From Streptomyces mobaraensis (GTDB lineage Bacteria; Actinomycetota; Actinomycetes; Streptomycetales; Streptomycetaceae), in assembly GCF_020099395.1 (NCBI RefSeq), contig NZ_CP083590.1, forward strand, positions 1,922,001-1,986,000: 64,000 nucleotides of DNA, in the 5' to 3' direction. Within the stretch, counting starts at the first letter, position 1, and each line of letters starts with the position of its first letter. Below the pieces are notes generated by a model. That model ran no database searches, was not told where the DNA came from, and was given only the letters and a program-made list of their open reading frames with translations. Shown here piece after piece: positions 1-64,000 of the stretch. The position numbers and the translations under genes were made by a program.

Positions 1-569
1 CGGCTCTCCCCGTTGCCCGGGTTCGACAGGCTCTCGAACTCCGCGACGGTCCAGTGCAGCCACCGCATGCAGAACAGCCGCATGGTCAGCCCGTGGGTGA
101 CCAGGAGGACGTTGGGCGGGTGCCGGGGGTCCTCGAAGCTGCGCCAGAGGCTCTCCAGGAAGCTGCCCACCCGGTCGTAGACGTCGGCCCCGGACTCCCC
201 CTGGGCGAAGCGGTAGAAGAAGTGGCCGTAGGCGTCGCGGTACGCCTTCTGCCGGCGCACGTCCTCCCTGTCCTGCCAGTTCCCCCAGTCCTGCTCGCGC
301 AGCCTGGGCTCCTCGCGGACCCGGACCCGGGCGGGGTCGAGCCCCAGCGCGTGGAAGGTCTGGTGGGCCCGGCGGTAGGGGGAGACGTAGGCGGAGACCC
401 GCTCGTCCCCGAAGATCTCCCGCAGCCGGACCCCGGCCTCCCGCGCCTGCCGGCGGCCGAGGGCCGTCAGGGCGAGGGCGTGATCGGGCTCGCGTTCGTA
501 GACCGTGTCGTCGATGTTGCCCTCCGACTCGCCGTGGCGGAGGAGGACGATGCGCCGGGGCCGTGCCAT
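1..569 (-). CDS. histidine phosphatase family protein (phosphoglycerate mutase-like), C-terminus beyond window
   Basis: The N-terminus reads MARPRRIVLLRHGESEGN, with the RHGE phosphohistidine motif of the histidine phosphatase superfamily about ten residues from the start. A second conserved block near residue 167 (VTHGLTMR) supplies the other catalytic histidine. A long acid/aromatic stretch (REQDWGNWQDRED) between them is typical of the broad-specificity branch related to phosphoglycerate mutase. The substrate cannot be told from sequence. The gene starts at the ATG at 567-569 and runs off the left edge, so about 189 residues are visible. It lies 46 bp downstream of the ABC-F gene on the same strand and may be co-transcribed with it. 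The family is certain; the biological role is unknown. Confidence 0.9.
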   Translation of the reverse strand, partial: MARPRRIVLLRHGESEGNIDDTVYEREPDHALALTALGRRQAREAGVRLREIFGDERVSAYVSPYRRAHQTFHALGLDPARVRVREEPRLREQDWGNWQDREDVRRQKAYRDAYGHFFYRFAQGESGADVYDRVGSFLESLWRSFEDPRHPPNVLLVTHGLTMRLFCMRWLHWTVAEFESLSNPGNGES

Positions 570-615
570 GACGCCACCCTATGGCGAGACACGGCGCGCG
601 GGCGCCCGCGCCGGC

Positions 616-2232
<1,617 letters not shown>

Positions 2233-2283
2233 GCGAATTCCCCCTTCGGCGGCGAACACCGCCAAACGCAACTTCGATGGCGT

Positions 2284-2332
2284 TACAATGCCACAGCATG
2301 GCACGACCCGCCACCTAATACAACTGGAGTTG
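2284..2332 (+). promoter_or_regulatory. divergent promoter/operator between ABC-F gene and TetR-type regulator
   Basis: A good -10 hexamer TACAAT lies at 2284-2289 on the plus strand. It is followed by two inverted repeats, TGCCA-CAGCA-TGGCA at 2289-2303 and CAACT-GG-AGTTG at 2321-2332. A further CAACT half site is at 2269-2273. The arrangement fits an autoregulated TetR operator controlling both divergent genes. Transcription from this -10 would begin near 2296, downstream of the first possible ATG of the regulator, which supports the later TTG start. Confidence 0.6.
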
Positions 2333-2335
2333 CAC

Positions 2336-3037
2336 TTGCCTGCGGATCAGCATGCTCCCGGGGCGCCGGCGCCGGCTTCGCCCCCCGGACAGTCCCCGAC
2401 CGGACAGTCCCCGATCCCCGGCACCGTCCGGCCCGGCGGCCGCACCGCGCGCACCCGCGCCGCCGTCCGGGACGCCGTGCTCACCGGCCTGGTCGAACAC
2501 GGCTATCCGGGCCTCACCGTCGAGTACGTCGCCGAGCGGTCGGGCGTCCACAAGACCACGCTCTACCGGCGCTGGGGCGGTGTGGAGGGCATGCTCGCGG
2601 ACGCCCTCGACCTCGCGGGCGAGGACACCTGGACGCCGCCCGACACCGGTTCCCTCGACGGCGACCTGCGCGCCCTCGCCCAGGAGATCCTGGACACCTT
2701 CACCGACCCGGGGACGGCGGCGGCCCCGGCCGCCTTCATCGCCGCCGCGTTCCAGTCGGACCGTGCCGCGCAGGCCCTCCGCGGCTTCTACGACGAGCGC
2801 TTCCGGCGCTGCGCCCCGCTCGTCGCACGCGCCGCGGACCGCGGCGAGGTCCCGGCCGGCACCGATCCCGGGGCGCTCGCCCGGGCGGTCAGCGCTCCCC
2901 TCTTCCTCCGCCTCTTCATCACCCGGGAGCCCGTGGACACGGCCGCCGCGGACCAGGCCGCGGCAGCGGCCCTCGCCGCCGCCCGGGCGGGCGTGTACGC
3001 CGCCACCCCGGACACCACGGACGGACGGACGGCGTGA
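2336..3037 (+). CDS. TetR/AcrR family transcriptional regulator
   Basis: The N-terminal helix-turn-helix reads [20 protein letters not shown] then [21 protein letters not shown], a textbook TetR DNA-binding domain. It is followed by an all-helical C-terminal ligand/dimer domain with the [16 protein letters not shown] segment found in the TetR_C subfamily. I place the start at the TTG at 2336, which has GGAG six bases upstream and gives 233 residues; the alternative ATG at 2288 overlaps the -10 and the operator palindromes. It probably represses the divergent ABC-F gene and itself. The inducer is unknown. Confidence 0.88.
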
Positions 3038-3059
3038 CCCCCCGGGCGAGCGACCCCCG

Positions 3060-3665
3060 TCACACGGTCCAGGACGCCTCCACCCCGACGACGTCACCGT
3101 CGACGGCCTCCACGTCCGCCTCCATCTGAGCGCGCAGCGCCAGCCGTTCCACGCGCTCCGCGCGGTACTTCCCGTGCTCGGCCTCGGAGTTCCACATCGA
3201 GAGGATCAGGAACTCCGGGCCCGGCGCGGCGCCGAGCATGCCGCGCAGCATTCCGGGCGAGCCGGCCATCGCCGGGTTCCACACCTTCTCCTGCACGGTG
3301 CGGAAGTGCTCCTCCCGCTCCTCCCGGACCCGGCAGTGCGCGATCCGCACCACGTCCGCGTCCGTGAACTCCGGGCGGAATCCCACCTTCACGTCCAGGC
3401 GGTGCTCGAACAACCGCACCCGGACGTCCTTGTACGTGCCCGCCTGGGCCACCGCCAGTCTGTCGTGCGATCGCGCCATGAAGGAGTCGTAGAACGCCCT
3501 GCTCTCCCAGAAGGAGAAGAGGTGCACCACGTCGGGACGGCTCCGGCTCCACCCGCCGCCCTGGCTCAGGAATCCCGGCTCCCCCAGCAGCCCCGCCCAC
3601 TTCCGCTGCGCCCGGTCGAAGCCCCGGCGGTCCACCACGACGCAGCGAATCCACTTGATCAGCAC
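3060..3665 (-). CDS. YdbC-like / DUF4937 domain protein
   Basis: A 201-residue soluble protein starting with GTG at 3663-3665. The opening MLIKWIRCVVVDRRGF and the aromatic-rich block PDVVHLFSFWESRAFYDSFM resemble the YdbC/DUF4937 family, small alpha+beta proteins of the antibiotic-biosynthesis-monooxygenase (ferredoxin-like) fold. Two related halves can be seen, since FLILSMWNSEAEHGKYR near the C-terminus echoes HLFSFWESRAFYDSFM, which suggests a duplicated ABM domain. No catalytic function is established for the family as far as I know. It is convergent with the TetR-type gene, 22 bp away. Confidence 0.75.
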   Translation of the reverse strand: MLIKWIRCVVVDRRGFDRAQRKWAGLLGEPGFLSQGGGWSRSRPDVVHLFSFWESRAFYDSFMARSHDRLAVAQAGTYKDVRVRLFEHRLDVKVGFRPEFTDADVVRIAHCRVREEREEHFRTVQEKVWNPAMAGSPGMLRGMLGAAPGPEFLILSMWNSEAEHGKYRAERVERLALRAQMEADVEAVDGDVVGVEASWTV

Positions 3666-4175
3666 CGGGTCATCGTACGGCGCCCGAAGTGGCCCGCGTC
3701 ACGCCGCGAATGAGCCCCGGCGGGCGTCCGCCCGGCGCACCAATGCCGGTCCGCGCCCCTCCGCGCGACTCGGCCCCCGGCGTCAACTCCCGTCCCCGCC
3801 CTCACCGTTCATCGACGGCGCCACCGGGCCGATCCCCCGGCCCCGCCGCCCTCTCTCGCGACTCCGCATCCGCCCGCTGCACCACGTCCCGTAGACACCC
3901 GGGCGACGCGAATGCGCCGATAGCGAGAGGCCGCCCCCTCCGCCGAACGGAGCGCGCCCCGCGCGGCGAAGGAGCGCGCGGCGAGGGAGCGCGCGGCGAG
4001 GGAGCGCGCGGCGCTTCCTGGCGTACGGCCTCCGCCTGGGCACCTTCTCGGCACATTCCACCGGGTGTGAGGTCAACTCGCCGTGCGCCGGGTGTCGTCC
4101 GTCGACCGCGCTCCTTCCGTCCGACCGGTGACAACACGGCCTTCCGGCCCGGGGCCGAACCACCGGCCGACCCTG
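3666..4175. other. gene-poor stretch between the DUF4937 gene and the MFS remnant
   Basis: I find no convincing gene in these 510 bp. Open frames on both strands encode low-complexity Arg/Pro/Gly strings. On the minus strand one frame is continuous with the end of the broken MFS gene, so that gene has also lost its normal stop. A 15-bp tandem repeat lies inside (3961-4014). Confidence 0.6.
3961..4014. repeat. 15-bp tandem repeat, about 3.6 copies
   Basis: The unit GCGCGGCGAGGGAGC is repeated at 3961, 3976 and 3991 with one A/G difference in the first copy, then partially from 4006. It sits in non-coding DNA just past the end of the MFS remnant. Likely a slippage-generated repeat. Confidence 0.85.
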
Positions 4176-5059
4176 GGCCGTACAACCCGACGGCGAGGGC
4201 GACGGCCGCGAGAGCGGCGGCGTGCCGCAACAGGAGGGTGGCGCCGGACGCCTCCACGACGGCTCCACCGAGGAAGGCTCCCAGAGCGATGGCGGCGGTG
4301 AAGACACCGACGTACAGCCCGGTGACGCGTTCGACCCGGTCCGGCGCGGAGCGGGTCATCCAGATCTGGCCGGCCACCGACAGACCGCCGTAGGCCAGGC
4401 CCCACAGGACGATTCCGACGCCGGCCGCGCCACCGACGCCGCCGAACAGCGCGAGCAGCGCGACCGCCGCGCCGATGCCGAGGGCGAGCGCCAGGACCGT
4501 GGCCCGGGCACGGCGCGCCGCCGAGGCACCGGCGGCGAAATTGCCGGCCAGCCCGAAGGCGCCGTAGACGAGCAGGAGCGGCGCGACGGTACCGGATGGC
4601 AGACCGGCGCGTTCCTCAAGGACAAGCCGGACGACGTATAGGCGGCGAAGTGGGCGATGAGGAGGAGGACGATCACCGTCAGGCCGACGGTCACCGAGGG
4701 GACGCGCAGCAGCGGCCGGTGGACGGCCCGGTCGTCCGCGTCCACCGGCGCGGCCGGGCGCGGCAAACGGGGCAGCGCCACCAGCAGCCCGGCGCCGAGG
4801 AGCACGGCGGCGGCGGACAGCGACGCGAACGAGGCCCGCCACCCAAAGGCGTCACCGACGAACGCGCCCAGGGGAACACCGGAGACGGAGGCGGCGGAGA
4901 CCCCGTCCGCGTCGTCGCGCAACAGGGCGATGACCACGAGCGTCAGCACGCTGAGGGCCACATACCCCCCGACGAGCACTTCACGGTGCGGAACGCCTTC
5001 CGGCTGACGGGATGACGAAGGTCTGCCTCCGGTACGGGGCCGGGCTGCTGCTTGTCCAT
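4176..5059 (-). pseudogene. broken MFS transporter (DHA-type drug efflux family)
   Basis: Minus-strand similarity to a 12-helix MFS drug exporter is split over three frames. An N-terminal shard (MDKQQPGPVPEADL) starts near 5059. From about 4979 another frame gives helices then the motif GVPLGAFVGDAFGWRASF and further helices up to LLIAHFAAYT. Near 4636 the frame shifts again and continues as YVVRLVLEERAG through five or six helices ending at about LAVGLYGPG. Four or so N-terminal helices are missing and the normal stop is absent, so no intact transporter can be made. The frame break near 4635-4643 behaves like a one-base deletion. This is decay rather than programmed frameshifting, because both a deletion and frameshifts are present. 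Confidence 0.8.
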
Positions 5060-5119
5060 GCCCACCATCGTCTTCGCGGGCACCGGTGCCCCAGCAGTGA
5101 GATCGCCCCTTGTTCGCCC

Positions 5120-5133
5120 ATGACATTTGTCAT
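5120..5133. promoter_or_regulatory. 14-bp palindromic operator candidate upstream of the MFS remnant
   Basis: ATGACA-TT-TGTCAT is a perfect inverted repeat about 60 bp upstream of the first start codon of the broken MFS gene. Such sites are typical TetR or MarR operators of efflux genes. No regulator gene of that kind lies next to it now, so it may be a relic. Confidence 0.5.
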
Positions 5134-5170
5134 CGCGCGCCCGGCGCACCTCCGCCGGGGGGGGAACGCC

Positions 5171-5202
5171 GGAGGGGACCGGCCGCGTGGCCGGTCCCCT
5201 CC
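5171..5202 (-). terminator. intrinsic terminator downstream of nrdJ
   Basis: A perfect 14-bp stem (GGAGGGGACCGGCC and its complement) closes a four-base loop GCGT, 33 bp past the nrdJ stop. There is no U tract, as is usual in Streptomyces terminators. Confidence 0.85.
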
Positions 5203-5234
5203 GTCTGACTAGACGTCAGCTGTCACACCCGGTG

Positions 5235-8105
5235 TCAGCTGCAGCCGCTCGTCGAGCCGCAGCCCTCGCACAGGTAGCAGCTGCCCGCGCGGCGCATCTT
5301 GGTGCCGCAGGAGAAGCAGAGCGGGGCGTCCGCGTTCAGGCCGAGCTGCATCTCCATCAGTTCGGTGGAGTTGTGCGGCTGCTTCGGCGCCGGGACGGCG
5401 GCCGCGGCGGGGGCGGCCTCCGCCTTCGGGGCCTCCACCTGGCGCGGGGCGGACTGGGCCAGGCCCTCGACGTCCATGTCCTCGTCGGCCGGCTCGTAGG
5501 AGCCGGTGTCGAGGTGGCGCTGGCGCTCCTCGGCCGAGTGGATGCCGAGCGCCGAGCGGGTCTCGAACGGCAGGAAGTCCAGCGCCAGGCGGCGGAAGAT
5601 GTAGTCGACGATCGACTGCGCCATCCGCACGTCCGGGTCGTCCGTCATGCCGGCCGGCTCGAAGCGCATGTTGGTGAACTTCGAGACGTAGGTCTCCAGC
5701 GGCACGCCGTACTGGAGGCCGACGGAGACGGCGATGGAGAAGGCGTCCATCATGCCCGCGAGGGTCGAGCCCTGCTTGGACATCTTGAGGAAGACCTCGC
5801 CCAGGCCGTCGTCCGGGTAGGAGTTGGCCGTCATGTAGCCCTCGGCGCCGCCGACCGTGAAGGAGGTGGTGATCCCCGGGCGGCCCTTCGGGAGGCGCTT
5901 GCGGACCGGGCGGTACTCGACGACCTTCTCGGCCACCGCGGGAACGACCTCGGCCTTCTTCTCCTCCTCCTTCTTCTTGGCGGAGAGCGGCTGGCCGACC
6001 TTGCAGTTGTCGCGGTAGATCGCGAGGGCCTTCAGGCCCATCTTCCAGCCCTCGAAGTAGACCTCCTCGACCTCCTCGACGGTGGCCGTCTCGGGCAGGT
6101 TGACGGTCTTGGAGATCGCGCCGGAGAGGAACGGCTGCGCGGCGGCCATCATGCGCACGTGACCCATGGCGGAGATCGCGCGCTCGCCCATGGCGCAGTC
6201 GAAGACCTCGTAGTGCTCGGCCTTCAGGCCCGGGGCGTCGATGACATTGCCGTGCTCGGCGATGTGGGCGACGATCGCCTCGACCTGCTCGGGCAGGTAG
6301 CCGAGGCGCTTGAGGGCCTTGGGGACCGTGTTGTTCACGATCTGCATCGAGCCGCCGCCGACGAGCTTCTTGAACTTGACCAGGGCCAGGTCCGGCTCGA
6401 CGCCCGTGGTGTCGCAGTCCATCATGAGGCCGATGGTGCCGGTGGGGGCCAGCACGGACGCCTGGGCGTTGCGGAAGCCGTTCTTCTCGCCGAGGCGGAT
6501 CACGTCCTGCCAGGCCTCGGTGGCCGCGGCCCAGACCGGGGTGTCCAGGTCGTCCATGCGGGTGGCGACCGCGTTGGCGTCCGCGTGCTGCTTCATGACG
6601 CGCTGGTGGGCGTCGGCGTTGCGGGCGTAGCCGTCGTACGGGCCGACGATCGCGGCCAGCTCGGCGGAGCGGCGGTAGGAGGTGCCGGTCATCAGCGAGG
6701 TGATGGCGCCGGCCAGGGCGCGGCCGCCGTCGCTGTCGTAGGCGTGGCCGGTGGCCATCAGCAGGGCGCCGAGGTTGGCGTAGCCGATGCCCAGCTGGCG
6801 GAAGGCGCGGGTGGTCTCGCCGATCTTCTCGGTCGGGAAGTCGGCGAAGCAGATGGAGATGTCCATCGCCGTGATGACCAGCTCGACGACCTTGGCGAAG
6901 CGCTCGGCGTCGAACGACTGGTTGCCCTGGTCGTCGTCGCGGAGGAACTTCATCAGGTTCAGCGAGGCGAGGTTGCACGAGGAGTTGTCCAGGTGCATGT
7001 ACTCGCTGCACGGGTTGGACGCGGTGATGCGGCCCGACTCCGGCGAGGTGTGCCAGTGGTTGATGGTGTCGTCGTACTGGATGCCCGGGTCGGCGCAGGC
7101 CCAGGCGGCCTCGGCCATCTTGCGGAACAGCGCCTTGGCGTCGACCTCCTCGATGACCTCACCGGTCAGGCGGGAGCGCAGGCCGAACTTCGACGCGGTC
7201 TCGACGGCCTTCATGAACTCGTCGTTGACGCGGACGGAGTTGTTGGCGTTCTGGTACTGGACGGAGGTGATGTCGTCGCCGCCCAGGTCCATGTCGAACC
7301 CGGCGTCGCGCAGGGCGCGGACCTTCTCCTCCTCCTTCACCTTGGTGTCGATGAAGGCCTCGACGTCCGGGTGGTCGACGTCGAGGACGACCATCTTGGC
7401 CGCGCGGCGGGTGGCGCCACCGGACTTGATGGTGCCGGCGGAGGCGTCGGCGCCGCGCATGAACGACACCGGGCCGGAGGCGTTGCCGCCGGAGGAGAGG
7501 AGCTCCTTGGAGGAGCGGATGCGGGAGAGGTTCAGGCCGGCGCCGGAGCCGCCCTTGAAGATCATGCCCTCTTCCTTGTACCAGTCGAGGATCGACTCCA
7601 TGGAGTCGTCGACGGAGAGGATGAAGCAGGCGGAGACCTGCTGCGGCTGGGCGGTGCCGACGTTGAACCAGACCGGCGAGTTGAAGCTGAACACCTGGTG
7701 GAGCAGGGCGTAGGTCAGCTCGTGCTCGAAGATCTCGGCGTCCGCGGGGGACGCGAAGTACCCGTGCTCCTCACCGGCCTTGCGGTAGGTGAGCACCACG
7801 CGGTCGATGAGCTGCCGGAGGCTCGCCTCGCGCTCGGGGGAGCCGACCGCGCCGCGGAAGTACTTGCTCGTGACGATGTTGACCGCGTTCACCGACCAGA
7901 AGTCGGGGAACTCGACGCCGCGCTGCTCGAAGTTGATGGAGCCGTCGCGCCAGTTGGTCATGACGACGTCACGACGCTCCCAGACCACCTCGTCGTAGGG
8001 GTGCACGCCGGGGGTGGTGTGGATGCGTTCGATGCGCAGGCCCTTGCCGCCCTTGTTCCCCTTGGAGCGGGAACCTCGTGCCGGGCCGCTCGTCGTCTCT
8101 GTCAT
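5235..8105 (-). CDS. nrdJ: vitamin B12-dependent (class II) ribonucleotide reductase
   Basis: A 956-residue adenosylcobalamin-dependent ribonucleoside-diphosphate reductase, which converts ribonucleotides to deoxyribonucleotides without needing oxygen. Visible family motifs include FNSPVWFNVG near the N-terminal third, NPCSEY with an active-site cysteine, SSCNLASLN, and the phosphate-binding LAPTGTIGLMMDCDT. The C-terminus ends in a cysteine-rich zinc-ribbon segment (CFSCGTKMRRAGSC, CEGC, SGCS) that holds the redox-active thiols. The start is the ATG at 8103-8105, preceded by GGGAGG at the right spacing; an upstream in-frame start would add 14 unlikely residues. It follows nrdR by 118 bp on the same strand and is expected to be repressed by NrdR through the boxes at 8935-8981. 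A strong terminator follows. Confidence 0.97.
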   Translation of the reverse strand: MTETTSGPARGSRSKGNKGGKGLRIERIHTTPGVHPYDEVVWERRDVVMTNWRDGSINFEQRGVEFPDFWSVNAVNIVTSKYFRGAVGSPEREASLRQLIDRVVLTYRKAGEEHGYFASPADAEIFEHELTYALLHQVFSFNSPVWFNVGTAQPQQVSACFILSVDDSMESILDWYKEEGMIFKGGSGAGLNLSRIRSSKELLSSGGNASGPVSFMRGADASAGTIKSGGATRRAAKMVVLDVDHPDVEAFIDTKVKEEEKVRALRDAGFDMDLGGDDITSVQYQNANNSVRVNDEFMKAVETASKFGLRSRLTGEVIEEVDAKALFRKMAEAAWACADPGIQYDDTINHWHTSPESGRITASNPCSEYMHLDNSSCNLASLNLMKFLRDDDQGNQSFDAERFAKVVELVITAMDISICFADFPTEKIGETTRAFRQLGIGYANLGALLMATGHAYDSDGGRALAGAITSLMTGTSYRRSAELAAIVGPYDGYARNADAHQRVMKQHADANAVATRMDDLDTPVWAAATEAWQDVIRLGEKNGFRNAQASVLAPTGTIGLMMDCDTTGVEPDLALVKFKKLVGGGSMQIVNNTVPKALKRLGYLPEQVEAIVAHIAEHGNVIDAPGLKAEHYEVFDCAMGERAISAMGHVRMMAAAQPFLSGAISKTVNLPETATVEEVEEVYFEGWKMGLKALAIYRDNCKVGQPLSAKKKEEEKKAEVVPAVAEKVVEYRPVRKRLPKGRPGITTSFTVGGAEGYMTANSYPDDGLGEVFLKMSKQGSTLAGMMDAFSIAVSVGLQYGVPLETYVSKFTNMRFEPAGMTDDPDVRMAQSIVDYIFRRLALDFLPFETRSALGIHSAEERQRHLDTGSYEPADEDMDVEGLAQSAPRQVEAPKAEAAPAAAAVPAPKQPHNSTELMEMQLGLNADAPLCFSCGTKMRRAGSCYLCEGCGSTSGCS

Positions 8106-8223
8106 GCCACGCCTCCCTCTACCGGGCGAAAACGCCCTTGTGCGCACATTTCTTCCATGGCGCGATGTGTGTCGTTCGCCCGGGTGCGCGGGAGCGCACC
8201 GGGCAGGTCTCGTATGGGGCCGC

Positions 8224-8778
8224 TCAGTCGGCGGCCGTGGCGGGCGCGGGGACGCCGACGTCCCCGCCGCGACCGCCGGCGTCCTTCGCGGGGCCGTCCC
8301 GGCCCTCCTGGCCGGCGCCGTCGGGGGCGCCGGGAATGCCGCCGCGCAGCTCGGCGACGGCCGCCTCGAAGTCCTCGAGCGAGTCGAACGCCTGGTACAC
8401 GGACGCGAACCGCAGGTATGCCACGAGGTCGAGGTCCTTGAGCGGACCGAGTATGGCGAGGCCGACGTCGTGCGTGGTGAGCTCAGCGCTGCCGGTGGCG
8501 CGCACGGCCTCCTCGACCCGCTGGCCGAGCTTGGCCAGGGCGTCCTCGGTGACGGGGCGGCCCTGGCACGCCTTCCGCACCCCGGAGATCACCTTGGTGC
8601 GGCTGAACGGCTCGGTCACACCGCTCCGCTTGATCACCATCAGGGACGCGGTCTCGACCGTCGTGAACCTACGGGAGCAGTCGGGGCACTGGCGGCGCCT
8701 GCGGATCGAGCAGCCGTCGTCCGTGGTCCGGCTGTCGACGACTCTGCTGTCGGGGTGCCTGCAGAAGGGGCAGTGCAT
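8224..8778 (-). CDS. nrdR: transcriptional repressor NrdR
   Basis: NrdR represses ribonucleotide reductase operons in response to ATP/dATP. The 184-residue protein opens with the zinc ribbon [17 protein letters not shown] and CPDCSRRF, continues with the ATP-cone ([20 protein letters not shown]) and ends with an Ala/Gly/Asp-rich tail that is longer than in most bacteria but usual in Streptomyces. The start is the ATG at 8776-8778 with GGTGGAGA upstream. It is the first gene of an nrdR-nrdJ unit, with two box-like palindromes about 160-200 bp upstream, so it most likely controls its own operon. Confidence 0.97.
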
Positions 8779-8934
8779 GGCTCTCCACCTTCCTTCACCC
8801 TCGACGAGAACCCCGGGAGACCCGGGGGACGTGCACGATCCACGGCTCCGGCCGGCCCTGGCGACAGGGCCCCGCGAAGCAGCCCCAAGCATAGGCGATG
8901 GCCATGGGTGGGGATGACCGGGATCGGCCACCGA

Positions 8935-8981
8935 CCACAACTTGTGGGCGACTGACGCCATCAAACCACTAGATCTGGTGT
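8935..8981 (-). promoter_or_regulatory. pair of NrdR-box-like palindromes upstream of nrdR-nrdJ
   Basis: Two palindromes lie upstream of nrdR: CCACAACTTGTGG at 8935-8947 and CCACTAGATCTGGTGT at 8966-8981. Their centres are 32-33 bp apart, about three helical turns, the spacing known for tandem NrdR boxes. The second closely matches the published 16-bp NrdR-box pattern (roughly ACACTATATATAGTGT with variable core). I infer NrdR autoregulation here. The exact promoter hexamers could not be fixed. Confidence 0.65.
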
Positions 8982-9135
8982 CCGGTCGCCAAGCGGGCCC
9001 AGCGCGTGTCGCGGCGCGCGGCCTGGGGCGAGGGCCGGAAAAGGGCCTCCGGAGGGGCGTCGGCGGGCCGCCTGGGGGCCGTCGGACCACGGCGGACGGA
9101 GTGGGGCGCGCGGCGCGGCGCGAGGCTCCTGGAGG

Positions 9136-9219
9136 GCCGTCCGCGAGGTCGGCCGGAGGCGCTCGGACTGCCGTCCGCGAGGTCGGCCGGAGGCGCTCGG
9201 ACTGCCGTCCGCGAGGTCG
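9136..9219. repeat. 34-bp tandem repeat, about 2.5 copies
   Basis: A 34-bp unit beginning GCCGTCCGCGAGGTCG is present at 9136, 9170 and partially at 9204. The first two copies appear identical. There are no spacers between units, so this is not a CRISPR array. It lies in the nrdR-lexA intergenic region. Confidence 0.9.
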
Positions 9220-9714
9220 CCGACGACAGCTGCCGGAGGCGTCGGCGCGGTCGGACGCCGGCCTGGATGGGACCGCGGCACGGTCGGACGCCGGCCCTCG
9301 GCGGGCCGACATCGAGGGTACGCGAGCGGCGCGGCGGTGAACCCTCGGGGGCGCCGACGTCCGGGCGGATGCCACACTGGTACCGCCGCGCACCACGCGT
9401 CGCCCCGGGAACGCGGCGTCGCCCCGGACGCGCGGTGGGAACGCCCCGCCCTGCCCGCTCCTGTCGCACGCGGGCTCTCCGGAGCCGTGAATTGCGGGAA
9501 TTCCCGCGCGGCCGGAACGCGGCCGGGAACGATGGGGCGAGTGGAGCCACGGAAGGACCGGCTCCGGGAAACCCCGGAATTCCCCGGAATCGCACGCGCT
9601 CCACGGATGAGGCGAAGTCGGCCGGGGGCGGTCGCGGGACCGTCGCGAGCGGAATTGATCTTCGCTCGTACACCCTCACGCCTGATCAAGTCAGCGAATC
9701 GGCGATATTTCACT

Positions 9715-9728
9715 CGAACGTGTGTTTG
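9715..9728. promoter_or_regulatory. LexA (SOS) box of the lexA promoter
   Basis: CGAAC-GTGT-GTTTG matches the actinobacterial SOS box CGAACnnnnGTTCG with one mismatch. It overlaps a candidate -35 TTGGCG (9726-9731), with a -10 TACCGT at 9750-9755 (18-bp spacer). This is the expected autoregulatory site of lexA. Confidence 0.85.
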
Positions 9729-9791
9729 GCGCAACCTTTCGAAAGCAACTACCGTTGTCCAGCTAGGGAGAACATTTCGAGAGGGGCCGAC

Positions 9792-10577
9792 GTGACCACC
9801 ACCGCAAACAGCGCCACCATCACCGCCCAGGACCGCTCCCAGAACCGACTCGACCAGACACATCCGATGAACGACACCGGCATGAACAACGACGGGCAGA
9901 AGCCGGCCCGTTCGCTCCCCGGGCGGCCACCCGGAATCCGCGCGGACAGCTCCGGCCTCACGGACCGGCAGCGGCGCGTCATCGAGGTCATCCGGGACTC
10001 GGTGCAGCGGCGCGGCTACCCACCGTCCATGCGTGAGATCGGCCAGGCGGTGGGGCTGTCCAGCACCTCCTCGGTCGCGCACCAGCTGATGGCGCTGGAG
10101 CGCAAGGGCTTCCTGCGCAGGGATCCGCACCGCCCCCGCGCCTACGAGGTGCGCGGCTCCGACCAGCCCAGCTCCCAGCCGACGGACACCACCGGCAAAC
10201 CCGCCGCGTCCTACGTGCCGCTGGTCGGCCGGATCGCAGCGGGCGGGCCGATCCTCGCGGAGGAGTCGGTCGAGGACGTCTTCCCCCTCCCCCGGCAGCT
10301 GGTGGGCGACGGCGAGCTGTTCGTCCTCAAGGTGGTCGGCGACTCGATGATCGAGGCCGCGATCTGTGACGGGGACTGGGTGACGGTCCGCCGCCAGCCG
10401 GTCGCGGAGAACGGTGACATCGTGGCCGCGATGCTCGACGGGGAGGCGACGGTCAAGCGCTTCCGGCGCGAGGACGGCCATGTGTGGCTGCTGCCGCACA
10501 ACTCCGCCTACCAGCCCATCCCCGGTGACGAGGCCACGATCCTGGGCAAGGTCGTGGCCGTCCTGCGGCGGGTCTGA
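9792..10577 (+). CDS. lexA: SOS-response repressor LexA
   Basis: LexA represses DNA-damage genes and cleaves itself when activated by RecA. The 261-residue protein has a variable N-terminus, a winged HTH domain ([39 protein letters not shown]), a cleavage site Ala-Gly in GRIAAGGPI, the catalytic serine in VVGDSMIEA and the catalytic lysine in GEATVKRF. The start is the GTG at 9792, six bases after GAGGGG; the frame is open far upstream, but that stretch crosses the promoter and SOS box. It is autoregulated by the box at 9715-9728. The dinG-type helicase is convergent with it. Confidence 0.97.
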
Positions 10578-10592
10578 GCGAGCCGAGACCGG

Positions 10593-10622
10593 GCCCCGGA
10601 ATCACTGCGCCGGTTCCGGGGC
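10593..10622 (+). terminator. probable terminator after lexA
   Basis: The 9-bp arms GCCCCGGAA and TTCCGGGGC enclose a 12-base loop, starting 15 bp after the lexA stop. Confidence 0.6.
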
Positions 10623-10720
10623 TCTCCCCTGTCCGCGACCGGCGCGGTGTTCACCGCACCCTTTCCCCTGGGGTGTCGCGAGCGGAGCGGGGGAACGGAT
10701 CACTCCCGAATTCCCCGCCC

Positions 10721-10750
10721 CCGCATTGCGAACGCCCGCATTGCGAACGG
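10721..10750. repeat. 15-bp tandem duplication downstream of dinG
   Basis: CCGCATTGCGAACG(C/G) occurs twice in direct succession (10721-10735 and 10736-10750), just past the dinG stop in the convergent lexA-dinG gap. Only the last base differs. Confidence 0.8.
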
Positions 10751-10760
10751 AAATACCCGC

Positions 10761-12773
10761 TCAGCGATTCTCCGCCTTCGCCGCCGCGTCGATGGCCGCC
10801 AGCGAGCGGCGGACCTGATTGCGGTCGGTCGTGTACCAGAAATCCGGCAGGGAAGCGCGCAGGAACGACCCATAGCGCGCCGTCGCCAGCCTCGGATCGA
10901 GCACCGCCACCACACCCCGGTCGCCCGTGGCCCGTACGAGACGCCCCGCGCCCTGAGCCATCAGCAGGGCGGCGTGCGTCGCCGCGACGGACATGAAGCC
11001 GTTGCCTCCCGCCTGCTCGACCGCCCGCTGCCGGGCGCTCATCAGCGGGTCGTCCGGGCGCGGGAAGGGCACCCGGTCCATCACGACGAGCTGGCAGCTC
11101 GGCCCCGGCACGTCGACGCCCTGCCAGAGCGACAGCGTGCCGAACAGGCACGTCGCCGGATCCGCCGAGAAGTTCTTGATCAGCTCGCCGAGGGTGTCCT
11201 CGCCCTGGAGCAGGATCGGGGTGTCGAGCCGGCCGCGCAGCGCCTCGGCCGCGGCCTGCGCGGCGCGCATCGACGAGAAGAGGCCGAGCGTCCGCCCGCC
11301 CGCCGCCTCGATGAGCTCGGCCAGTTCGTCCAGCATGTCGGCCCGGCCGCCCTCCCGGCCGGGCTGGGAGAGGTGCTTGGCCACGTAGAGAATGCCCTGC
11401 CTGGGGTAGTCGAACGGCGAGCCGACGTCCACGCCCTTCCATTCGGGCAGGTCCTCGCCGGTGACGCCCTCGGGCGCGAGGCCGAGGGAGGCGCCGACCC
11501 CGTTGAAGTCGCCGCCGAGCTTGAGCGTGGCGGAGGTGAGCACCACGGACCGCTCGCTGAAGAGCTTCTCCCGCAGCAGCCCGGACACCGAGAGCGGGGC
11601 CACCCGCAGGGACGCGCCGTAGCGGTCGTGCCGCTCGAACCAGACGACGTCGTACTCGGAGCCCGCGACGATGCGCTCGGCGACGGCGTGCACGTTCTCC
11701 ACCGCGGCGAGCGCCTGCTTGCGGACGGCATCCTCATCCTGGACGGACTTGTCGCGCGTCGTACCGAGCGCCGAGACCACCGTCCGCGCCGCGTCCCGCA
11801 GCGACACCAGGGCGTAGCCGAGGTCCTCGGGGATCTCCTCCAGCCGCCCGGGCAGGGCCAGCTCCATCAGCCGTTCGAAGCTCTCGGCCGCCGTCTGGAG
11901 CGCGTCGGCGACCTTCTCGTCGACGAGCTTGGCCGCGCGCCGGACGGCCTGGTTGACGCGGCCCGGGGTGAGCTCACCGGTGGCCACGCCGGTGACGCGG
12001 GAGACCAGCTCGTGCGCCTCGTCGACGATCAGCACCTCGTGCTGGGGCAGCACCGGGGCGCCCTCGATGGCATCGATGGCGAGCAGGGCGTGGTTGGTGA
12101 CGACGACGTCGGCGAGCTTGGCACGCTCCCGGGCGGCCTCCGCGAAGCACTCGGCGCCATAGGCGCACTTCGAGGCGGACAGGCACTCCCGCGAGGTGAC
12201 CGAGACCTGGGACCAGGCGCGGTCGGAGACGCCGGGGGTGAGGTCGTCCCGGTCGCCGGTCTCCGTCTCGTCCGACCAGTCACGCAGGCGGAGCAGGTCC
12301 TTGCCGAGCTTGCTGGTGGGGGCCGCCGCCTCGAAGGGGTCGAAGAGGCCGTCTTCCTCCTCCTGCGGCACGCCCTCGTGCAGCCGGTGAAGGCAGAGGT
12401 AGTTGGAGCGGCCCTTGAGCATGGCGAACTCGGGGCGTCTGCGCAGCACCGGGTGCAGGGCCTCGACCGTCCGCGGCAGATCGCGCTCGACGAGCTGGCG
12501 CTGGAGCGCGAGCGTCGCGGTGGCGACCACCACCCGCTCCCCGTGCGCCAGGGCGGGCACGAGGTAGCCGAGGGACTTTCCGGTGCCCGTCCCCGCCTGG
12601 ACCAGCAGGTGCGAGGTGCCGTCGATGGCCTCGGCGACCGCCTCGGCCATGGCGACCTGGCCGGGGCGCTCGGTGCCGCCGACCGCGGTGACGGCCGCGT
12701 GCAGCAGGGCGGTGAGGTCGGGCCGGGACCCGGACGGGGCAGGAGACGCGGAGGGCGCGGGGGTGGCAGTCAT
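10761..12773 (-). CDS. dinG: ATP-dependent DNA helicase, DinG family (XPD-like)
   Basis: A 670-residue superfamily 2 helicase. Walker A is QAGTGTGKSLGYLVP near residue 60, the DEAH box is LIVDEAHELVSR, and motif VI near the C-terminus is QGAGRLVRATGDRG. Cysteines in NYLCLHRLHEG, RECLSASKCAYG and AECFAEAA are placed like the four iron-sulfur ligands of XPD/DinG helicases, so an Fe-S cluster is likely. These enzymes unwind 5'-3' and resolve R-loops and other blocked structures. The start is the ATG at 12771-12773 with GGAGAGG upstream. It lies 97 bp downstream of the siderophore synthetase on the same strand. I see no SOS box in front of it, so damage control is not shown. Confidence 0.93.
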   Translation of the reverse strand: MTATPAPSASPAPSGSRPDLTALLHAAVTAVGGTERPGQVAMAEAVAEAIDGTSHLLVQAGTGTGKSLGYLVPALAHGERVVVATATLALQRQLVERDLPRTVEALHPVLRRRPEFAMLKGRSNYLCLHRLHEGVPQEEEDGLFDPFEAAAPTSKLGKDLLRLRDWSDETETGDRDDLTPGVSDRAWSQVSVTSRECLSASKCAYGAECFAEAARERAKLADVVVTNHALLAIDAIEGAPVLPQHEVLIVDEAHELVSRVTGVATGELTPGRVNQAVRRAAKLVDEKVADALQTAAESFERLMELALPGRLEEIPEDLGYALVSLRDAARTVVSALGTTRDKSVQDEDAVRKQALAAVENVHAVAERIVAGSEYDVVWFERHDRYGASLRVAPLSVSGLLREKLFSERSVVLTSATLKLGGDFNGVGASLGLAPEGVTGEDLPEWKGVDVGSPFDYPRQGILYVAKHLSQPGREGGRADMLDELAELIEAAGGRTLGLFSSMRAAQAAAEALRGRLDTPILLQGEDTLGELIKNFSADPATCLFGTLSLWQGVDVPGPSCQLVVMDRVPFPRPDDPLMSARQRAVEQAGGNGFMSVAATHAALLMAQGAGRLVRATGDRGVVAVLDPRLATARYGSFLRASLPDFWYTTDRNQVRRSLAAIDAAAKAENR

Positions 12774-12870
12774 AGCCTCTCCAGCCTACGGGGCGGCACC
12801 GACATCGCGGGCCCCGTCCGCGACAACCGCCCCGCTCCGCCACCCGGCGCCACCGCTTTCACCGGCCTCA

Positions 12871-14874
12871 TCACCCCGGTCCCGCAAGGGGATTGGCGAT
12901 CGTGACGTACGGCGACCCGGCGCCGTCCCCGGCCAGCTCGCCCAGCAGGTGGGCCGGGCAGCGCAGGGTGGGCGCGTCCAGCAGGCGGCGCGGCAGGGAC
13001 GAGCGGGTGGCGCCCGGGCCGGTGGCGGCGCGGGCGAGGAACCGGCGGAAGGCCGCCAGCAGGATCCGTTCGTCGGCGAGCCGCCGGGAGCCGAACGCGC
13101 CGATCAGCCCGAGGACGTTGTCGCAGCCCAGGTGGTGGGCGAACCGCTCGTCGGCCGTCCCGTCCGGCAGGAACGCCTCCTCGTCGTCCGCGGCGAGCGC
13201 CGGCAGCCGGGCGGAGAGCGCGTCCCGCGCGGACTCCCGGAATCCGGCGTGCTGCCCGCCCCGGTACCGGCCGCCGACCGGCCAGCCGTCCCGGTCCAGC
13301 AGGACGAGGGTGTTCTGCTGGTGCGCCGCGAGGACGACGCCCGCCTCGCCGTCGAGCCAGAGCAGCGGGCGGACGACGGCCCCGAGGTAGCGCAGGAACC
13401 ATTCGACGGCGATCACCGGGACCGGACGGCCGGTGCGCCGGGCGAGCCCGTGGACGGTCTCGGCGAGCCGGGACGAGACGGCCGGGTGCCCGGCCGGTGC
13501 CGTACGGCCCGGCCAGGGGCGGAGCGAGGTCAGACCGGCGAGGCAGACGGCGTCGTCGCCGGGGCCGAAGGGGTTATGCCGGAGGACGGCGGCGAGGCCC
13601 GGCGCCGGGCCGCCGCCCGGGGCGTCGACGGCGAGCCAGGCGGGGTCGCGCACCACGTCGAAGCCCAGGCCGCCGGGGCAGGCCGCCCGCCAGCGCTCGG
13701 CGAGGCCGCCGCGCAGCAGCCGGTGCAGGGCGACGCCGCGGCGCAGCTCCGCTCGGCTCGGCTCGCGGGTGCGTCCGGCGAGGCGTACGCCCAGCGCGAG
13801 CTTGATCATCACCGGGGCGTCGGGCCGGTGCACGGTGCGGACGGAGGAGGTCGGGTACCAGGGCGCGCCGTGCGGCCCCAGGTCGTGGAGCAGCCCGGCG
13901 TCGAGGAGTGCGGCGACGGCGGGACGGCAGCGGACGTCGCGGGCCTGCCAGGGGTGGAGGGGCAGCGGCACGGTGTCGGGCGGGAGGCACGGCCCGGGTT
14001 CCGCGGGGAGGAGGCGGGCCGCCAGGGTCGCCGCCTCGACGGGCCGGCCGCGTTCCGTCCAGGCCGAGTCGGCGGCCAGGACGGACCGGTGGACGGCCAG
14101 CCAGTGCAGCGGGAAGCCGCCGCGGCACTCGGGGGCGTAGCGCGGGGACTCGGCGGCGGAGAAGCCCTCGCGGCTCTGCGGCGCGGGGTGCCAGGGGTGG
14201 CCCAGGAACGACGCCTGCTCCCCGTGCAGGAAGAGGGCGTCGTCGGCGGGGTCGGCCGGGCGGGCCCGGCGCTCCCCGACGAGGACCGCCGTCCTGCGGA
14301 CGGAGTCGGCGACCCGGCCGACCAACGCGGCGAGGCCGGCCGCGCTCCCCCGGCCCCCACGGTGCGCCGCCTCCCGGCCGAGCAGCGCGGCCAGGGTGAC
14401 GGCGTCCAGGGCGGGGGCGCCGTCCGGGGCGTTCAGCAGCGCCGGGGCACCGAACCGGTGCCGCCCGGTGGCCGACCAGTAGCGGACGGGGACGTGGAGG
14501 ACGTTCCCGTCGGTGGCGAGCGGCAGTTGGAGGCAGGGGCCCGGCGGCCGGTCGACGTCGTGCTCGCGCACCCAGCAGCGCAAGAGGGCGTCGACGGCGG
14601 CGCTGTCGGCGGCGGTCGCGGGGTCGGGGTGGTCGAGGGGGTCGGGGTGACAGAAGGGGCCGAGGGTGTCGGTGGGGGCGCAGGGGTCGGCGGGGGTGTC
14701 GGGAGCCGTCCGTGACCGGTCACCGTTGGGCGGTACCGGTGGTACGGGCGGTAGGGGTGGTACCGGTGGGACTGGCGCTACGGAACGGGGTGCGACCGGC
14801 ACGGCGCCCGGGCGGCGCGGGGCCTCGGGTGCGCGAGGAGCGGGGGTCGTCGGCGTGGCGGGGCGTACGTTCAT
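12871..14874 (-). CDS. IucA/IucC family siderophore synthetase
   Basis: A 667-residue NRPS-independent siderophore synthetase homologue, an enzyme class that ligates a carboxylic acid to an amine or hydroxamate using ATP. Characteristic blocks are LPLHPWQARDV, YPTSSVRTVHRP, APVMIKLALGVRL and, for the metal/nucleotide site, VIAVEWFLRYLGAVVRPLLW; the C-terminus ends with the FhuF-like segment and a terminal VTIANPLAGPG. The N-terminus carries an unusual Pro/Val-rich low-complexity stretch (about residues 25-50, VPPVPPLPPVPPVPP), so the true start may be later; an ATG at 14872-14874 is used here although its ribosome site is weak. The preceding lysine-less aminotransferase ends 21 bp upstream, so the two are probably translated together. 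No iron box was found. The product is unknown. Confidence 0.88.
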   Translation of the reverse strand: MNVRPATPTTPAPRAPEAPRRPGAVPVAPRSVAPVPPVPPLPPVPPVPPNGDRSRTAPDTPADPCAPTDTLGPFCHPDPLDHPDPATAADSAAVDALLRCWVREHDVDRPPGPCLQLPLATDGNVLHVPVRYWSATGRHRFGAPALLNAPDGAPALDAVTLAALLGREAAHRGGRGSAAGLAALVGRVADSVRRTAVLVGERRARPADPADDALFLHGEQASFLGHPWHPAPQSREGFSAAESPRYAPECRGGFPLHWLAVHRSVLAADSAWTERGRPVEAATLAARLLPAEPGPCLPPDTVPLPLHPWQARDVRCRPAVAALLDAGLLHDLGPHGAPWYPTSSVRTVHRPDAPVMIKLALGVRLAGRTREPSRAELRRGVALHRLLRGGLAERWRAACPGGLGFDVVRDPAWLAVDAPGGGPAPGLAAVLRHNPFGPGDDAVCLAGLTSLRPWPGRTAPAGHPAVSSRLAETVHGLARRTGRPVPVIAVEWFLRYLGAVVRPLLWLDGEAGVVLAAHQQNTLVLLDRDGWPVGGRYRGGQHAGFRESARDALSARLPALAADDEEAFLPDGTADERFAHHLGCDNVLGLIGAFGSRRLADERILLAAFRRFLARAATGPGATRSSLPRRLLDAPTLRCPAHLLGELAGDGAGSPYVTIANPLAGPG

Positions 14875-14895
14875 ACGGTGCGGCGGGCCGGGCCG

Positions 14896-16914
14896 TCAGG
14901 CCGGGGCCGCGCCTGCCTCCTTCCGTGGGGTGGCGGGCTTCCGTGAGCCGGCGGACAGCCCCGGGACAGCGGCTCGCCGGGCGGATCCCGGCGGCACCTC
15001 TTTCCCTTCCGGCACGGGGCCGCCGTGCGCGTCGGGCGCTGTGCCCGCCGGAGCGGAGGGCGCGAAGGTTTCGGCCGCTTCCCGGAGGGGCGCATCGTGC
15101 TCCCCGGATACCTCACCCGGCCCGGCCGTGGTGGTACCGCCGGCCACGGGGTCGGTGACCGCCGTCGCCACCGGGCGCGGACCACGCCGATCGGAGGCTC
15201 CCCGCGCCGGCGTGGCGGCTCCGGCTGCCACCGGATCGGCGACCGGCGTCGTCAACGGGCGTGGACCGAGCCGATCGGAGGCTCCCCGCGCCGGCGTGAC
15301 CGCTCCGACTGCCACCGGATCGGCGACCGGCGTCGTCACCGGACGTGGTCCACGCCGACCGGACGCTCCCCGGGCCGACGTGGCCGCTCCGACTGCCACC
15401 GGATCAGCGACCGCCGTCGCCACCGGACACGGACCACGCCGACCGGAGGCTTCCAGCACCGGCGTAGGGGCTCCGGCTGCCGCCACGTCGGCGGCCGTCG
15501 GCGTGACTGCGGCGAGTCCGCGCCGTTCGGGCGCCCCCGGCACCGTCCCTGTGGGAGCCGTGGAGGTGGCTCGGGCCGGAGCCGGAGCCGGGGCCGGGGG
15601 CGCGGCCGGGAGGCCGGAGCGCGCGGCGGCGACCGCCACCGGTACTCCCGCCCGCGAGCCCCCGCTCACGGCGCCGACCGCGTCGGTGAAGCGGTCGAGT
15701 ACGGCTTCCGCCTGTTCGTCGGTGAGGGTGAGGGGCGGCAGGAGGCGCAGCAGGCGGGGCTCGTCGTCGTCCGCTCCGACGAGGAGGCCGCGGCGGAGGC
15801 AGGCGCGGCGGACCGCCTCGGCCGCGGTGGCGTCGGCGCAGGTGACGCCCAGCAGTAGGCCGCGGCCGTGGACGCCGGTGACCGGGTCGCGGCCGGCGAC
15901 GGCCCGGCGGAGCCGGGCGAGCATCCGCGCGCCCAGGGCCGCGGCCCGTGGGGCCAGGCCGTTGTCCCGGATGTGGCGCAGGGTGGCCGCGCCGGCCGCC
16001 ATGGCCAGCCGGTTGCCGTGGGCGTCCCGCTCCGGGAGGGCGGCGGGCACGTCGGCGCCGTGGACGAGGAGGGCGAGCGGCAGCCCGCCGCCGATCGCGC
16101 CGGCCAGGACCATGACGTCGGGGACGCGGCCGGTGTGCTGCACGTCCCAGAAGGCGCCGGTCCGGCCGGGGCCGGTGCGCGTCTCGTCGGCGACGAGGAG
16201 GGTACGGTCGCGGGCTCCGGGGACGGTTCCGGCCGGGCCTGGGCCCTCCGCGTGGGAGGAGGCCGGCGCACCGACTCCTCTGCCGGGCACCGCCCCGGCG
16301 AGGCCGCCACCGCCGAGCACCCGGGCCGCGGCGGCGTCGCGGTCCGGGTGGTCCCCTCCCCCGTCTCCGCCGGGCGCGACCCCCGGGCCACCGGCGACCG
16401 CCCGGTCCGCCGCGAGGTCGCACGCCCGGGCGAAGCCCTCAACGCCCGCGTCGCCGCATGTCCCGCCATCCCCTGTGCCCATCCGGCGTGAACCGTTGGC
16501 TCCCTCCCCGTCGCGAACGATCTCGACGAACCCCCCGGCGCCCGCCGCCAGCGCCCGCGCCGCCGCGAGCGCCGCCGCGCGGGTCGGTGGGCAGAAGTGG
16601 AGGCGGGCGTGGTCGGCCAGCCGGCCGGGGAGGGTGGCGCGCAGTTCGTCGGCGAAGACCTCGGCCGGCGGGACGCCGCGGGCGAGCGCGGAGCGGACGG
16701 CCTCGCGCACGACCGGGTGGTGGTGGCCGAGGACGAGCGCGCCGCCGCCGGGGAAGCAGTCGAGGTAGCGGCGGCCGTCGGCCGTCTCGACCGTCAGGCC
16801 CCGGGCGCGCGCGGGGACGAGGGGCAGCGGGCAGGCGTACGCGCGGGCGGGCGGCTCCGGGCGCGGGGCGCCGCGTCCCGCCGAGAGCACCGCCGGTGGC
16901 TGGGTCAAGGCCAC
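14896..16914 (-). CDS. class III aminotransferase homologue lacking the PLP lysine, with repeat-rich C-terminal tail
   Basis: A 672-residue protein whose first 430 residues resemble class III aminotransferases of the diaminobutyrate type: ETADGRRYLDCFPGGGALVLGHHHP near the N-terminus, ADETRTGPGRTGAFWDVQHTG with the cofactor-binding Asp, and GNRLAMAAGAATLRHIRDNGLA. At the Schiff-base position, where the family has (S/A)KAIGG, this protein has LAGAIGGGLP, that is Gly instead of Lys (codon GGC). The region that should hold the Tyr-His-Gly stacking motif and the EPVQGEGG block (about residues 130-235) is replaced by Gly/Ala/Asp-rich sequence. Beyond residue 430 is a low-complexity tail with four 28-residue repeats. 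It starts with GTG at 16912-16914, nine bases after AGGAGGAGG, and is the first gene of a unit with the siderophore synthetase. I infer a non-catalytic or scaffold role. Confidence 0.82.
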   Translation of the reverse strand: MALTQPPAVLSAGRGAPRPEPPARAYACPLPLVPARARGLTVETADGRRYLDCFPGGGALVLGHHHPVVREAVRSALARGVPPAEVFADELRATLPGRLADHARLHFCPPTRAAALAAARALAAGAGGFVEIVRDGEGANGSRRMGTGDGGTCGDAGVEGFARACDLAADRAVAGGPGVAPGGDGGGDHPDRDAAAARVLGGGGLAGAVPGRGVGAPASSHAEGPGPAGTVPGARDRTLLVADETRTGPGRTGAFWDVQHTGRVPDVMVLAGAIGGGLPLALLVHGADVPAALPERDAHGNRLAMAAGAATLRHIRDNGLAPRAAALGARMLARLRRAVAGRDPVTGVHGRGLLLGVTCADATAAEAVRRACLRRGLLVGADDDEPRLLRLLPPLTLTDEQAEAVLDRFTDAVGAVSGGSRAGVPVAVAAARSGLPAAPPAPAPAPARATSTAPTGTVPGAPERRGLAAVTPTAADVAAAGAPTPVLEASGRRGPCPVATAVADPVAVGAATSARGASGRRGPRPVTTPVADPVAVGAVTPARGASDRLGPRPLTTPVADPVAAGAATPARGASDRRGPRPVATAVTDPVAGGTTTAGPGEVSGEHDAPLREAAETFAPSAPAGTAPDAHGGPVPEGKEVPPGSARRAAVPGLSAGSRKPATPRKEAGAAPA
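15112..15447 (-). repeat. four 84-bp (28-residue) coding repeats in the aminotransferase-like gene
   Basis: The C-terminal tail contains four consecutive 28-residue units of the form S(G/D)RRGPRPVxTxVADPVAxG followed by AxTPARGA. Copies two to four are very alike and the first differs by a few residues, showing recent expansion. No domain family is recognised. Confidence 0.85.
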
Positions 16915-17103
16915 GACCTGTGTCCTCCTCCTGTTGAACGCCGGACGTCCCCCGTACGTACCAACGACGCCGGGCCGTCCGGATCACGGGTGCGCGGGAG
17001 GGGAAGGTGCGGCGCGTGCCACATCGCCGCCGGCGTGCCGCCCCGGCCCGTCCCCCGCGGCGGCGGCGTAGGGTGTCCCTGCCCCGCCACCGGGGCGGTG
17101 CAT

Positions 17104-17145
17104 GACAAGTCCGCGAGGACAAGTCCGCGCGGACACATCCGCGGA
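17104..17145. repeat. 14-bp direct repeats upstream of the secreted protease
   Basis: GACAAGTCCGCG occurs at 17104 and 17118, and a variant GACACATCCGCG at 17132, giving a 14-bp period. They end about 50 bp before the protease start codon, so they may be regulatory or part of its leader. Confidence 0.7.
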
Positions 17146-17194
17146 CGCGGACACGCACCCGCACATGTGTCACCGAACGGGGGAGAAACACTCC

Positions 17195-18403
17195 ATGTCA
17201 TCCCAACGCCCGCCCGTCGCCCGCCGGCGGGGGCCGCGCACCCTGGCCGCGGTCGCCGTCGCGTCCGTGCTGGCGCTGACCGCCGTCTGCGGTCCGTCCG
17301 ACGACGACGCGGCCGGTGGCGACAAGCCCACCGCGTCGGCGAGCTCCCAGGGCCTGGACGGGTTCAAGCTCCCCAAGGGGCTCACCCTCCAGGACCTGGA
17401 GAAGTGGAAGGGCGGCGCCTGGAAGAAGTGGGACAAGGACCGGTGGCTGCGGGAGGCCCGGGACTTCATCAACCCGATCATCGAGGGGCACTGGAAGCCC
17501 GACTCGATGAAGGACGCCCGATCCAGTGACAAGACCGTCAAGGACGCTCCGGGGACTCCCCCGGGCGGTTCGTCCCAGGGCGACCAGGGGGTCACCGACC
17601 CGGAGCCGCGGCCGGTGAAGGCCCGTGAGGTGAAGCGGCCGTACAGCGACAACGCCGCCCCGGTCGGCAAGGTCTTCTTCGACAGCCCCCAGGGCCACAT
17701 GGTCTGCTCGGCGACGGTCGTCAAGGACCCGGCACATCCGGGCAAGTCCAACATGGTGTGGACGGCGGGCCACTGCGTACACGCGGGCCAGAAGGGCGGC
17801 TGGTACCGCAACATCGCCTTCGTGCCCTCCTACAACAACCGGGGCCTGCCCGCCTCACAGGTCAACAGCGCGCCGGTGCAGCAGGTCGCGCCGTACGGCG
17901 TGTGGTGGGCGGACTGGGCGCAGACCTCGGGCCAGTGGATCGCCCAGGGCGCGTCCAGCGGCGGCGCGGGCGCCCCGTACGACTTCGCCGTGCTGCACGT
18001 GAAGCCGGAGCAGGGCTCGGGCAAGTCGCTGGAGGAGACCGTCGGCACCGCGCTGGCCGTGGACTTCGACGCCCCGCAGGTGAAGTCCATCTCCTCGATG
18101 GGCGCCTGGGGCTACCCGGCCGCGCCGCCCTTCGACGGGCAGCGGATGTACGACTGCATCGACCGCCCCGGGCGGCTCACCCTGGACAGCGCGCAGCCGA
18201 CGATGTACCGCATCGGCTGCACGATGACCGGCGGTTCCTCGGGCGGCGGCTGGTTCCGCGTCGGTCCGGGCGGCAAGGCGGTGCTGGTGTCCAACACCTC
18301 CGTCGGCCCGTCCGACAGCCGCTGGCTCGCCGGGCCGCACCTGGGCCCCGAGGCCAAGGGCATCTACCAGGCCGTCAGCAAGAAGTTCGCGGCCACGCGC
18401 TGA
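17195..18403 (+). CDS. secreted trypsin-like serine protease
   Basis: A 402-residue exported protein. Residues 1-35 form a signal (RRRGPRTLAAVAVASVLALTAVC), with a cysteine that is only a poor lipobox, so it may be secreted or lipid-anchored. After an acidic, flexible stretch the catalytic triad is clear: His in VWTAGHCVHAG, Asp in YDFAVLHVKPE and Ser in GCTMTGGSSGGGWF. This is the chymotrypsin/trypsin fold of peptidase family S1. The start is the ATG at 17195 with GGGGGAG upstream; an in-frame GTG/ATG further up would add residues lacking a signal. The natural substrate is not known. It is convergent with hflX and the two share a strong bidirectional terminator. Confidence 0.9.
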   Translation: MSSQRPPVARRRGPRTLAAVAVASVLALTAVCGPSDDDAAGGDKPTASASSQGLDGFKLPKGLTLQDLEKWKGGAWKKWDKDRWLREARDFINPIIEGHWKPDSMKDARSSDKTVKDAPGTPPGGSSQGDQGVTDPEPRPVKAREVKRPYSDNAAPVGKVFFDSPQGHMVCSATVVKDPAHPGKSNMVWTAGHCVHAGQKGGWYRNIAFVPSYNNRGLPASQVNSAPVQQVAPYGVWWADWAQTSGQWIAQGASSGGAGAPYDFAVLHVKPEQGSGKSLEETVGTALAVDFDAPQVKSISSMGAWGYPAAPPFDGQRMYDCIDRPGRLTLDSAQPTMYRIGCTMTGGSSGGGWFRVGPGGKAVLVSNTSVGPSDSRWLAGPHLGPEAKGIYQAVSKKFAATR

Positions 18404-18420
18404 CGACGGGCGTCAAACGG

Positions 18421-18458
18421 TGAAGGGTCCGTCCCCCTCGTGGGGGACGGACCCTTCA
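18421..18458. terminator. bidirectional terminator between the protease gene and hflX
   Basis: A perfect 17-bp stem TGAAGGGTCCGTCCCCC closes a TCGT tetraloop between two convergent genes, 17 bp after the protease stop and 15 bp after the hflX stop. Confidence 0.92.
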
Positions 18459-18473
18459 TCTCGCGCACCGGGT

Positions 18474-19970
18474 TCAGGCGGCCTGGACGAACGGCCGCAG
18501 CTCCGCGGCCAGTTCCTCGTGCACCCGGGCCTTGACCAGGGTGCCCTCCGCCGTGTGCTCCTCGGAGAGGATCTCGCCCTCGGAGTGGATCCGGGCGGTC
18601 AGCGCGCCCTGGGTGTACGGCACCAGCGCCTTGACCTCGATCGCCGGGCGCGGCAGCCGCTCGTCGATCAGGGCGAGCAGCTCGTCGATGCCCTCACCGG
18701 AGCGGGCCGAGACCGCGATCGCGTTCCGCTCGACGCGCAGCAGGCGCTGCAGGACGAGCGGGTCGGCCGCGTCCGCCTTGTTGACGACGACGATCTCGGG
18801 CACGTCGAGCGCGCCCACGTCGCGGATCACCTCGCGGACCGCCGCGAGCTGCTCCTCCGGCGCCGGGTGCGAGCCGTCCACCACGTGCAGGATGAGGTCG
18901 GAGTCGCCGACCTCCTCCATGGTGGAGCGGAACGCCTCGACGAGGTGGTGCGGCAGGTGGCGGACGAAACCGACGGTGTCGGCCAGGGTGTAGAGCCGGC
19001 CGCCGGGCGTCTCGGCCCGCCGGACGGTCGGGTCCAGGGTGGCGAACAGCGAGTTCTCCACCAGGACACCGGCACCGGTGAGGCGGTTGAGCAGCGAGGA
19101 CTTTCCGGCATTGGTGTAGCCGGCGATGGCGACCGAGGGCACCTTGTTGCGGCGGCGCTCCTGGCGCTTGAGGTCGCGCCCGGTCTTCATCTCCGCGATC
19201 TCCCGGCGCATCCGCGCCATCTTCTCGCGGATCCGCCGCCGGTCGGTCTCGATCTTCGTCTCACCGGGACCACGGGTGGCCATGCCGCCGCCCGAGGAAC
19301 CGGAACCGCCGCCGCCCATCTGCCGGGACAGCGACTGGCCCCAGCCGCGCAGCCGGGGCAGCATGTACTGCATCTGCGCGAGGGAGACCTGCGCCTTGCC
19401 CTCACGGGACTTGGCGTGCTGGGCGAAGATGTCCAGGATCAGGGCGGTACGGTCGACCACCTTCACCTTGACGACGTCTTCCAGGTGGATGAGCTGGCCG
19501 GGGCTGAGCTCACCGTCGCAGACGACGGTGTCGGCGCCGGACTCCAGGACGATGTCCCGCAGCTCCTGGGCCTTGCCGGAGCCGATGTACGTGGCCGGGT
19601 CCGGCTTGTCGCGGCGCTGGACCACGCCGTCCAGGACCTGGGCGCCCGCGGTCTCCGCGAGCGCGGCCAGCTCCGCCAGGGAGTTCTCGGCGTCCCGCAC
19701 CGTGCCGGACGTCCAGACGCCGACCAGCACCACGCGCTCCAGGCGCAGCTGCCGGTACTCGACCTCGGTGACGTCCTCCAGCTCGGTGGACAGGCCCGCG
19801 ACGCGGCGCAGTGCCGCGCGCTCGGAGCGGTCGTACTGGTCCCCGTCCCGCTCCCCGTCGATCTCGTGGCTCCAGGCGACGTCCTCTTCCATCAGGGCGT
19901 CGGCCCGAAGGCTCTCCGGGAGGCTCTGCCGGTCCTGCCGGTCCTGGGGAAGGGAAGAAGTGGAGGTCAT
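18474..19970 (-). CDS. hflX: ribosome-associated GTPase HflX
   Basis: HflX is a conserved GTPase that splits or rescues stalled ribosomes under stress. The 498-residue protein has the N-terminal HflX domain (LVGVWTSGTVRDAENSLAEL, ATYIGSGKAQEL), the linker with a glycine-rich insert (GGGGSGSSGGGMATRGPGETK) and the G domain: G1 GYTNAGKSSLLNRLTG, G3 DTVGFVRHLPH and G4 VVNKADAADP. A C-terminal region ends at RPFVQAA. The start is the ATG at 19968-19970, with AAAGGAT upstream; the frame runs further up, but those residues are not conserved-looking. It lies 150 bp downstream of the M1 aminopeptidase gene. Confidence 0.96.
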   Translation of the reverse strand: MTSTSSLPQDRQDRQSLPESLRADALMEEDVAWSHEIDGERDGDQYDRSERAALRRVAGLSTELEDVTEVEYRQLRLERVVLVGVWTSGTVRDAENSLAELAALAETAGAQVLDGVVQRRDKPDPATYIGSGKAQELRDIVLESGADTVVCDGELSPGQLIHLEDVVKVKVVDRTALILDIFAQHAKSREGKAQVSLAQMQYMLPRLRGWGQSLSRQMGGGGSGSSGGGMATRGPGETKIETDRRRIREKMARMRREIAEMKTGRDLKRQERRRNKVPSVAIAGYTNAGKSSLLNRLTGAGVLVENSLFATLDPTVRRAETPGGRLYTLADTVGFVRHLPHHLVEAFRSTMEEVGDSDLILHVVDGSHPAPEEQLAAVREVIRDVGALDVPEIVVVNKADAADPLVLQRLLRVERNAIAVSARSGEGIDELLALIDERLPRPAIEVKALVPYTQGALTARIHSEGEILSEEHTAEGTLVKARVHEELAAELRPFVQAA

Positions 19971-20121
19971 GTGATCCTTTGCTTCGTCGGGTCGTGCTGG
20001 GCGCACGGTGGTGTCCCCGGGCGGGGACCCACATGTCGACAACGCCGGACGCTTCCCGGTGATTCCCGGGCCCGCGCCGCGGCGGCCGACCCGCAAATGG
20101 TCCCATGCCGCGCGGGGGCCG

Positions 20122-21588
20122 TCACGCGGGTTTCGCGGTGACCTTCCAGTCGGGGTGGCCGGGCATGGGCGGGGTGGCGGTGTCGTAGAGCCAGGGGCGC
20201 AGGAAGCCGGAGAGGTCGCGGTGGGCGGCCTTCGAGGCGAGGGCGACGAAGTCGGCGGTGGTCACCGTCCGGTCCGCGTACCGGTCGACCCAGGCGCGCT
20301 CCAGCTCCTCGAAGGCGCGGGCGCCGATCTTCTCCCGGAGGGCGTAGAGCACCAGGGCGCCGCCGTCGTAGACGACCGGCCGGAAGATGGCGACCTTCTT
20401 GCCGGGGGCGGGCTGCTTGAGGGCGGCGGGCGGGCCGGCGTCGGCGCGCATCAGGTCGGAGTACTCGTACGCGCGGCGCATCCGGTCGGCCAGCTTGCGG
20501 CCGCCCTTGGCCTCGGCGTACTCGGACTCGTACCAGGTGGCGTGGGCCTCGTTGAGCCAGAGGTCGCCCCAGGTGCGGGGGGTGACGCTGTCGCCGAACC
20601 ACTGGTGCGCCAGCTCGTGGACCATCACCGACTCCAGGTACCAGGCGGGGAAGGAGCGCTTGGTGAACAGGTCGGCCTCGAAGAGGGAGAGGGTCTGGGT
20701 CTCCAGCTCGAAGCCGGTCGTCGCCTCGGCCAGGAGCACGCCGTAGTTCTCGAAGGGGTACCGGCCGAGCCGGCGTTCCAGCCAGGCCAGCTGTTCCGGG
20801 GTCTTGGCGACCCAGGGCGCCAGCCCGTCCCGCCGGCCGGCCGGCACGACGCTGCGCAGCGGGAGGCCGTGCGGTCCGGTGGACTCCAGGATCGCGGAGC
20901 GGCCGATGGCCACCTGGGCGAGCTCGGTGGCCATGGGGTGGCGGGTGCGGTACGTCCAGGTGGTCGTGGCGCCCCGGGTGGTGTGCCCGGTGGCGACGCC
21001 GTTGGCGACGACGGTGAGGTCCTTGGGGGCGCGGATCCGGAAGGTGAAGTCCGCCTTCTCGGAGGGGTGGTCGCTGCTCGGGAAGACGCGGTGCGCCGCG
21101 TCCGCCTGATTGGCCATGACCAGCCCGTCCTTGGTGGTGACCCAGCCGCCTTCCCCGCCGCGCGGATCACTGGTGTGGTGGACGGTGACGGTGAAAGGGG
21201 TGTGGCGGAGCACCGGGTGGGCCGGAGTGACGACGAGGTCCTCCTCGACGGGGGTGAACGAGGCACGGGCACCGTTCACCTCGACCGAGCGCACCGTGCC
21301 CCGGGCGAAGTCGAGGTTGAACCGCTCCAGCCGCTCGGTGGACCGCGCCTCGATGGTGGTCACGGCGTCCAGCGGCCTGTCGTTCCCCCGGTAGTCGAAG
21401 GCGAGGACGTAGTCGGTGACGTGGTAGCCCGGATTACCGAGGTAGGGGAAGAGCCGGTCGCCGATGCCCAGCGGGGCGGGCGGCGGCGCGGCGGCGGTCA
21501 GGAGCAGCAGCGGCACGGTGGCGGCGAGGGCCGCGCGGCGGAGCCTGCGGCGGTGCTGCGGGGGGCGTGCCCCGGGAGAGTGCGGCAT
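20122..21588 (-). CDS. M1 family metallopeptidase (aminopeptidase N-like), exported
   Basis: A 488-residue zinc aminopeptidase of family M1, shorter than the roughly 850-residue E. coli PepN, with only the N-terminal beta domain and the catalytic domain. Zinc ligands and catalytic Glu are in MVHELAHQWFGDS (HEXXH), and the third ligand is the Glu of WLNEAHATWYESEYA, 18-20 residues on. The GAMEN-like exopeptidase motif is replaced by GFELETQTL in this subfamily. The N-terminus RRRLRRAALAATVPLLLLTAAAPP is a signal peptide, so it acts outside the cell, probably in peptide nutrition. It starts at the ATG at 21586-21588. hflX follows on the same strand. Confidence 0.92.
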   Translation of the reverse strand: MPHSPGARPPQHRRRLRRAALAATVPLLLLTAAAPPPAPLGIGDRLFPYLGNPGYHVTDYVLAFDYRGNDRPLDAVTTIEARSTERLERFNLDFARGTVRSVEVNGARASFTPVEEDLVVTPAHPVLRHTPFTVTVHHTSDPRGGEGGWVTTKDGLVMANQADAAHRVFPSSDHPSEKADFTFRIRAPKDLTVVANGVATGHTTRGATTTWTYRTRHPMATELAQVAIGRSAILESTGPHGLPLRSVVPAGRRDGLAPWVAKTPEQLAWLERRLGRYPFENYGVLLAEATTGFELETQTLSLFEADLFTKRSFPAWYLESVMVHELAHQWFGDSVTPRTWGDLWLNEAHATWYESEYAEAKGGRKLADRMRRAYEYSDLMRADAGPPAALKQPAPGKKVAIFRPVVYDGGALVLYALREKIGARAFEELERAWVDRYADRTVTTADFVALASKAAHRDLSGFLRPWLYDTATPPMPGHPDWKVTAKPA

Positions 21589-21693
21589 GCGTCCACCGCT
21601 ATCAGCGCGCCGTCGTCTCCGGGGCGCGGCGCGCGCGGTCCCACCCGTACGGGCGGTGCGCCGGGGGCGCGTACGCCCCTGCGCCCGCTCCGG

Positions 21694-23841
21694 TCACAGG
21701 GGCGCGGCGGCGGGCCGGCCGGCGCGCCCCACGTCGTACACGCCGGGTACGCGGCGCATGGCGCGCATCAGGTCCGGAAGGTGCGAGGCGTCCGGGAGTT
21801 GGAGGGTGTACGTGTGGCGGACGCGCTGCTCGTGGGGTGGTTCGACGGCCGCCGAGATGACGGCGACGCCCTCCGCAGCGATGGCCTCGGTGAGGTCCGC
21901 GAGCAGGTGCGGGCGGCTGAACGACTCGGCGCGCAGGGTGACGCGGAAGTCCCCGGGCCCGGAGCCGTCGGGGCGGCGCCAGCGCACGGCGATCCGCCGC
22001 CGGCCGGCGGCGGTCATCCGCGCCACCGCCGGGCACTCGGCGCGGTGCACCGTCACGGCGCCGCCGCGGACGGCGAAGCCGGTGACCTCGTCCGGGGGCA
22101 CGGGGGTGCAGCAGCCGGCCAGCCGCGCGCCGGCGTCGGCGAGGCCCGCCTCGGCGCAGCCGAGCACGACCGGTTCCCGGGCGGCGGGAGCCGGGCCGCG
22201 GGCGCCGGGCCGGGCGGCGGGGGGCAGGGACAGCGCGGGGCCGACGGGTCCGGCGGGGCCGTGGTCCGCCGCGGGGTCGGGCGCCGGGTGGGTGGCGAAC
22301 CAGCGGCCGATGGCGATCCGGGCCGCGGGCGTACGGGCGTGCTCGCGCCAGTCGGGGGACGGCCCGGAGGCGGTGTCCGGGGACATCAGCAGCTGGAGGG
22401 TGTCGCCGTCGCGCAGGACCGTCCCGAGGGCGACCAGCCGCCCGTTGACCCGGGCGCCGATACAGGTGTGGCCGCCCTGCCCGTACTGCGCGTAGGCGGC
22501 GTCGACGCAGCTGGAGCCGGCGGGGAGGCCGATGGTGCCGCCGTCGGCGCGGAAGACGGTGATCTCCCGGTCCTGGGCGAGCTCGTCGCGGAGCGAGGTC
22601 CAGAAGGTGTCCGGGTCGGGGGCGGACCGCTGCCACTCCAGGAGGCGGGAGAGCCAGCCGGGGCGGGTGGGGTCGGCACGCTCGCCCTCGGCCGCGTCGG
22701 GGGCCTCGGCGGCGGCGTACGGATTGCCGAGGGCGATCACACCGGCCTCGGCGACCCGGTGCATCTGGTGGGTGCGGATGAGGACTTCGGCCACCTGGCC
22801 GGCCTCGCCGGCGATGGCGGTGTGCAGCGACTGGTAGAGGTTGAACTTGGGGACGGCGATGAAGTCCTTGAACTCCGAGATGTACGGGGTGAAGCAGGTG
22901 TGCAGCTCGCCCAGGACCGCGTAGCAGTCCGCGTCCTCCCCGACGAGGACGAGCAGCCGCCCCAGGTCCGAGCCCGTCACCTCGCCGCGCTTCAGCCGCA
23001 CCCGGTGCACGGAGACGAAGTGCCGGGGCCGGACCTGCACTTCGGCGGTGACGCCGGCCTCGCGCAGGACCGCGCGCACCCGCGCCGCCGTGGCCTGGAG
23101 CGGGTCGGGGCGGCCGGCGTGGGCGAGGACGGCCTCCCGGGTGGCGGCGTACTCCTCGGGGTGGAGGATGGCGAAGACCAGGTCCTCCAGTTCGGCCTTG
23201 AGCACCTGGACGCCCAGCCGCTCGGCGAGCGGGATCAGCACGTCCCGCGTCACCTTGGCGATCCGCGCCTGTTTCTCGGGGCGCATCACACCGAGGGTGC
23301 GCATGTTGTGCAGCCGGTCGGCGAGCTTGATGGACATCACACGAACGTCGTTGCCGGTGGCCACCAGCATCTTGCGGAACGTCTCGGGCTCGGCCGCGGC
23401 GCCGTAGTCGACCTTCTCCAGCTTGGTGACCCCGTCGACGAGGAACCGCACCTCCGCGCCGAACAGCTCGCCCACCTGATCGAGCGTCACCTCGGTGTCC
23501 TCGACGGTGTCGTGCAGCAGGGAGGCCGTCAACGTCGTGGTCTCCGCGCCGAGTTCGGCGAGGATCAGGGTGACGGCGAGCGGGTGGGTGATGAACGGGC
23601 CGCCGCTCTTGCGCGTCTGCCCCCGGTGCGAGGACTCCGCGAACAGATAGGCGCGGCGCAGGAGGTCCAGATCGGCCCCGGGATGGTGGGCCCGGTGCGC
23701 CTTGGCGACGTGCTCCAGGGCGTCGGGGAGCCGGCCCCGGGCCCCCGAGCCGCCGAGCGCCGCGCGGCCCAGCCGTCTCAGGTCGATCCGGGGGCCGCGT
23801 TTACGGCGGCTGGGGCGTTCGTTCGTGGCCTCTGCGCTCAT
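21694..23841 (-). CDS. rshA: RelA/SpoT homologue, hydrolase-type (synthetase motifs degraded)
   Basis: A 715-residue RSH protein with HD hydrolase, synthetase-like, TGS and ACT regions. The (p)ppGpp hydrolase domain looks intact: HPLAVTLILAELG, LLHDTVEDTEVTLDQVG and KLADRLHNMRTLGVM. The synthetase region is altered: the usual KHLYSIYxKM is RHFVSVHRVRL, and the D(x)YAFRVI core holding the Mg-binding Asp and a substrate Arg is GRLLVLVGED, though CYAVLG, FKDFIA, YQSLHT and EVLIRT remain. I infer that synthesis may be lost and hydrolysis kept. The start is the ATG at 23839-23841, five bases after GGAGG. The name rshA follows the second RSH gene of S. coelicolor found in this neighbourhood; orthology is likely but not proven here. 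Confidence 0.85.
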   Translation of the reverse strand: MSAEATNERPSRRKRGPRIDLRRLGRAALGGSGARGRLPDALEHVAKAHRAHHPGADLDLLRRAYLFAESSHRGQTRKSGGPFITHPLAVTLILAELGAETTTLTASLLHDTVEDTEVTLDQVGELFGAEVRFLVDGVTKLEKVDYGAAAEPETFRKMLVATGNDVRVMSIKLADRLHNMRTLGVMRPEKQARIAKVTRDVLIPLAERLGVQVLKAELEDLVFAILHPEEYAATREAVLAHAGRPDPLQATAARVRAVLREAGVTAEVQVRPRHFVSVHRVRLKRGEVTGSDLGRLLVLVGEDADCYAVLGELHTCFTPYISEFKDFIAVPKFNLYQSLHTAIAGEAGQVAEVLIRTHQMHRVAEAGVIALGNPYAAAEAPDAAEGERADPTRPGWLSRLLEWQRSAPDPDTFWTSLRDELAQDREITVFRADGGTIGLPAGSSCVDAAYAQYGQGGHTCIGARVNGRLVALGTVLRDGDTLQLLMSPDTASGPSPDWREHARTPAARIAIGRWFATHPAPDPAADHGPAGPVGPALSLPPAARPGARGPAPAAREPVVLGCAEAGLADAGARLAGCCTPVPPDEVTGFAVRGGAVTVHRAECPAVARMTAAGRRRIAVRWRRPDGSGPGDFRVTLRAESFSRPHLLADLTEAIAAEGVAVISAAVEPPHEQRVRHTYTLQLPDASHLPDLMRAMRRVPGVYDVGRAGRPAAAPL

Positions 23842-24022
23842 GGGCACCTCCGGCAGCGTCGACCGGCGGTCGGCTCACGCCGTCCGGGCCGGTGCTTGAT
23901 GCTACCGACCCCATCACGCACCGCTCACCCCCTCTCGCGCAGAGTGAACCGGATCACCCATTCGAGGGAGGCGTTCATCCGGAAAACCGATGAGGCGGCT
24001 ACGGTGTCCGGGCTCCGGACCG

Positions 24023-24907
24023 TCAGGAGGCGGTCAGCCAGGCGGTGTCGAAGTGCCCCTCGGCGACGATCACGGCCGGGCCGGTCATCTCGACCGTGCC
24101 GTCCGGGAGCTCGCCGATCACCAGCCGGCCGCCGGTAACGTCCACCGTGTAGGTGACGGGCCGCCCGTCGACGGCCGGGTCGGCGCCGTCGCGGCGGGCC
24201 GTCGCGACCATCACCGCGCAGGCGCCGGTGCCGCAGGAACGGGTCTCGCCGGAGCCGCGCTCGTGGACGCGCAGGGCGACGTGGCGCGGGCCGCGGTCGA
24301 CGACGAACTCGACGTTGACCCCGTCCGGGTAGGCGTCCGCCGGGCTCACGGCGGGGGCGTCGTCCAGCTTGCCGGCGTGGGCGAGGTCCTCGACGAAGAG
24401 GACGGCGTGCGGGTTGCCCATGTTGACGTTGCGCGCGGGCCAGCTGCGATCGCCGACCGTCACGGTCACCTCGCCGGCGGGAAGGGCCGCCCGGCCCATG
24501 GAGACGGTGACGGGGCCCGGCTCGCCGTCGGGGCCGTCCTTGGCGATGTGCGCGCGGCGCACGCCCGCGCGGGTGGCGATGGCCAGGTCTCCCGCCTCGG
24601 CGAGCCCGGCCCGCTGGAGGTAGCGGGCGAAGACGCGGACGCCGTTGCCGCACATCTCGGCGACGCTGCCGTCGCTGTTGCGGTAGTCCATGAACCACTC
24701 GGCCTCGCCGGCCATCGCCCGCGCCTCGGGGTGCGCGGCGGACCGGACGACCCGCAGCACCCCGTCGGCGCCGATGCCGGCCCGGCGGTCGCAGAGCCGC
24801 GCGACGGCGGCCGGGGAGAGGTCGATCAGCCCGTCGTGGTCGGGGATGATCACGAAGTCGTTCTCGGTGCCGTGGCCCTTGAGGAAGGCGGTCTGCGCGG
24901 TGCTCAC
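24023..24907 (-). CDS. dapF: diaminopimelate epimerase
   Basis: DapF interconverts LL- and meso-diaminopimelate for lysine and peptidoglycan synthesis, without a cofactor, using two cysteines. Both are visible: the first in NSDGSVAEMCGNGVR and the second in SGETRSCGTGACAVMV. The 294-residue length is normal. The protein starts with GTG at 24905-24907 and the N-terminal FLKGHGTENDFVII is typical of the family. It lies 181 bp upstream of the RSH gene on the same strand, with a small hairpin GTCCGG-GCT-CCGGAC just past its stop. Confidence 0.97.
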   Translation of the reverse strand: MSTAQTAFLKGHGTENDFVIIPDHDGLIDLSPAAVARLCDRRAGIGADGVLRVVRSAAHPEARAMAGEAEWFMDYRNSDGSVAEMCGNGVRVFARYLQRAGLAEAGDLAIATRAGVRRAHIAKDGPDGEPGPVTVSMGRAALPAGEVTVTVGDRSWPARNVNMGNPHAVLFVEDLAHAGKLDDAPAVSPADAYPDGVNVEFVVDRGPRHVALRVHERGSGETRSCGTGACAVMVATARRDGADPAVDGRPVTYTVDVTGGRLVIGELPDGTVEMTGPAVIVAEGHFDTAWLTAS

Positions 24908-25192
24908 GTGTCGATGGTACGGCGGGTGGCGCCCCCGCCGTCCGGCGGTCCTACGCGGGCGGGCCCGGAGACCTCCGGCCGTCCCTTCCGGGACCTTGCA
25001 GCCTCCCGGCGGCCTCCGCCCCCGACGGCGCCCGGCACACGGACCACCTCCGGTCGGCGGACGCCGGGAGCCGACCGCGGTCGTTCCCGGAGCGGATCGA
25101 CACCTGCCCGCCCTCCGCCGGCCGGCGACGACGGGGGGGAGCGGCCGTGTACGACGAGCCCGGCCGGCCCGCGCGACGGCTCGTCCGGTCCG

Positions 25193-25651
25193 TCAGCGCA
25201 GCCGCGCCACGCGCCAGACGGCCAGCACGGTCGCCAGGACGACCACGACGGTGTACGCGGCCACGTACCGCCAGTCCGGGCGCCGCCCGGAGCCGCGCGG
25301 CGGCAGGCCGGGCCAGGTGTAGCCGACGCGGCGGGCCGCCATCACGCCCCACCCGGCGGCGCAGCCGCAGATGAGCAGGCCGAGCATGGCGACGACCGGG
25401 CCGCCGTCGCCGACCTCGAAGGCGAGCGGGAAGGCGAACATCAAGGAGCCGGTCACGGCGAGGACGACGATCGGCGCCAGTTGCCAGACGCGGAGCCGGC
25501 GCGGGGGCCGCAGCTCGCGGAAGGACTCCGCCGTACCGCCGGCGCCCGGCTCCGGAGCGGAGCCGTCCGCGGCGTCGGGGCCGTCCGGGGTGAGGCCGCC
25601 GGGCCCGTCATCGAGCGGCTGCTGCGGTCTGTCACGAGGGCCGGCCTCCAT
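25193..25651 (-). CDS. small membrane protein, three predicted helices
   Basis: A 152-residue protein of unknown function. An acidic, Gly/Pro/Asp-rich cytoplasmic N-terminus (about 45 residues) is followed by three hydrophobic helices: LAPIVVLAVTGSLMFAF, VVAMLGLLICGCAAGW and YVAAYTVVVVLATVLAVW. The start is taken as the ATG at 25649-25651, with GGGAGG about ten bases upstream; a GTG two codons earlier is possible. It sits 106 bp downstream of miaA on the same strand, a position where Streptomyces genomes carry a conserved hypothetical gene. Confidence 0.75.
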   Translation of the reverse strand: MEAGPRDRPQQPLDDGPGGLTPDGPDAADGSAPEPGAGGTAESFRELRPPRRLRVWQLAPIVVLAVTGSLMFAFPLAFEVGDGGPVVAMLGLLICGCAAGWGVMAARRVGYTWPGLPPRGSGRRPDWRYVAAYTVVVVLATVLAVWRVARLR

Positions 25652-25757
25652 CGCCACGCGCCCTCCCAACCGGACTTCACGGCTCGATCGAAGACTGATG
25701 ATGGCACGGTCCGACAGACCCCGATGACACGTGGCGCGTCCCGATGCCATCACGTGA

Positions 25758-26696
25758 TCAGGCTGTGACCGCCCGTTCGACCAACGCCAGCGCGAGTCCC
25801 GGGAGTTCCGCGCGCCGGTCGGCGGCGCCGCTGAGCCAGTGGACGCGGGAGTCGCGGCGGAACCAGGAGTCCTGCCGGCGCGCGAAACGCTTGGTGGCGC
25901 GCACGGTCTCGGCGCGCGCCTCCTCCTCGGTGCACTCGCCGGCGAGGAAGGCCAGCACCTGCTGGTACCCGAGCGCGCGCGACGCTGTGCGCCCCTCGCG
26001 CAGTCCGGCCCGCTCCAGTTCGCGCACCTCGTCGACCAGTCCGGCCTCCCACATGACGTCCACACGCCTGGTGATGCGCTCGTCCAGCTCGGGCCGCTCG
26101 ACGTCGACGCCGATCTGCACGGCGTCGTAGACGGCCGTCTCGCCGGGCAGGTTGGCGGTGAACGGCTTCCCCGTGATCTCGATGACCTCCAGTGCCCGGA
26201 CGATGCGGCGGCCGTTGCCGGGGAGGATGGCGCGGGCCGCGTCCGGGTCGGCGGCGGCCAGCCGGGCGTGCAGCGCGCCCGGCCCGAGCTCGGCCAGCTC
26301 GTCCTCCAGGCGGGAGCGGACGGCCGGGTCCGTGCCGGGGAACTCCAGGGCGTCGATGGCCCCCTTGATGTACAGGCCCGAGCCGCCGACGAGCACGGGC
26401 GTACGGCCCTCGGCCAGCAGCCGGTCGATCTCGGCGCGGGCCAGCCGCTGGTACCCGGCGACGCTCGCCGCCTCGGTGACGTCCCAGATGTCGAGCAGCC
26501 GGTGGGGGATCCCCTGCCGCTCCTCGGTCGTCAGCTTGGCGGTGCCGATGTCCATGCCGCGGTAGAGCTGCATGGAGTCGGCGTTGACGACCTCGCCGTC
26601 GAGGTGCCGCGCGAGCGCGACGCCGAGGTCGGACTTGCCGGCCGCGGTGGGACCTACGACGGCGATGACCTGCGGTGCGGGGGGTGCGTTTCTCAC
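25758..26696 (-). CDS. miaA: tRNA dimethylallyltransferase
   Basis: MiaA adds a dimethylallyl group to A37 of tRNAs that read UNN codons. The 312-residue protein has P-loop GPTAAGKSDLGVALAR, the DSMQLYRGMDIGTAK block that binds dimethylallyl diphosphate, GGSGLYIKGAIDAL, and the tRNA-binding RATKRFARRQDSWFRRD near the C-terminus. It starts with GTG at 26694-26696. MiaB, which methylthiolates the same base, is encoded about 2 kb away on the same strand, so the modification pathway is clustered but not in one operon. Confidence 0.97.
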   Translation of the reverse strand: MRNAPPAPQVIAVVGPTAAGKSDLGVALARHLDGEVVNADSMQLYRGMDIGTAKLTTEERQGIPHRLLDIWDVTEAASVAGYQRLARAEIDRLLAEGRTPVLVGGSGLYIKGAIDALEFPGTDPAVRSRLEDELAELGPGALHARLAAADPDAARAILPGNGRRIVRALEVIEITGKPFTANLPGETAVYDAVQIGVDVERPELDERITRRVDVMWEAGLVDEVRELERAGLREGRTASRALGYQQVLAFLAGECTEEEARAETVRATKRFARRQDSWFRRDSRVHWLSGAADRRAELPGLALALVERAVTA

Positions 26697-26878
26697 CCCA
26701 CCAGTCTCGCAAACACCGGGCCTCCCCTCGAACGAGCGACGTGACGCGACGCTCCCGGTCTCGTTGCCTGTTGCGAGGTTCCGACCGCCGGTTCACGGGC
26801 CGGAGCCCGCGAGCGGCGCAATGGGACGCTCCGGGCGACCCGGGATTTCGCTCACACCAGTAAGGTAATGGAGTAGAT

Positions 26879-27151
26879 ATGGGCGTGTTTTCATGGCTTC
26901 GCCGCAAGCCGTCGCAGGCGTCAACGGAGGAGGCCGCGACGGACACCCTGACGGCGGAACCGGACGGCGGCGCCGGGACGGACGAGGCGGCCGACGAGAA
27001 CGCGGCGGCCGCCGAGGCCGTCACGGCCGGCTCCACCGAGGAGACCGGGGCGGCCGAGGGTGGCGAGGGGGTCGAGGGCGTCGACATCCCGAAGCAGCAG
27101 TCCGCGGACGAGGCGGCGGACAGCGAGGCCGGTGAGGGCGCCCGCAAGTAG
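26879..27151 (+). CDS. small acidic hypothetical protein
   Basis: A 90-residue, Ala/Glu/Asp/Gly-rich protein with a basic, hydrophobic start (MGVFSWLRRKPSQ) and no recognised domain. The composition, with the acidic low-complexity body and tryptophan-containing head, suggests a disordered protein that may bind membrane or a partner through its N-terminus. GGAG lies five bases before the ATG. It is followed 40 bp later by the antitoxin-like gene, so the two may be co-transcribed. Small proteins of this kind upstream of that gene occur in other Streptomyces as far as I recall, but no function is known to me. Confidence 0.6.
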   Translation: MGVFSWLRRKPSQASTEEAATDTLTAEPDGGAGTDEAADENAAAAEAVTAGSTEETGAAEGGEGVEGVDIPKQQSADEAADSEAGEGARK

Positions 27152-27191
27152 TGCGCGGACCGCGCGCGGAACGAAGCGAGGGGTAGGTGCC

Positions 27192-27452
27192 ATGGGCCTG
27201 TTCGATGATCTCAAGGCCAAAATCGGTCCGGTGAAGGACAAGGTCGGCGGCCTCGTGCAGCAGCACGGGGACAAGATCGAGCAGGGGCTGGACAAGGCCG
27301 CGCGGATGGTCGACTCCAAGACCGACGGCAAGTACAGCAACCAGATCCGGACCGGTGCCGGCAAGGCCAAGGAGGCGCTCGGCCGGCTCGCCGAGGAGCC
27401 CAAGCCGGAGGGCCCCGGCGGCAAGGGCGGCGCCGGTTCCCCGGCGTCCTGA
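27192..27452 (+). CDS. antitoxin-like protein (Rv0909/MT0933 family)
   Basis: An 86-residue, Lys-rich helical protein. MGLFDDLKAKIGPVKDKVGG and MVDSKTDGKYSNQIRTGAGKAKEAL match the pattern of the MT0933/Rv0909 antitoxin family, in which the DxKTxGKYSxxI stretch is the hallmark. It ends in a Gly/Pro/Lys tail. GAGGGGTAGG precedes the ATG. No toxin gene is adjacent: the upstream neighbour is the acidic protein and the downstream gene is convergent. In Streptomyces such solitary homologues are common and need not be real antitoxins. Confidence 0.8.
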   Translation: MGLFDDLKAKIGPVKDKVGGLVQQHGDKIEQGLDKAARMVDSKTDGKYSNQIRTGAGKAKEALGRLAEEPKPEGPGGKGGAGSPAS

Positions 27453-27497
27453 CCCCTCGTCCGGGTCCCGGTTCTCGTCCGGGCCCGGGGGAACCCC

Positions 27498-27544
27498 GTA
27501 CGGCGACGGCCGCGGAGCAGCTCGCTCCGCGGCCGTCGCCGTAC
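27498..27544. terminator. bidirectional terminator after the antitoxin-like gene
   Basis: A perfect 21-bp stem (27498-27518 with 27524-27544) encloses a five-base loop AGCTC, 45 bp after the antitoxin-like stop. It is the strongest hairpin in the window and lies between convergent genes. Confidence 0.92.
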
Positions 27545-27682
27545 GCGCGGGACGCCGTACGCGCGGGACGCGGCGGGCGGCGCTCGCCTCGGCCGGACGC
27601 CGTGGCCCGGCCGGACGCCCAGGACGCTCAGCCGCGGAAGCTCAGACCAGACCCTCAGGCCCGGATGCCCAGGACCAGACCC

Positions 27683-28396
27683 TCAGGACCAAACCGCGAC
27701 GTGGTACCCCACGCCGTACGGCGCCTCCTCGTACAGCGGCCGCCCGCTCAGCCCCGCGCCCTCCGCCGCGCCCGCGAGCACCTGCCAGGCGGGCCGGCCG
27801 ACGGCCTGCAGCTCACGGGCGGTCGCGGGGTCGAGGGCGGCGAGGGCGGCGGTGTCGGCGGAGCCCAGGGCCGCCGCCGAGGTGGCGTCGAAGCCCTCCG
27901 CCCGTTCGTCGAGGTAGCCGGGCGCCTTGACCGTGCGGCGGGCGCTGCCGTCGCCCATGACCAGCAGTGCCACGCGGCCTTCCGGGGCGGTCAGTTCACG
28001 GCCGGCGGCGAGGCAGTCGGCGGGGGTGAGCGACTCGGCCACGCCGAGGCCGGTCACCGGGGCGGCCGACCAGCCGGTGCGCTCCAGCAGCCAGGCGGCG
28101 ACGGCCAACGACAGCGGCAGCGGCCGCCCGGCCGTACCGTCATCGCCCCGGCCCAGCCGGACGTCGAGGGCGACCCCGAAGCCGCGGAACGAACCGCCGG
28201 CGCCCTCGGCGTAGGACCCCGCACCGTCCTCGGCCGCGGGCCCGACCACCACGAGGCGGTCGGGCCGGGCCGCTGCCAGGACGGCGACGGCGTCCAGGCA
28301 GGCGGCCCGCAGCGGGTCGAGCTCCGGGGCGGCCCCGGCGGCGACCTCGGGTACGAGCAGCGGCGGGCAGGGGCACACGGCGGCGGCGACGAGCAT
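27683..28396 (-). CDS. class III extradiol dioxygenase subunit B-like protein
   Basis: A 237-residue protein with the fold signature of the class III extradiol dioxygenase / MEMO group: an N-terminal VAAAVCPCPPLLVPEV, DRLVVVGPA near residue 50, and LLVMGDGSARRT near residue 155. The usual His metal ligands near the N-terminus are not obvious (CPCPP replaces a His-Pro motif), so dioxygenase activity is doubtful. Conserved as a hypothetical next to miaB in Streptomyces. It starts at the ATG at 28394-28396, 27 bp downstream of miaB, and is probably co-transcribed with it. Confidence 0.75.
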   Translation of the reverse strand: MLVAAAVCPCPPLLVPEVAAGAAPELDPLRAACLDAVAVLAAARPDRLVVVGPAAEDGAGSYAEGAGGSFRGFGVALDVRLGRGDDGTAGRPLPLSLAVAAWLLERTGWSAAPVTGLGVAESLTPADCLAAGRELTAPEGRVALLVMGDGSARRTVKAPGYLDERAEGFDATSAAALGSADTAALAALDPATARELQAVGRPAWQVLAGAAEGAGLSGRPLYEEAPYGVGYHVAVWS

Positions 28397-28423
28397 GCTC
28401 GGAACCTTAAGCCCTCGCCGTGC

Positions 28424-29947
28424 TCAGTCGCAGCCGCAGCCCGCGGCGGCCGGGGCCGGGGACGGCGCGGGGGCGCCGATGGTCGGGATGCCGAGCAGCA
28501 CGCCCTTCGGCTTCTCCGCGGCGGCGGCGTTGCGCTTCTCCCAGGCGTCGCCCGCGCGGGTGCGGCGCACGCCCTTCGCCGGGCCCTCGGCCAGCAGGTG
28601 GTGCGGGGCGGCGTAGGTGATCTCGACGGTGACGACGTCGCCGGGGCGCACGTCCTCGTCCGGCCTGGTGAAGTGGACGAGCCGGTTGTCGGGCGCCCGG
28701 CCGGAGAGCCGCCGCGTGGCGTCGTCCTTCCGGCCCTCGCCCTCGGCGACCAGGATCTCCAGCGTCCGGCCGACCTGCTTCTTGTTCTCCTCCCAGGAGA
28801 TCTGCTCCTGGAGCTCCACCAGCCGCTCGTAGCGCGCCTGCACGACCTCCTTGGGGATCTGGCCGTCCATGGTCGCGGCGGGGGTGCCGGGGCGCTTGGA
28901 GTACTGGAAGGTGAACGCCTGGGCGAAGCGGGCCTCGCGGACCACGTGCATGGTCTGCTCGAAGTCCTCCTCGGTCTCGCCCGGGAAGCCGACGATGATG
29001 TCGGTGGAGATCGCGGCGTCCGGCATGGCGGCGCGCACCTTGTCGATGATGCCGAGGAAGCGCTCCTGGCGGTACGAGCGGCGCATCGCCTTCAGGACGG
29101 TGTCCGAGCCGGACTGGAGCGGCATGTGCAGCTGCGGCATCACGTTGGGCGTCTCGGCCATCGCGGCGATCACGTCGTCGGTGAAGTCGCGCGGGTGCGG
29201 CGAGGTGAAGCGGACGCGCTCCAGGCCCTCGATCTTCCCGCAGGCGCGCAGCAGCTTGGAGAACGCCTCGCGGTCGCCGATGTCGGAGCCGTAGGCGTTG
29301 ACGTTCTGGCCGAGCAAGGTGATCTCGCTGACGCCCTCGGCGACCAGCGCCTCGACCTCGGCCAGGATGTCGCCGGGCCGGCGGTCCTTCTCCTTGCCGC
29401 GCAGCGCGGGGACGATGCAGAAGGTGCAGGTGTTGTTGCAGCCGACGGAGATCGAGACCCACGCGGCGTACGCGCTCTCGCGCCGGGTCGGGAGGGTCGA
29501 CGGGAACGCCTCCAGGGACTCGGCGATCTCGACCTGCGCCTCCTCCTGGATCCGGGCGCGCTCCAGCAGGACGGGCAGCTTGCCGATGTTGTGCGTGCCG
29601 AAGACGACGTCGACCCACGGCGCCTTCTTGACGATGGTGTCGCGGTCCTTCTGCGCCAGGCAGCCGCCGACGGCGATCTGCATGCCGGGGCGCCGGGTCT
29701 TCATCGGGGCCAGCCGGCCGAGGTTGCCGTACAGCTTGTTGTCGGCGTTCTCGCGGACGGCGCAGGTGTTGAAGACGACGACGTCGGCGTCGCCCTCCGT
29801 GGTGTTCTCGGGGGCGCGGACGTAGCCCGCGTCCTCCAGCAGGCCGGAGAGCCGCTCGGAGTCATGGACGTTCATCTGGCACCCGTAGGTGCGGATGAGG
29901 TAGGTCTTGGTCGAGGGCACGTCGTGGCTCCGGTCGCTGCTGGTCAT
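28424..29947 (-). CDS. miaB: tRNA (N6-isopentenyl adenosine(37)-C2)-methylthiotransferase
   Basis: MiaB is a radical SAM enzyme that turns i6A37 of tRNA into ms2i6A37. The 507-residue protein has the MTTase domain ([43 protein letters not shown], giving three Fe-S cysteines), the radical SAM motif [11 protein letters not shown] and a C-terminal TRAM domain ([17 protein letters not shown]). The last residues, GCGCD, add two extra cysteines. The start is the ATG at 29945-29947. It is divergent from the TAXI binding-protein gene. Confidence 0.97.
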
Positions 29948-30146
29948 GCACACAAGGGTAGGCGGTGTCCCGGAGGACCTCTTCCGTGCCGGAACATCCC
30001 GCTCCGTTCCGGCTCCGCGACGGCCCCGCACCGCTGCCGGTTCCCTCCCGCGAAGCGCCCCGCGCCCTCCCGCGAAGAGCCTCGCGCGGGCCTGGCGTCC
30101 CCCGGCGCGCGCTGGCAGGATCCGCCCATGGCCCCCCCGTACCCCT

Positions 30147-31124
30147 TTGGTCAGGCGTCGCACCGTATGGGCGGGCGCCCTGTCCGCCGCCCTGCTCGCG
30201 CTGCTGACCTGGTCGCTGGCCGCCCCGCCCGAGGACCCGGTGCCCGGCGGCCGGATCACCGTCGCCACCGGGGTGCCGACCGGCGTCTACGCCAAGTACG
30301 GCGCCCTCCTCAAGGAGGACCTGCACCGCGACCTCCCGTCGCTGGACGTCCGCCTGCGGCTCAGCACCGGCTCCGTCGACAACCTGCGCCGGCTCACCAC
30401 CGGCGACGCGGACTTCGCGATCGCGACCGCCGACGCCGCCGCGGACTACGTCGACAACGACCGTCCGGGCGGCGACCGGCTGCGCGCCTGCGCCCGCCTC
30501 TACGACGACTACATGCAGCTCGTGGTGCCGAGGGACGCCTCGGCCCAGTCGATCCGGGACCTCAAGGGACTCAAGGTCGGCGTGGGGGCCGAGGGCTCCG
30601 GGGTGCAGTTGATCACCAGGAGGCTGTTCCAGGCCGCCGGCCTGGACTTCACCAAGGACATCACCCCCGTCCAGGTCGGCATCGACCGGATGCCGGACCT
30701 CCTGGAGAAGGGCGACATCGACGCCTTCTTCTGGTCGGGCGGGCTGCCCACCAGCGCCGTCCTGTCGCTCAGCCGCCGGATGCCGGTGCGGCTCGTCCAG
30801 CTCGGCGACATGATCGGCCCGCTGCGCACCCTGGGCCGCGAGACGCGCTTCTACCGGGCCGCGGTGATGCCGGCGGACGCCTATCCGGCCATGCGGGCCA
30901 CCGAGGTGGTGAAGACCATCGCGGTCGCGAACCTGCTCATCACCACCGAGGACACCGACGCCCACCTCACCGAGGGCGTGACCCGCACGGTGATAGCGAG
31001 CCGGGACCGGATCGGCCAGGTGGTGCACGCGGCGCAGCGGGTGGACCTGCGCACGGCGGTCTTCACCGATCCGCTGCCGCTGCACTCCGGGGCGCGGCGG
31101 TACTACGTGTCGACGAAACCCTGA
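30147..31124 (+). CDS. TAXI family TRAP-type substrate-binding protein (start uncertain, probable frameshift)
   Basis: A periplasmic-type binding protein of the TAXI family. Hallmarks are [45 protein letters not shown] and [14 protein letters not shown], with a signal anchor [18 protein letters not shown] at the N-terminus. In TAXI-type systems the protein feeds glutamate-like or other small acids to a membrane permease; no permease is adjacent. The best-looking start, an ATG at 30128 with GGCAGGAT upstream, is in another frame: a run of seven C at 30132-30138 would need to be eight to join them. As the sequence stands, the only in-frame start is the TTG at 30147, without a ribosome site (325 residues). 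Followed by the convergent kinase gene. Confidence 0.78.
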
Positions 31125-31130
31125 GGCCGT

Positions 31131-32531
31131 TCAAGACCGTTCGCGCGGGACGTCGATGACGACCCGCAGTCCGTGCGGTTCGTTGCGCCCGTAGGCGATG
31201 CCCGCGCCGCCGGCCGTGAGCAGGGTGCGGGCGATGGAGAGGCCGAGGCCGGAGCCCGAGACGTTCTGGTGCCGGCCGCTGCGCCAGAAGCGGTCGCCGA
31301 CGCGGGTGAGTTCCTCGTCCGTCAGGCCCGGGCCCTCGTCGGTGACGGTGACGACGACGCGGTCCCCCGCCGCCTCCAGGGCCACCTCGACCCGGGCGCC
31401 CTCCGGGGTGAACTTGAGGGCGTTGTCCACGACGGCGTCGAGCGCGCTGGACAGGGCGACGGGGTCGGCCCAGCCCGTGGCCGCCGCCGGGCCGGTGTAG
31501 GCCAGGGCGACGCCCTCCCGTTCGGCCACCGGCGACCACGCGCCCACCCGGTCGGTGACGAGCTCCGCGACGTCGGTCAGCTGGAGGTCGCTCGCGGCGT
31601 GTTCGGCGAGGGCGAGGTCGAGGAGGTCGTCCAGCACCCGGGCCAGCCGTTTGCCCTCGGTGCGCACGGAGGCGATCTCCTCGTGCCCGTCGGGCAGTTC
31701 CAGCGCCAGCAGCTCGATCCGCAGCAGCAGCGCCGCGAGCGGGTTGCGCAGCTGGTGCGAGGCGTCGGCGACGAAGGCGCGCTGCTGCTCCAGGGACTCC
31801 TCCACGTTGTCGGCCATCTCGTTGAACGAGCGGGCCAGCCGCCGGAGTTCCGGCGGCCCCTGGTCGGCCACCACCCGGGAGTTGAGGTGGCCGGTGGCCA
31901 TGTTGTGCGCGGCGGCGTCCAGGGTGCGGACGGGCCGCAGCACCCAGCCGGTGAGCCGGAACGCGGCGGCGACGGCGAGCAGCATCGCCGCCGACTCCCC
32001 CGCCAGGATCAGCAGCCACTTGTGCAGGATCCAGGAGCGCATCGCCCCGGTGGGCGAGTCGGTGACGACGACCGCGACGACGTCGCCGTCGCGGATCACC
32101 GGTGAGGCGACGGTCAGCCGGCGGTGCTCCCAGGGCCAGACCTGCTCGGGGTCGTGGCTGCGCCGCCCGGCCAGCGCCTCCTGGAACGCCCGCCGCCCCT
32201 CCGCGTCGGGCGGGCCCTCCCAGCCGAGCGGGGCCGCGGCCATGGCGCTGCCGTTCCGGTTGAAGACACCGGCGTGTATGCCGTAGAGGTCCTCGTAGCG
32301 GTTGAGTTCGGCCCGCAGGGTGATCAGCCGCTCGTCCACGTCGGCGGGCGTCTCGAACGGCCGGGTGGCGACGTACTGGGCGAGCGCGGCGAACCGGGCG
32401 GTGTCGTCGATCCGGTCGACCACCAGGCGTTGCTGCTGCACATTGGCCAGGCCGGCGCCGAGCGGGAGGCCGAGGGCGAGCAGCACGCCGGCCATCAGGA
32501 CGATGAGCAGGGGGAGGAGTCGGGCGCGCAC
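31131..32531 (-). CDS. gluK: sensor histidine kinase, glutamate system
   Basis: A 466-residue membrane kinase. Helix 1 is LLPLLIVLMAGVLLALGLPLGAGL; an extracellular sensor (about residues 35-175) follows, then helix 2 ILAGESAAMLLAVAAAF, a HAMP segment (VLRPVRTLDAAAHNMATGHL), the H-box FVADASHQLRNPLAALLLR (phosphorylated His), and the ATPase core with N-box DNALKFTPEGA, DEGPGL and SGSGLGLSIARTLL. It starts with GTG at 32529-32531, 15 bp after the regulator gene on the same strand. The pair lies next to gluABCD, divergent, as in the GluR/GluK system of S. coelicolor, reported to sense glutamate and control its uptake. The family assignment is firm; the ligand is by analogy. Confidence 0.88.
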   Translation of the reverse strand: MRARLLPLLIVLMAGVLLALGLPLGAGLANVQQQRLVVDRIDDTARFAALAQYVATRPFETPADVDERLITLRAELNRYEDLYGIHAGVFNRNGSAMAAAPLGWEGPPDAEGRRAFQEALAGRRSHDPEQVWPWEHRRLTVASPVIRDGDVVAVVVTDSPTGAMRSWILHKWLLILAGESAAMLLAVAAAFRLTGWVLRPVRTLDAAAHNMATGHLNSRVVADQGPPELRRLARSFNEMADNVEESLEQQRAFVADASHQLRNPLAALLLRIELLALELPDGHEEIASVRTEGKRLARVLDDLLDLALAEHAASDLQLTDVAELVTDRVGAWSPVAEREGVALAYTGPAAATGWADPVALSSALDAVVDNALKFTPEGARVEVALEAAGDRVVVTVTDEGPGLTDEELTRVGDRFWRSGRHQNVSGSGLGLSIARTLLTAGGAGIAYGRNEPHGLRVVIDVPRERS

Positions 32532-32546
32532 GGGTGTGGCCGGCCG

Positions 32547-33251
32547 TCACGCCGAGGGGACGACGATTTTGTAGCCGACGCCCCTGACCGTCTCGATCAG
32601 GGCGGGCATGCGGAGTTTGCCCCGGAGCGACGCGATGTGCACCTCCAGCGTCCGGCCCGTCCCCTCCCAACTGGTCTGCCACACCTCGCTGATGATCTGC
32701 TCCCGGCGGAAGACGACGCCGGGCCGCTGCGCGAGCAGCGCCAGGAGGTCGAACTCCTTGCGGGTGAGCGGGACCGCCAGGCCGTCCACCGAGACGCGCC
32801 GCGTGGGGAGTTCGATGGTCAGGCCGCCCAGCCGCAGGGTGCTGCCCGGCACCTCGTCGGGGCCGGGGGCCGGACCCGGTTCCGGCGGGGTGCGCCGGGC
32901 GACGGCGTGGATGCGGGCCAGCAGCTCGCCGGTGTCGTACGGCTTGACGACGTAGTCGTCGGCCCCCAGGTTCAGCCCGTGGATCTTGGAGCGGGTGTCG
33001 GCCCGCGCGGTCACCATGATGACGGGGGTGCCGGTGCGCTTGCGGATCCTGCCGCACACCTCGAAGCCGTCCTGGTCGGGCAGGCCGAGGTCGAGCAGGA
33101 CGACGCCGAACGGCGCGGCGTCGCCCGGCAGGAGGGCCTGGAGGGCCTCCTCGCCGTTGCGGGCGTGGGTGACGGCGAAGCCGTGCCGGGCCAGTACGGC
33201 CGACAGGGCCGCGGCGACGTGGTCGTCGTCCTCCACCAGCAGCAGTCTCAC
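32547..33251 (-). CDS. gluR: OmpR-family response regulator, glutamate system
   Basis: A 234-residue regulator: receiver domain [16 protein letters not shown], phospho-acceptor Asp in [13 protein letters not shown], Thr in IMVTARAD, Lys in [11 protein letters not shown], then a winged-helix output domain ([33 protein letters not shown]). The start is the GTG at 33249-33251, four bases after GGAGG; an upstream in-frame start would add 25 non-family residues. It is co-transcribed with gluK and divergent from gluA across a 266-bp region. By analogy with S. coelicolor GluR it should act on the gluABCD promoter when glutamate is sensed. Confidence 0.9.
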
Positions 33252-33452
33252 TCGTCCTCCGTCCACGCCCGCCCCCGCCTCGTGGGGTGACACCGCATCC
33301 ACTCCGATGGACGCGGCGCGCGTCAAGGGGGTGCGGCCCGGCCGGGGGCTTCCGTTATGCAGCCGGTACGCCCCCGCACGCGCTTCGCGCCCCCCTCACC
33401 CTCGGTGTCCAGCCGCAGCCGGATCGTTATGCTCAATTTCAGCTCAGATGTA

Positions 33453-33482
33453 ATGACGCTGGTCGGGGCGGCTCACTACTGT
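33453..33482 (+). promoter_or_regulatory. candidate promoter of gluABCD
   Basis: ATGACG (33453-33458) and TACTGT (33477-33482) are 18 bp apart, 35 bp before the gluA start. Two copies of CGTTATGC at about 33353 and 33425 lie upstream and could be part of a direct-repeat regulator site, as expected for an OmpR-type GluR. The sites are inferred, not proven. Confidence 0.45.
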
Positions 33483-33517
33483 CCTCTCATTCGAGGAGGA
33501 CGGAGCGAGGAACGCCG

Positions 33518-34312
<795 letters not shown>

Positions 34313-34385
34313 GCCCCTCCCCTCACCCCACCCCCACGCCGTCCTCCCGCAGGGCGAACACCCGCCGACACAAAGGATGTTCACG

Positions 34386-35306
34386 ATGAAGCTCCGGAAG
34401 ACCGCCGCCGTGGCCGCCGTGGTGGTGGCGCTGGCCGCGTCCGCGACCGCCTGCGGCAAGGACCGCGACACCGACGACAAGAAGGCCGACCCCGGAGCCG
34501 GCTCCTCGGCCCCCGCGGTCCCGACCTACAAGGTCAACACGGCGGCCGACGTGAAGGGTTCGCCGGTCTTCGAGAAGATCAAGGGCAAGAAGATCACCAT
34601 CGGCACCAAGGCCGACCAGCCCTTCCTCGGCTTCGAGAACCCCAGCGACAAGACGCGGTCCGGCTTCGACGTGGAGATCGCCCGGATGATCGCGGCGGAC
34701 CTCGGCTTCGACAAGGACCACATCGAGTTCAAGACGGTGCCCTCGGAGTCCCGCGAGACCCAGATCGCCAACGGCGGCGTCGACCTCTACGTCGGCACGT
34801 ACACGATCAACGACGAGCGCAAGAAGCAGATCGACTTCGGCGGCCCGTACTACATCGCCGGCCAGGACCTGCTCGTCAAGAAGGACAGCGACATCAAGGG
34901 CCCGGACGACGTCAAGGGCAAGAAGGTCTGCTCGGCCACCGGCTCCACCCCGCTCAAGCGGATCAAGGAGGCCAAGTACGGCGCCAAGGAGGTCAAGGCC
35001 CAGCAGGGGTACCAGCTCTGCGTGCAGGAGCTGATCAACGGCACGGTGGACGCGGTCACCACGGACGACGCGATCCTCAAGGGCTACGCCGCGCAGAACA
35101 AGGGCGCGCTCAAGGTCGTCGGCAGCCCGTTCTCCAAGGAGCCGTACGGCGTCGGCCTGAAGAAGGGCGACAAGGCGCTGCGCGACGCGGTGAACAACGC
35201 CCTGGAGGCGCACATGAAGAACGGCGACTGGAAGAAGGCGTACGACGCCACCCTGGGCCTGTCGGGCACGGCCGCCCAGGAGCCGCCCGCCGTCGACCGG
35301 TACTGA
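34386..35306 (+). CDS. gluB: glutamate ABC transporter substrate-binding lipoprotein
   Basis: The extracellular glutamate receptor of the importer, 306 residues. The signal MKLRKTAAVAAVVVALAASATAC ends at a lipid-modified Cys (lipobox ATAC), so the protein is membrane-anchored. The solute-binding fold shows KITIGTKADQPFLGFE, the SBP family motif GFDVEIARMIAADLG, and GVDLYVGTYTINDERKKQIDF, with a disulphide likely between the two later cysteines (VCSATG and QLCVQEL). The start is the ATG at 34386, eight bases after AAAGGA; a closer ATG at 34377 is too near. A hairpin separates it from gluC. Confidence 0.95.
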   Translation: MKLRKTAAVAAVVVALAASATACGKDRDTDDKKADPGAGSSAPAVPTYKVNTAADVKGSPVFEKIKGKKITIGTKADQPFLGFENPSDKTRSGFDVEIARMIAADLGFDKDHIEFKTVPSESRETQIANGGVDLYVGTYTINDERKKQIDFGGPYYIAGQDLLVKKDSDIKGPDDVKGKKVCSATGSTPLKRIKEAKYGAKEVKAQQGYQLCVQELINGTVDAVTTDDAILKGYAAQNKGALKVVGSPFSKEPYGVGLKKGDKALRDAVNNALEAHMKNGDWKKAYDATLGLSGTAAQEPPAVDRY

Positions 35307-35343
35307 CGCGTACTGACGCCACCGATTGCCGCCTGCCGGGCCG

Positions 35344-35370
35344 CCCCGGCCCCCTGAGCCGGGGCCGGGG
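35344..35370 (+). terminator. intercistronic hairpin between gluB and gluC
   Basis: A perfect 10-bp G/C stem (CCCCGGCCCC, 35344-35353 with 35361-35370) and seven-base loop lie 38 bp after gluB and about 40 bp before gluC. Such hairpins after a binding-protein gene usually act as partial terminators or mRNA stabilisers, giving more binding protein than permease. Confidence 0.65.
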
Positions 35371-35408
35371 CCCCGGGGACGACCGCCACGCGATTCCGGA
35401 GAAGTGAC

Positions 35409-36059
35409 TTGAACGTTCTGACGGACCACTTCGCGGAGTTCCGCGAAGGCTTCCTCAACACCGTCGAGCTGACGGTGCTGAGCGCACTGCTGGCCCTGGT
35501 GCTGGGCACCCTGATCGCCGCCTTCCGGGTATCTCCGGTGCCCGCGCTGCGCGTCTTCGGCACGACCTGGGTGACGCTGCTGCGCAACACCCCGCTCGTG
35601 CTCCTCTTCCTCGCCGTGACCCTCGGCCTGCCGGCGCTGGGCCTCAAGGGCTGGGACTCGTTCTGGCTCGCGGTGCTGGCGCTGGGCTGCTACACCTCGG
35701 CGTTCATCTGCGAGGCCATCCGCTCGGGCATCAACACCGTGCCGATGGGACAGGCGGAGGCCGCCCGCTCGATCGGGATGACGTTCAGCCAGACGCTGAG
35801 CCAGGTCGTCCTCCCGCAGGCCCTGCGGACCGCGATACCCCCGATCGGCAGCCTGATGATCGCGCTGACCAAGAACACGGCCATCGCCTCGGGCTTCAAC
35901 GTCGCCGAACTCGGGGCCCTCCAGAAGCAGCTCAACGCGGACGAGGGGTACAACATCTACGTCATCTTCCTCTGGATCGCCCTCGGCTACCTCATCGTCA
36001 CCTTCGTCATCAGCGGCCTCTTCCGACTGCTGGAGAGCCGGATGGCGGTGGCCCGATGA
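35409..36059 (+). CDS. gluC: glutamate ABC transporter permease
   Basis: A 216-residue inner-membrane permease of the His/Glu/Gln/Arg family. Five helices can be seen, starting with LNTVELTVLSALLALVLGTL. The EAA cytoplasmic loop that touches the ATPase reads QAEAARSIGMTFSQTLSQVVLPQA. The start is the TTG at 35409, seven bases after GGAG; no ATG or GTG fits better. It ends in a 4-base overlap with gluD (ATGA), showing tight coupling with its partner. Confidence 0.95.
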   Translation: MNVLTDHFAEFREGFLNTVELTVLSALLALVLGTLIAAFRVSPVPALRVFGTTWVTLLRNTPLVLLFLAVTLGLPALGLKGWDSFWLAVLALGCYTSAFICEAIRSGINTVPMGQAEAARSIGMTFSQTLSQVVLPQALRTAIPPIGSLMIALTKNTAIASGFNVAELGALQKQLNADEGYNIYVIFLWIALGYLIVTFVISGLFRLLESRMAVAR

Positions 36060-36931
36060 GCACCAACGTCCTCTTCGACGCCCCCGGCCCCAAGGCCCGC
36101 GTCCGCAACCGCGTCTACGGCGTCCTCGCGGCCCTCGCGATCCTCGGCCTGATCGCGTTCATCCTCCACCGGCTGGACGTCACCGGGCAGTTCCAGCACG
36201 GCCTGTGGGACACGTACCAGTACAACGACACACAGGAACGCATCGTCGAGGGCCTGCTGACGACCCTCAAGACGTTCGCCATCGCCGCGGTCCTCTCGCT
36301 CGCCCTCGGCACGCTACTCGCCACCGGACGGCTCTCCGACCACGCGCCGGTGCGCTGGGCGGCCACCGTGCTGGTGGAGTTCTTCCGCGCGATGCCGCTG
36401 CTCATCATGATCTTCCTGCTGTACGCGGCGTTCTTCACCACCGAGCCCATGTGGGCCCTGGTCATCGGCCTGACCCTGTACAACGGCTCGGTCCAGGCGG
36501 AGATCTTCCGGTCCGGCATCAAGGCCCTCCCCAAGGGCCAGAGCGAGGCCGCCTACGCCATCGGGCTGCGCAAGACCCAGGTGATGACGGGCATCCTCGT
36601 CCCGCAGGCCGTCCGCTCGATGCTGCCGTCGATCATCAGCCAGCTCGTGGTGACGCTCAAGGACACCTCGCTCGGCTTCATCATCCTCTACGAGGAACTG
36701 CTCTTCGTGGGCAAGTCGTTCGCGCAGCAGCAGGAGCCGGTGGGCGGGGTCTACCCGTTCATCCCGATGGTCATCGTCTTCGGTTCGATCTACATCCTGC
36801 TCTGCCTCGCCCTGTCCGGCATCGCCAACTGGATCGAACGGCGCACGAAGCGCTCCCGCAAGGGCGCCCCTCCCGCTCCCCCCGTGACCGCGGACCTCGG
36901 GAACGCCACCGGGGCAGGTCCGGCCGCCTGA
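36056..36931 (+). CDS. gluD: glutamate ABC transporter permease
   Basis: The second membrane subunit, 291 residues. An N-terminal helix VYGVLAALAILGLIAFIL precedes the permease domain, with TLKTFAIAAVLSLALGTLLA and the EAA loop QSEAAYAIGLRKTQVMTGILVPQA. The C-terminal helix is YILLCLALSGIANWIE, followed by a basic, Pro/Ala-rich tail. It overlaps gluC by four bases (ATGA), and both should form the GluC-GluD heterodimer that GluA energises and GluB feeds. A terminator follows at 36963-36984. Confidence 0.95.
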   Translation: MSTNVLFDAPGPKARVRNRVYGVLAALAILGLIAFILHRLDVTGQFQHGLWDTYQYNDTQERIVEGLLTTLKTFAIAAVLSLALGTLLATGRLSDHAPVRWAATVLVEFFRAMPLLIMIFLLYAAFFTTEPMWALVIGLTLYNGSVQAEIFRSGIKALPKGQSEAAYAIGLRKTQVMTGILVPQAVRSMLPSIISQLVVTLKDTSLGFIILYEELLFVGKSFAQQQEPVGGVYPFIPMVIVFGSIYILLCLALSGIANWIERRTKRSRKGAPPAPPVTADLGNATGAGPAA

Positions 36932-36962
36932 CCGGGTGGTGCCCCGGTGGCGCACGACGGCT

Positions 36963-36984
36963 CCCGGTCCCCCCGCGGACCGGG
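36963..36984 (+). terminator. probable terminator of gluABCD
   Basis: The arms CCCGGTCC and GGACCGGG form an 8-bp stem with a six-base loop, about 30 bp after the gluD stop. Confidence 0.6.
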
Positions 36985-37026
36985 GGGCGTACGCCACCGG
37001 CGCGCCGCCGGGGGACCACTGATCAC

Positions 37027-37057
37027 TTGACGCAAGCACCGGCAATGGGTTGCATAC
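37027..37057 (+). promoter_or_regulatory. candidate promoter of the monooxygenase gene
   Basis: TTGACG at 37027-37032 and an imperfect -10 around TGCATAC (37051-37057) are 18-19 bp apart. Transcription would begin near 37065, about 30 bp before the GTG start. Confidence 0.45.
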
Positions 37058-37097
37058 GTTCTGTGATCGCGCTCCGTCTCCTCACCACCCTCGCGCC

Positions 37098-38852
37098 GTG
37101 GACCCGGTGACCGTCGTCGGGGCCGGACCCGTCGGCCTCGCGCTCGCCCTGGCCCTCTCCCGTCACGAGGTGCCCGTCGTCGTCCTCGACGAGAGACCGG
37201 CCGGCGACGCGGACCTCGCCGAGCGGCGGCTCGCCCGGACGGCCGTGCTGCGGCCGGACACCGCCGCGATGCTGGAGCGGCTCGGCTGCACCACGGCGGA
37301 GGGTGCCCGCTGGACGGGCTGGCGCACCCTGCGCCGGCGGTCGACGGTGGCCCGGGTGGCCTTCACCGGCCCGGACGCGGGCAAGGAAATACCGGCGGAC
37401 GAAGGGGCGTTCGCCCCCGACGACGAGCACGCGCCCGACGCGGAGGTGCCGGACGGCGGCCCCGGCGAACCGCCGCCCCTGCACCTGCCGCAGCACGCAC
37501 TGGTCCGCGAACTGCGGGCGGCGCTGGCCGCCCACGAGACCGCGCGGATCGTCCCCGACAGCCGGGTGACGGCGCTCCGGCAGGACGGTGGCGGGGTCAC
37601 CGTGGAGACCCAGCGCGGGGTGGCGTGGCGGGCGAGCCACCTGGTCGGCTGCGACGGCGCGCGGTCCACCGTGCGCAAACTGCTGGACGCGCGCTTCCCC
37701 GGGCGCACCAACGTCGAGCGGTACGCCGTCGCGGCGCTGCGCACCGAGCTGCCGTGGCCCGGCGAGGCCGTGCTGCAGCGGTCGCCGCTGCGCGGCGTGG
37801 AGGTGACGGCCCGTCCGCTGCCGGACGGGGTGTGGCGGCTCGACTGGCTGCTGCCGCCGGACGGCGGACTGGTCACCCCGGAGGCCCTGTTGGGCCACAT
37901 CCACGATTCGCTGGGCGCGTGGTGCGGGGACGTGCCCCCCTACGAGCTCCTGGACACCGGCGTGTACGCCGTGCACCACCGCCTCGCGCGCCGCTGGCGC
38001 ATCGGGCGCGCCTTCCTCGCCGGGGACGCCGCGCATCTGCTGGGCACCTTCGGCACCCAGGGGCTGGACGAGGGCCTGCGGGACGCCGGGAACCTGGCCT
38101 GGAAGCTCGCCCTCGCCTGGCACCACGGCGCCTCGGAGGCGCTGCTCGACAGCTACGAGGAGGAGCGCAGGGAGGCGGTCGGCTGCCTGCTGCGGTCCGC
38201 CGACCGGGCGCTGCCCGCGGTCCGGGGCACGGGCGGCTGGCGCGCGGTCCGGCGGAGCGTCGTGCCGGGCTCCGTGCGCGGCCACGACGCGATTCTGACG
38301 GAGGGTCATCTGGGGCGGGGGGAACTGGCCGGTCCGGTGCTGTACGGCCGTACGCCCCTGGCACCCGCGACGCCGCCCGACGGCTCGGTGCCCGTCGGCA
38401 CCCCGGTCGGGGCCCCGGTGGAGGACGTGCCCGTGACCGCGCCGGACGGGTCGTCGGTCCGGCTGCACGACCGGCTCGACGGCGATCTGCTGGTGGTGCT
38501 GATCGCCCCGGGGACGGGGGTCTGGGAGCGCCGGCACTGGCTCGGCGCGGGGCTGATGCCCGGCCTCGCCGCCGCCGTGGAAGGGCTGCCGATGCGGGCC
38601 GAACTGCTGGTGGCGGAGGGGTATCCGGGGGCCGCGGCGCACACGGTGCTGGTGGTCCGGCCGGACGGATATCTGGTGGCCGCGCTCTCCGGGGTGCGGC
38701 CCGCCGAGCTCTCCGCGTGCGCGGACGCCACCCGCGGCGGCGCCCCGGAATTGGGGCCGGCGACGGGGACGGAACTCGTGAAGGAGACGGCCGACGGGCC
38801 CGCGGGGGACGCCGTGGAGGCGGCCGTCCGTGAGGCTCCGGCCAAGCGTTGA
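37098..38852 (+). CDS. FAD-dependent aromatic-ring-type monooxygenase
   Basis: A 584-residue flavoprotein monooxygenase of the phenol/para-hydroxybenzoate hydroxylase group. The NADPH/FAD fold is clear: VTVVGAGPVGLALALALSRH at the N-terminus, the GD motif GRAFLAGDAAHLLGTFGTQGLDEGLRDAGNLAWKLA near residue 310, and LVGCDGARSTVRKLL between. Such enzymes hydroxylate aromatic rings, often in catabolism or polyketide tailoring; the substrate is unknown. The C-terminal 150 residues form a thioredoxin-like domain, common in this group. The start is the GTG at 37098; an in-frame TTG at 37050 would include the promoter. The stop codon lies inside the -35 of the downstream leader-peptide promoter. Confidence 0.88.
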   Translation: MDPVTVVGAGPVGLALALALSRHEVPVVVLDERPAGDADLAERRLARTAVLRPDTAAMLERLGCTTAEGARWTGWRTLRRRSTVARVAFTGPDAGKEIPADEGAFAPDDEHAPDAEVPDGGPGEPPPLHLPQHALVRELRAALAAHETARIVPDSRVTALRQDGGGVTVETQRGVAWRASHLVGCDGARSTVRKLLDARFPGRTNVERYAVAALRTELPWPGEAVLQRSPLRGVEVTARPLPDGVWRLDWLLPPDGGLVTPEALLGHIHDSLGAWCGDVPPYELLDTGVYAVHHRLARRWRIGRAFLAGDAAHLLGTFGTQGLDEGLRDAGNLAWKLALAWHHGASEALLDSYEEERREAVGCLLRSADRALPAVRGTGGWRAVRRSVVPGSVRGHDAILTEGHLGRGELAGPVLYGRTPLAPATPPDGSVPVGTPVGAPVEDVPVTAPDGSSVRLHDRLDGDLLVVLIAPGTGVWERRHWLGAGLMPGLAAAVEGLPMRAELLVAEGYPGAAAHTVLVVRPDGYLVAALSGVRPAELSACADATRGGAPELGPATGTELVKETADGPAGDAVEAAVREAPAKR

Positions 38853-38878
38853 CCCGAGTGGACGGTCGATGGTTCACT
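38849..38878 (+). promoter_or_regulatory. promoter of the cysteine-leader operon
   Basis: TTGACC at 38849-38854 and TTCACT at 38873-38878 are separated by 18 bp. Transcription is expected seven or eight bases downstream, at or beside the GTG at 38886, so the leader-peptide mRNA would be leaderless. Confidence 0.65.
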
Positions 38879-38885
38879 CCGGAAC

Positions 38886-38972
38886 GTGACTGACGGAGGC
38901 GCGCGTTTCTGGCGGAGGGTCCATGTGGACCTGCTCCGCTACGCGGGCTGTGTCTGTCGTCCGTCCTGCTGA
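38886..38972 (+). CDS. cysteine-rich leader peptide (ribosome attenuator candidate)
   Basis: A 28-residue open frame, too short for ordinary gene calls. It starts with GTG at 38886 and ends with TGA at 38970-38972. The C-terminal part reads VDLLRYAGCVCRPSC, the pattern of the actinobacterial leader peptides placed before sulfur-assimilation genes, with the final CRPSC hallmark. Three Cys codons cluster in the last eight codons, so ribosome stalling when charged tRNA-Cys is scarce could govern readthrough. No ribosome site precedes it, but promoter spacing predicts a leaderless message, as described for cysteine-attenuator short ORFs in mycobacteria. It lies 100 bp upstream of the cysteine dioxygenase gene. 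Confidence 0.72.
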   Translation: MTDGGARFWRRVHVDLLRYAGCVCRPSC

Positions 38973-39072
38973 TCCGCTGCCACCCCGCGCCGCCCATGGC
39001 CGGCCCGGGTGCCCGCTTCGCGCGCACTCCGGGCCACGGCGCGCTCCTCCGCGATCTTCCAGGACGGTTCCG

Positions 39073-39624
39073 TTGCCTCTGTCTCCCTCCGCATCTTCCC
39101 CCGCTTGCCCCGCGTCTCCTCCCGCCCGGGCCGGCGCGCCCTCCGCGGCCGAACTCCTCGCTTTCGTCCGGGAGGTGGCCGCCGACGCGACCCTCGTCTC
39201 CTCGCTCCCCCTCGACCCCGCCGGCCGCACCTGGATCCGGCTGGACGGGCCGGGCGGCTGCGAGGCGTGGCTCATCGGCTGGCCGCCCGGCGCCGGTACC
39301 GGCTGGCACGACCACGGCGGCTCGCACGGCGCCTTCGTCACCGCCCAGGGCGCCCTGACCGAACAGTCGCTCGCCGCCCGGCTGCCCACCGAGGGGTGGA
39401 AGACGCTGGAACTGGCGGACGGCGTCGACCGCGAACGCCGGCTCGCCGACCGGGACGGCCGGGCGTTCGGCCCGCACCACGTCCATCAGGTCTTCAACGC
39501 GGAGGCCGGGCACGCGGTGTCCGCGCACGCCTACTACCCACCGCTGCCGATGATGCGGCGCTACAGCAGGACCGGGCCGGTCCTGCGGCTCGAACAGGTC
39601 GAGTGGCCGGAGGAGTGGGCATGA
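39073..39624 (+). CDS. cysteine dioxygenase family protein
   Basis: A 183-residue cupin of the cysteine dioxygenase type, an iron enzyme that oxidises cysteine (or a related thiol) to the sulfinate. The metal histidines are in GWHDHGGSHGAFV and HHVHQVFN, in the HxH...H order of the family. The start is the TTG at 39073, five bases after AGGACGG; no later start keeps the whole domain. A Ser/Pro/Ala-rich N-terminal stretch precedes the domain. It is translationally coupled (ATGA) to the rhodanese gene and lies behind the Cys leader peptide. Substrate specificity (cysteine versus mercaptopropionate) is not decided. Confidence 0.85.
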   Translation: MPLSPSASSPACPASPPARAGAPSAAELLAFVREVAADATLVSSLPLDPAGRTWIRLDGPGGCEAWLIGWPPGAGTGWHDHGGSHGAFVTAQGALTEQSLAARLPTEGWKTLELADGVDRERRLADRDGRAFGPHHVHQVFNAEAGHAVSAHAYYPPLPMMRRYSRTGPVLRLEQVEWPEEWA

Positions 39625-39995
39625 GAGTCGAGGAACTGCTCGCCGCCGCCCGCGCGGAACTGGACCGGCTGTCCCCGGCCGAGGCCGCCGACGTCCAGGC
39701 GCACGGCGGACTGCTGGTGGACATCCGCTACGCCGCCCTGCGGGAGCGCGACGGCACGATCCCCGGCGCGCTGGTCGTGGAGCGCAACGAACTGGAGTGG
39801 CGCCTCGACCCCGACTGCGAGCACCGGGCGCCGGAGGCCACCGGCCACGACCTGCCGGTGGTGGTCGTCTGCGACGAGGGGTACGCCTCGTCGCTGGCCG
39901 CCGTCTCCCTGCGGCGGCTGGGCCTGCACCGGGCCACCGACCTGACCGGCGGCTTCCGGGCATGGCGGGCGGCGGGGCTGCCGGTGGCACGCTGA
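39621..39995 (+). CDS. rhodanese-like domain protein
   Basis: A 124-residue single rhodanese domain. The conserved start is GGLLVDIRYAALRERDG, and the active loop reads VVVCDEGYASSLAAVSLRRLG, where Cys replaces the usual CRSGxRS loop cysteine with a CDEGYAS variant seen in actinobacterial homologues. TGGFRAWRAAGLPV closes the fold. Such proteins carry sulfane sulfur on the cysteine. It overlaps the dioxygenase stop by four bases (ATGA), so the two are one transcription unit, probably in thiol or persulfide oxidation. Confidence 0.9.
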   Translation: MRVEELLAAARAELDRLSPAEAADVQAHGGLLVDIRYAALRERDGTIPGALVVERNELEWRLDPDCEHRAPEATGHDLPVVVVCDEGYASSLAAVSLRRLGLHRATDLTGGFRAWRAAGLPVAR

Positions 39996-40235
39996 CACGG
40001 GTGCGTGACTCGGGTCCGGGCGGTTCGGGTGCCACCGACCGCGCGGTCCGCGTCGCCGCCGCCCGTGACGGCACGGCTCCGCCCGCCGGGCCCGTCCGTC
40101 TCTCCTCGGCCGTCTCTCCCCGGCGGAAACGCGCCCCTCCGTCACATCCCGTGCGGCGCCCGCGCACCGAGCGGTACGACGCCCCCGGGGCCACGGCCCG
40201 TCGGGTCCGGGGTGCCGGCGCATCCGTCCCGCCGC

Positions 40236-40865
40236 CTACTCCCCCGGCGGCAGGTACGCGTCCAGCGCCTCGGGGTCGTCGCCCTCCTCCTCCAGCGCCC
40301 GCCGCACGACCCGGAGGGCGAGGCCCTCGGAGTAGCCCTTGCGGGCGAGCATGCCGACGAGGCGGCGCAGCCGCTTCTCCCGGTCCAGACCGCGGGTCGT
40401 GCGCAGTTTGCGCTCGACCAGGTCGCGGGCGGTCCGCTCCTCCTGGTCCGCGTCGAGCCGGCCGACGGCCTCGTCGACCAGTGCCGCGTCGACGCCCTTG
40501 GTGCGCAGCTCGCGGGCCAGGGCCCGGCGGGCCAGGCCCCGGCCGCGGTGCCGGGAGTCCACCCAGGCGCCGGCGAACGCGGCGTCGTCGATCAGCCCGA
40601 CCTCCTCGAAGCGGGACAGCACCTCCTCCGCCACCTCGTCGGGGATTCCGCGTTTGGCCAGCGCCTCGGCGAGCTGCTTCCGGGTGCGCGCGCTCCCGGT
40701 GAGCAGGCGCAGGCAGATCGCCCGCGCCTGCTCCTCGGGCGGCGGTGGTGCCGCGTCCCCGGCCCTCGACGGGGACGCGGCACCACCGCCCGTACGGTCG
40801 CCGCGGTCCCCGCGGTCGGCACGGTGCTCAACGGCCTGCTCAGGCCAGTCGCTTCGCCGTGTCAT
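40236..40865 (-). CDS. recX: recombination regulator RecX
   Basis: RecX binds RecA and limits its filament growth. The 209-residue protein has a disordered, Arg/Asp/Pro-rich N-terminus (about 45 residues) followed by the three-repeat helical RecX fold: AICLRLLTGSARTRKQLAEAL, VLSRFEEVGLIDDAAFAGAWV and RLVGMLARKGYSEGLALRVV. It starts at the ATG at 40863-40865, only 6 bp after the recA stop, so the two are co-transcribed from the SOS promoter of recA. Confidence 0.95.
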   Translation of the reverse strand: MTRRSDWPEQAVEHRADRGDRGDRTGGGAASPSRAGDAAPPPPEEQARAICLRLLTGSARTRKQLAEALAKRGIPDEVAEEVLSRFEEVGLIDDAAFAGAWVDSRHRGRGLARRALARELRTKGVDAALVDEAVGRLDADQEERTARDLVERKLRTTRGLDREKRLRRLVGMLARKGYSEGLALRVVRRALEEEGDDPEALDAYLPPGE

Positions 40866-40871
40866 GGGCGG

Positions 40872-41990
40872 CTAGCCCTTGGCCGCGGCCTTGGCCTTCC
40901 CCGTGGCCTTGGCGGCCGGGGCGGGCACGGCCTTGACGGGCTCGGCGGCGGCACCCGCCGCGTCGGCGCCCGACTCGCCGCCCTGGGCCTCGGGCTTCAC
41001 GCCCACGCCCAGCTTCTCCTTGATCTTCTTCTCGATCTCGTTGGCGAGGTCGGGGTTGTCCTTGAGGAAGTTGCGGGCGTTCTCCTTGCCCTGGCCGAGC
41101 TGGTCGCCCTCGTACGTGTACCAGGCACCGGCCTTGCGCACGAAGCCGTGCTCGACGCCCATGTCGATCAGGCCGCCCTCGCGGCTGATGCCCTGGCCGT
41201 AGAGGATGTCGAACTCGGCCTGCTTGAAGGGCGGCGCGACCTTGTTCTTGACGACCTTGCAGCGGGTGCGGTTGCCGACCGCCTCCGTGCCGTCCTTCAG
41301 GGTCTCGATGCGACGGATGTCGATCCGCACCGAGGCGTAGAACTTGAGCGCCCGGCCACCGGTCGTGGTCTCCGGGGAGCCGAACATCACGCCGATCTTC
41401 TCGCGGAGCTGGTTGATGAAGATCGCGGTGGTCTTGGACTGGTTCAGCGCGCTGGTGATCTTCCGGAGCGCCTGGCTCATCAGCCGGGCCTGGAGGCCCA
41501 CGTGCGAGTCGCCCATCTCGCCCTCGATCTCCGCGCGCGGCACCAGGGCGGCCACGGAGTCGATGACGATCAGGTCGAGAGCGCCGGAGCGGACCAGCAT
41601 GTCGACGATCTCCAGCGCCTGCTCGCCGTTGTCCGGCTGGGACAGGATCAGGTTGTCGATGTCGACGCCGAGCTTCTTGGCGTACTCCGGGTCGAGCGCG
41701 TGCTCCGCGTCGACGAAGGCCACCGTGCCGCCGGCCCGCTGGGCGTTGGCGACCGCGTGCAGGGTGAGGGTCGTCTTGCCGGAGGACTCCGGACCGTAGA
41801 CCTCCACCACGCGGCCGCGCGGCAGCCCGCCGACGCCGAGCGCGACGTCGAGAGCGGTCGACCCGGTGGAGATGACCTCGATGGGCTCGTTGGGACGCTC
41901 ACCGAGGCGCATCACGGCGCCCTTGCCGAATTGCCGTTCGATTTGCGCGAGTGCGGCGTCGAGCGCCTTCTCGCGGTCCGTGCCTGCCAT
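40872..41990 (-). CDS. recA: DNA recombinase RecA
   Basis: RecA drives homologous recombination and triggers LexA self-cleavage. The 372-residue protein has Walker [14 protein letters not shown], the conserved [15 protein letters not shown], Walker [22 protein letters not shown] and the L2 loop [21 protein letters not shown]. It ends in an Ala/Lys/Pro-rich tail (about residues 335-372), longer than in E. coli. The start is the ATG at 41988-41990, after GGGTGGAA. It is SOS-regulated by the box at 42120-42133 and co-transcribed with recX. Confidence 0.98.
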
Positions 41991-42117
41991 GGGTTCCACC
42001 CGGTTCGTTTGAGTCGATCGCTTCACGTCCACGACGCTAGCGCCTGCCACTGACAACGGGCCCGGGCACCGCGCTGACCTGGAGAAACGCCTTCTCCCCA
42101 CAGGCCCGGTCCATCCA

Positions 42118-42146
42118 TGAGAATGGATGTTCGATTTTTGTGTCAA
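42118..42146 (-). promoter_or_regulatory. recA promoter with LexA box
   Basis: On the minus strand a perfect -35 TTGACA (42146-42141) is followed after 17 bp by TTCTCA (42123-42118). The SOS box reads CGAAC-ATCC-ATTCT at 42133-42120 and covers the -10 side of the promoter. It matches the consensus CGAACnnnnGTTCG in 8 of 10 fixed positions. Confidence 0.8.
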
Positions 42147-42260
42147 ACGCGCCACGCGGGTCCGGGGAAGGGGAATCCGGTGCGCGGACGGGGTCCGGGC
42201 GGCGCCGGGAGGCGGGGGCGAGAGGCAGGGCCGAGAAGCGGGGTCGGGAGGCGGCGACGG

Positions 42261-42455
42261 TCAGCGCCGGTCGGCGGGGATCTCCATCGCCCGGCACACC
42301 GCGCGCCACACGTCCTTGGCGTCCCAGCCCGCGTCGAGCGCCTCGCGCACCGTCCTGCCGCCCAGTTCCGACATCACGTGATCACGTGCGAAGGAGTCGG
42401 CGTACGCCGCCCCGAAGTGGTCGGCCATTCGCCGCCAGAAGTCCGTCAACCGCAT
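42261..42455 (-). CDS. DUF3046 domain protein
   Basis: A 64-residue protein that begins MRLTDFWRRMADHFGAAY and contains VMSELGGRTVREALDAG and VWRAVCRAMEIP, the complete DUF3046 pattern. This small family sits next to recA across actinobacteria; its function is unknown to me. It starts at the ATG at 42453-42455, 17 bp after the membrane-protein gene on the same strand, and ends about 270 bp before recA. Confidence 0.9.
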   Translation of the reverse strand: MRLTDFWRRMADHFGAAYADSFARDHVMSELGGRTVREALDAGWDAKDVWRAVCRAMEIPADRR

Positions 42456-42472
42456 GTACGCAGGGTAAGGCG

Positions 42473-43045
42473 TCAGCCGGCGGAGCCCGGCACGCCGGCC
42501 GGGCCGAGGCCGCCCCGCGGCTCGGTACCGCCGGGGGTCAGCGTCCGCCCCCGCCGCATCAGGACCACCTGCTGGACGGCCAGCGACAGCCCCAGGCCGA
42601 GCAGGAGGGAGCCGCCGTTGAACGGCTCGTGGAACAGCGCGTACTCCACGCCCGTCAGCGCGAACCGCGCGCCGATGGTCAGCAGCCACAGGCGCAGCGT
42701 CACGGCGTCGCCCCGGCGCCACACCACCCCGTCGCGGTCCCGCCACAGCGGCATGGTCCTGCCCCGCAGCCACCCGAACACCGCGGAGACGACGAGCCCC
42801 ACCGCCAGGAACGCCAGGCCGGCCGCGGTCGTCCGCGCGGGCCCCGGGGGCAGCAGGCCGCGGGCCGTCAGCAGGGCGACCCAGACGAACGCCACCGCCC
42901 GCACCCGCCGGGCCCGGAACTGCAGGAACAGCACCAGCCCGGTGATCCCCAGGATCACGACGGCGTTCCCGGCCCCGATCACGGAAGCCACGCGCCCGTC
43001 CGCGGCGGCGCTCGCCACCGACAGCACGACTCGTCCCTCGTCCAC
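42473..43045 (-). CDS. membrane protein, five helices, DUF1453-like
   Basis: A 190-residue integral membrane protein. Helices: AVVILGITGLVLFLQF, AVAFVWVALLTARGLL, AAGLAFLAVGLVVSAVFGW, LWLLTIGARFALTGVEYALF and LLLGLGLSLAVQQVVL; polar tail at the C-terminus. The mix of short loops and the VVWRRGDAVTLRLWLLTIGAR stretch resembles DUF1453 (CcdC-like) proteins of actinobacteria; no function is established to my knowledge. The start is the GTG at 43043-43045, six bases after AGAGGGGGG. It probably forms a transcription unit with the DUF3046 gene. Confidence 0.75.
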   Translation of the reverse strand: MDEGRVVLSVASAAADGRVASVIGAGNAVVILGITGLVLFLQFRARRVRAVAFVWVALLTARGLLPPGPARTTAAGLAFLAVGLVVSAVFGWLRGRTMPLWRDRDGVVWRRGDAVTLRLWLLTIGARFALTGVEYALFHEPFNGGSLLLGLGLSLAVQQVVLMRRGRTLTPGGTEPRGGLGPAGVPGSAG

Positions 43046-43220
43046 GACAGGCCCCCCTCTGCTCCCCCGAAGTCCACTGATCCTAAAGCCCCCGGAAGGG
43101 GCCGCCGGGGTGCCCTCCGGCCCCCGCCCGTCAACCGCGCGCCCCCCGCCCGCCGCCCCTGCGGGTGCAGCCGGGCACGAGCCGCTGACCGGCGGCGTTC
43201 CGGGCCCTACGGTCTGTTCC

Positions 43221-44186
43221 ATGGCACCGTCCGGAGCATCCCCCGCAGCCCGCGCCGAAGACTTCGTCTGGCTGACCGCCCGCGTCCTCGAACAGCGCAG
43301 ATTCGCCTTCCACTTCCGCGACGGCAGCCCCGACGCCGTCGAGGCGGCCCTCACGGCCTACCGGGGCGACGACGGCGGCTACGGGCACGCCCTGGACCCC
43401 GACCTGCGCGGCCCGGTGAGCCAGCCGCACCACACCGTGCACGCCCTGCGGGTCCTGGACGAGATCGGCCGCTGCGGGGACCGCCGGGCCGAGGCCGTCT
43501 GCCGCTTCCTGACCGCGATCTCCACCCCCGACGGCGCCCTGCCCGCCCTGCACCCCGCGTCCGCCGGCTGGCCGGCCGCCCCCTGGCACCCCGCCGCCGG
43601 CGCCCGGGCCGGCACCGGCTCCCTGCTGACCACCGGGCCGGTGGTGGGTCTGCTGCACCGCAACGCCGTGTGGCACGCCTGGCTGTTCCGCGCCACGGAC
43701 TTCTGCTGGGCCGCGATCGACGCGCTGTCCCTCGGCGGCCGGCCGCACCCCTACGAGATCGAGGCGGCCGTGGCCTTCCTCGACGGCGTCCCCGACCGCA
43801 AGCGGGCCGAGGCCGCCGCGGACCGGCTCGGCCGGGTGGTCCGGGAGCAGCGGCTGGCCGTGCTGGACCCGGACCGGGCCGGCGCCGGACCGGGCGAGGG
43901 CACCCCGCAGAACCGGCCCACGGCGCACTTCCCGCACGACTACGCGCGGAGCCCCGGCTCCCGGGCCCGCCCCTGGTTCACCGACGCCGAGTTCGAACGG
44001 TCGCTGGACCACCTCGCCGCCGCCCAGCAGGAGGACGGCGGCTGGCCGCTGCGGCGGCGCGCCTGGGCGCCCGGCACCGCCCTCGAAGGCCGCCCGATGG
44101 CCACCATCGACGCGCTCCTGACCCTGCGCGCCCACGGCCGCGGCGCCTCCCTGCCGTCCCCCCGGACCTGCGCCGATCAGCACTGA
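43221..44186 (+). CDS. prenyltransferase/squalene-oxidase-fold hypothetical protein
   Basis: A 321-residue protein with the (alpha/alpha)6-barrel look of prenyltransferase/squalene-hopene cyclase repeats: two glycine-tryptophan-type repeats can be read, DDGGYGHALDPDLRGP near residue 55 and AAQQEDGGWPLRRRAW near residue 275, each with Q/D-G-G(W/Y)-like cores. The DXDD acid of true cyclases is not seen. Proteins like this are annotated as hypothetical in Streptomyces. It starts at the ATG at 43221 and lies 58 bp before lhr on the same strand. No substrate can be proposed. Confidence 0.7.
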   Translation: MAPSGASPAARAEDFVWLTARVLEQRRFAFHFRDGSPDAVEAALTAYRGDDGGYGHALDPDLRGPVSQPHHTVHALRVLDEIGRCGDRRAEAVCRFLTAISTPDGALPALHPASAGWPAAPWHPAAGARAGTGSLLTTGPVVGLLHRNAVWHAWLFRATDFCWAAIDALSLGGRPHPYEIEAAVAFLDGVPDRKRAEAAADRLGRVVREQRLAVLDPDRAGAGPGEGTPQNRPTAHFPHDYARSPGSRARPWFTDAEFERSLDHLAAAQQEDGGWPLRRRAWAPGTALEGRPMATIDALLTLRAHGRGASLPSPRTCADQH

Positions 44187-44243
44187 CCCGGGCTGACCTG
44201 CGCTTCAGGGGCATTGTCAGTGCCTCGGTGCACGATGGGGGGC

Positions 44244-47200
44244 ATGACGGAAGAACCGGCCGACTCGACGGAACCGGCGGCGGCCCCGGCGGGGGACGCG
44301 GCCCTCGACGGCTTCTCCCCCGCGACCCGCTCCTGGTTCACGGGCGCCTTCCACGCGCCCACGGCCGCCCAGACCGGCGCCTGGCGGGCCCTCTCCGCGG
44401 GCTCGGACGTGCTGGTCGTCGCCCCTACAGGCTCCGGTAAGACGCTCGCCGCCTTCCTCGCCTCGCTGGACCGGCTGGCGAGCACCCCGCCGCCCGCCGA
44501 GCGCGCCAAGCGCTGCCGCGTCCTGTACGTCTCACCGCTCAAGGCCCTGGCGGTCGACGTCGAGCGCAACCTGCGCAGCCCGCTCACCGGCATCCGTCAG
44601 GAGGCCGTCCGGCTCGGGCTGCCCGAGCCGGAGATCCAGGTCGGCATCCGCTCCGGCGACACCCCGGCCGCCGAGCGCCGCGCCCTGGTCACCCGGCCGC
44701 CGGACATCCTGATCACCACCCCCGAGTCGCTGTTCCTGATGCTCACCTCCGCCGCGCGGGAGGCGCTCTCCGGGGTGGAGACGGTCATCCTCGACGAGGT
44801 GCACGCCGTCGCCGGGACGAAGCGGGGCGCCCATCTCGCCCTGTCCCTGGAGCGGCTGGACACCCTCCTGCCCCGCCCGGCCCGGCGCATCGGCCTGTCG
44901 GCCACCGTCCGGCCGGTGGAGGAGGTGGCCCGCTACCTGTCGCCCAAGCGCAAGGTGGAGATCGTCCAGCCGCCCTCGGGCAAGGAGTTCGACCTCTCCG
45001 TGGTCGTCCCGGTGGAGGATCTGGGCGAGCTGGGCGCCTCGCCCGTCCAGGAGGGGGACGAACGGGAGAAGCCGTCGATCTGGCCGCACGTCGAGGAGCG
45101 CATCGCCGACCTCGTCCAGGCGCACCGCTCCACCATCGTCTTCGCCAACTCCCGTCGGCTGGCCGAGCGGCTGTGCAACCGGCTCAACGAGATCGCCCAC
45201 GAACGGGCCACCGGCGAGCCGTTGCCCGAACACCACGCCCCCGCCCAGCTGATGGCGCAGTCCGGCGCCGCCCACGGCGCCCCGCCGGTCCTCGCCCGCG
45301 CGCACCACGGCTCGGTCTCCAAGGAGCAGCGCGCCCTGGTCGAGGAGGACCTCAAGGCGGGCCGGCTGCCCGCCGTCGTCGCCACCTCCAGCCTGGAGCT
45401 GGGCATCGACATGGGCGCCGTCGACCTCGTCGTCCAGGTCGAGTCGCCGCCGTCGGTGGCCTCCGGCCTCCAGCGCGTCGGCCGCGCAGGGCACCAGGTC
45501 GGCGCGGTCTCCACCGGCGTGGTCTTCCCCAAGTACCGGGGGGACCTGGTGCAGGCGGCCGTGGTGACGGAGCGGATGCGCCAGGGGGCCATCGAGTCGC
45601 TGCGCGTGCCCGCCAACCCGCTGGACGTGCTGGCGCAGCAGATCGTCGCCATGACGGCCATGGACACCTGGGACGTCGACGAGCTGCTGGCCCTGGTGCG
45701 GCGCGCCGCCCCGTTCGCCGCCCTGCCGGAGTCCGCCTACACGGGGGTGCTCGACATGCTCGCCGGGCGCTACCCCTCGGACGCCTTCGCCGAGCTGCGC
45801 CCCCGCCTGGTCTGGGACCGCGTCGCCGGCACGGTCACCGGGCGCCCGGGCGCCCAGCGGCTGGCCGTCACCTCCGGGGGCACCATCCCCGACCGCGGCC
45901 TGTTCGGCGTCTTCCTCGCGGGCACCGACCCCAAGAAGGGCGGCGGCCCATCAGATACGGCAGCGCGCAGCGCTTCCACTCGGGGTGGTGGCGGGCGACG
46001 GGTGGGCGAGCTGGACGAGGAGATGGTGTACGAGTCGCGGGTGGGCGACGTGTTCACCCTCGGCACGACCTCCTGGCGCATCGAGGACATCACCCGCGAC
46101 CGCGTCCTCGTCACCCCCGCCCCCGGCGTCCCCGGCCGGCTGCCGTTCTGGAAGGGCGACCAGTTGGGCCGCCCGCTGGAGCTGGGCCGGGAGCTGGGCG
46201 CGTTCCTCCGCGAGATCGGCGGCGCCGGCCCGGAGGCCGCCCGCGCCCGGCTCACGGCCGCCGGCCTCGACACCTGGGCCGCCGACAACGTCCTCGCCTA
46301 CCTCGACGAACAGCGCCGCGCCTGCGGTCACGTGCCCGACGACCGGACGATCGTCGTCGAGCGGTTCCGCGACGAGCTGGGCGACTGGCGGGTCGTCGTC
46401 CACTCCCCGTTCGGCGCCCAGGTGCACGCCCCCTGGGCGCTGGCCCTCGGCGCCCGCCTGGCCGAGCGGTACGGCATGGACGCCCAGGTCATGCACGCCG
46501 ACGACGGCATCGTGCTGCGCCTGCCCGACGCCGACCTGCTGGGCCTCGACCTGCTCGACGCCGACCCGGCCCGGCAGGGCACCGAGTACGACGCCGAGCA
46601 GTCGCCGGTCGGGGCGGCCGACGTCGTCTTCGACCGCGGCGAGATCGGCGGCGTCGTCACCGAACAGGTGGGCGGCTCCGCGCTGTTCGCGGCGCGGTTC
46701 CGCGAGTGCGCCGCCCGCGCGCTCCTGCTGCCGCGCCGCAACCCCGGCAAGCGCACCCCGCTGTGGCAGCAGCGCCAGCGGGCGGCCCAGCTGATGGAGG
46801 TGGCGAGCGAGTTCGGATCGTTCCCCATCGTGCTGGAGGCCGTCCGCGAGTGCCTTCAGGACGTCTTCGACGTCCCCGGGCTCACCGAGCTCATGGGCGA
46901 CATCGAGGCCCGCCGGGTCCGCCTCGTCGAGGTCACCACCCTTGAGCCGTCGCCGTTCGCCCGCTCACTGCTGTTCGGCTACGTCGCCCAGTTCCTCTAC
47001 GAGGGCGACTCCCCCCTCGCCGAGCGCCGGGCCGCCGCCCTCTCCCTCGACTCCCGGCTGCTCGCCGAACTGCTGGGCCAGGCCGAGCTCCGCGAGCTGC
47101 TGGACGCCGACGTCCTCGCCGAGCTGGAGGCCGAGCTCCAGTGGCGCACCGAGGACCGCCGGATCAAGGACGCCGAGGGCGTGGCCGACCTGCTGCGGAT

Positions 47201-49037
47201 CCTCGGCCCCCTGACCGACGGCGAACTGGCCGAGCGCGGCGCCGACCCGGCGTGGGCGGAGGAGCTGTCCGGCGCCCGCCGCGCCCTGCGGGTACGGATC
47301 GCCGGCCGGGACCACTGGGCGGCGATCGAGGACGCCGGCCGGCTCCGCGACGCCCTGGGCACAGCACTCCCGGTGGGCGTCCCGGAGGCGTTCACCGAGC
47401 CCGTGAAGGACCCGCTGGGCGACCTCCTCGCCCGCTACGCCCGCACCCATGGCCCGTTCACCTCGGCGCAGGCCGCCGCCCGCTTCGGCCTGGGGCCCGC
47501 GGTCACGGACGGCGCCCTGCAGCGCCTGGCGGCCGGCGGCCGGGTCGTCCAGGGCGAGTTCCACCCCACGGGCATCGGCCAGGAGTGGTGCGACGCCACG
47601 GTCCTGCGCCGGCTGCGCCGCCGCTCGCTCGCGGCGCTCCGGCAGGAGCTGGAGCCCGTGCCGCCCACGGCGCTCGCCGCCTTCCTCCCCCAGTGGCAGC
47701 ACATCGGCGGCCACGCGCTGCGCGGCGTCGACGGACTCCTGCGCGCCGTCGAGCAGTTGCAGGGCGCGCCCGTCCCCGCCTCCGCCCTGGAGAAGCTCGT
47801 CCTGCCCGCGCGGGTCTCCGACTACTCCCCGGCGCTGCTGGACGAGCTCACCGCCGCCGGCGAGGTCGTCTGGGCCGGCGCCGGCGCGCTCCCCGGCAAG
47901 GACGGCTGGGTCTCCCTGCTGCCGGCCGACACGGCACCGCTGCTGCTGCCCGACCCGCACCCGCTGGAGCTCACGCCGCTGCACCGGGCGGTGCTCGACG
48001 CGCTCTCCGGCGGCTACGGCCTGTTCTTCCGTCAGATCGCCGAACGCGTCCGGGAGACGCACCAGGAGCCCGACGGATCACCGCCGAACGACGCCCAACT
48101 GGCCGACGCCGTCTGGGACCTGGCCTGGTCGGGCCGGCTCACCAACGACACGCTCGCACCGCTGCGCGCGCTCCTCGGCTCGGGCCGGACGGCCGGCTCC
48201 ACCGCGCACCGCGCCAAACGGGCGGTCCCGCGCGGCCGTTACGGCGCCCTCGCCGCCCGAACCGCCCTCGCCGCGACCGGCCGTCCCACCGCCTCCCGCG
48301 GCGGCCCCCCGACCGTCGCCGGCCGCTGGTCACTGCTCCCCCGGCCCGAGGGCGACACCACCCACCGCGCCCACGCCCTGGCCCGCACCCTCCTCGACCG
48401 GCACGGCGTGGTCACGCGCGGCGCCGTCGCCGCCGAGGGCGTGGCGGGCGGCTTCTCCGCCGCCTACCGGGTGCTCTCCGCCTTCGAGGACAGCGGGCAG
48501 GCCCGTCGCGGCTACGTCGTCGAGGGGCTGGGCGCCGCCCAGTTCGCCATGGAGGGCGCGATCGACCGGCTGCGCGCCGTCGCCACCGCCCGCGAGCGCG
48601 CCGACGGCGGCGCGGCGGGCCCGGCCCGCCGCCGCGCGGTGGTCCTGGCCGCCGCCGACCCCGCCAACGCGTACGGCGCCGCGCTCCCCTGGCCCGACCC
48701 GCCGTCCGGCGCCACCCACAAACCGGGCCGCAAGGCGGGCTCGCTCGTCGTCCTCCTCGACGGCGCGCTCGCCCTGTACATGGAGCGCGGCGGAAAGACG
48801 CTCCTCGCCTGGCCCGGCACGGCGGGCGGCGACGGCGCGGAGCCGCCGGACGCCGACGACCCCGGCCTGCGGGAGGCCGCCGAGGCTCTGGCCGGCGCGG
48901 CCCGCGCGGGGGCCCTCGGCACGGTCACCGTGGAACGGATCAACGGCTCCCCGGCCCTGGGCTCCCCGCTGGGCCCGCTGCTGGAGTCGGCGGGCTTCCA
49001 TGCGACACCGAAGGGAATGCGACTGCGAGCCCCCTGA
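44244..49037 (+). CDS. lhr: ATP-dependent helicase Lhr (large helicase-related)
   Basis: A very large superfamily 2 helicase, 1597 residues, matching the roughly 1500-residue bacterial Lhr proteins active in DNA repair. Motif I is VVAPTGSGKTLAAFLASLDRL near residue 60, motif II is VILDEVHAVAGTKRGAHL, motif III is IGLSATVRPVEEVA, and motif VI is QRVGRAGHQVGAV. The N-terminal Lhr core (two RecA folds, winged helix, beta-barrel) runs to about residue 860; the rest is the Lhr C-terminal region with repeated winged-helix-like segments. The start is the ATG at 44244, right after a GGGGGG ribosome site. A terminator-like hairpin follows at 49057-49081. Confidence 0.95.
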   Translation: MTEEPADSTEPAAAPAGDAALDGFSPATRSWFTGAFHAPTAAQTGAWRALSAGSDVLVVAPTGSGKTLAAFLASLDRLASTPPPAERAKRCRVLYVSPLKALAVDVERNLRSPLTGIRQEAVRLGLPEPEIQVGIRSGDTPAAERRALVTRPPDILITTPESLFLMLTSAAREALSGVETVILDEVHAVAGTKRGAHLALSLERLDTLLPRPARRIGLSATVRPVEEVARYLSPKRKVEIVQPPSGKEFDLSVVVPVEDLGELGASPVQEGDEREKPSIWPHVEERIADLVQAHRSTIVFANSRRLAERLCNRLNEIAHERATGEPLPEHHAPAQLMAQSGAAHGAPPVLARAHHGSVSKEQRALVEEDLKAGRLPAVVATSSLELGIDMGAVDLVVQVESPPSVASGLQRVGRAGHQVGAVSTGVVFPKYRGDLVQAAVVTERMRQGAIESLRVPANPLDVLAQQIVAMTAMDTWDVDELLALVRRAAPFAALPESAYTGVLDMLAGRYPSDAFAELRPRLVWDRVAGTVTGRPGAQRLAVTSGGTIPDRGLFGVFLAGTDPKKGGGPSDTAARSASTRGGGGRRVGELDEEMVYESRVGDVFTLGTTSWRIEDITRDRVLVTPAPGVPGRLPFWKGDQLGRPLELGRELGAFLREIGGAGPEAARARLTAAGLDTWAADNVLAYLDEQRRACGHVPDDRTIVVERFRDELGDWRVVVHSPFGAQVHAPWALALGARLAERYGMDAQVMHADDGIVLRLPDADLLGLDLLDADPARQGTEYDAEQSPVGAADVVFDRGEIGGVVTEQVGGSALFAARFRECAARALLLPRRNPGKRTPLWQQRQRAAQLMEVASEFGSFPIVLEAVRECLQDVFDVPGLTELMGDIEARRVRLVEVTTLEPSPFARSLLFGYVAQFLYEGDSPLAERRAAALSLDSRLLAELLGQAELRELLDADVLAELEAELQWRTEDRRIKDAEGVADLLRILGPLTDGELAERGADPAWAEELSGARRALRVRIAGRDHWAAIEDAGRLRDALGTALPVGVPEAFTEPVKDPLGDLLARYARTHGPFTSAQAAARFGLGPAVTDGALQRLAAGGRVVQGEFHPTGIGQEWCDATVLRRLRRRSLAALRQELEPVPPTALAAFLPQWQHIGGHALRGVDGLLRAVEQLQGAPVPASALEKLVLPARVSDYSPALLDELTAAGEVVWAGAGALPGKDGWVSLLPADTAPLLLPDPHPLELTPLHRAVLDALSGGYGLFFRQIAERVRETHQEPDGSPPNDAQLADAVWDLAWSGRLTNDTLAPLRALLGSGRTAGSTAHRAKRAVPRGRYGALAARTALAATGRPTASRGGPPTVAGRWSLLPRPEGDTTHRAHALARTLLDRHGVVTRGAVAAEGVAGGFSAAYRVLSAFEDSGQARRGYVVEGLGAAQFAMEGAIDRLRAVATARERADGGAAGPARRRAVVLAAADPANAYGAALPWPDPPSGATHKPGRKAGSLVVLLDGALALYMERGGKTLLAWPGTAGGDGAEPPDADDPGLREAAEALAGAARAGALGTVTVERINGSPALGSPLGPLLESAGFHATPKGMRLRAP

Positions 49038-49056
49038 CAACACGCACCGGCCCGAA

Positions 49057-49081
49057 CCGGCGGCCCCCGGCCGGCCGCCGG
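49057..49081 (+). terminator. probable terminator of lhr
   Basis: The perfect 9-bp arms CCGGCGGCC and GGCCGCCGG with a seven-base loop lie 19 bp after the lhr stop. Confidence 0.55.
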
Positions 49082-49421
49082 AGCGACCCCGCACACCCAC
49101 CCCGCCCAAGGGAGCATGCTCCGGACGCCAAGCGCCGCGCCCGGCCCGACCGGAAGAACCCGACAGGCCCGGGCGAACCCGCCGGAGAAGACCACACACC
49201 CACCCGCCCAAAAGAACGCGACTCCAGACGCACCGAACAGCACCGCGCCCCTCGGCCCGGACGGCTCCACGGGACCCGGCAGACCCGGTCAGGTCGGCCC
49301 CGGCCAACCCCGGCCGGTCAACCGGTCAGCCATCGGCGGCCCGCACGCCGGTCGTCACCCCTCCACCACCCCGTAACCCTCCACCCATATGGGTGACCCG
49401 GATCCGTGCCGACCGCCCCCG
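49082..49421. other. gene-free stretch after lhr
   Basis: No gene is seen in these 340 bp; open frames on both strands are Pro/Ala/Thr-rich shadows without a start signal. The only structure is a perfect 14-bp palindrome CACCCATATGGGTG at 49382-49395. Confidence 0.55.
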
Positions 49422-49733
49422 CTACCGCCCCTCCTGCCTCTCCTGCTCCACCCACCCCTCGTCCGACTCCCCCGCCTCCCGGCCCTCCCAGCCCTCCCCC
49501 CGCCCCTCGCCACCACGGGCGCGAGCCCCACCCCGCCGCGCCCGCGTCCACGGCACACAGTGCACGGGCAACAGGCTCAACCCCCACCCCCCGGTCACCA
49601 CCAGCCCCTCCACGGAGCCCGCCCGCTCCGGTTCGTCGACGAGGCGGCAGACCGCCCACCACCACACCCCGCCCATCGCCAGGGGCAGCAGCCGGAGAAG
49701 CGGTCGCCGCCGCCGTATCTCGCGCCAGAGCAT
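49422..49733 (-). CDS. small membrane protein of unknown function
   Basis: A 103-residue protein, not matching a family I know. Its N-terminal MLWREIRRRRPLLRLLPLAM is basic and followed by two hydrophobic segments (MGGVWWWAVCRLV and LVVTGGWGLSLLPVHCV), so two helices or a signal anchor are likely. The second half is highly charged (Arg, Glu, Gly). AAGGAGG lies at the right distance from the ATG at 49731-49733, which is why I accept it. Confidence 0.6.
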   Translation of the reverse strand: MLWREIRRRRPLLRLLPLAMGGVWWWAVCRLVDEPERAGSVEGLVVTGGWGLSLLPVHCVPWTRARRGGARARGGEGRGEGWEGREAGESDEGWVEQERQEGR

Positions 49734-49800
49734 GCCGCCTCCTTCGGCGGGGCGCCGGAACCCGCGCCCCCGCGCCGGAGCGCCCACCGGGCGCCGCCCG

Positions 49801-50022
49801 TCAGCCGGCCGTCTCCCCGTCCTCACCGCGCAGCCGCGCCAGCTCCCCTTCGAGCTCCGCGATCCTGCGGTCGCGCCGGTGCAGTTCGACGATCACCCGC
49901 TGCTCACCCTCGCGCGCACCCTCCTGGTAGACGCTGCGCACGAACGCGCCGGCGGCACGCTGATCGAGCTCCGACACCACCATGAGCTCGTTCGTGAACC
50001 GGATCACCGGGTGCTCGTCCAT
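49801..50022 (-). CDS. small coiled-coil protein of unknown function
   Basis: A 73-residue protein, MDEHPVIRFTNELMVVSELD, then charged helical sequence with heptads VIVELHRRDRRIAELEGELA near the C-terminus, suggestive of a short coiled coil. No family is recognised. It lies 67 bp upstream of the small membrane protein gene on the same strand; the start is the ATG at 50020-50022. Confidence 0.6.
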   Translation of the reverse strand: MDEHPVIRFTNELMVVSELDQRAAGAFVRSVYQEGAREGEQRVIVELHRRDRRIAELEGELARLRGEDGETAG

Positions 50023-50126
50023 GGCACCAGGAGACCCCGCCGGGCCGCGCTCCGCCACCCGAGCGGCCCACCCAGGCCCCCGCACGCGCGTCCCCGGGCC
50101 CACACGACCGCGGCCGGACGGCCCCT

Positions 50127-50375
50127 TCAGGGCGAGGGCGAAGGCGAAGGCGAAGACGGGGAGGGCGGCGAGGCCGGCGGGGACGGTGTCGAGGACGAGG
50201 GCGCCACGCACCCCCTGCGCCGGCGCACGGCCTCCAGCCACCGCGCCCGCAGCTGCTCGTACTGCCGCCGCTCGGCCGGGGTCAGGGGCCGGCCGTCGCG
50301 GTCGGTCAGGAACGCGCGGATGGCGCGGTTGATCTCCTCGGCGGGACAGGGCCCGTCCGCGGGGTCGGCAGACAT
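50127..50375 (-). CDS. small hypothetical protein with Ser-Pro tail
   Basis: An 82-residue protein. MSADPADGPCPAEEINRAIR and GRPLTPAERRQYEQLRARWL form a compact helical head, conserved-looking and typical of Streptomyces hypothetical genes in this neighbourhood, followed by a low-complexity Ser/Pro tail of about 25 residues (PPSPSSPSPSPSP). The tail comes from GGC/GAA-type DNA repeats (about 50130-50160), suggesting the C-terminus has been extended or shifted relative to relatives. Start: the ATG at 50373-50375. Confidence 0.6.
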   Translation of the reverse strand: MSADPADGPCPAEEINRAIRAFLTDRDGRPLTPAERRQYEQLRARWLEAVRRRRGCVAPSSSTPSPPASPPSPSSPSPSPSP

Positions 50376-50476
50376 GCGTCTCAGGTTAGGGCCTCGCATT
50401 CCCGTCACCACCGCCTCGCCCGGATTCGCCCCCGGTCCGCCGTCCTCCGCGCAGGGCACGCCACACCCGCCTCACC

Positions 50477-50977
50477 TCACACGACGATCCCCTGCCGGCA
50501 CACACTGACGCAGGCGTCGGCGAACCGCTGGAACGCGGCCCTGGTCTCCGGCCCGGCGACCCCGTCGATCGCCCCGCTGTACCCCCAGCCCGCGTCGCGC
50601 ATCTGCCGCTGCAGCGCCATCACCGTGCCGCTCCCGACGACGCCGTCGATCGCGCCGGTGTAACCCCAGTCGTGCCGCAGCGCTCTCTGGTACGCCTGCC
50701 AACTGCTGGTCCCCAGCTGCCCGTCGAGGGCGTCGGTGTATCCCCAGTACTTCCTCAGCCAGCACTGGACGTACTGCGCCTGCGCGGCGCTCAGCCCCAG
50801 GTTCTCCACCGCGAGCCGAACGGCGGGAGCCGGGCCCGCCGACTGCCGAGCGGCGGACGGCGCGGCAGGCGGCGCGGCGGCCGCCCGACCGGTGCCCGCG
50901 CCGACCGGGCCCGCGACGGCGAGACCGACGACGGCGGACAGGCCGACGAGTGCCCTGACGAGAAAACGCGAACGCAT
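50477..50977 (-). CDS. secreted peptidoglycan-binding protein
   Basis: A 166-residue exported protein with a signal peptide (FLVRALVGLSAVVGLAVAGPVGAG) and three tandem peptidoglycan-binding repeats of the type YVQCWLRKYWGYTDALDGQLG, HDWGYTGAIDGVVGSGTVMALQ and AGWGYSGAIDGVAGPETRAAFQ. The repeated WGYxGAIDGxxG core is a variant of PF01471. No catalytic domain is present, so it is a cell-wall-binding module. Two cysteines near the C-terminus (ACVSVC) may form a disulphide. Start: the ATG at 50975-50977, with GGAGGGGG upstream. Confidence 0.85.
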   Translation of the reverse strand: MRSRFLVRALVGLSAVVGLAVAGPVGAGTGRAAAAPPAAPSAARQSAGPAPAVRLAVENLGLSAAQAQYVQCWLRKYWGYTDALDGQLGTSSWQAYQRALRHDWGYTGAIDGVVGSGTVMALQRQMRDAGWGYSGAIDGVAGPETRAAFQRFADACVSVCRQGIVV

Positions 50978-51225
50978 GGCTTCCCCCTCCGTGTCCCGGG
51001 ACCGGGAACCCGGCACGCCCGACGAACCGAACCGCCGGCCGCGTCGACGGCACCCTCGGCACCATGGTCCACGGCCTGACCGCGCGTGACCGTGGTCGTA
51101 CGGCGAAACCCTCCGAAGGAGTGCATGTCGGCACTCAGGAGACTCCGGAGCGCCCGACAGCTCGCGTTACGCCCCCGTTACGTACGACACCCGTGCGCTC
51201 GGCATGGGAACCCCCGAACAGGCCG

Positions 51226-51261
51226 GAGGGCCCCCGACCGGCATCCGGTCGGAAGGCCCTC
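51226..51261 (-). terminator. terminator downstream of dps
   Basis: An inner 8-bp stem CCGACCGG/CCGGTCGG with loop CAT is flanked by outer GAGGGCC and GGCCCTC arms, about 45 bp past the dps stop on the minus strand. Confidence 0.75.
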
Positions 51262-51307
51262 ACCCGCGCCGCCCCGCGTCCGCGGGCGGCCAACATCCGG
51301 CCCCCGC

Positions 51308-51778
51308 TCAGGCGTTCTCCGCCTGGAACATCCAGTGGTGCTTCTCCAGATCGGCGGTGAGCCCGATGAGGATGTCCTGGGTCACCGGGTCCGGCTCGTC
51401 GGTGTCGCGGATGCGCTCCCGCATCCGGGAGATCACCGCGCCCAGCGCCTCGACCATGATGCGCACCGCGTCGACGTCCTTGTTCCAGCCGCCGCCCACG
51501 GTGTCGATGGCGCTGGTCTTGGCCACCGTCTCGGCGCGGCCGTCCGGGGCGATCCCGAGGGCGGAGGCGCGCTCGGCGACGGTGTCGGCGTGCTGCCGGG
51601 CCGTGGTCACGACCTCGTCCAGCTGGAGGTGCACCGAGCGGAAGCGCGGCCCCACGATCGTCCAGTGGACCTGCTTGGCCACGAGCGAGAGGTCCACCAG
51701 ATCGACGAGGGCTCCCTGGAGGGCGTCACCGACGGTCTTGCGGTCCTGTTCGGACAGAGGGCTCTTGACGACAGACAT
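51308..51778 (-). CDS. dps: Dps family DNA-binding/ferritin-like protein
   Basis: A Dps-like protein of 156 residues that stores iron and shields DNA during stress. The ferroxidase site is visible as KQVHWTIVGPRF (His) and HLQLDEVVTTAR (Asp/Glu), the intersubunit arrangement of Dps. No lysine-rich N-terminal tail is present, so direct DNA binding is uncertain. Start: the ATG at 51776-51778, with AAGGAG. Two 17-bp direct repeats lie about 140-170 bp upstream. Confidence 0.9.
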   Translation of the reverse strand: MSVVKSPLSEQDRKTVGDALQGALVDLVDLSLVAKQVHWTIVGPRFRSVHLQLDEVVTTARQHADTVAERASALGIAPDGRAETVAKTSAIDTVGGGWNKDVDAVRIMVEALGAVISRMRERIRDTDEPDPVTQDILIGLTADLEKHHWMFQAENA

Positions 51779-51916
51779 GCGCTGCTCCTTCACCGTCGAC
51801 GTCGTTTCGCTTTCCTCCGTTGCACCTACCATCCCACAGCGACTCGAAACGGGCCGGAAATGCGGAGTGATGCGTCAGGTCGGGAAATACCCGCCATCGG
51901 CCGCGAAGCAGAAAAT

Positions 51917-51950
51917 GTCACGAATCGGGAAACGTCACGAATCGGAAAAC
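51917..51950. repeat. 17-bp direct repeat upstream of dps
   Basis: GTCACGAATCGGGAAAC (51917-51933) is followed immediately by GTCACGAATCGGAAAAC (51934-51950), one base different. The repeats lie between the dps start and the clgR terminator, so they could be regulator sites in the dps promoter or a slippage duplication. Confidence 0.75.
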
Positions 51951-51953
51951 GCA

Positions 51954-51990
51954 CCGGTCCCCGCAGACCACGGGGGTCTGCGGGGACCGG
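51954..51990 (-). terminator. terminator downstream of clgR
   Basis: A perfect 16-bp stem CCGGTCCCCGCAGACC closes a five-base loop, about 55 bp after the clgR stop. Confidence 0.88.
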
Positions 51991-52045
51991 GGAGTCACAA
52001 CGGACGGGACGGTACGGCCGGAAGGGCCCGCCCCGCCGCCCCGCG

Positions 52046-52429
52046 CTACGCCGCGACCACGTCGACGGCCTCGGCGGGCGCCTTGATGGTCACGCGCTCG
52101 CCGGGAACGCCGGTCACGGACGTCACGGACACCGGGTTGAACATCGGCCGCATCGGCGCGGGTACCGGCTCGCTCGCCGCCGCCGACTGCGCCAGCTCGG
52201 CGAGCGACAGCTCGTCGCTCACCTCACGCATGACCTCGGACATCCTGACGTCCAGAGCGTCGCAGATTGCGGAGAGAAGCTCGGAGGACGCCTCTTTCTG
52301 CCCCCGCTCGACCTCGGAGAGATAGCCGAGCGAGACCCGGGCGGAAGAGGAGACCTCGCGCAGAGTGCGGCCCTGGCGTTGGCGCTGCCGACGCAGCACG
52401 TCACCGAGCAGGCGACGGAGCAGAATCAT
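52046..52429 (-). CDS. clgR: Clp protease regulator ClgR
   Basis: ClgR is an XRE-type activator of clpP and lon genes in actinobacteria. The 127-residue protein has the [45 protein letters not shown] and a C-terminal end VDVVAA. Ending in two alanines fits the known ClpP-dependent turnover of ClgR. The start is the ATG at 52427-52429, with GGGAG upstream. It follows cinA by about 95 bp and has its own terminator, so it may also have its own promoter. Confidence 0.93.
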
Positions 52430-52517
52430 CGGTGGCTCCCTCCTTGGACCGCGAATCCGGATCCTTCACGCCCCACCGTACCGCCTCGGGGTGCGGCCGT
52501 GCGGGGAGCTATGTCGT

Positions 52518-52546
52518 GTTCACTCAGGGCTGCAAACATCCATTCC
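52518..52546. promoter_or_regulatory. candidate regulatory palindrome and SOS-like motif before clgR
   Basis: GTTCAC (52518-52523) and GCAAAC (52532-52537) form an imperfect inverted repeat. Overlapping it is CAAAC-ATCC-ATTCC (52533-52546), which shares ACATCCATTC with the recA SOS box but matches the consensus in only 7 of 10 positions. On the minus strand TTTGCAG and TAGCTC could be a clgR promoter (spacing about 18 bp). All of this is inferred. Confidence 0.35.
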
Positions 52547-53063
52547 CCCCCTTGTGTTCCGTATCCTTTGCCCCCGCGTTCTCCGTCAATTCGTCGAGCA
52601 GCAGGCGGAGAACCGCGCGCACGCTTTCTGTCCGGATCGCTTCCCTGCCGCCGTCCAGCGCGAGCTCGCGCACCGCGCACGTACCGTCCGGGCCGGCCGC
52701 GGCGACGAAGACCGTGCCCACGGGCTTGCCGTCCTGCGGCTCGGGTCCGGCGACGCCGGTCGTGGCGAGGCCCCAGTCGGCGGCCAGCAGCGTGCGGACC
52801 CCCCGGGCCATTGCCCGCGCGACGTCGGCGTCGACCGCTCCGCGCGCGGCCAGCAGCCCGCCGTCGACGCCCAGCACCTCGCGCTTGACGTCCGTGGCGT
52901 ACGCGGTGACCGCGCCGCGGACCGCGCGCGAGGCGCCCGGGACGGCGGTCAGCGCGGCGGCCACCAGCCCGCCGGTGAGCGATTCGGCCGCCGCCACCGT
53001 CCGGCCCCGGGAGACCAGCGCGGCCAGCGCCCGCTCCGCTTCTCGCGGGACCCCGGCGCTCAC
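52524..53063 (-). CDS. cinA: CinA C-terminal domain protein (nicotinamide-nucleotide amidase type)
   Basis: A 179-residue protein carrying only the CinA C-terminal (PncC) domain: GRTVAAAESLTGGLVAAALTAVPG, VTAYATDVKREVLGV and TTGVAGPEPQDGKPVGTVFVA. In bacteria the stand-alone domain can deamidate nicotinamide mononucleotide (pncC). It starts with GTG at 53061-53063, overlapping the pgsA stop by four bases (GTGA), so translation is coupled in the rimO-pgsA-cinA chain. Confidence 0.93.
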   Translation of the reverse strand: MSAGVPREAERALAALVSRGRTVAAAESLTGGLVAAALTAVPGASRAVRGAVTAYATDVKREVLGVDGGLLAARGAVDADVARAMARGVRTLLAADWGLATTGVAGPEPQDGKPVGTVFVAAAGPDGTCAVRELALDGGREAIRTESVRAVLRLLLDELTENAGAKDTEHKGGNGCLQP

Positions 53064-53686
53064 TGCCCGGACCCCGCGGCCCGGGCGTTCCGGCGCAGCA
53101 CGATCGCCTGTCGTACGTAGTCGAGACCGGTGAGGACCGTCAAGACGACGGCCACCGCCATCACCCAGAAGCGGATGGTGGCCAGCGGTCCCTCCAGGGC
53201 GAGGATGTACATCCCCGTGGCCACGCCCTGGGCGAGCGTCTTCATCTTGCCGCCGCGGCTGGCGGGGATCACACCGTGTTTGATCACCCAGAAGCGCATC
53301 AGCGTGATGCCGATCTCACGGGCGAGGATCACGCCGGTGACCCACCAGGGCAGGTCGTGCAGGGCGGAGAGGCAGAGCAGCGCCGCACCCATGATCGCCT
53401 TGTCGGCGATCGGGTCGGCGATCTTGCCGAAGTCGGTGACCAGGTTGTACGTCCGGGCCAGGTGCCCGTCGAACAGGTCGGTGATCATGGCGATGGCGAA
53501 CGCGGCCCAGGCGAACGAACGCCATGCCGGGTCGTACCCGCCGTTGTGGAGCATCAGCAGCACGAAACCGGGCACCAGGAACAGGCGCCCCATGGTCAGG
53601 ATGTTGGCGATGTTCCACAGCCTGACCCGCCGCACGCCCGGCGCCGCGGCGGGACGGCCCGCGGCCGATGCCGGGACTCCGCTCAT
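53060..53686 (-). CDS. pgsA: CDP-diacylglycerol-glycerol-3-phosphate 3-phosphatidyltransferase
   Basis: PgsA makes phosphatidylglycerophosphate, a step to phosphatidylglycerol. The 208-residue membrane protein has the CDP-alcohol phosphotransferase motif D(x)2DG(x)2AR(x)8G(x)3D(x)3D, read here as [26 protein letters not shown]. Around it are hydrophobic helices. The start is the ATG at 53684-53686, overlapping the rimO stop by four bases. An N-terminal Ala/Pro stretch precedes the domain. Confidence 0.95.
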
Positions 53687-55176
53687 CTGCCCGCCTCCTC
53701 GGTGCGTCCGCCGTCTCGGACCGGCTCCGCGACGAGGTCGACCCCTTCGCTCGCCACGACCGTGGCCACGACCATACGTCCGGGTACCGGCGGGCTGTCC
53801 AGGCCCTCGGTGAGCAGCGTGACCTGGCCGTCGGTCTCCGGCGCCTGGTGCGCGGCCCGGCCGATCACGCCGTCCTCGTCGTCCACGCGGTCGACCAGTA
53901 CTTCGATTGTCTCTCCGATCCGCTCCTCGGCGCGCTGGGCGGTCAGCTCCTCGGCCAGCCGCGAGACGCGCGCCAGCCGCTCGGCGACGACCTCGGGGTC
54001 GTTCTTCTCCTCGTACCCGGCGGCCTCGGTGCCGTCCTCGTCGGAGTAGCCGAAGACGCCGATGGCGTCCAGCCGGGCCGCGGTGAGGAAGCGCTCCAGC
54101 TCGGCGACGTCCTCCTCGGTCTCCCCGGGGAAGCCGACGATGAAGTTGGACCGGGCACCGGCCTGCGGCGCCTTGGAGCGGATGGTGGCCAGCAGTTCCA
54201 GGAAGCGCTCGGTGTCGCCGAAGCGCCGCATCGCCCGGAGCACGCCGGGGGCGGAGTGCTGGAAGGACAGGTCGAAGTAGGGGGCGACCTTCTCGGTGGA
54301 GGTCAGGACGTCGATCAGGCCCGGCCGCATCTCGGCGGGCTGGAGGTAGCTGACGCGGACCCGCTCCAGGCCGTCCACCGCCGCGATCTCGGGCAGCAGC
54401 GTCTCCAGCAGCCGGATGTCGCCGAGGTCCTTGCCGTACGAGGTGTTGTTCTCGGAGACCAGCATGACCTCCTTGACGCCCTGCTCGGCGAGCCAGCGGG
54501 CCTCACCCAGGACGTCCGAGGGGCGGCGGGAGACGAAGGAGCCGCGGAAGGAGGGGATGGCGCAGAAGGAGCAGCGGCGGTCGCAGCCGGAGGCCAGCTT
54601 GACGGAGGCCACCGGGCTGGCGCCCAGTCTGCGGCGCAGCGGCGCGCGCGGTCCGGAGGCCGGGGCGACACCCTCGGGCAGGTCCTCGGGGGCCGGCGCG
54701 GGGGCTTCCTGCGCGTGGCCGGGGAGCGCCACGGCGGCGTCCTGCCGGGCGGCGGGGCTGATCGGCAGCAGCTTCCGGCGGTCGCGGGGGGTGTGGGAGG
54801 CGTGGACGCCGCCCGAGAGGATGGTCTGGAGCCGGTCGGAGATGTCGGCGTAGTCGTCGAAGCCGAGCACGCCGTCGGCCTCGGGCAGGGCCTCGGCGAG
54901 CTCCTTGCCGTACCGCTCGGCCATGCAGCCGACGGCGACCACGGCCTGGGTGCGGCCGTGATCTTTCAGGTCGTTGGCCTCAAGGAGGGCGTCGACGGAG
55001 TCCTTCTTGGCGGCTTCGACGAAGCCGCAGGTGTTGACGACGGCCACGTCGGCGTCGGCGGCGTCCTCGACGAGGTCCCAGCCGTCCGCCGCCAGACGGC
55101 CTGCCAGCTCCTCCGAGTCCACCTCGTTACGGGCGCAGCCAAGTGTGACAAGAGCGACGGTACGGCGTTCGGGCAT
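53683..55176 (-). CDS. rimO: ribosomal protein S12 methylthiotransferase
   Basis: RimO is the radical SAM enzyme that methylthiolates an Asp of ribosomal protein S12. The 497-residue protein has the MTTase domain ([49 protein letters not shown]), the radical SAM motif [15 protein letters not shown], and a C-terminal TRAM. It differs from MiaB by CDRRCSFC and by its shorter TRAM. The start is the ATG at 55174-55176; the ribosome site is weak. The pgsA gene overlaps its end (ATGA), beginning the rimO-pgsA-cinA chain. Confidence 0.95.
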
Positions 55177-55226
55177 AGGGCTCAGCCTACTTTGTCCGGG
55201 CGCCGCTTCCGCTGCCGAGTGGCCGC

Positions 55227-55268
55227 CCGGTGCGGAGAGCCTGGTCACCCACCGGCTCTCCGCACCGG
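55227..55268 (-). terminator. terminator downstream of the RodZ-like gene
   Basis: A perfect 15-bp stem CCGGTGCGGAGAGCC closes a 12-base loop, 20 bp after the stop of the HTH membrane protein and before rimO. Confidence 0.82.
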
Positions 55269-55287
55269 GACCCGGAGAACGGCCCGG

Positions 55288-56097
55288 TCAGCCGGCCGCC
55301 GGGTCGCCCTTGGTGTAGCTCAGCCGCTGCACCTGGCCGTCGTCGCCGACGTTCTTGATCTCCTTGCCGTTGACGAACAGCTGGACCGCCCCGGCGTTGC
55401 CGAGCACCAGGTCGATGCGGTTGCTGTCGGTGAAGGTCTTGGAGGCCCCGCGCTGGAGGACGCCTTCCTCCAGCAGCTTGCCGTTGTGGTCCTTCGCCGA
55501 CATCCAGGTCTGGTCGCGCTCGGCGGTGAGCTTGACGGTGACCTTGTTCGCCGGGGCACCGGCGATGGCGCTGTCGGACGGCTCCGGCTTGGCGTCGGCC
55601 GGCCGGTTCGGCGGTGCCTTCGCGGGGGCCTTGGACGGCTTGGCCGACGCCTGCCCGGCCTCGACCGCGTCGTCCCGGCCGCCGCCGCCCCCGTTGAAGA
55701 GGGTGAACCCGACGAAGCCGACGACCGCGACGATCGCCGCGACCATCGCGGCGGTCCAGTTGGGCCGCCGCGGCTCCGGACGGATCCGTTCCGCCTCGAA
55801 GACCGGGGCCGCCCGGCTCGGCCGGGGGCGCCCGCCGTGCTCGGCGTCGTACTGCTCGACGAGGTGGGTGGGGTCGAGGCCGGCGGCGCGCGCCAGCGTG
55901 CGGATATGTCCTCGGGCGTAGACGTGCCCGCCGCAGCGGGAGAAGTCGTCCTGTTCGATCGCGTGCACGATCGGGATGCGCACGCGGGTCGTCGTGCTGA
56001 TCTGGTCGACGGTCAGCCCGGCCTGGATCCGGGCCTGCTGGAGAGCGCGGCCGACGGACGGCCGGTCGTCTTCCGGGGGTGAGTTGCCGATGGACAC
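55288..56097 (-). CDS. RodZ-like HTH membrane protein (DUF4115)
   Basis: A 269-residue protein with a cytoplasmic XRE-type HTH (SVGRALQQARIQAGLTVDQI, TRVRIPIVHAIEQDDFSRCG, VYARGHIRTLARAAGLDPTHLVEQY), one transmembrane helix (MVAAIVAVVGFVGFTLF), a Pro/Lys/Ala linker and an extracellular RodZ C-terminal (DUF4115) domain with LTAERDQTWMSAKDHNG and VQLFVNGKEIKNVG. RodZ homologues link the division or elongation machinery to the membrane. The start is the GTG at 56095-56097, seven bases after AAAGG; an in-frame GTG at 56124 would add nine residues. It stands between ftsK and rimO on the minus strand. Confidence 0.85.
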   Translation of the reverse strand: MSIGNSPPEDDRPSVGRALQQARIQAGLTVDQISTTTRVRIPIVHAIEQDDFSRCGGHVYARGHIRTLARAAGLDPTHLVEQYDAEHGGRPRPSRAAPVFEAERIRPEPRRPNWTAAMVAAIVAVVGFVGFTLFNGGGGGRDDAVEAGQASAKPSKAPAKAPPNRPADAKPEPSDSAIAGAPANKVTVKLTAERDQTWMSAKDHNGKLLEEGVLQRGASKTFTDSNRIDLVLGNAGAVQLFVNGKEIKNVGDDGQVQRLSYTKGDPAAG

Positions 56098-56341
56098 GTG
56101 GGCGCCTTTCGAGCGTGCAGCCACCTGCTGGAAGTTCAGTCTAGGGGGGACGCAAAAGGGTCCGGCAAGCGGGAAGCCGGTCTTTGTAGGCCATCAGAAG
56201 ACCCGGGCCTCAGACGGCTCTGCCGTACCGGCCGCGGCACATCGTCCCTCCTTCCCGCGGGCGCCGTGCGGGCCCGGGAAACGCCGGAGCGATCCCGGGA
56301 AGGGAGCCGGCCGGGAGCGGCGCGCCCGCCCCGGCCGTCCG

Positions 56342-59032
56342 TCAGCCGGCGGTCTCCCCGCGGATCAGTGCGAGGACTCCGTCCAGCTCGTCCGGCTTGA
56401 CGAGCACGTCCCGGGCCTTCGACCCCTCGCTCGGGCCCACGATGTCGCGCGACTCCATCAGATCCATGAGCCTGCCCGCCTTGGCGAATCCCACACGCAG
56501 TTTGCGCTGGAGCATCGACGTGGAGCCGAACTGGGTGGAGACCACCAGTTCGGCGGCCTGGCACAGCAGGTCGAGGTCGTCGCCGATGTCCTCGTCGATC
56601 TCCTTCTTCTTGGCGGAGCCGACCGTGACGTCGTCCCGGAAGACCGGCGCCATCTGGTCCTTGCAGTGCTTGACGACGGCGGCGACCTCGGCCTCGCTGA
56701 CGAAGGCGCCCTGGAGCCGGACCGGCTTGTTGGCACCCATCGGCAGGAAGAGGCCGTCGCCCTTGCCGATCAGCTTCTCGGCGCCGGGCTGGTCGAGGAT
56801 GACGCGGCTGTCGGCGAGCGAGGAGGTGGCGAAGGCGAGGCGGGAGGGGACGTTGGCCTTGATGAGGCCGGTGACGACGTCCACGGACGGCCGCTGGGTG
56901 GCCAGCACGAGGTGGATGCCGGCGGCCCGCGCGAGCTGGGTGATCCGGACGATGGAGTCCTCGACGTCGCGCGGCGCCACCATCATCAGGTCGGCGAGCT
57001 CGTCCACGATGACCAGCAGGTACGGGTACGGCGACAGCTCGCGTCCGCTGCCCGGCGGCGGCTCGACCTTGCCCTGCCGCACCGCCGCGTTGAAGTCGTC
57101 GATGTGCCGGAAGCCGTAGGCGGCCAGGTCGTCGTAGCGCAGGTCCATCTCGCGCACGACCCATTGCAGGGCTTCGGCCGCCCGCTTGGGGTTGGTGATG
57201 ATGGGCGTGATGAGGTGCGGGATGCCCTCGTAGGCGGTGAGTTCGACGCGCTTGGGGTCGACCAGCACCATCCGGACCTCTTCCGGGGTGGCCCGCACCA
57301 TCAGCGAGGTGATGAGGCAGTTGATGCAGGACGACTTTCCGGAGCCGGTGGCGCCGGCGACCAGGACGTGCGGCATCTTCGCCAGGTTGGCCATCACATA
57401 GCCGCCCTCGACGTCCTTGCCCAGCGCCACGAGCATCGGGTGGTCGTCGCCGGCGGCGTCCGCCAGCCGCAGCACGTCGCCCAGGTTGACCATCTCGCGG
57501 TCGGTGTTGGGGATCTCGATGCCGACGGCGGACTTGCCGGGGATGGGGCTGATGATGCGGACGTCCGGGCTGGCCACGGCGTAGGCGATGTTCTTGGTGA
57601 GGGCGGTGATGCGCTCGACCTTGACCGCGGGACCGAGCTCGACCTCGTACCGGGTGACCGTCGGGCCGCGGGTGAAGCCGGTGACGGCCGCGTCGACCTT
57701 GAACTCCGCGAACACCGTGGTCAGGGCGGCCACTATGGCGTCGTTGGCGGCGCTGCGCGCCTTGCCGGGCCCGCCGCGCTCCAGCAGGTCCAGGGAGGGC
57801 AGGGCGTACGTGATGTCCCCGGCGAGCTGGAGCTGCTCGGCGCGCGGGGGGAGGCCGGCCGGCGGCTCGGGGGCGGGCTTGGTGAGGTCGGGCACGGCCA
57901 CGGTGGGGGCGGTGTCGTCCCGGCCGGAGGGCACGGGGAGCGTCTGCTCGGTGTCCTGCCGGATGCCGCTGCTGAGCCCGGCGATGAGCGGTGACGGCTG
58001 GACGCCGTGCAGCACCGCGCCGTCCAGGTCCACGGCAGCGGCCGCCGCGAGGTCCACGGCGTCCGGGCCGGACTTCTTGGCGGGCGTCTTCCGGGCACGC
58101 TTGCGCCCCTCCAGCGCGGCCTGCTCGGCGGCCTCGACCCCGTCCGGCTGCGCGGTGGACCGGCTCGCGGCGGCGCGGCGGGGGCGCTTGGGCGGCGCCT
58201 CGCGCCACTCGGCGTCGTACTCGTCGGCCGCCGGGTCCGCGTACTCACCGGGATACGGTTCGAGCACCCCGAGCCGTATCGCCAGCTGCCGCAGCCGCCG
58301 GGGGATGGCGTTGACGGGCGTGGCGGTGACGACCAGCAGGCCGAAAATGGTGAGCAGCACCAGCAGCGGTACGGCGAGGACGTCGCCGACGGTGAAGACC
58401 AGGGGCTTGGACGCGGCCCAGCCGATGAGGCCGCCCGCGTCCTGCAGGGCCTGTGACCCCTCGCCGCGGCCGGGTGTCCCGCAGGCCACGTGGACCTGCC
58501 CGAGGACGCCGGTGACCAGGGCCGACAGGCCGATGACGATCCGCCCGTTGGCCTCGGGCCGCTCGGGGTGGCGGAACAGCCGGATCGCCACGATGCCCAG
58601 GAGTATCGGCACGACCAGGTCCAGCCGCCCGAACGCGCCGGTCACCAGCATCCGCACCAGCTCGCCCACCGGCCCCTCCAGCCCCGACCAGGTGCCCGCG
58701 GCGACGATCAGGGCCAGGCCGAGGAGGAGCAGCGCGACGCCGTCCTTGCGGTGCGCGGGGTCGAGGCTGCGGGCGCCGCGGCCGACGCCCCGGAACAGGG
58801 CGCCGACGCCGTGCGCCAGGCCGCGGCCGGCGCGGCCGGCCATGGACGGGCGGGGCGGCGCCGCCTTCTTGGCGGGCGCCTTGCGCGCCGGCCGGGCCGC
58901 GGGCCGCTTCTGGACGGGTTTCGCCGCGCTCTTCTTGGCGGGCGGCTTGGCGGCGGCTCCCCCGGCGCGTCCGGTGCGCTGCCTGGTGCCCGCCGTGCTC
59001 TGGGAACCCTTGCCGGACGTACGTGAGGCCAT
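56342..59032 (-). CDS. ftsK: DNA translocase FtsK
   Basis: FtsK pumps DNA through the septum. The 896-residue protein has a Lys/Ala-rich N-terminal head (AKKSAAKPVQKRPAARPARK), four membrane helices (ALLLLGLALIVAAGTW, LDLVVPILLGIVAIRLF, GLSALVTGVLGQVH and AVPLLVLLTIFGLLVV), a linker, and the motor: Walker A LVAGATGSGKSSCINCLITS, Walker B LLVIVDELADLMM, and a C-terminal gamma domain (RLMDLMESRDIVGPSEGSKARDVLV) that reads polarity sequences. The start is the ATG at 59030-59032. In Streptomyces FtsK is needed for sporulation-septum DNA clearance rather than viability. It lies downstream of osaB on the same strand. Confidence 0.96.
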   Translation of the reverse strand: MASRTSGKGSQSTAGTRQRTGRAGGAAAKPPAKKSAAKPVQKRPAARPARKAPAKKAAPPRPSMAGRAGRGLAHGVGALFRGVGRGARSLDPAHRKDGVALLLLGLALIVAAGTWSGLEGPVGELVRMLVTGAFGRLDLVVPILLGIVAIRLFRHPERPEANGRIVIGLSALVTGVLGQVHVACGTPGRGEGSQALQDAGGLIGWAASKPLVFTVGDVLAVPLLVLLTIFGLLVVTATPVNAIPRRLRQLAIRLGVLEPYPGEYADPAADEYDAEWREAPPKRPRRAAASRSTAQPDGVEAAEQAALEGRKRARKTPAKKSGPDAVDLAAAAAVDLDGAVLHGVQPSPLIAGLSSGIRQDTEQTLPVPSGRDDTAPTVAVPDLTKPAPEPPAGLPPRAEQLQLAGDITYALPSLDLLERGGPGKARSAANDAIVAALTTVFAEFKVDAAVTGFTRGPTVTRYEVELGPAVKVERITALTKNIAYAVASPDVRIISPIPGKSAVGIEIPNTDREMVNLGDVLRLADAAGDDHPMLVALGKDVEGGYVMANLAKMPHVLVAGATGSGKSSCINCLITSLMVRATPEEVRMVLVDPKRVELTAYEGIPHLITPIITNPKRAAEALQWVVREMDLRYDDLAAYGFRHIDDFNAAVRQGKVEPPPGSGRELSPYPYLLVIVDELADLMMVAPRDVEDSIVRITQLARAAGIHLVLATQRPSVDVVTGLIKANVPSRLAFATSSLADSRVILDQPGAEKLIGKGDGLFLPMGANKPVRLQGAFVSEAEVAAVVKHCKDQMAPVFRDDVTVGSAKKKEIDEDIGDDLDLLCQAAELVVSTQFGSTSMLQRKLRVGFAKAGRLMDLMESRDIVGPSEGSKARDVLVKPDELDGVLALIRGETAG

Positions 59033-59153
59033 GGTGCCGAGGTTACCGTCGTCGGGCGGGCGGGACACGTGGGCCCGGGCGTTCGTCCGTTCGTGTCATG
59101 GCCGGGCACGGCCACGGCTGACACACCGTCAGGCGTCTTCCGGCCCCCGGCCG

Positions 59154-59843
59154 TCAGCTCTGCGAGGCCACCGGCGGCACGCTGCTGCCCGTGCCGGGCT
59201 CCAGGGCGTCCAGGGCCCGCCGCAGGCCGTTGAGCTTGCGCTCCAGGTGGGCGGCGGTAGCGACCGCGGCGGCGTCGGCCGACTCGTCCAGCTGTTTGGA
59301 GAGCGCCTCGGCCTGCTCCTCGACGGCTGCGAGCCGCGCGGAGAGCTCCGCGAGCAGTCCGGCGGTCTCCGGGGGTTCGCCGACGGCTACGCGGCCGGCG
59401 CCCTGGCCGTTCTCCATCTGGAGGCGCAGCAGGGCGGCCTGCTCCCGGAGCTGGCAGTTCTTCATGTACAGCTCGACGAAGACCGAGACCTTCGCGCGCA
59501 GCACCCAGGGGTCGAACGGCTTGGAGATGTAGTCCACCGCGCCGGCCGCGTAGCCGCGGAAGGTGTGGTGCGGGCCGTGGTTGATGGCCGTGAGGAAGAT
59601 GATCGGGATGTCCCGCGTCCGCTCCCGGCGCTTGATGTGCGCCGCGGTCTCGAAGCCGTCCATGCCCGGCATCTGGACGTCCAGCAGGATCACCGCGAAG
59701 TCGTCCGTCAGCAGCGCCTTGAGCGCCTCCTCCCCTGACGATGCCCGCACCAGTGTCTGATCGAGCGCCGAGAGGATCGCCTCCAGCGCCAGCAGATTTT
59801 CCGGCCGGTCATCGACCAGGAGGATCTTGGCCTTCTGCACCAT
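59154..59843 (-). CDS. osaB: response regulator OsaB
   Basis: A 229-residue regulator with a receiver domain but no DNA-binding domain. The receiver is KILLVDDRPENLLALEAILSA, phospho-Asp in VILLDVQMPGMDGFE, Thr in IIFLTAINHGP and Lys in YISKPFDPWVLRAK. The C-terminal half is a coiled coil (LLAELSARLAAVEEQAEALSKQL). In S. coelicolor OsaB is needed for osmoadaptation and is paired with the kinase OsaA, encoded just upstream here. The start is the ATG at 59841-59843, seven bases after GGAGGA. Confidence 0.92.
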   Translation of the reverse strand: MVQKAKILLVDDRPENLLALEAILSALDQTLVRASSGEEALKALLTDDFAVILLDVQMPGMDGFETAAHIKRRERTRDIPIIFLTAINHGPHHTFRGYAAGAVDYISKPFDPWVLRAKVSVFVELYMKNCQLREQAALLRLQMENGQGAGRVAVGEPPETAGLLAELSARLAAVEEQAEALSKQLDESADAAAVATAAHLERKLNGLRRALDALEPGTGSSVPPVASQS

Positions 59844-60087
59844 GGCCCGTCCTCCTCGCCCCGGAAGTGCACCGGGCGCCGCCCCAGGGGACGACTCCCT
59901 TGCGCCGCCCGTCCTTGTGCCGGTCATGGTAGCCGCACCCCGCCTGTCACCACACCCTGTCACCGCGATGTCACTGTGCACGTAGCGGAAACGCGGCACG
60001 GGACGTGAAAGTTCCCGGAATGCCGCGGTCCCACACCTCGTCGGCCACTCCCGGTCAGGAAAACGGGGAGGATCGATCCGGAGTCCG

Positions 60088-64000
<3,913 letters not shown>

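Follow-up and report, generated by a model that had tools for sequence, protein, structure and literature searches.

The window, a stretch of 64,000 nucleotides of Streptomyces mobaraensis DNA, carries on its reverse strand an open reading frame (14896..16914) that encodes a 672-residue homologue of class III (diaminobutyrate-type) aminotransferases without the catalytic lysine, as seen from the frame itself, profile matches and alignment. The frame starts with GTG, and AGGAGGA lies immediately 5' of it. On the same strand it is followed by a gene for an IucA/IucC-type NIS synthetase (12871..14874; PF04183 and PF06276), by a short junction (12774..12870; 113 bp between aligned ends) at the site where other species hold csbC and csbD, and by a syntenic gene for a DinG-type helicase (10761..12773; Helicase_C_2 and DEAD). 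On the other side lie a forward-strand gene of 433 codons that takes the position of orf1 and has no Pfam match (17102..18403) and a syntenic reverse-strand gene for an HflX-like GTPase (18474..20096; GTP-bdg_N, GTP-bdg_M, MMR_HSR1 and HflX_C). The flanking genes are nearest to those of the named loci of three Streptomyces species, S. hiroshimensis, S. mashuensis and S. griseocarneus.

This is the layout of the csb cryptic siderophore cluster of Streptomyces sp. YIM 121038, for which excerpts of the original report give the gene order orf1, csbA, csbB, csbC, csbD, dinG and lexA and describe csbA as a diaminobutyrate transaminase, csbB as IucA, csbC as an IucB-like N-acyltransferase and csbD as IucC; according to the same excerpts, the csb product was not found by LC-MS and disruption of csbC failed (PMC9600172). 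As in the described part of that cluster, the window has orf1, csbA, csbB and dinG in the same order with lexA beyond, the aminotransferase homologue lying between orf1 and dinG and 5' of csbB. By synteny, the frame is csbA of the published cluster. Unlike the cluster as excerpted from YIM 121038, however, the window and the genome of a sister species (G067) hold neither csbC nor csbD, and conserved motifs of both csbA and csbB are altered. In an intact orthologous locus (L053), two genes between csbB and dinG match the GNAT acetyltransferase domain and IucA_IucC together with FhuF, respectively; at the loci of the window and G067 both csbC and csbD are lacking, and csbB almost abuts dinG. Relocation of the two genes to another part of the genome was considered and rejected: in whole-genome searches of both species, run without a positive-control genome, csbC had no match and csbD only weak partial ones, and the same query sequences did match other loci in the locus comparisons. 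Separately, csbC is matchless in the window genome (G000) and in G067, and its disruption failed in YIM 121038 according to the excerpts cited above (PMC9600172).

Within CsbA, Pfam Aminotran_3 (PF00202) is matched with 135.5 bits (cut-off 30.5), split over two stretches. In NCBIfam, the top three matches are models of diaminobutyrate transaminases, the kind of enzyme that TIGR00709 describes; the score against TIGR00709, however, is 140.1 bits, below the curated cut-off of 401.6 (the intact orthologue at L053 reaches 472.1), and unlike that family window CsbA has no catalytic lysine. Where orthologues show the Schiff-base lysine of SKAIGG, residue 272 is glycine (codon GGC; 16099..16101, reverse strand, as for all csbA features below), and the surrounding LAGAIGGGLP is identical in G067. 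The Asp-Glu pair (D243 and E244; 16183..16188) and the GRTGAF block are retained in the alignment, and the aspartate of the pair is presumably the residue that binds the PLP pyridine. Asp-Glu is present in all 26 departing csbA rows listed, and the other 112 of the 138 rows keep it by the scoring rule.

Three further parts of the protein can be told apart. The N-terminal block (residues 1-105; 16600..16914) is under the strongest constraint relative to G067. The central segment (residues 126-236; 16207..16539), which replaces the YHG and EPVQGEGG blocks, is fast-evolving with in-frame indels; neither motif is recognisable there in the three frames of the reverse strand, and in the alignment the (A)GTFRGN loop has shrunk to A---HGN. 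Compensated frameshifts within the segment were ruled out, as no other frame of the strand brings back homology. The C-terminal tail (residues 426-672, 247 residues; 14899..15639) is of low complexity and contains an 84-bp unit (28 codons) in four tandem, in-frame copies (15143..15481), the 84-bp spacing being detectable over 15116-15535. Third-position GC falls from 0.90-1.0 in bins of the core to 0.80-0.93 in those of the central segment and 0.68-0.80 in those of the tail, the last covering the six bins from residue 441 onward. The 84-bp copies lengthen the tail in the window; that of G067, whose CsbA has 505 residues, is much shorter. Nowhere is the window frame broken by a frameshift or stop, so that csbA does not look like a dead pseudogene. 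The preliminary description of this DNA had named the replacement of the Schiff-base lysine by glycine, the missing YHG and EPVQGEGG motifs, the retained Asp-Glu and GRTGAF blocks, a single long frame with a good ribosome site and the adjoining IucA/IucC synthetase, and all of these are borne out by the frames, alignments and profiles above. The shrunken (A)GTFRGN loop, the repeat-bearing tail, the changed synthetase motifs and the lack of csbC and csbD go beyond that description.

G067 is the relative against which selection was assessed: DNA identity is 94% over a 2-kb query that spans the csbA start and the adjoining upstream gene, and protein identity to the window is 98.7% for dinG and 97% for orf1. 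It also bears on whether sequencing or assembly has turned a normal csbA into a frameshifted or chimeric one in the window. The region is high in GC and repetitive, which would favour such an artefact, but this separate genome carries the identical lysine-less sequence and the other frames fail to restore the central block; a sequencing error is therefore rejected, and an artefact of any kind is vanishingly improbable.

Overall, dN/dS of csbA between the two species is 0.66. Specifically, it is 0.17 in residues 1-105, where 7 synonymous and 3 nonsynonymous changes differ from neutrality (Fisher p 0.009, uncorrected), 0.62 in residues 126-236, 0.64 in residues 237-425 (p 0.20, not distinct from neutrality) and 0.73 in the tail. 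The corresponding values are 0.25 for residues 73-667 of csbB (0.32 for the whole gene), 0.06 for dinG, 0.16 for orf1 and 0.33 for hflX. Each of the six csbA indels within residues 1-426 has a length divisible by 3; intergenic indels measure 5, 1 and 1 nt, with longer ones at both alignment edges, and those in the csbA tail are mixed and sum to 552, a multiple of 3. The frame of the eroded window csbA and part of its sequence appear to be still under weak purifying selection. Both species have lost 74 of the 203 conserved csbA columns, and at 52 of these the new residue is identical; a further 10 are lost in the window alone and 9 in G067 alone. These 19 private losses compare with 24.7 expected at the rate of the stem, which is no significant slowing, and a history in which the loss was completed and the result then conserved in the window lineage was rejected on this ground. 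In csbB, the window and G067 share 26 losses, 22 of them with the same new residue.

Across the genus, the intact form of csbA prevails. In 80 genomes drawn evenly, with the window's own genome excluded, csbA is at the locus in 67 and the lysine is kept in 65 of these; at the scored positions, 57 of the 67 show no departure, five show one and five at least two. The preliminary description had considered that orthologues in the same setting might share the lysine-less form, and this is not what the alignment gives: in most species sampled, the orthologue at the same position has KAIGG and intact central motifs, the very outcome that the description had named as a refutation of its reading. In six genomes that have csbB, csbA is absent and the interval from orf1 to csbB is too short to contain it (G013, G047, G053, G059, G060 and G063), one has a csbA fragment next to csbB (G084), two have neither gene (G043 and G048), and the remaining four (G014, G066, G080 and G089) were not assigned to a class. 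In G013, no csbA match above 35% identity occurs beyond the csb locus among the matches listed; for the other genomes without csbA, absence means absence at the csb locus.

A further set of 80 named loci was picked by similarity to the window and is therefore not an even sample. Its departures include S. tibetensis (Lys to Asp), S. lomondensis (Lys to Gln), S. djakartensis, S. viridiviolaceus, S. panaciradicis, S. paradoxus and others. The lysine is replaced by glycine in the window and G067, by arginine in G002 and G319, and by aspartate or glutamine elsewhere, the glycine being confined to the window and G067 among 138 rows. On a FastTree tree of 137 rows, built from the codons of hflX, dinG and csbB, loss of the lysine is found in 6 rows and requires at least 5 changes, and erosion, defined as at least two departures at the scored csbA positions, is found in 18 rows and requires 12 changes. 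Hand-picked eroded pairs in other clades (n=8) have a csbA dN/dS of 0.24-0.37 versus 0.12-0.27 in intact pairs (n=10). At five loci (L029, L045, L066, L077 and L230) the losses centre on the central block (Fisher p <1e-5 each), and 86-98% of the conserved N-terminal and C-domain columns are retained; over the 10 loci tested for this focus, it is strong in these five, weak in two and without significance in three.

Erosion of csbA is likely, though not settled, to be linked to the absence of csbD in the loci compared. Among 98 loci with csbB to dinG in one piece, erosion occurs at 15 of the 46 that lack csbD and at none of the 52 that have it (Fisher p 2.8e-6). Sixteen further genomes were fetched as a test, 13 of which were added to the csbD table, and the enlarged table gives erosion at 1 of 60 loci with csbD and at 15 of 51 without (Fisher p 4e-5). 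The single counter-example, G002, is eroded and has arginine in place of the lysine, yet retains csbD, which rules out that erosion strictly needs the loss of csbD. Because rows of the table are not independent, origins were counted on the tree. With irreversible loss, csbD-less branches account for 44% of the branch length at risk yet carry 11 of 12 erosion origins (p 0.0009); with reversible parsimony, it is 6 of 7 (p 0.055). In an independent-pairs test of 5 pairs, a mean of 1.3 differ in the expected way, 0.1 in the opposite way and 3.6 not at all. Additionally, 27 of the 46 csbD-less loci have an intact csbA, and csbD is present at 3 of 7 loci without intact csbA.

The synthetase gene follows a course of its own. 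As a reference we used 140 CsbB columns that are at least 98% conserved across 125 other loci; 123 of these loci match at least 135 columns, the exceptions (L043 and L020) being short. Loci with eroded csbA outside the window lineage (n=14) keep 138-140 of the 140 columns, and 7 genomes without intact csbA keep 136-140, so csbA can be eroded or missing with csbB still conserved. The six genomes with a conserved csbB and no csbA at the locus are those of loci L180, L159, L205, L192, L199 and L203. The window and G067 keep 111 columns each, that is, 29 departures, among them changes to the lysine of HPxHPxPK, ITN, the glutamate of EAHQQN, and YRDNQGYY. Residues matching R305 and H444 of AcsD, counted along the AcsD alignment, are retained. 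Excerpts of a study of AcsD describe R305 as crucial for adenylation, the E442D variant as inactive and E442Q as active only with hydroxylamine (PMC3323832). Since IucA itself has no glutamate at the place aligned with AcsD E442, we only infer that window CsbB has lost its activity. Near the start of csbB, 18-bp repeats occupy 14620-14763 of the window, and the Pro/Val-rich N-terminus there is unlike that of G067.

Taken together, these observations make it probable that a biosynthetic pathway is being dismantled stepwise and has been caught part-way, the window csbA belonging to a lineage whose cluster has come down to csbA and csbB. CsbA would once have made an amine precursor for the CsbB and CsbD synthetases; with the loss of later steps, selection on its PLP chemistry would have ceased. 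Loss of csbD would come first and erosion of csbA after it, an order suggested by their association, and in the window lineage dismantling would have advanced further, as far as csbB. CsbA chemistry appears to be dispensable in many lineages, most often in those without csbD. What constraint remains on csbA could be due to recency, to a residual non-catalytic role or to the passage of ribosomes to the csbB start. The preliminary description had proposed a conserved, non-catalytic partner of the synthetase, such as a scaffold. A translated-looking, lysine-less protein that is found in the sister species and under some constraint stands; a conserved scaffold for the synthetase does not. An obligate role of this kind is unlikely, and we prefer dismantling, because CsbB keeps 136-140 of its 140 columns where csbA is absent or a fragment, because the losses are scattered, varied in their replacements and tied to the absence of csbD, and because the window csbB has lost motifs itself. 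Several observations run against dismantling, namely the in-frame indels, the N-terminal dN/dS of 0.17, the values of 0.24-0.37 in eroded pairs and of 0.25 in csbB, the focus of losses on the central block, the presence of csbD in G002, the p of 0.055 for the csbD link under reversible parsimony and the independent pairs, most of which do not differ in erosion.

If eroded CsbA persists with its N- and C-terminal parts as a protein that, without catalysis, partners or regulates CsbB or something else, the intact frame, dN/dS below 1 after erosion, the focus on the central block at the five loci above and the state common to G067 are all accounted for; we nevertheless consider such a retained pseudoenzyme doubtful, as six genomes have a conserved csbB without csbA at the locus, replacement residues differ, erosion is tied to csbD absence, and in the window lineage csbB is altered and csbA losses have not slowed significantly. 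It is unlikely, too, that CsbA and CsbB have become a non-catalytic pair with a new, non-siderophore function in the window lineage, a thought suggested by the fact that most of their losses predate the split from G067, often to the same residue, and by the csbB dN/dS of 0.25. The csbA frame might instead be kept as a leader for translation up to the csbB start, its protein being useless. Counted from the first nucleotide of the csbA stop codon, the csbB ATG follows after 24 nt (window) or 23 nt (G067), the DNA directly 5' of csbB is alike in both, the window frame stays open for 278 codons beyond the RLLPP block up to csbB, and a possible csbB start at -4 to +50 nt is present in 90 of the 159 loci without a fusion (same-genome copies included). 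Such coupling is quite unlikely to be the explanation: it leaves the amino-acid conservation in residues 1-105 unexplained, about 9% of shuffles leave the 246-codon tail open, 69 of the 159 loci have no csbB start so near (counting candidate starts only), and csbB is kept in species without csbA.

The window locus can be set beside two further known systems. SCO5799-SCO5801 of S. coelicolor is probably the locus orthologous to csb. Excerpts of four papers list it as an aminotransferase and putative siderophore locus or table member (PMC3610822, PMC7324645, PMC3224560 and PMC6414726), a description that is like that of csb. In the literature we consulted, mostly papers that need no subscription, no report of csbA erosion was found under pseudoenzyme-type aminotransferases in this setting or under the csb gene names. 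LCB1 is the fixed partner of the homologous LCB2; in contrast, the lysine-less state of csbA is scattered, and the neighbour CsbB is of an unrelated enzyme class. According to an excerpt on serine palmitoyltransferase, its subunit LCB1 is a homologue of PLP enzymes that is itself not PLP-dependent (PMC2748086), and in this it is like window CsbA, a PLP-enzyme homologue apparently without cofactor function.

Because the active site of CsbA erodes mostly where csbD is absent, the pattern offers genetic guidance on the purpose of CsbA, namely a step that would be needed when CsbD acts. In turn, csbB stays conserved in species that lack csbA or csbD, suggesting a separate function for CsbB. In addition, siderophore-cluster calls in these genomes should be read with caution, as they may cover loci with incomplete enzymes.

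The arrangement of the locus itself is unusual in two genomes. In G012, the best matches of orf1, csbA and csbB lie at three distant chromosome sites and not at the usual single locus. In G023 (L014 and L118), csbA and csbB are read in one open frame and are possibly fused; as this genome alone has one frame spanning both, fusion was rejected as a common arrangement.
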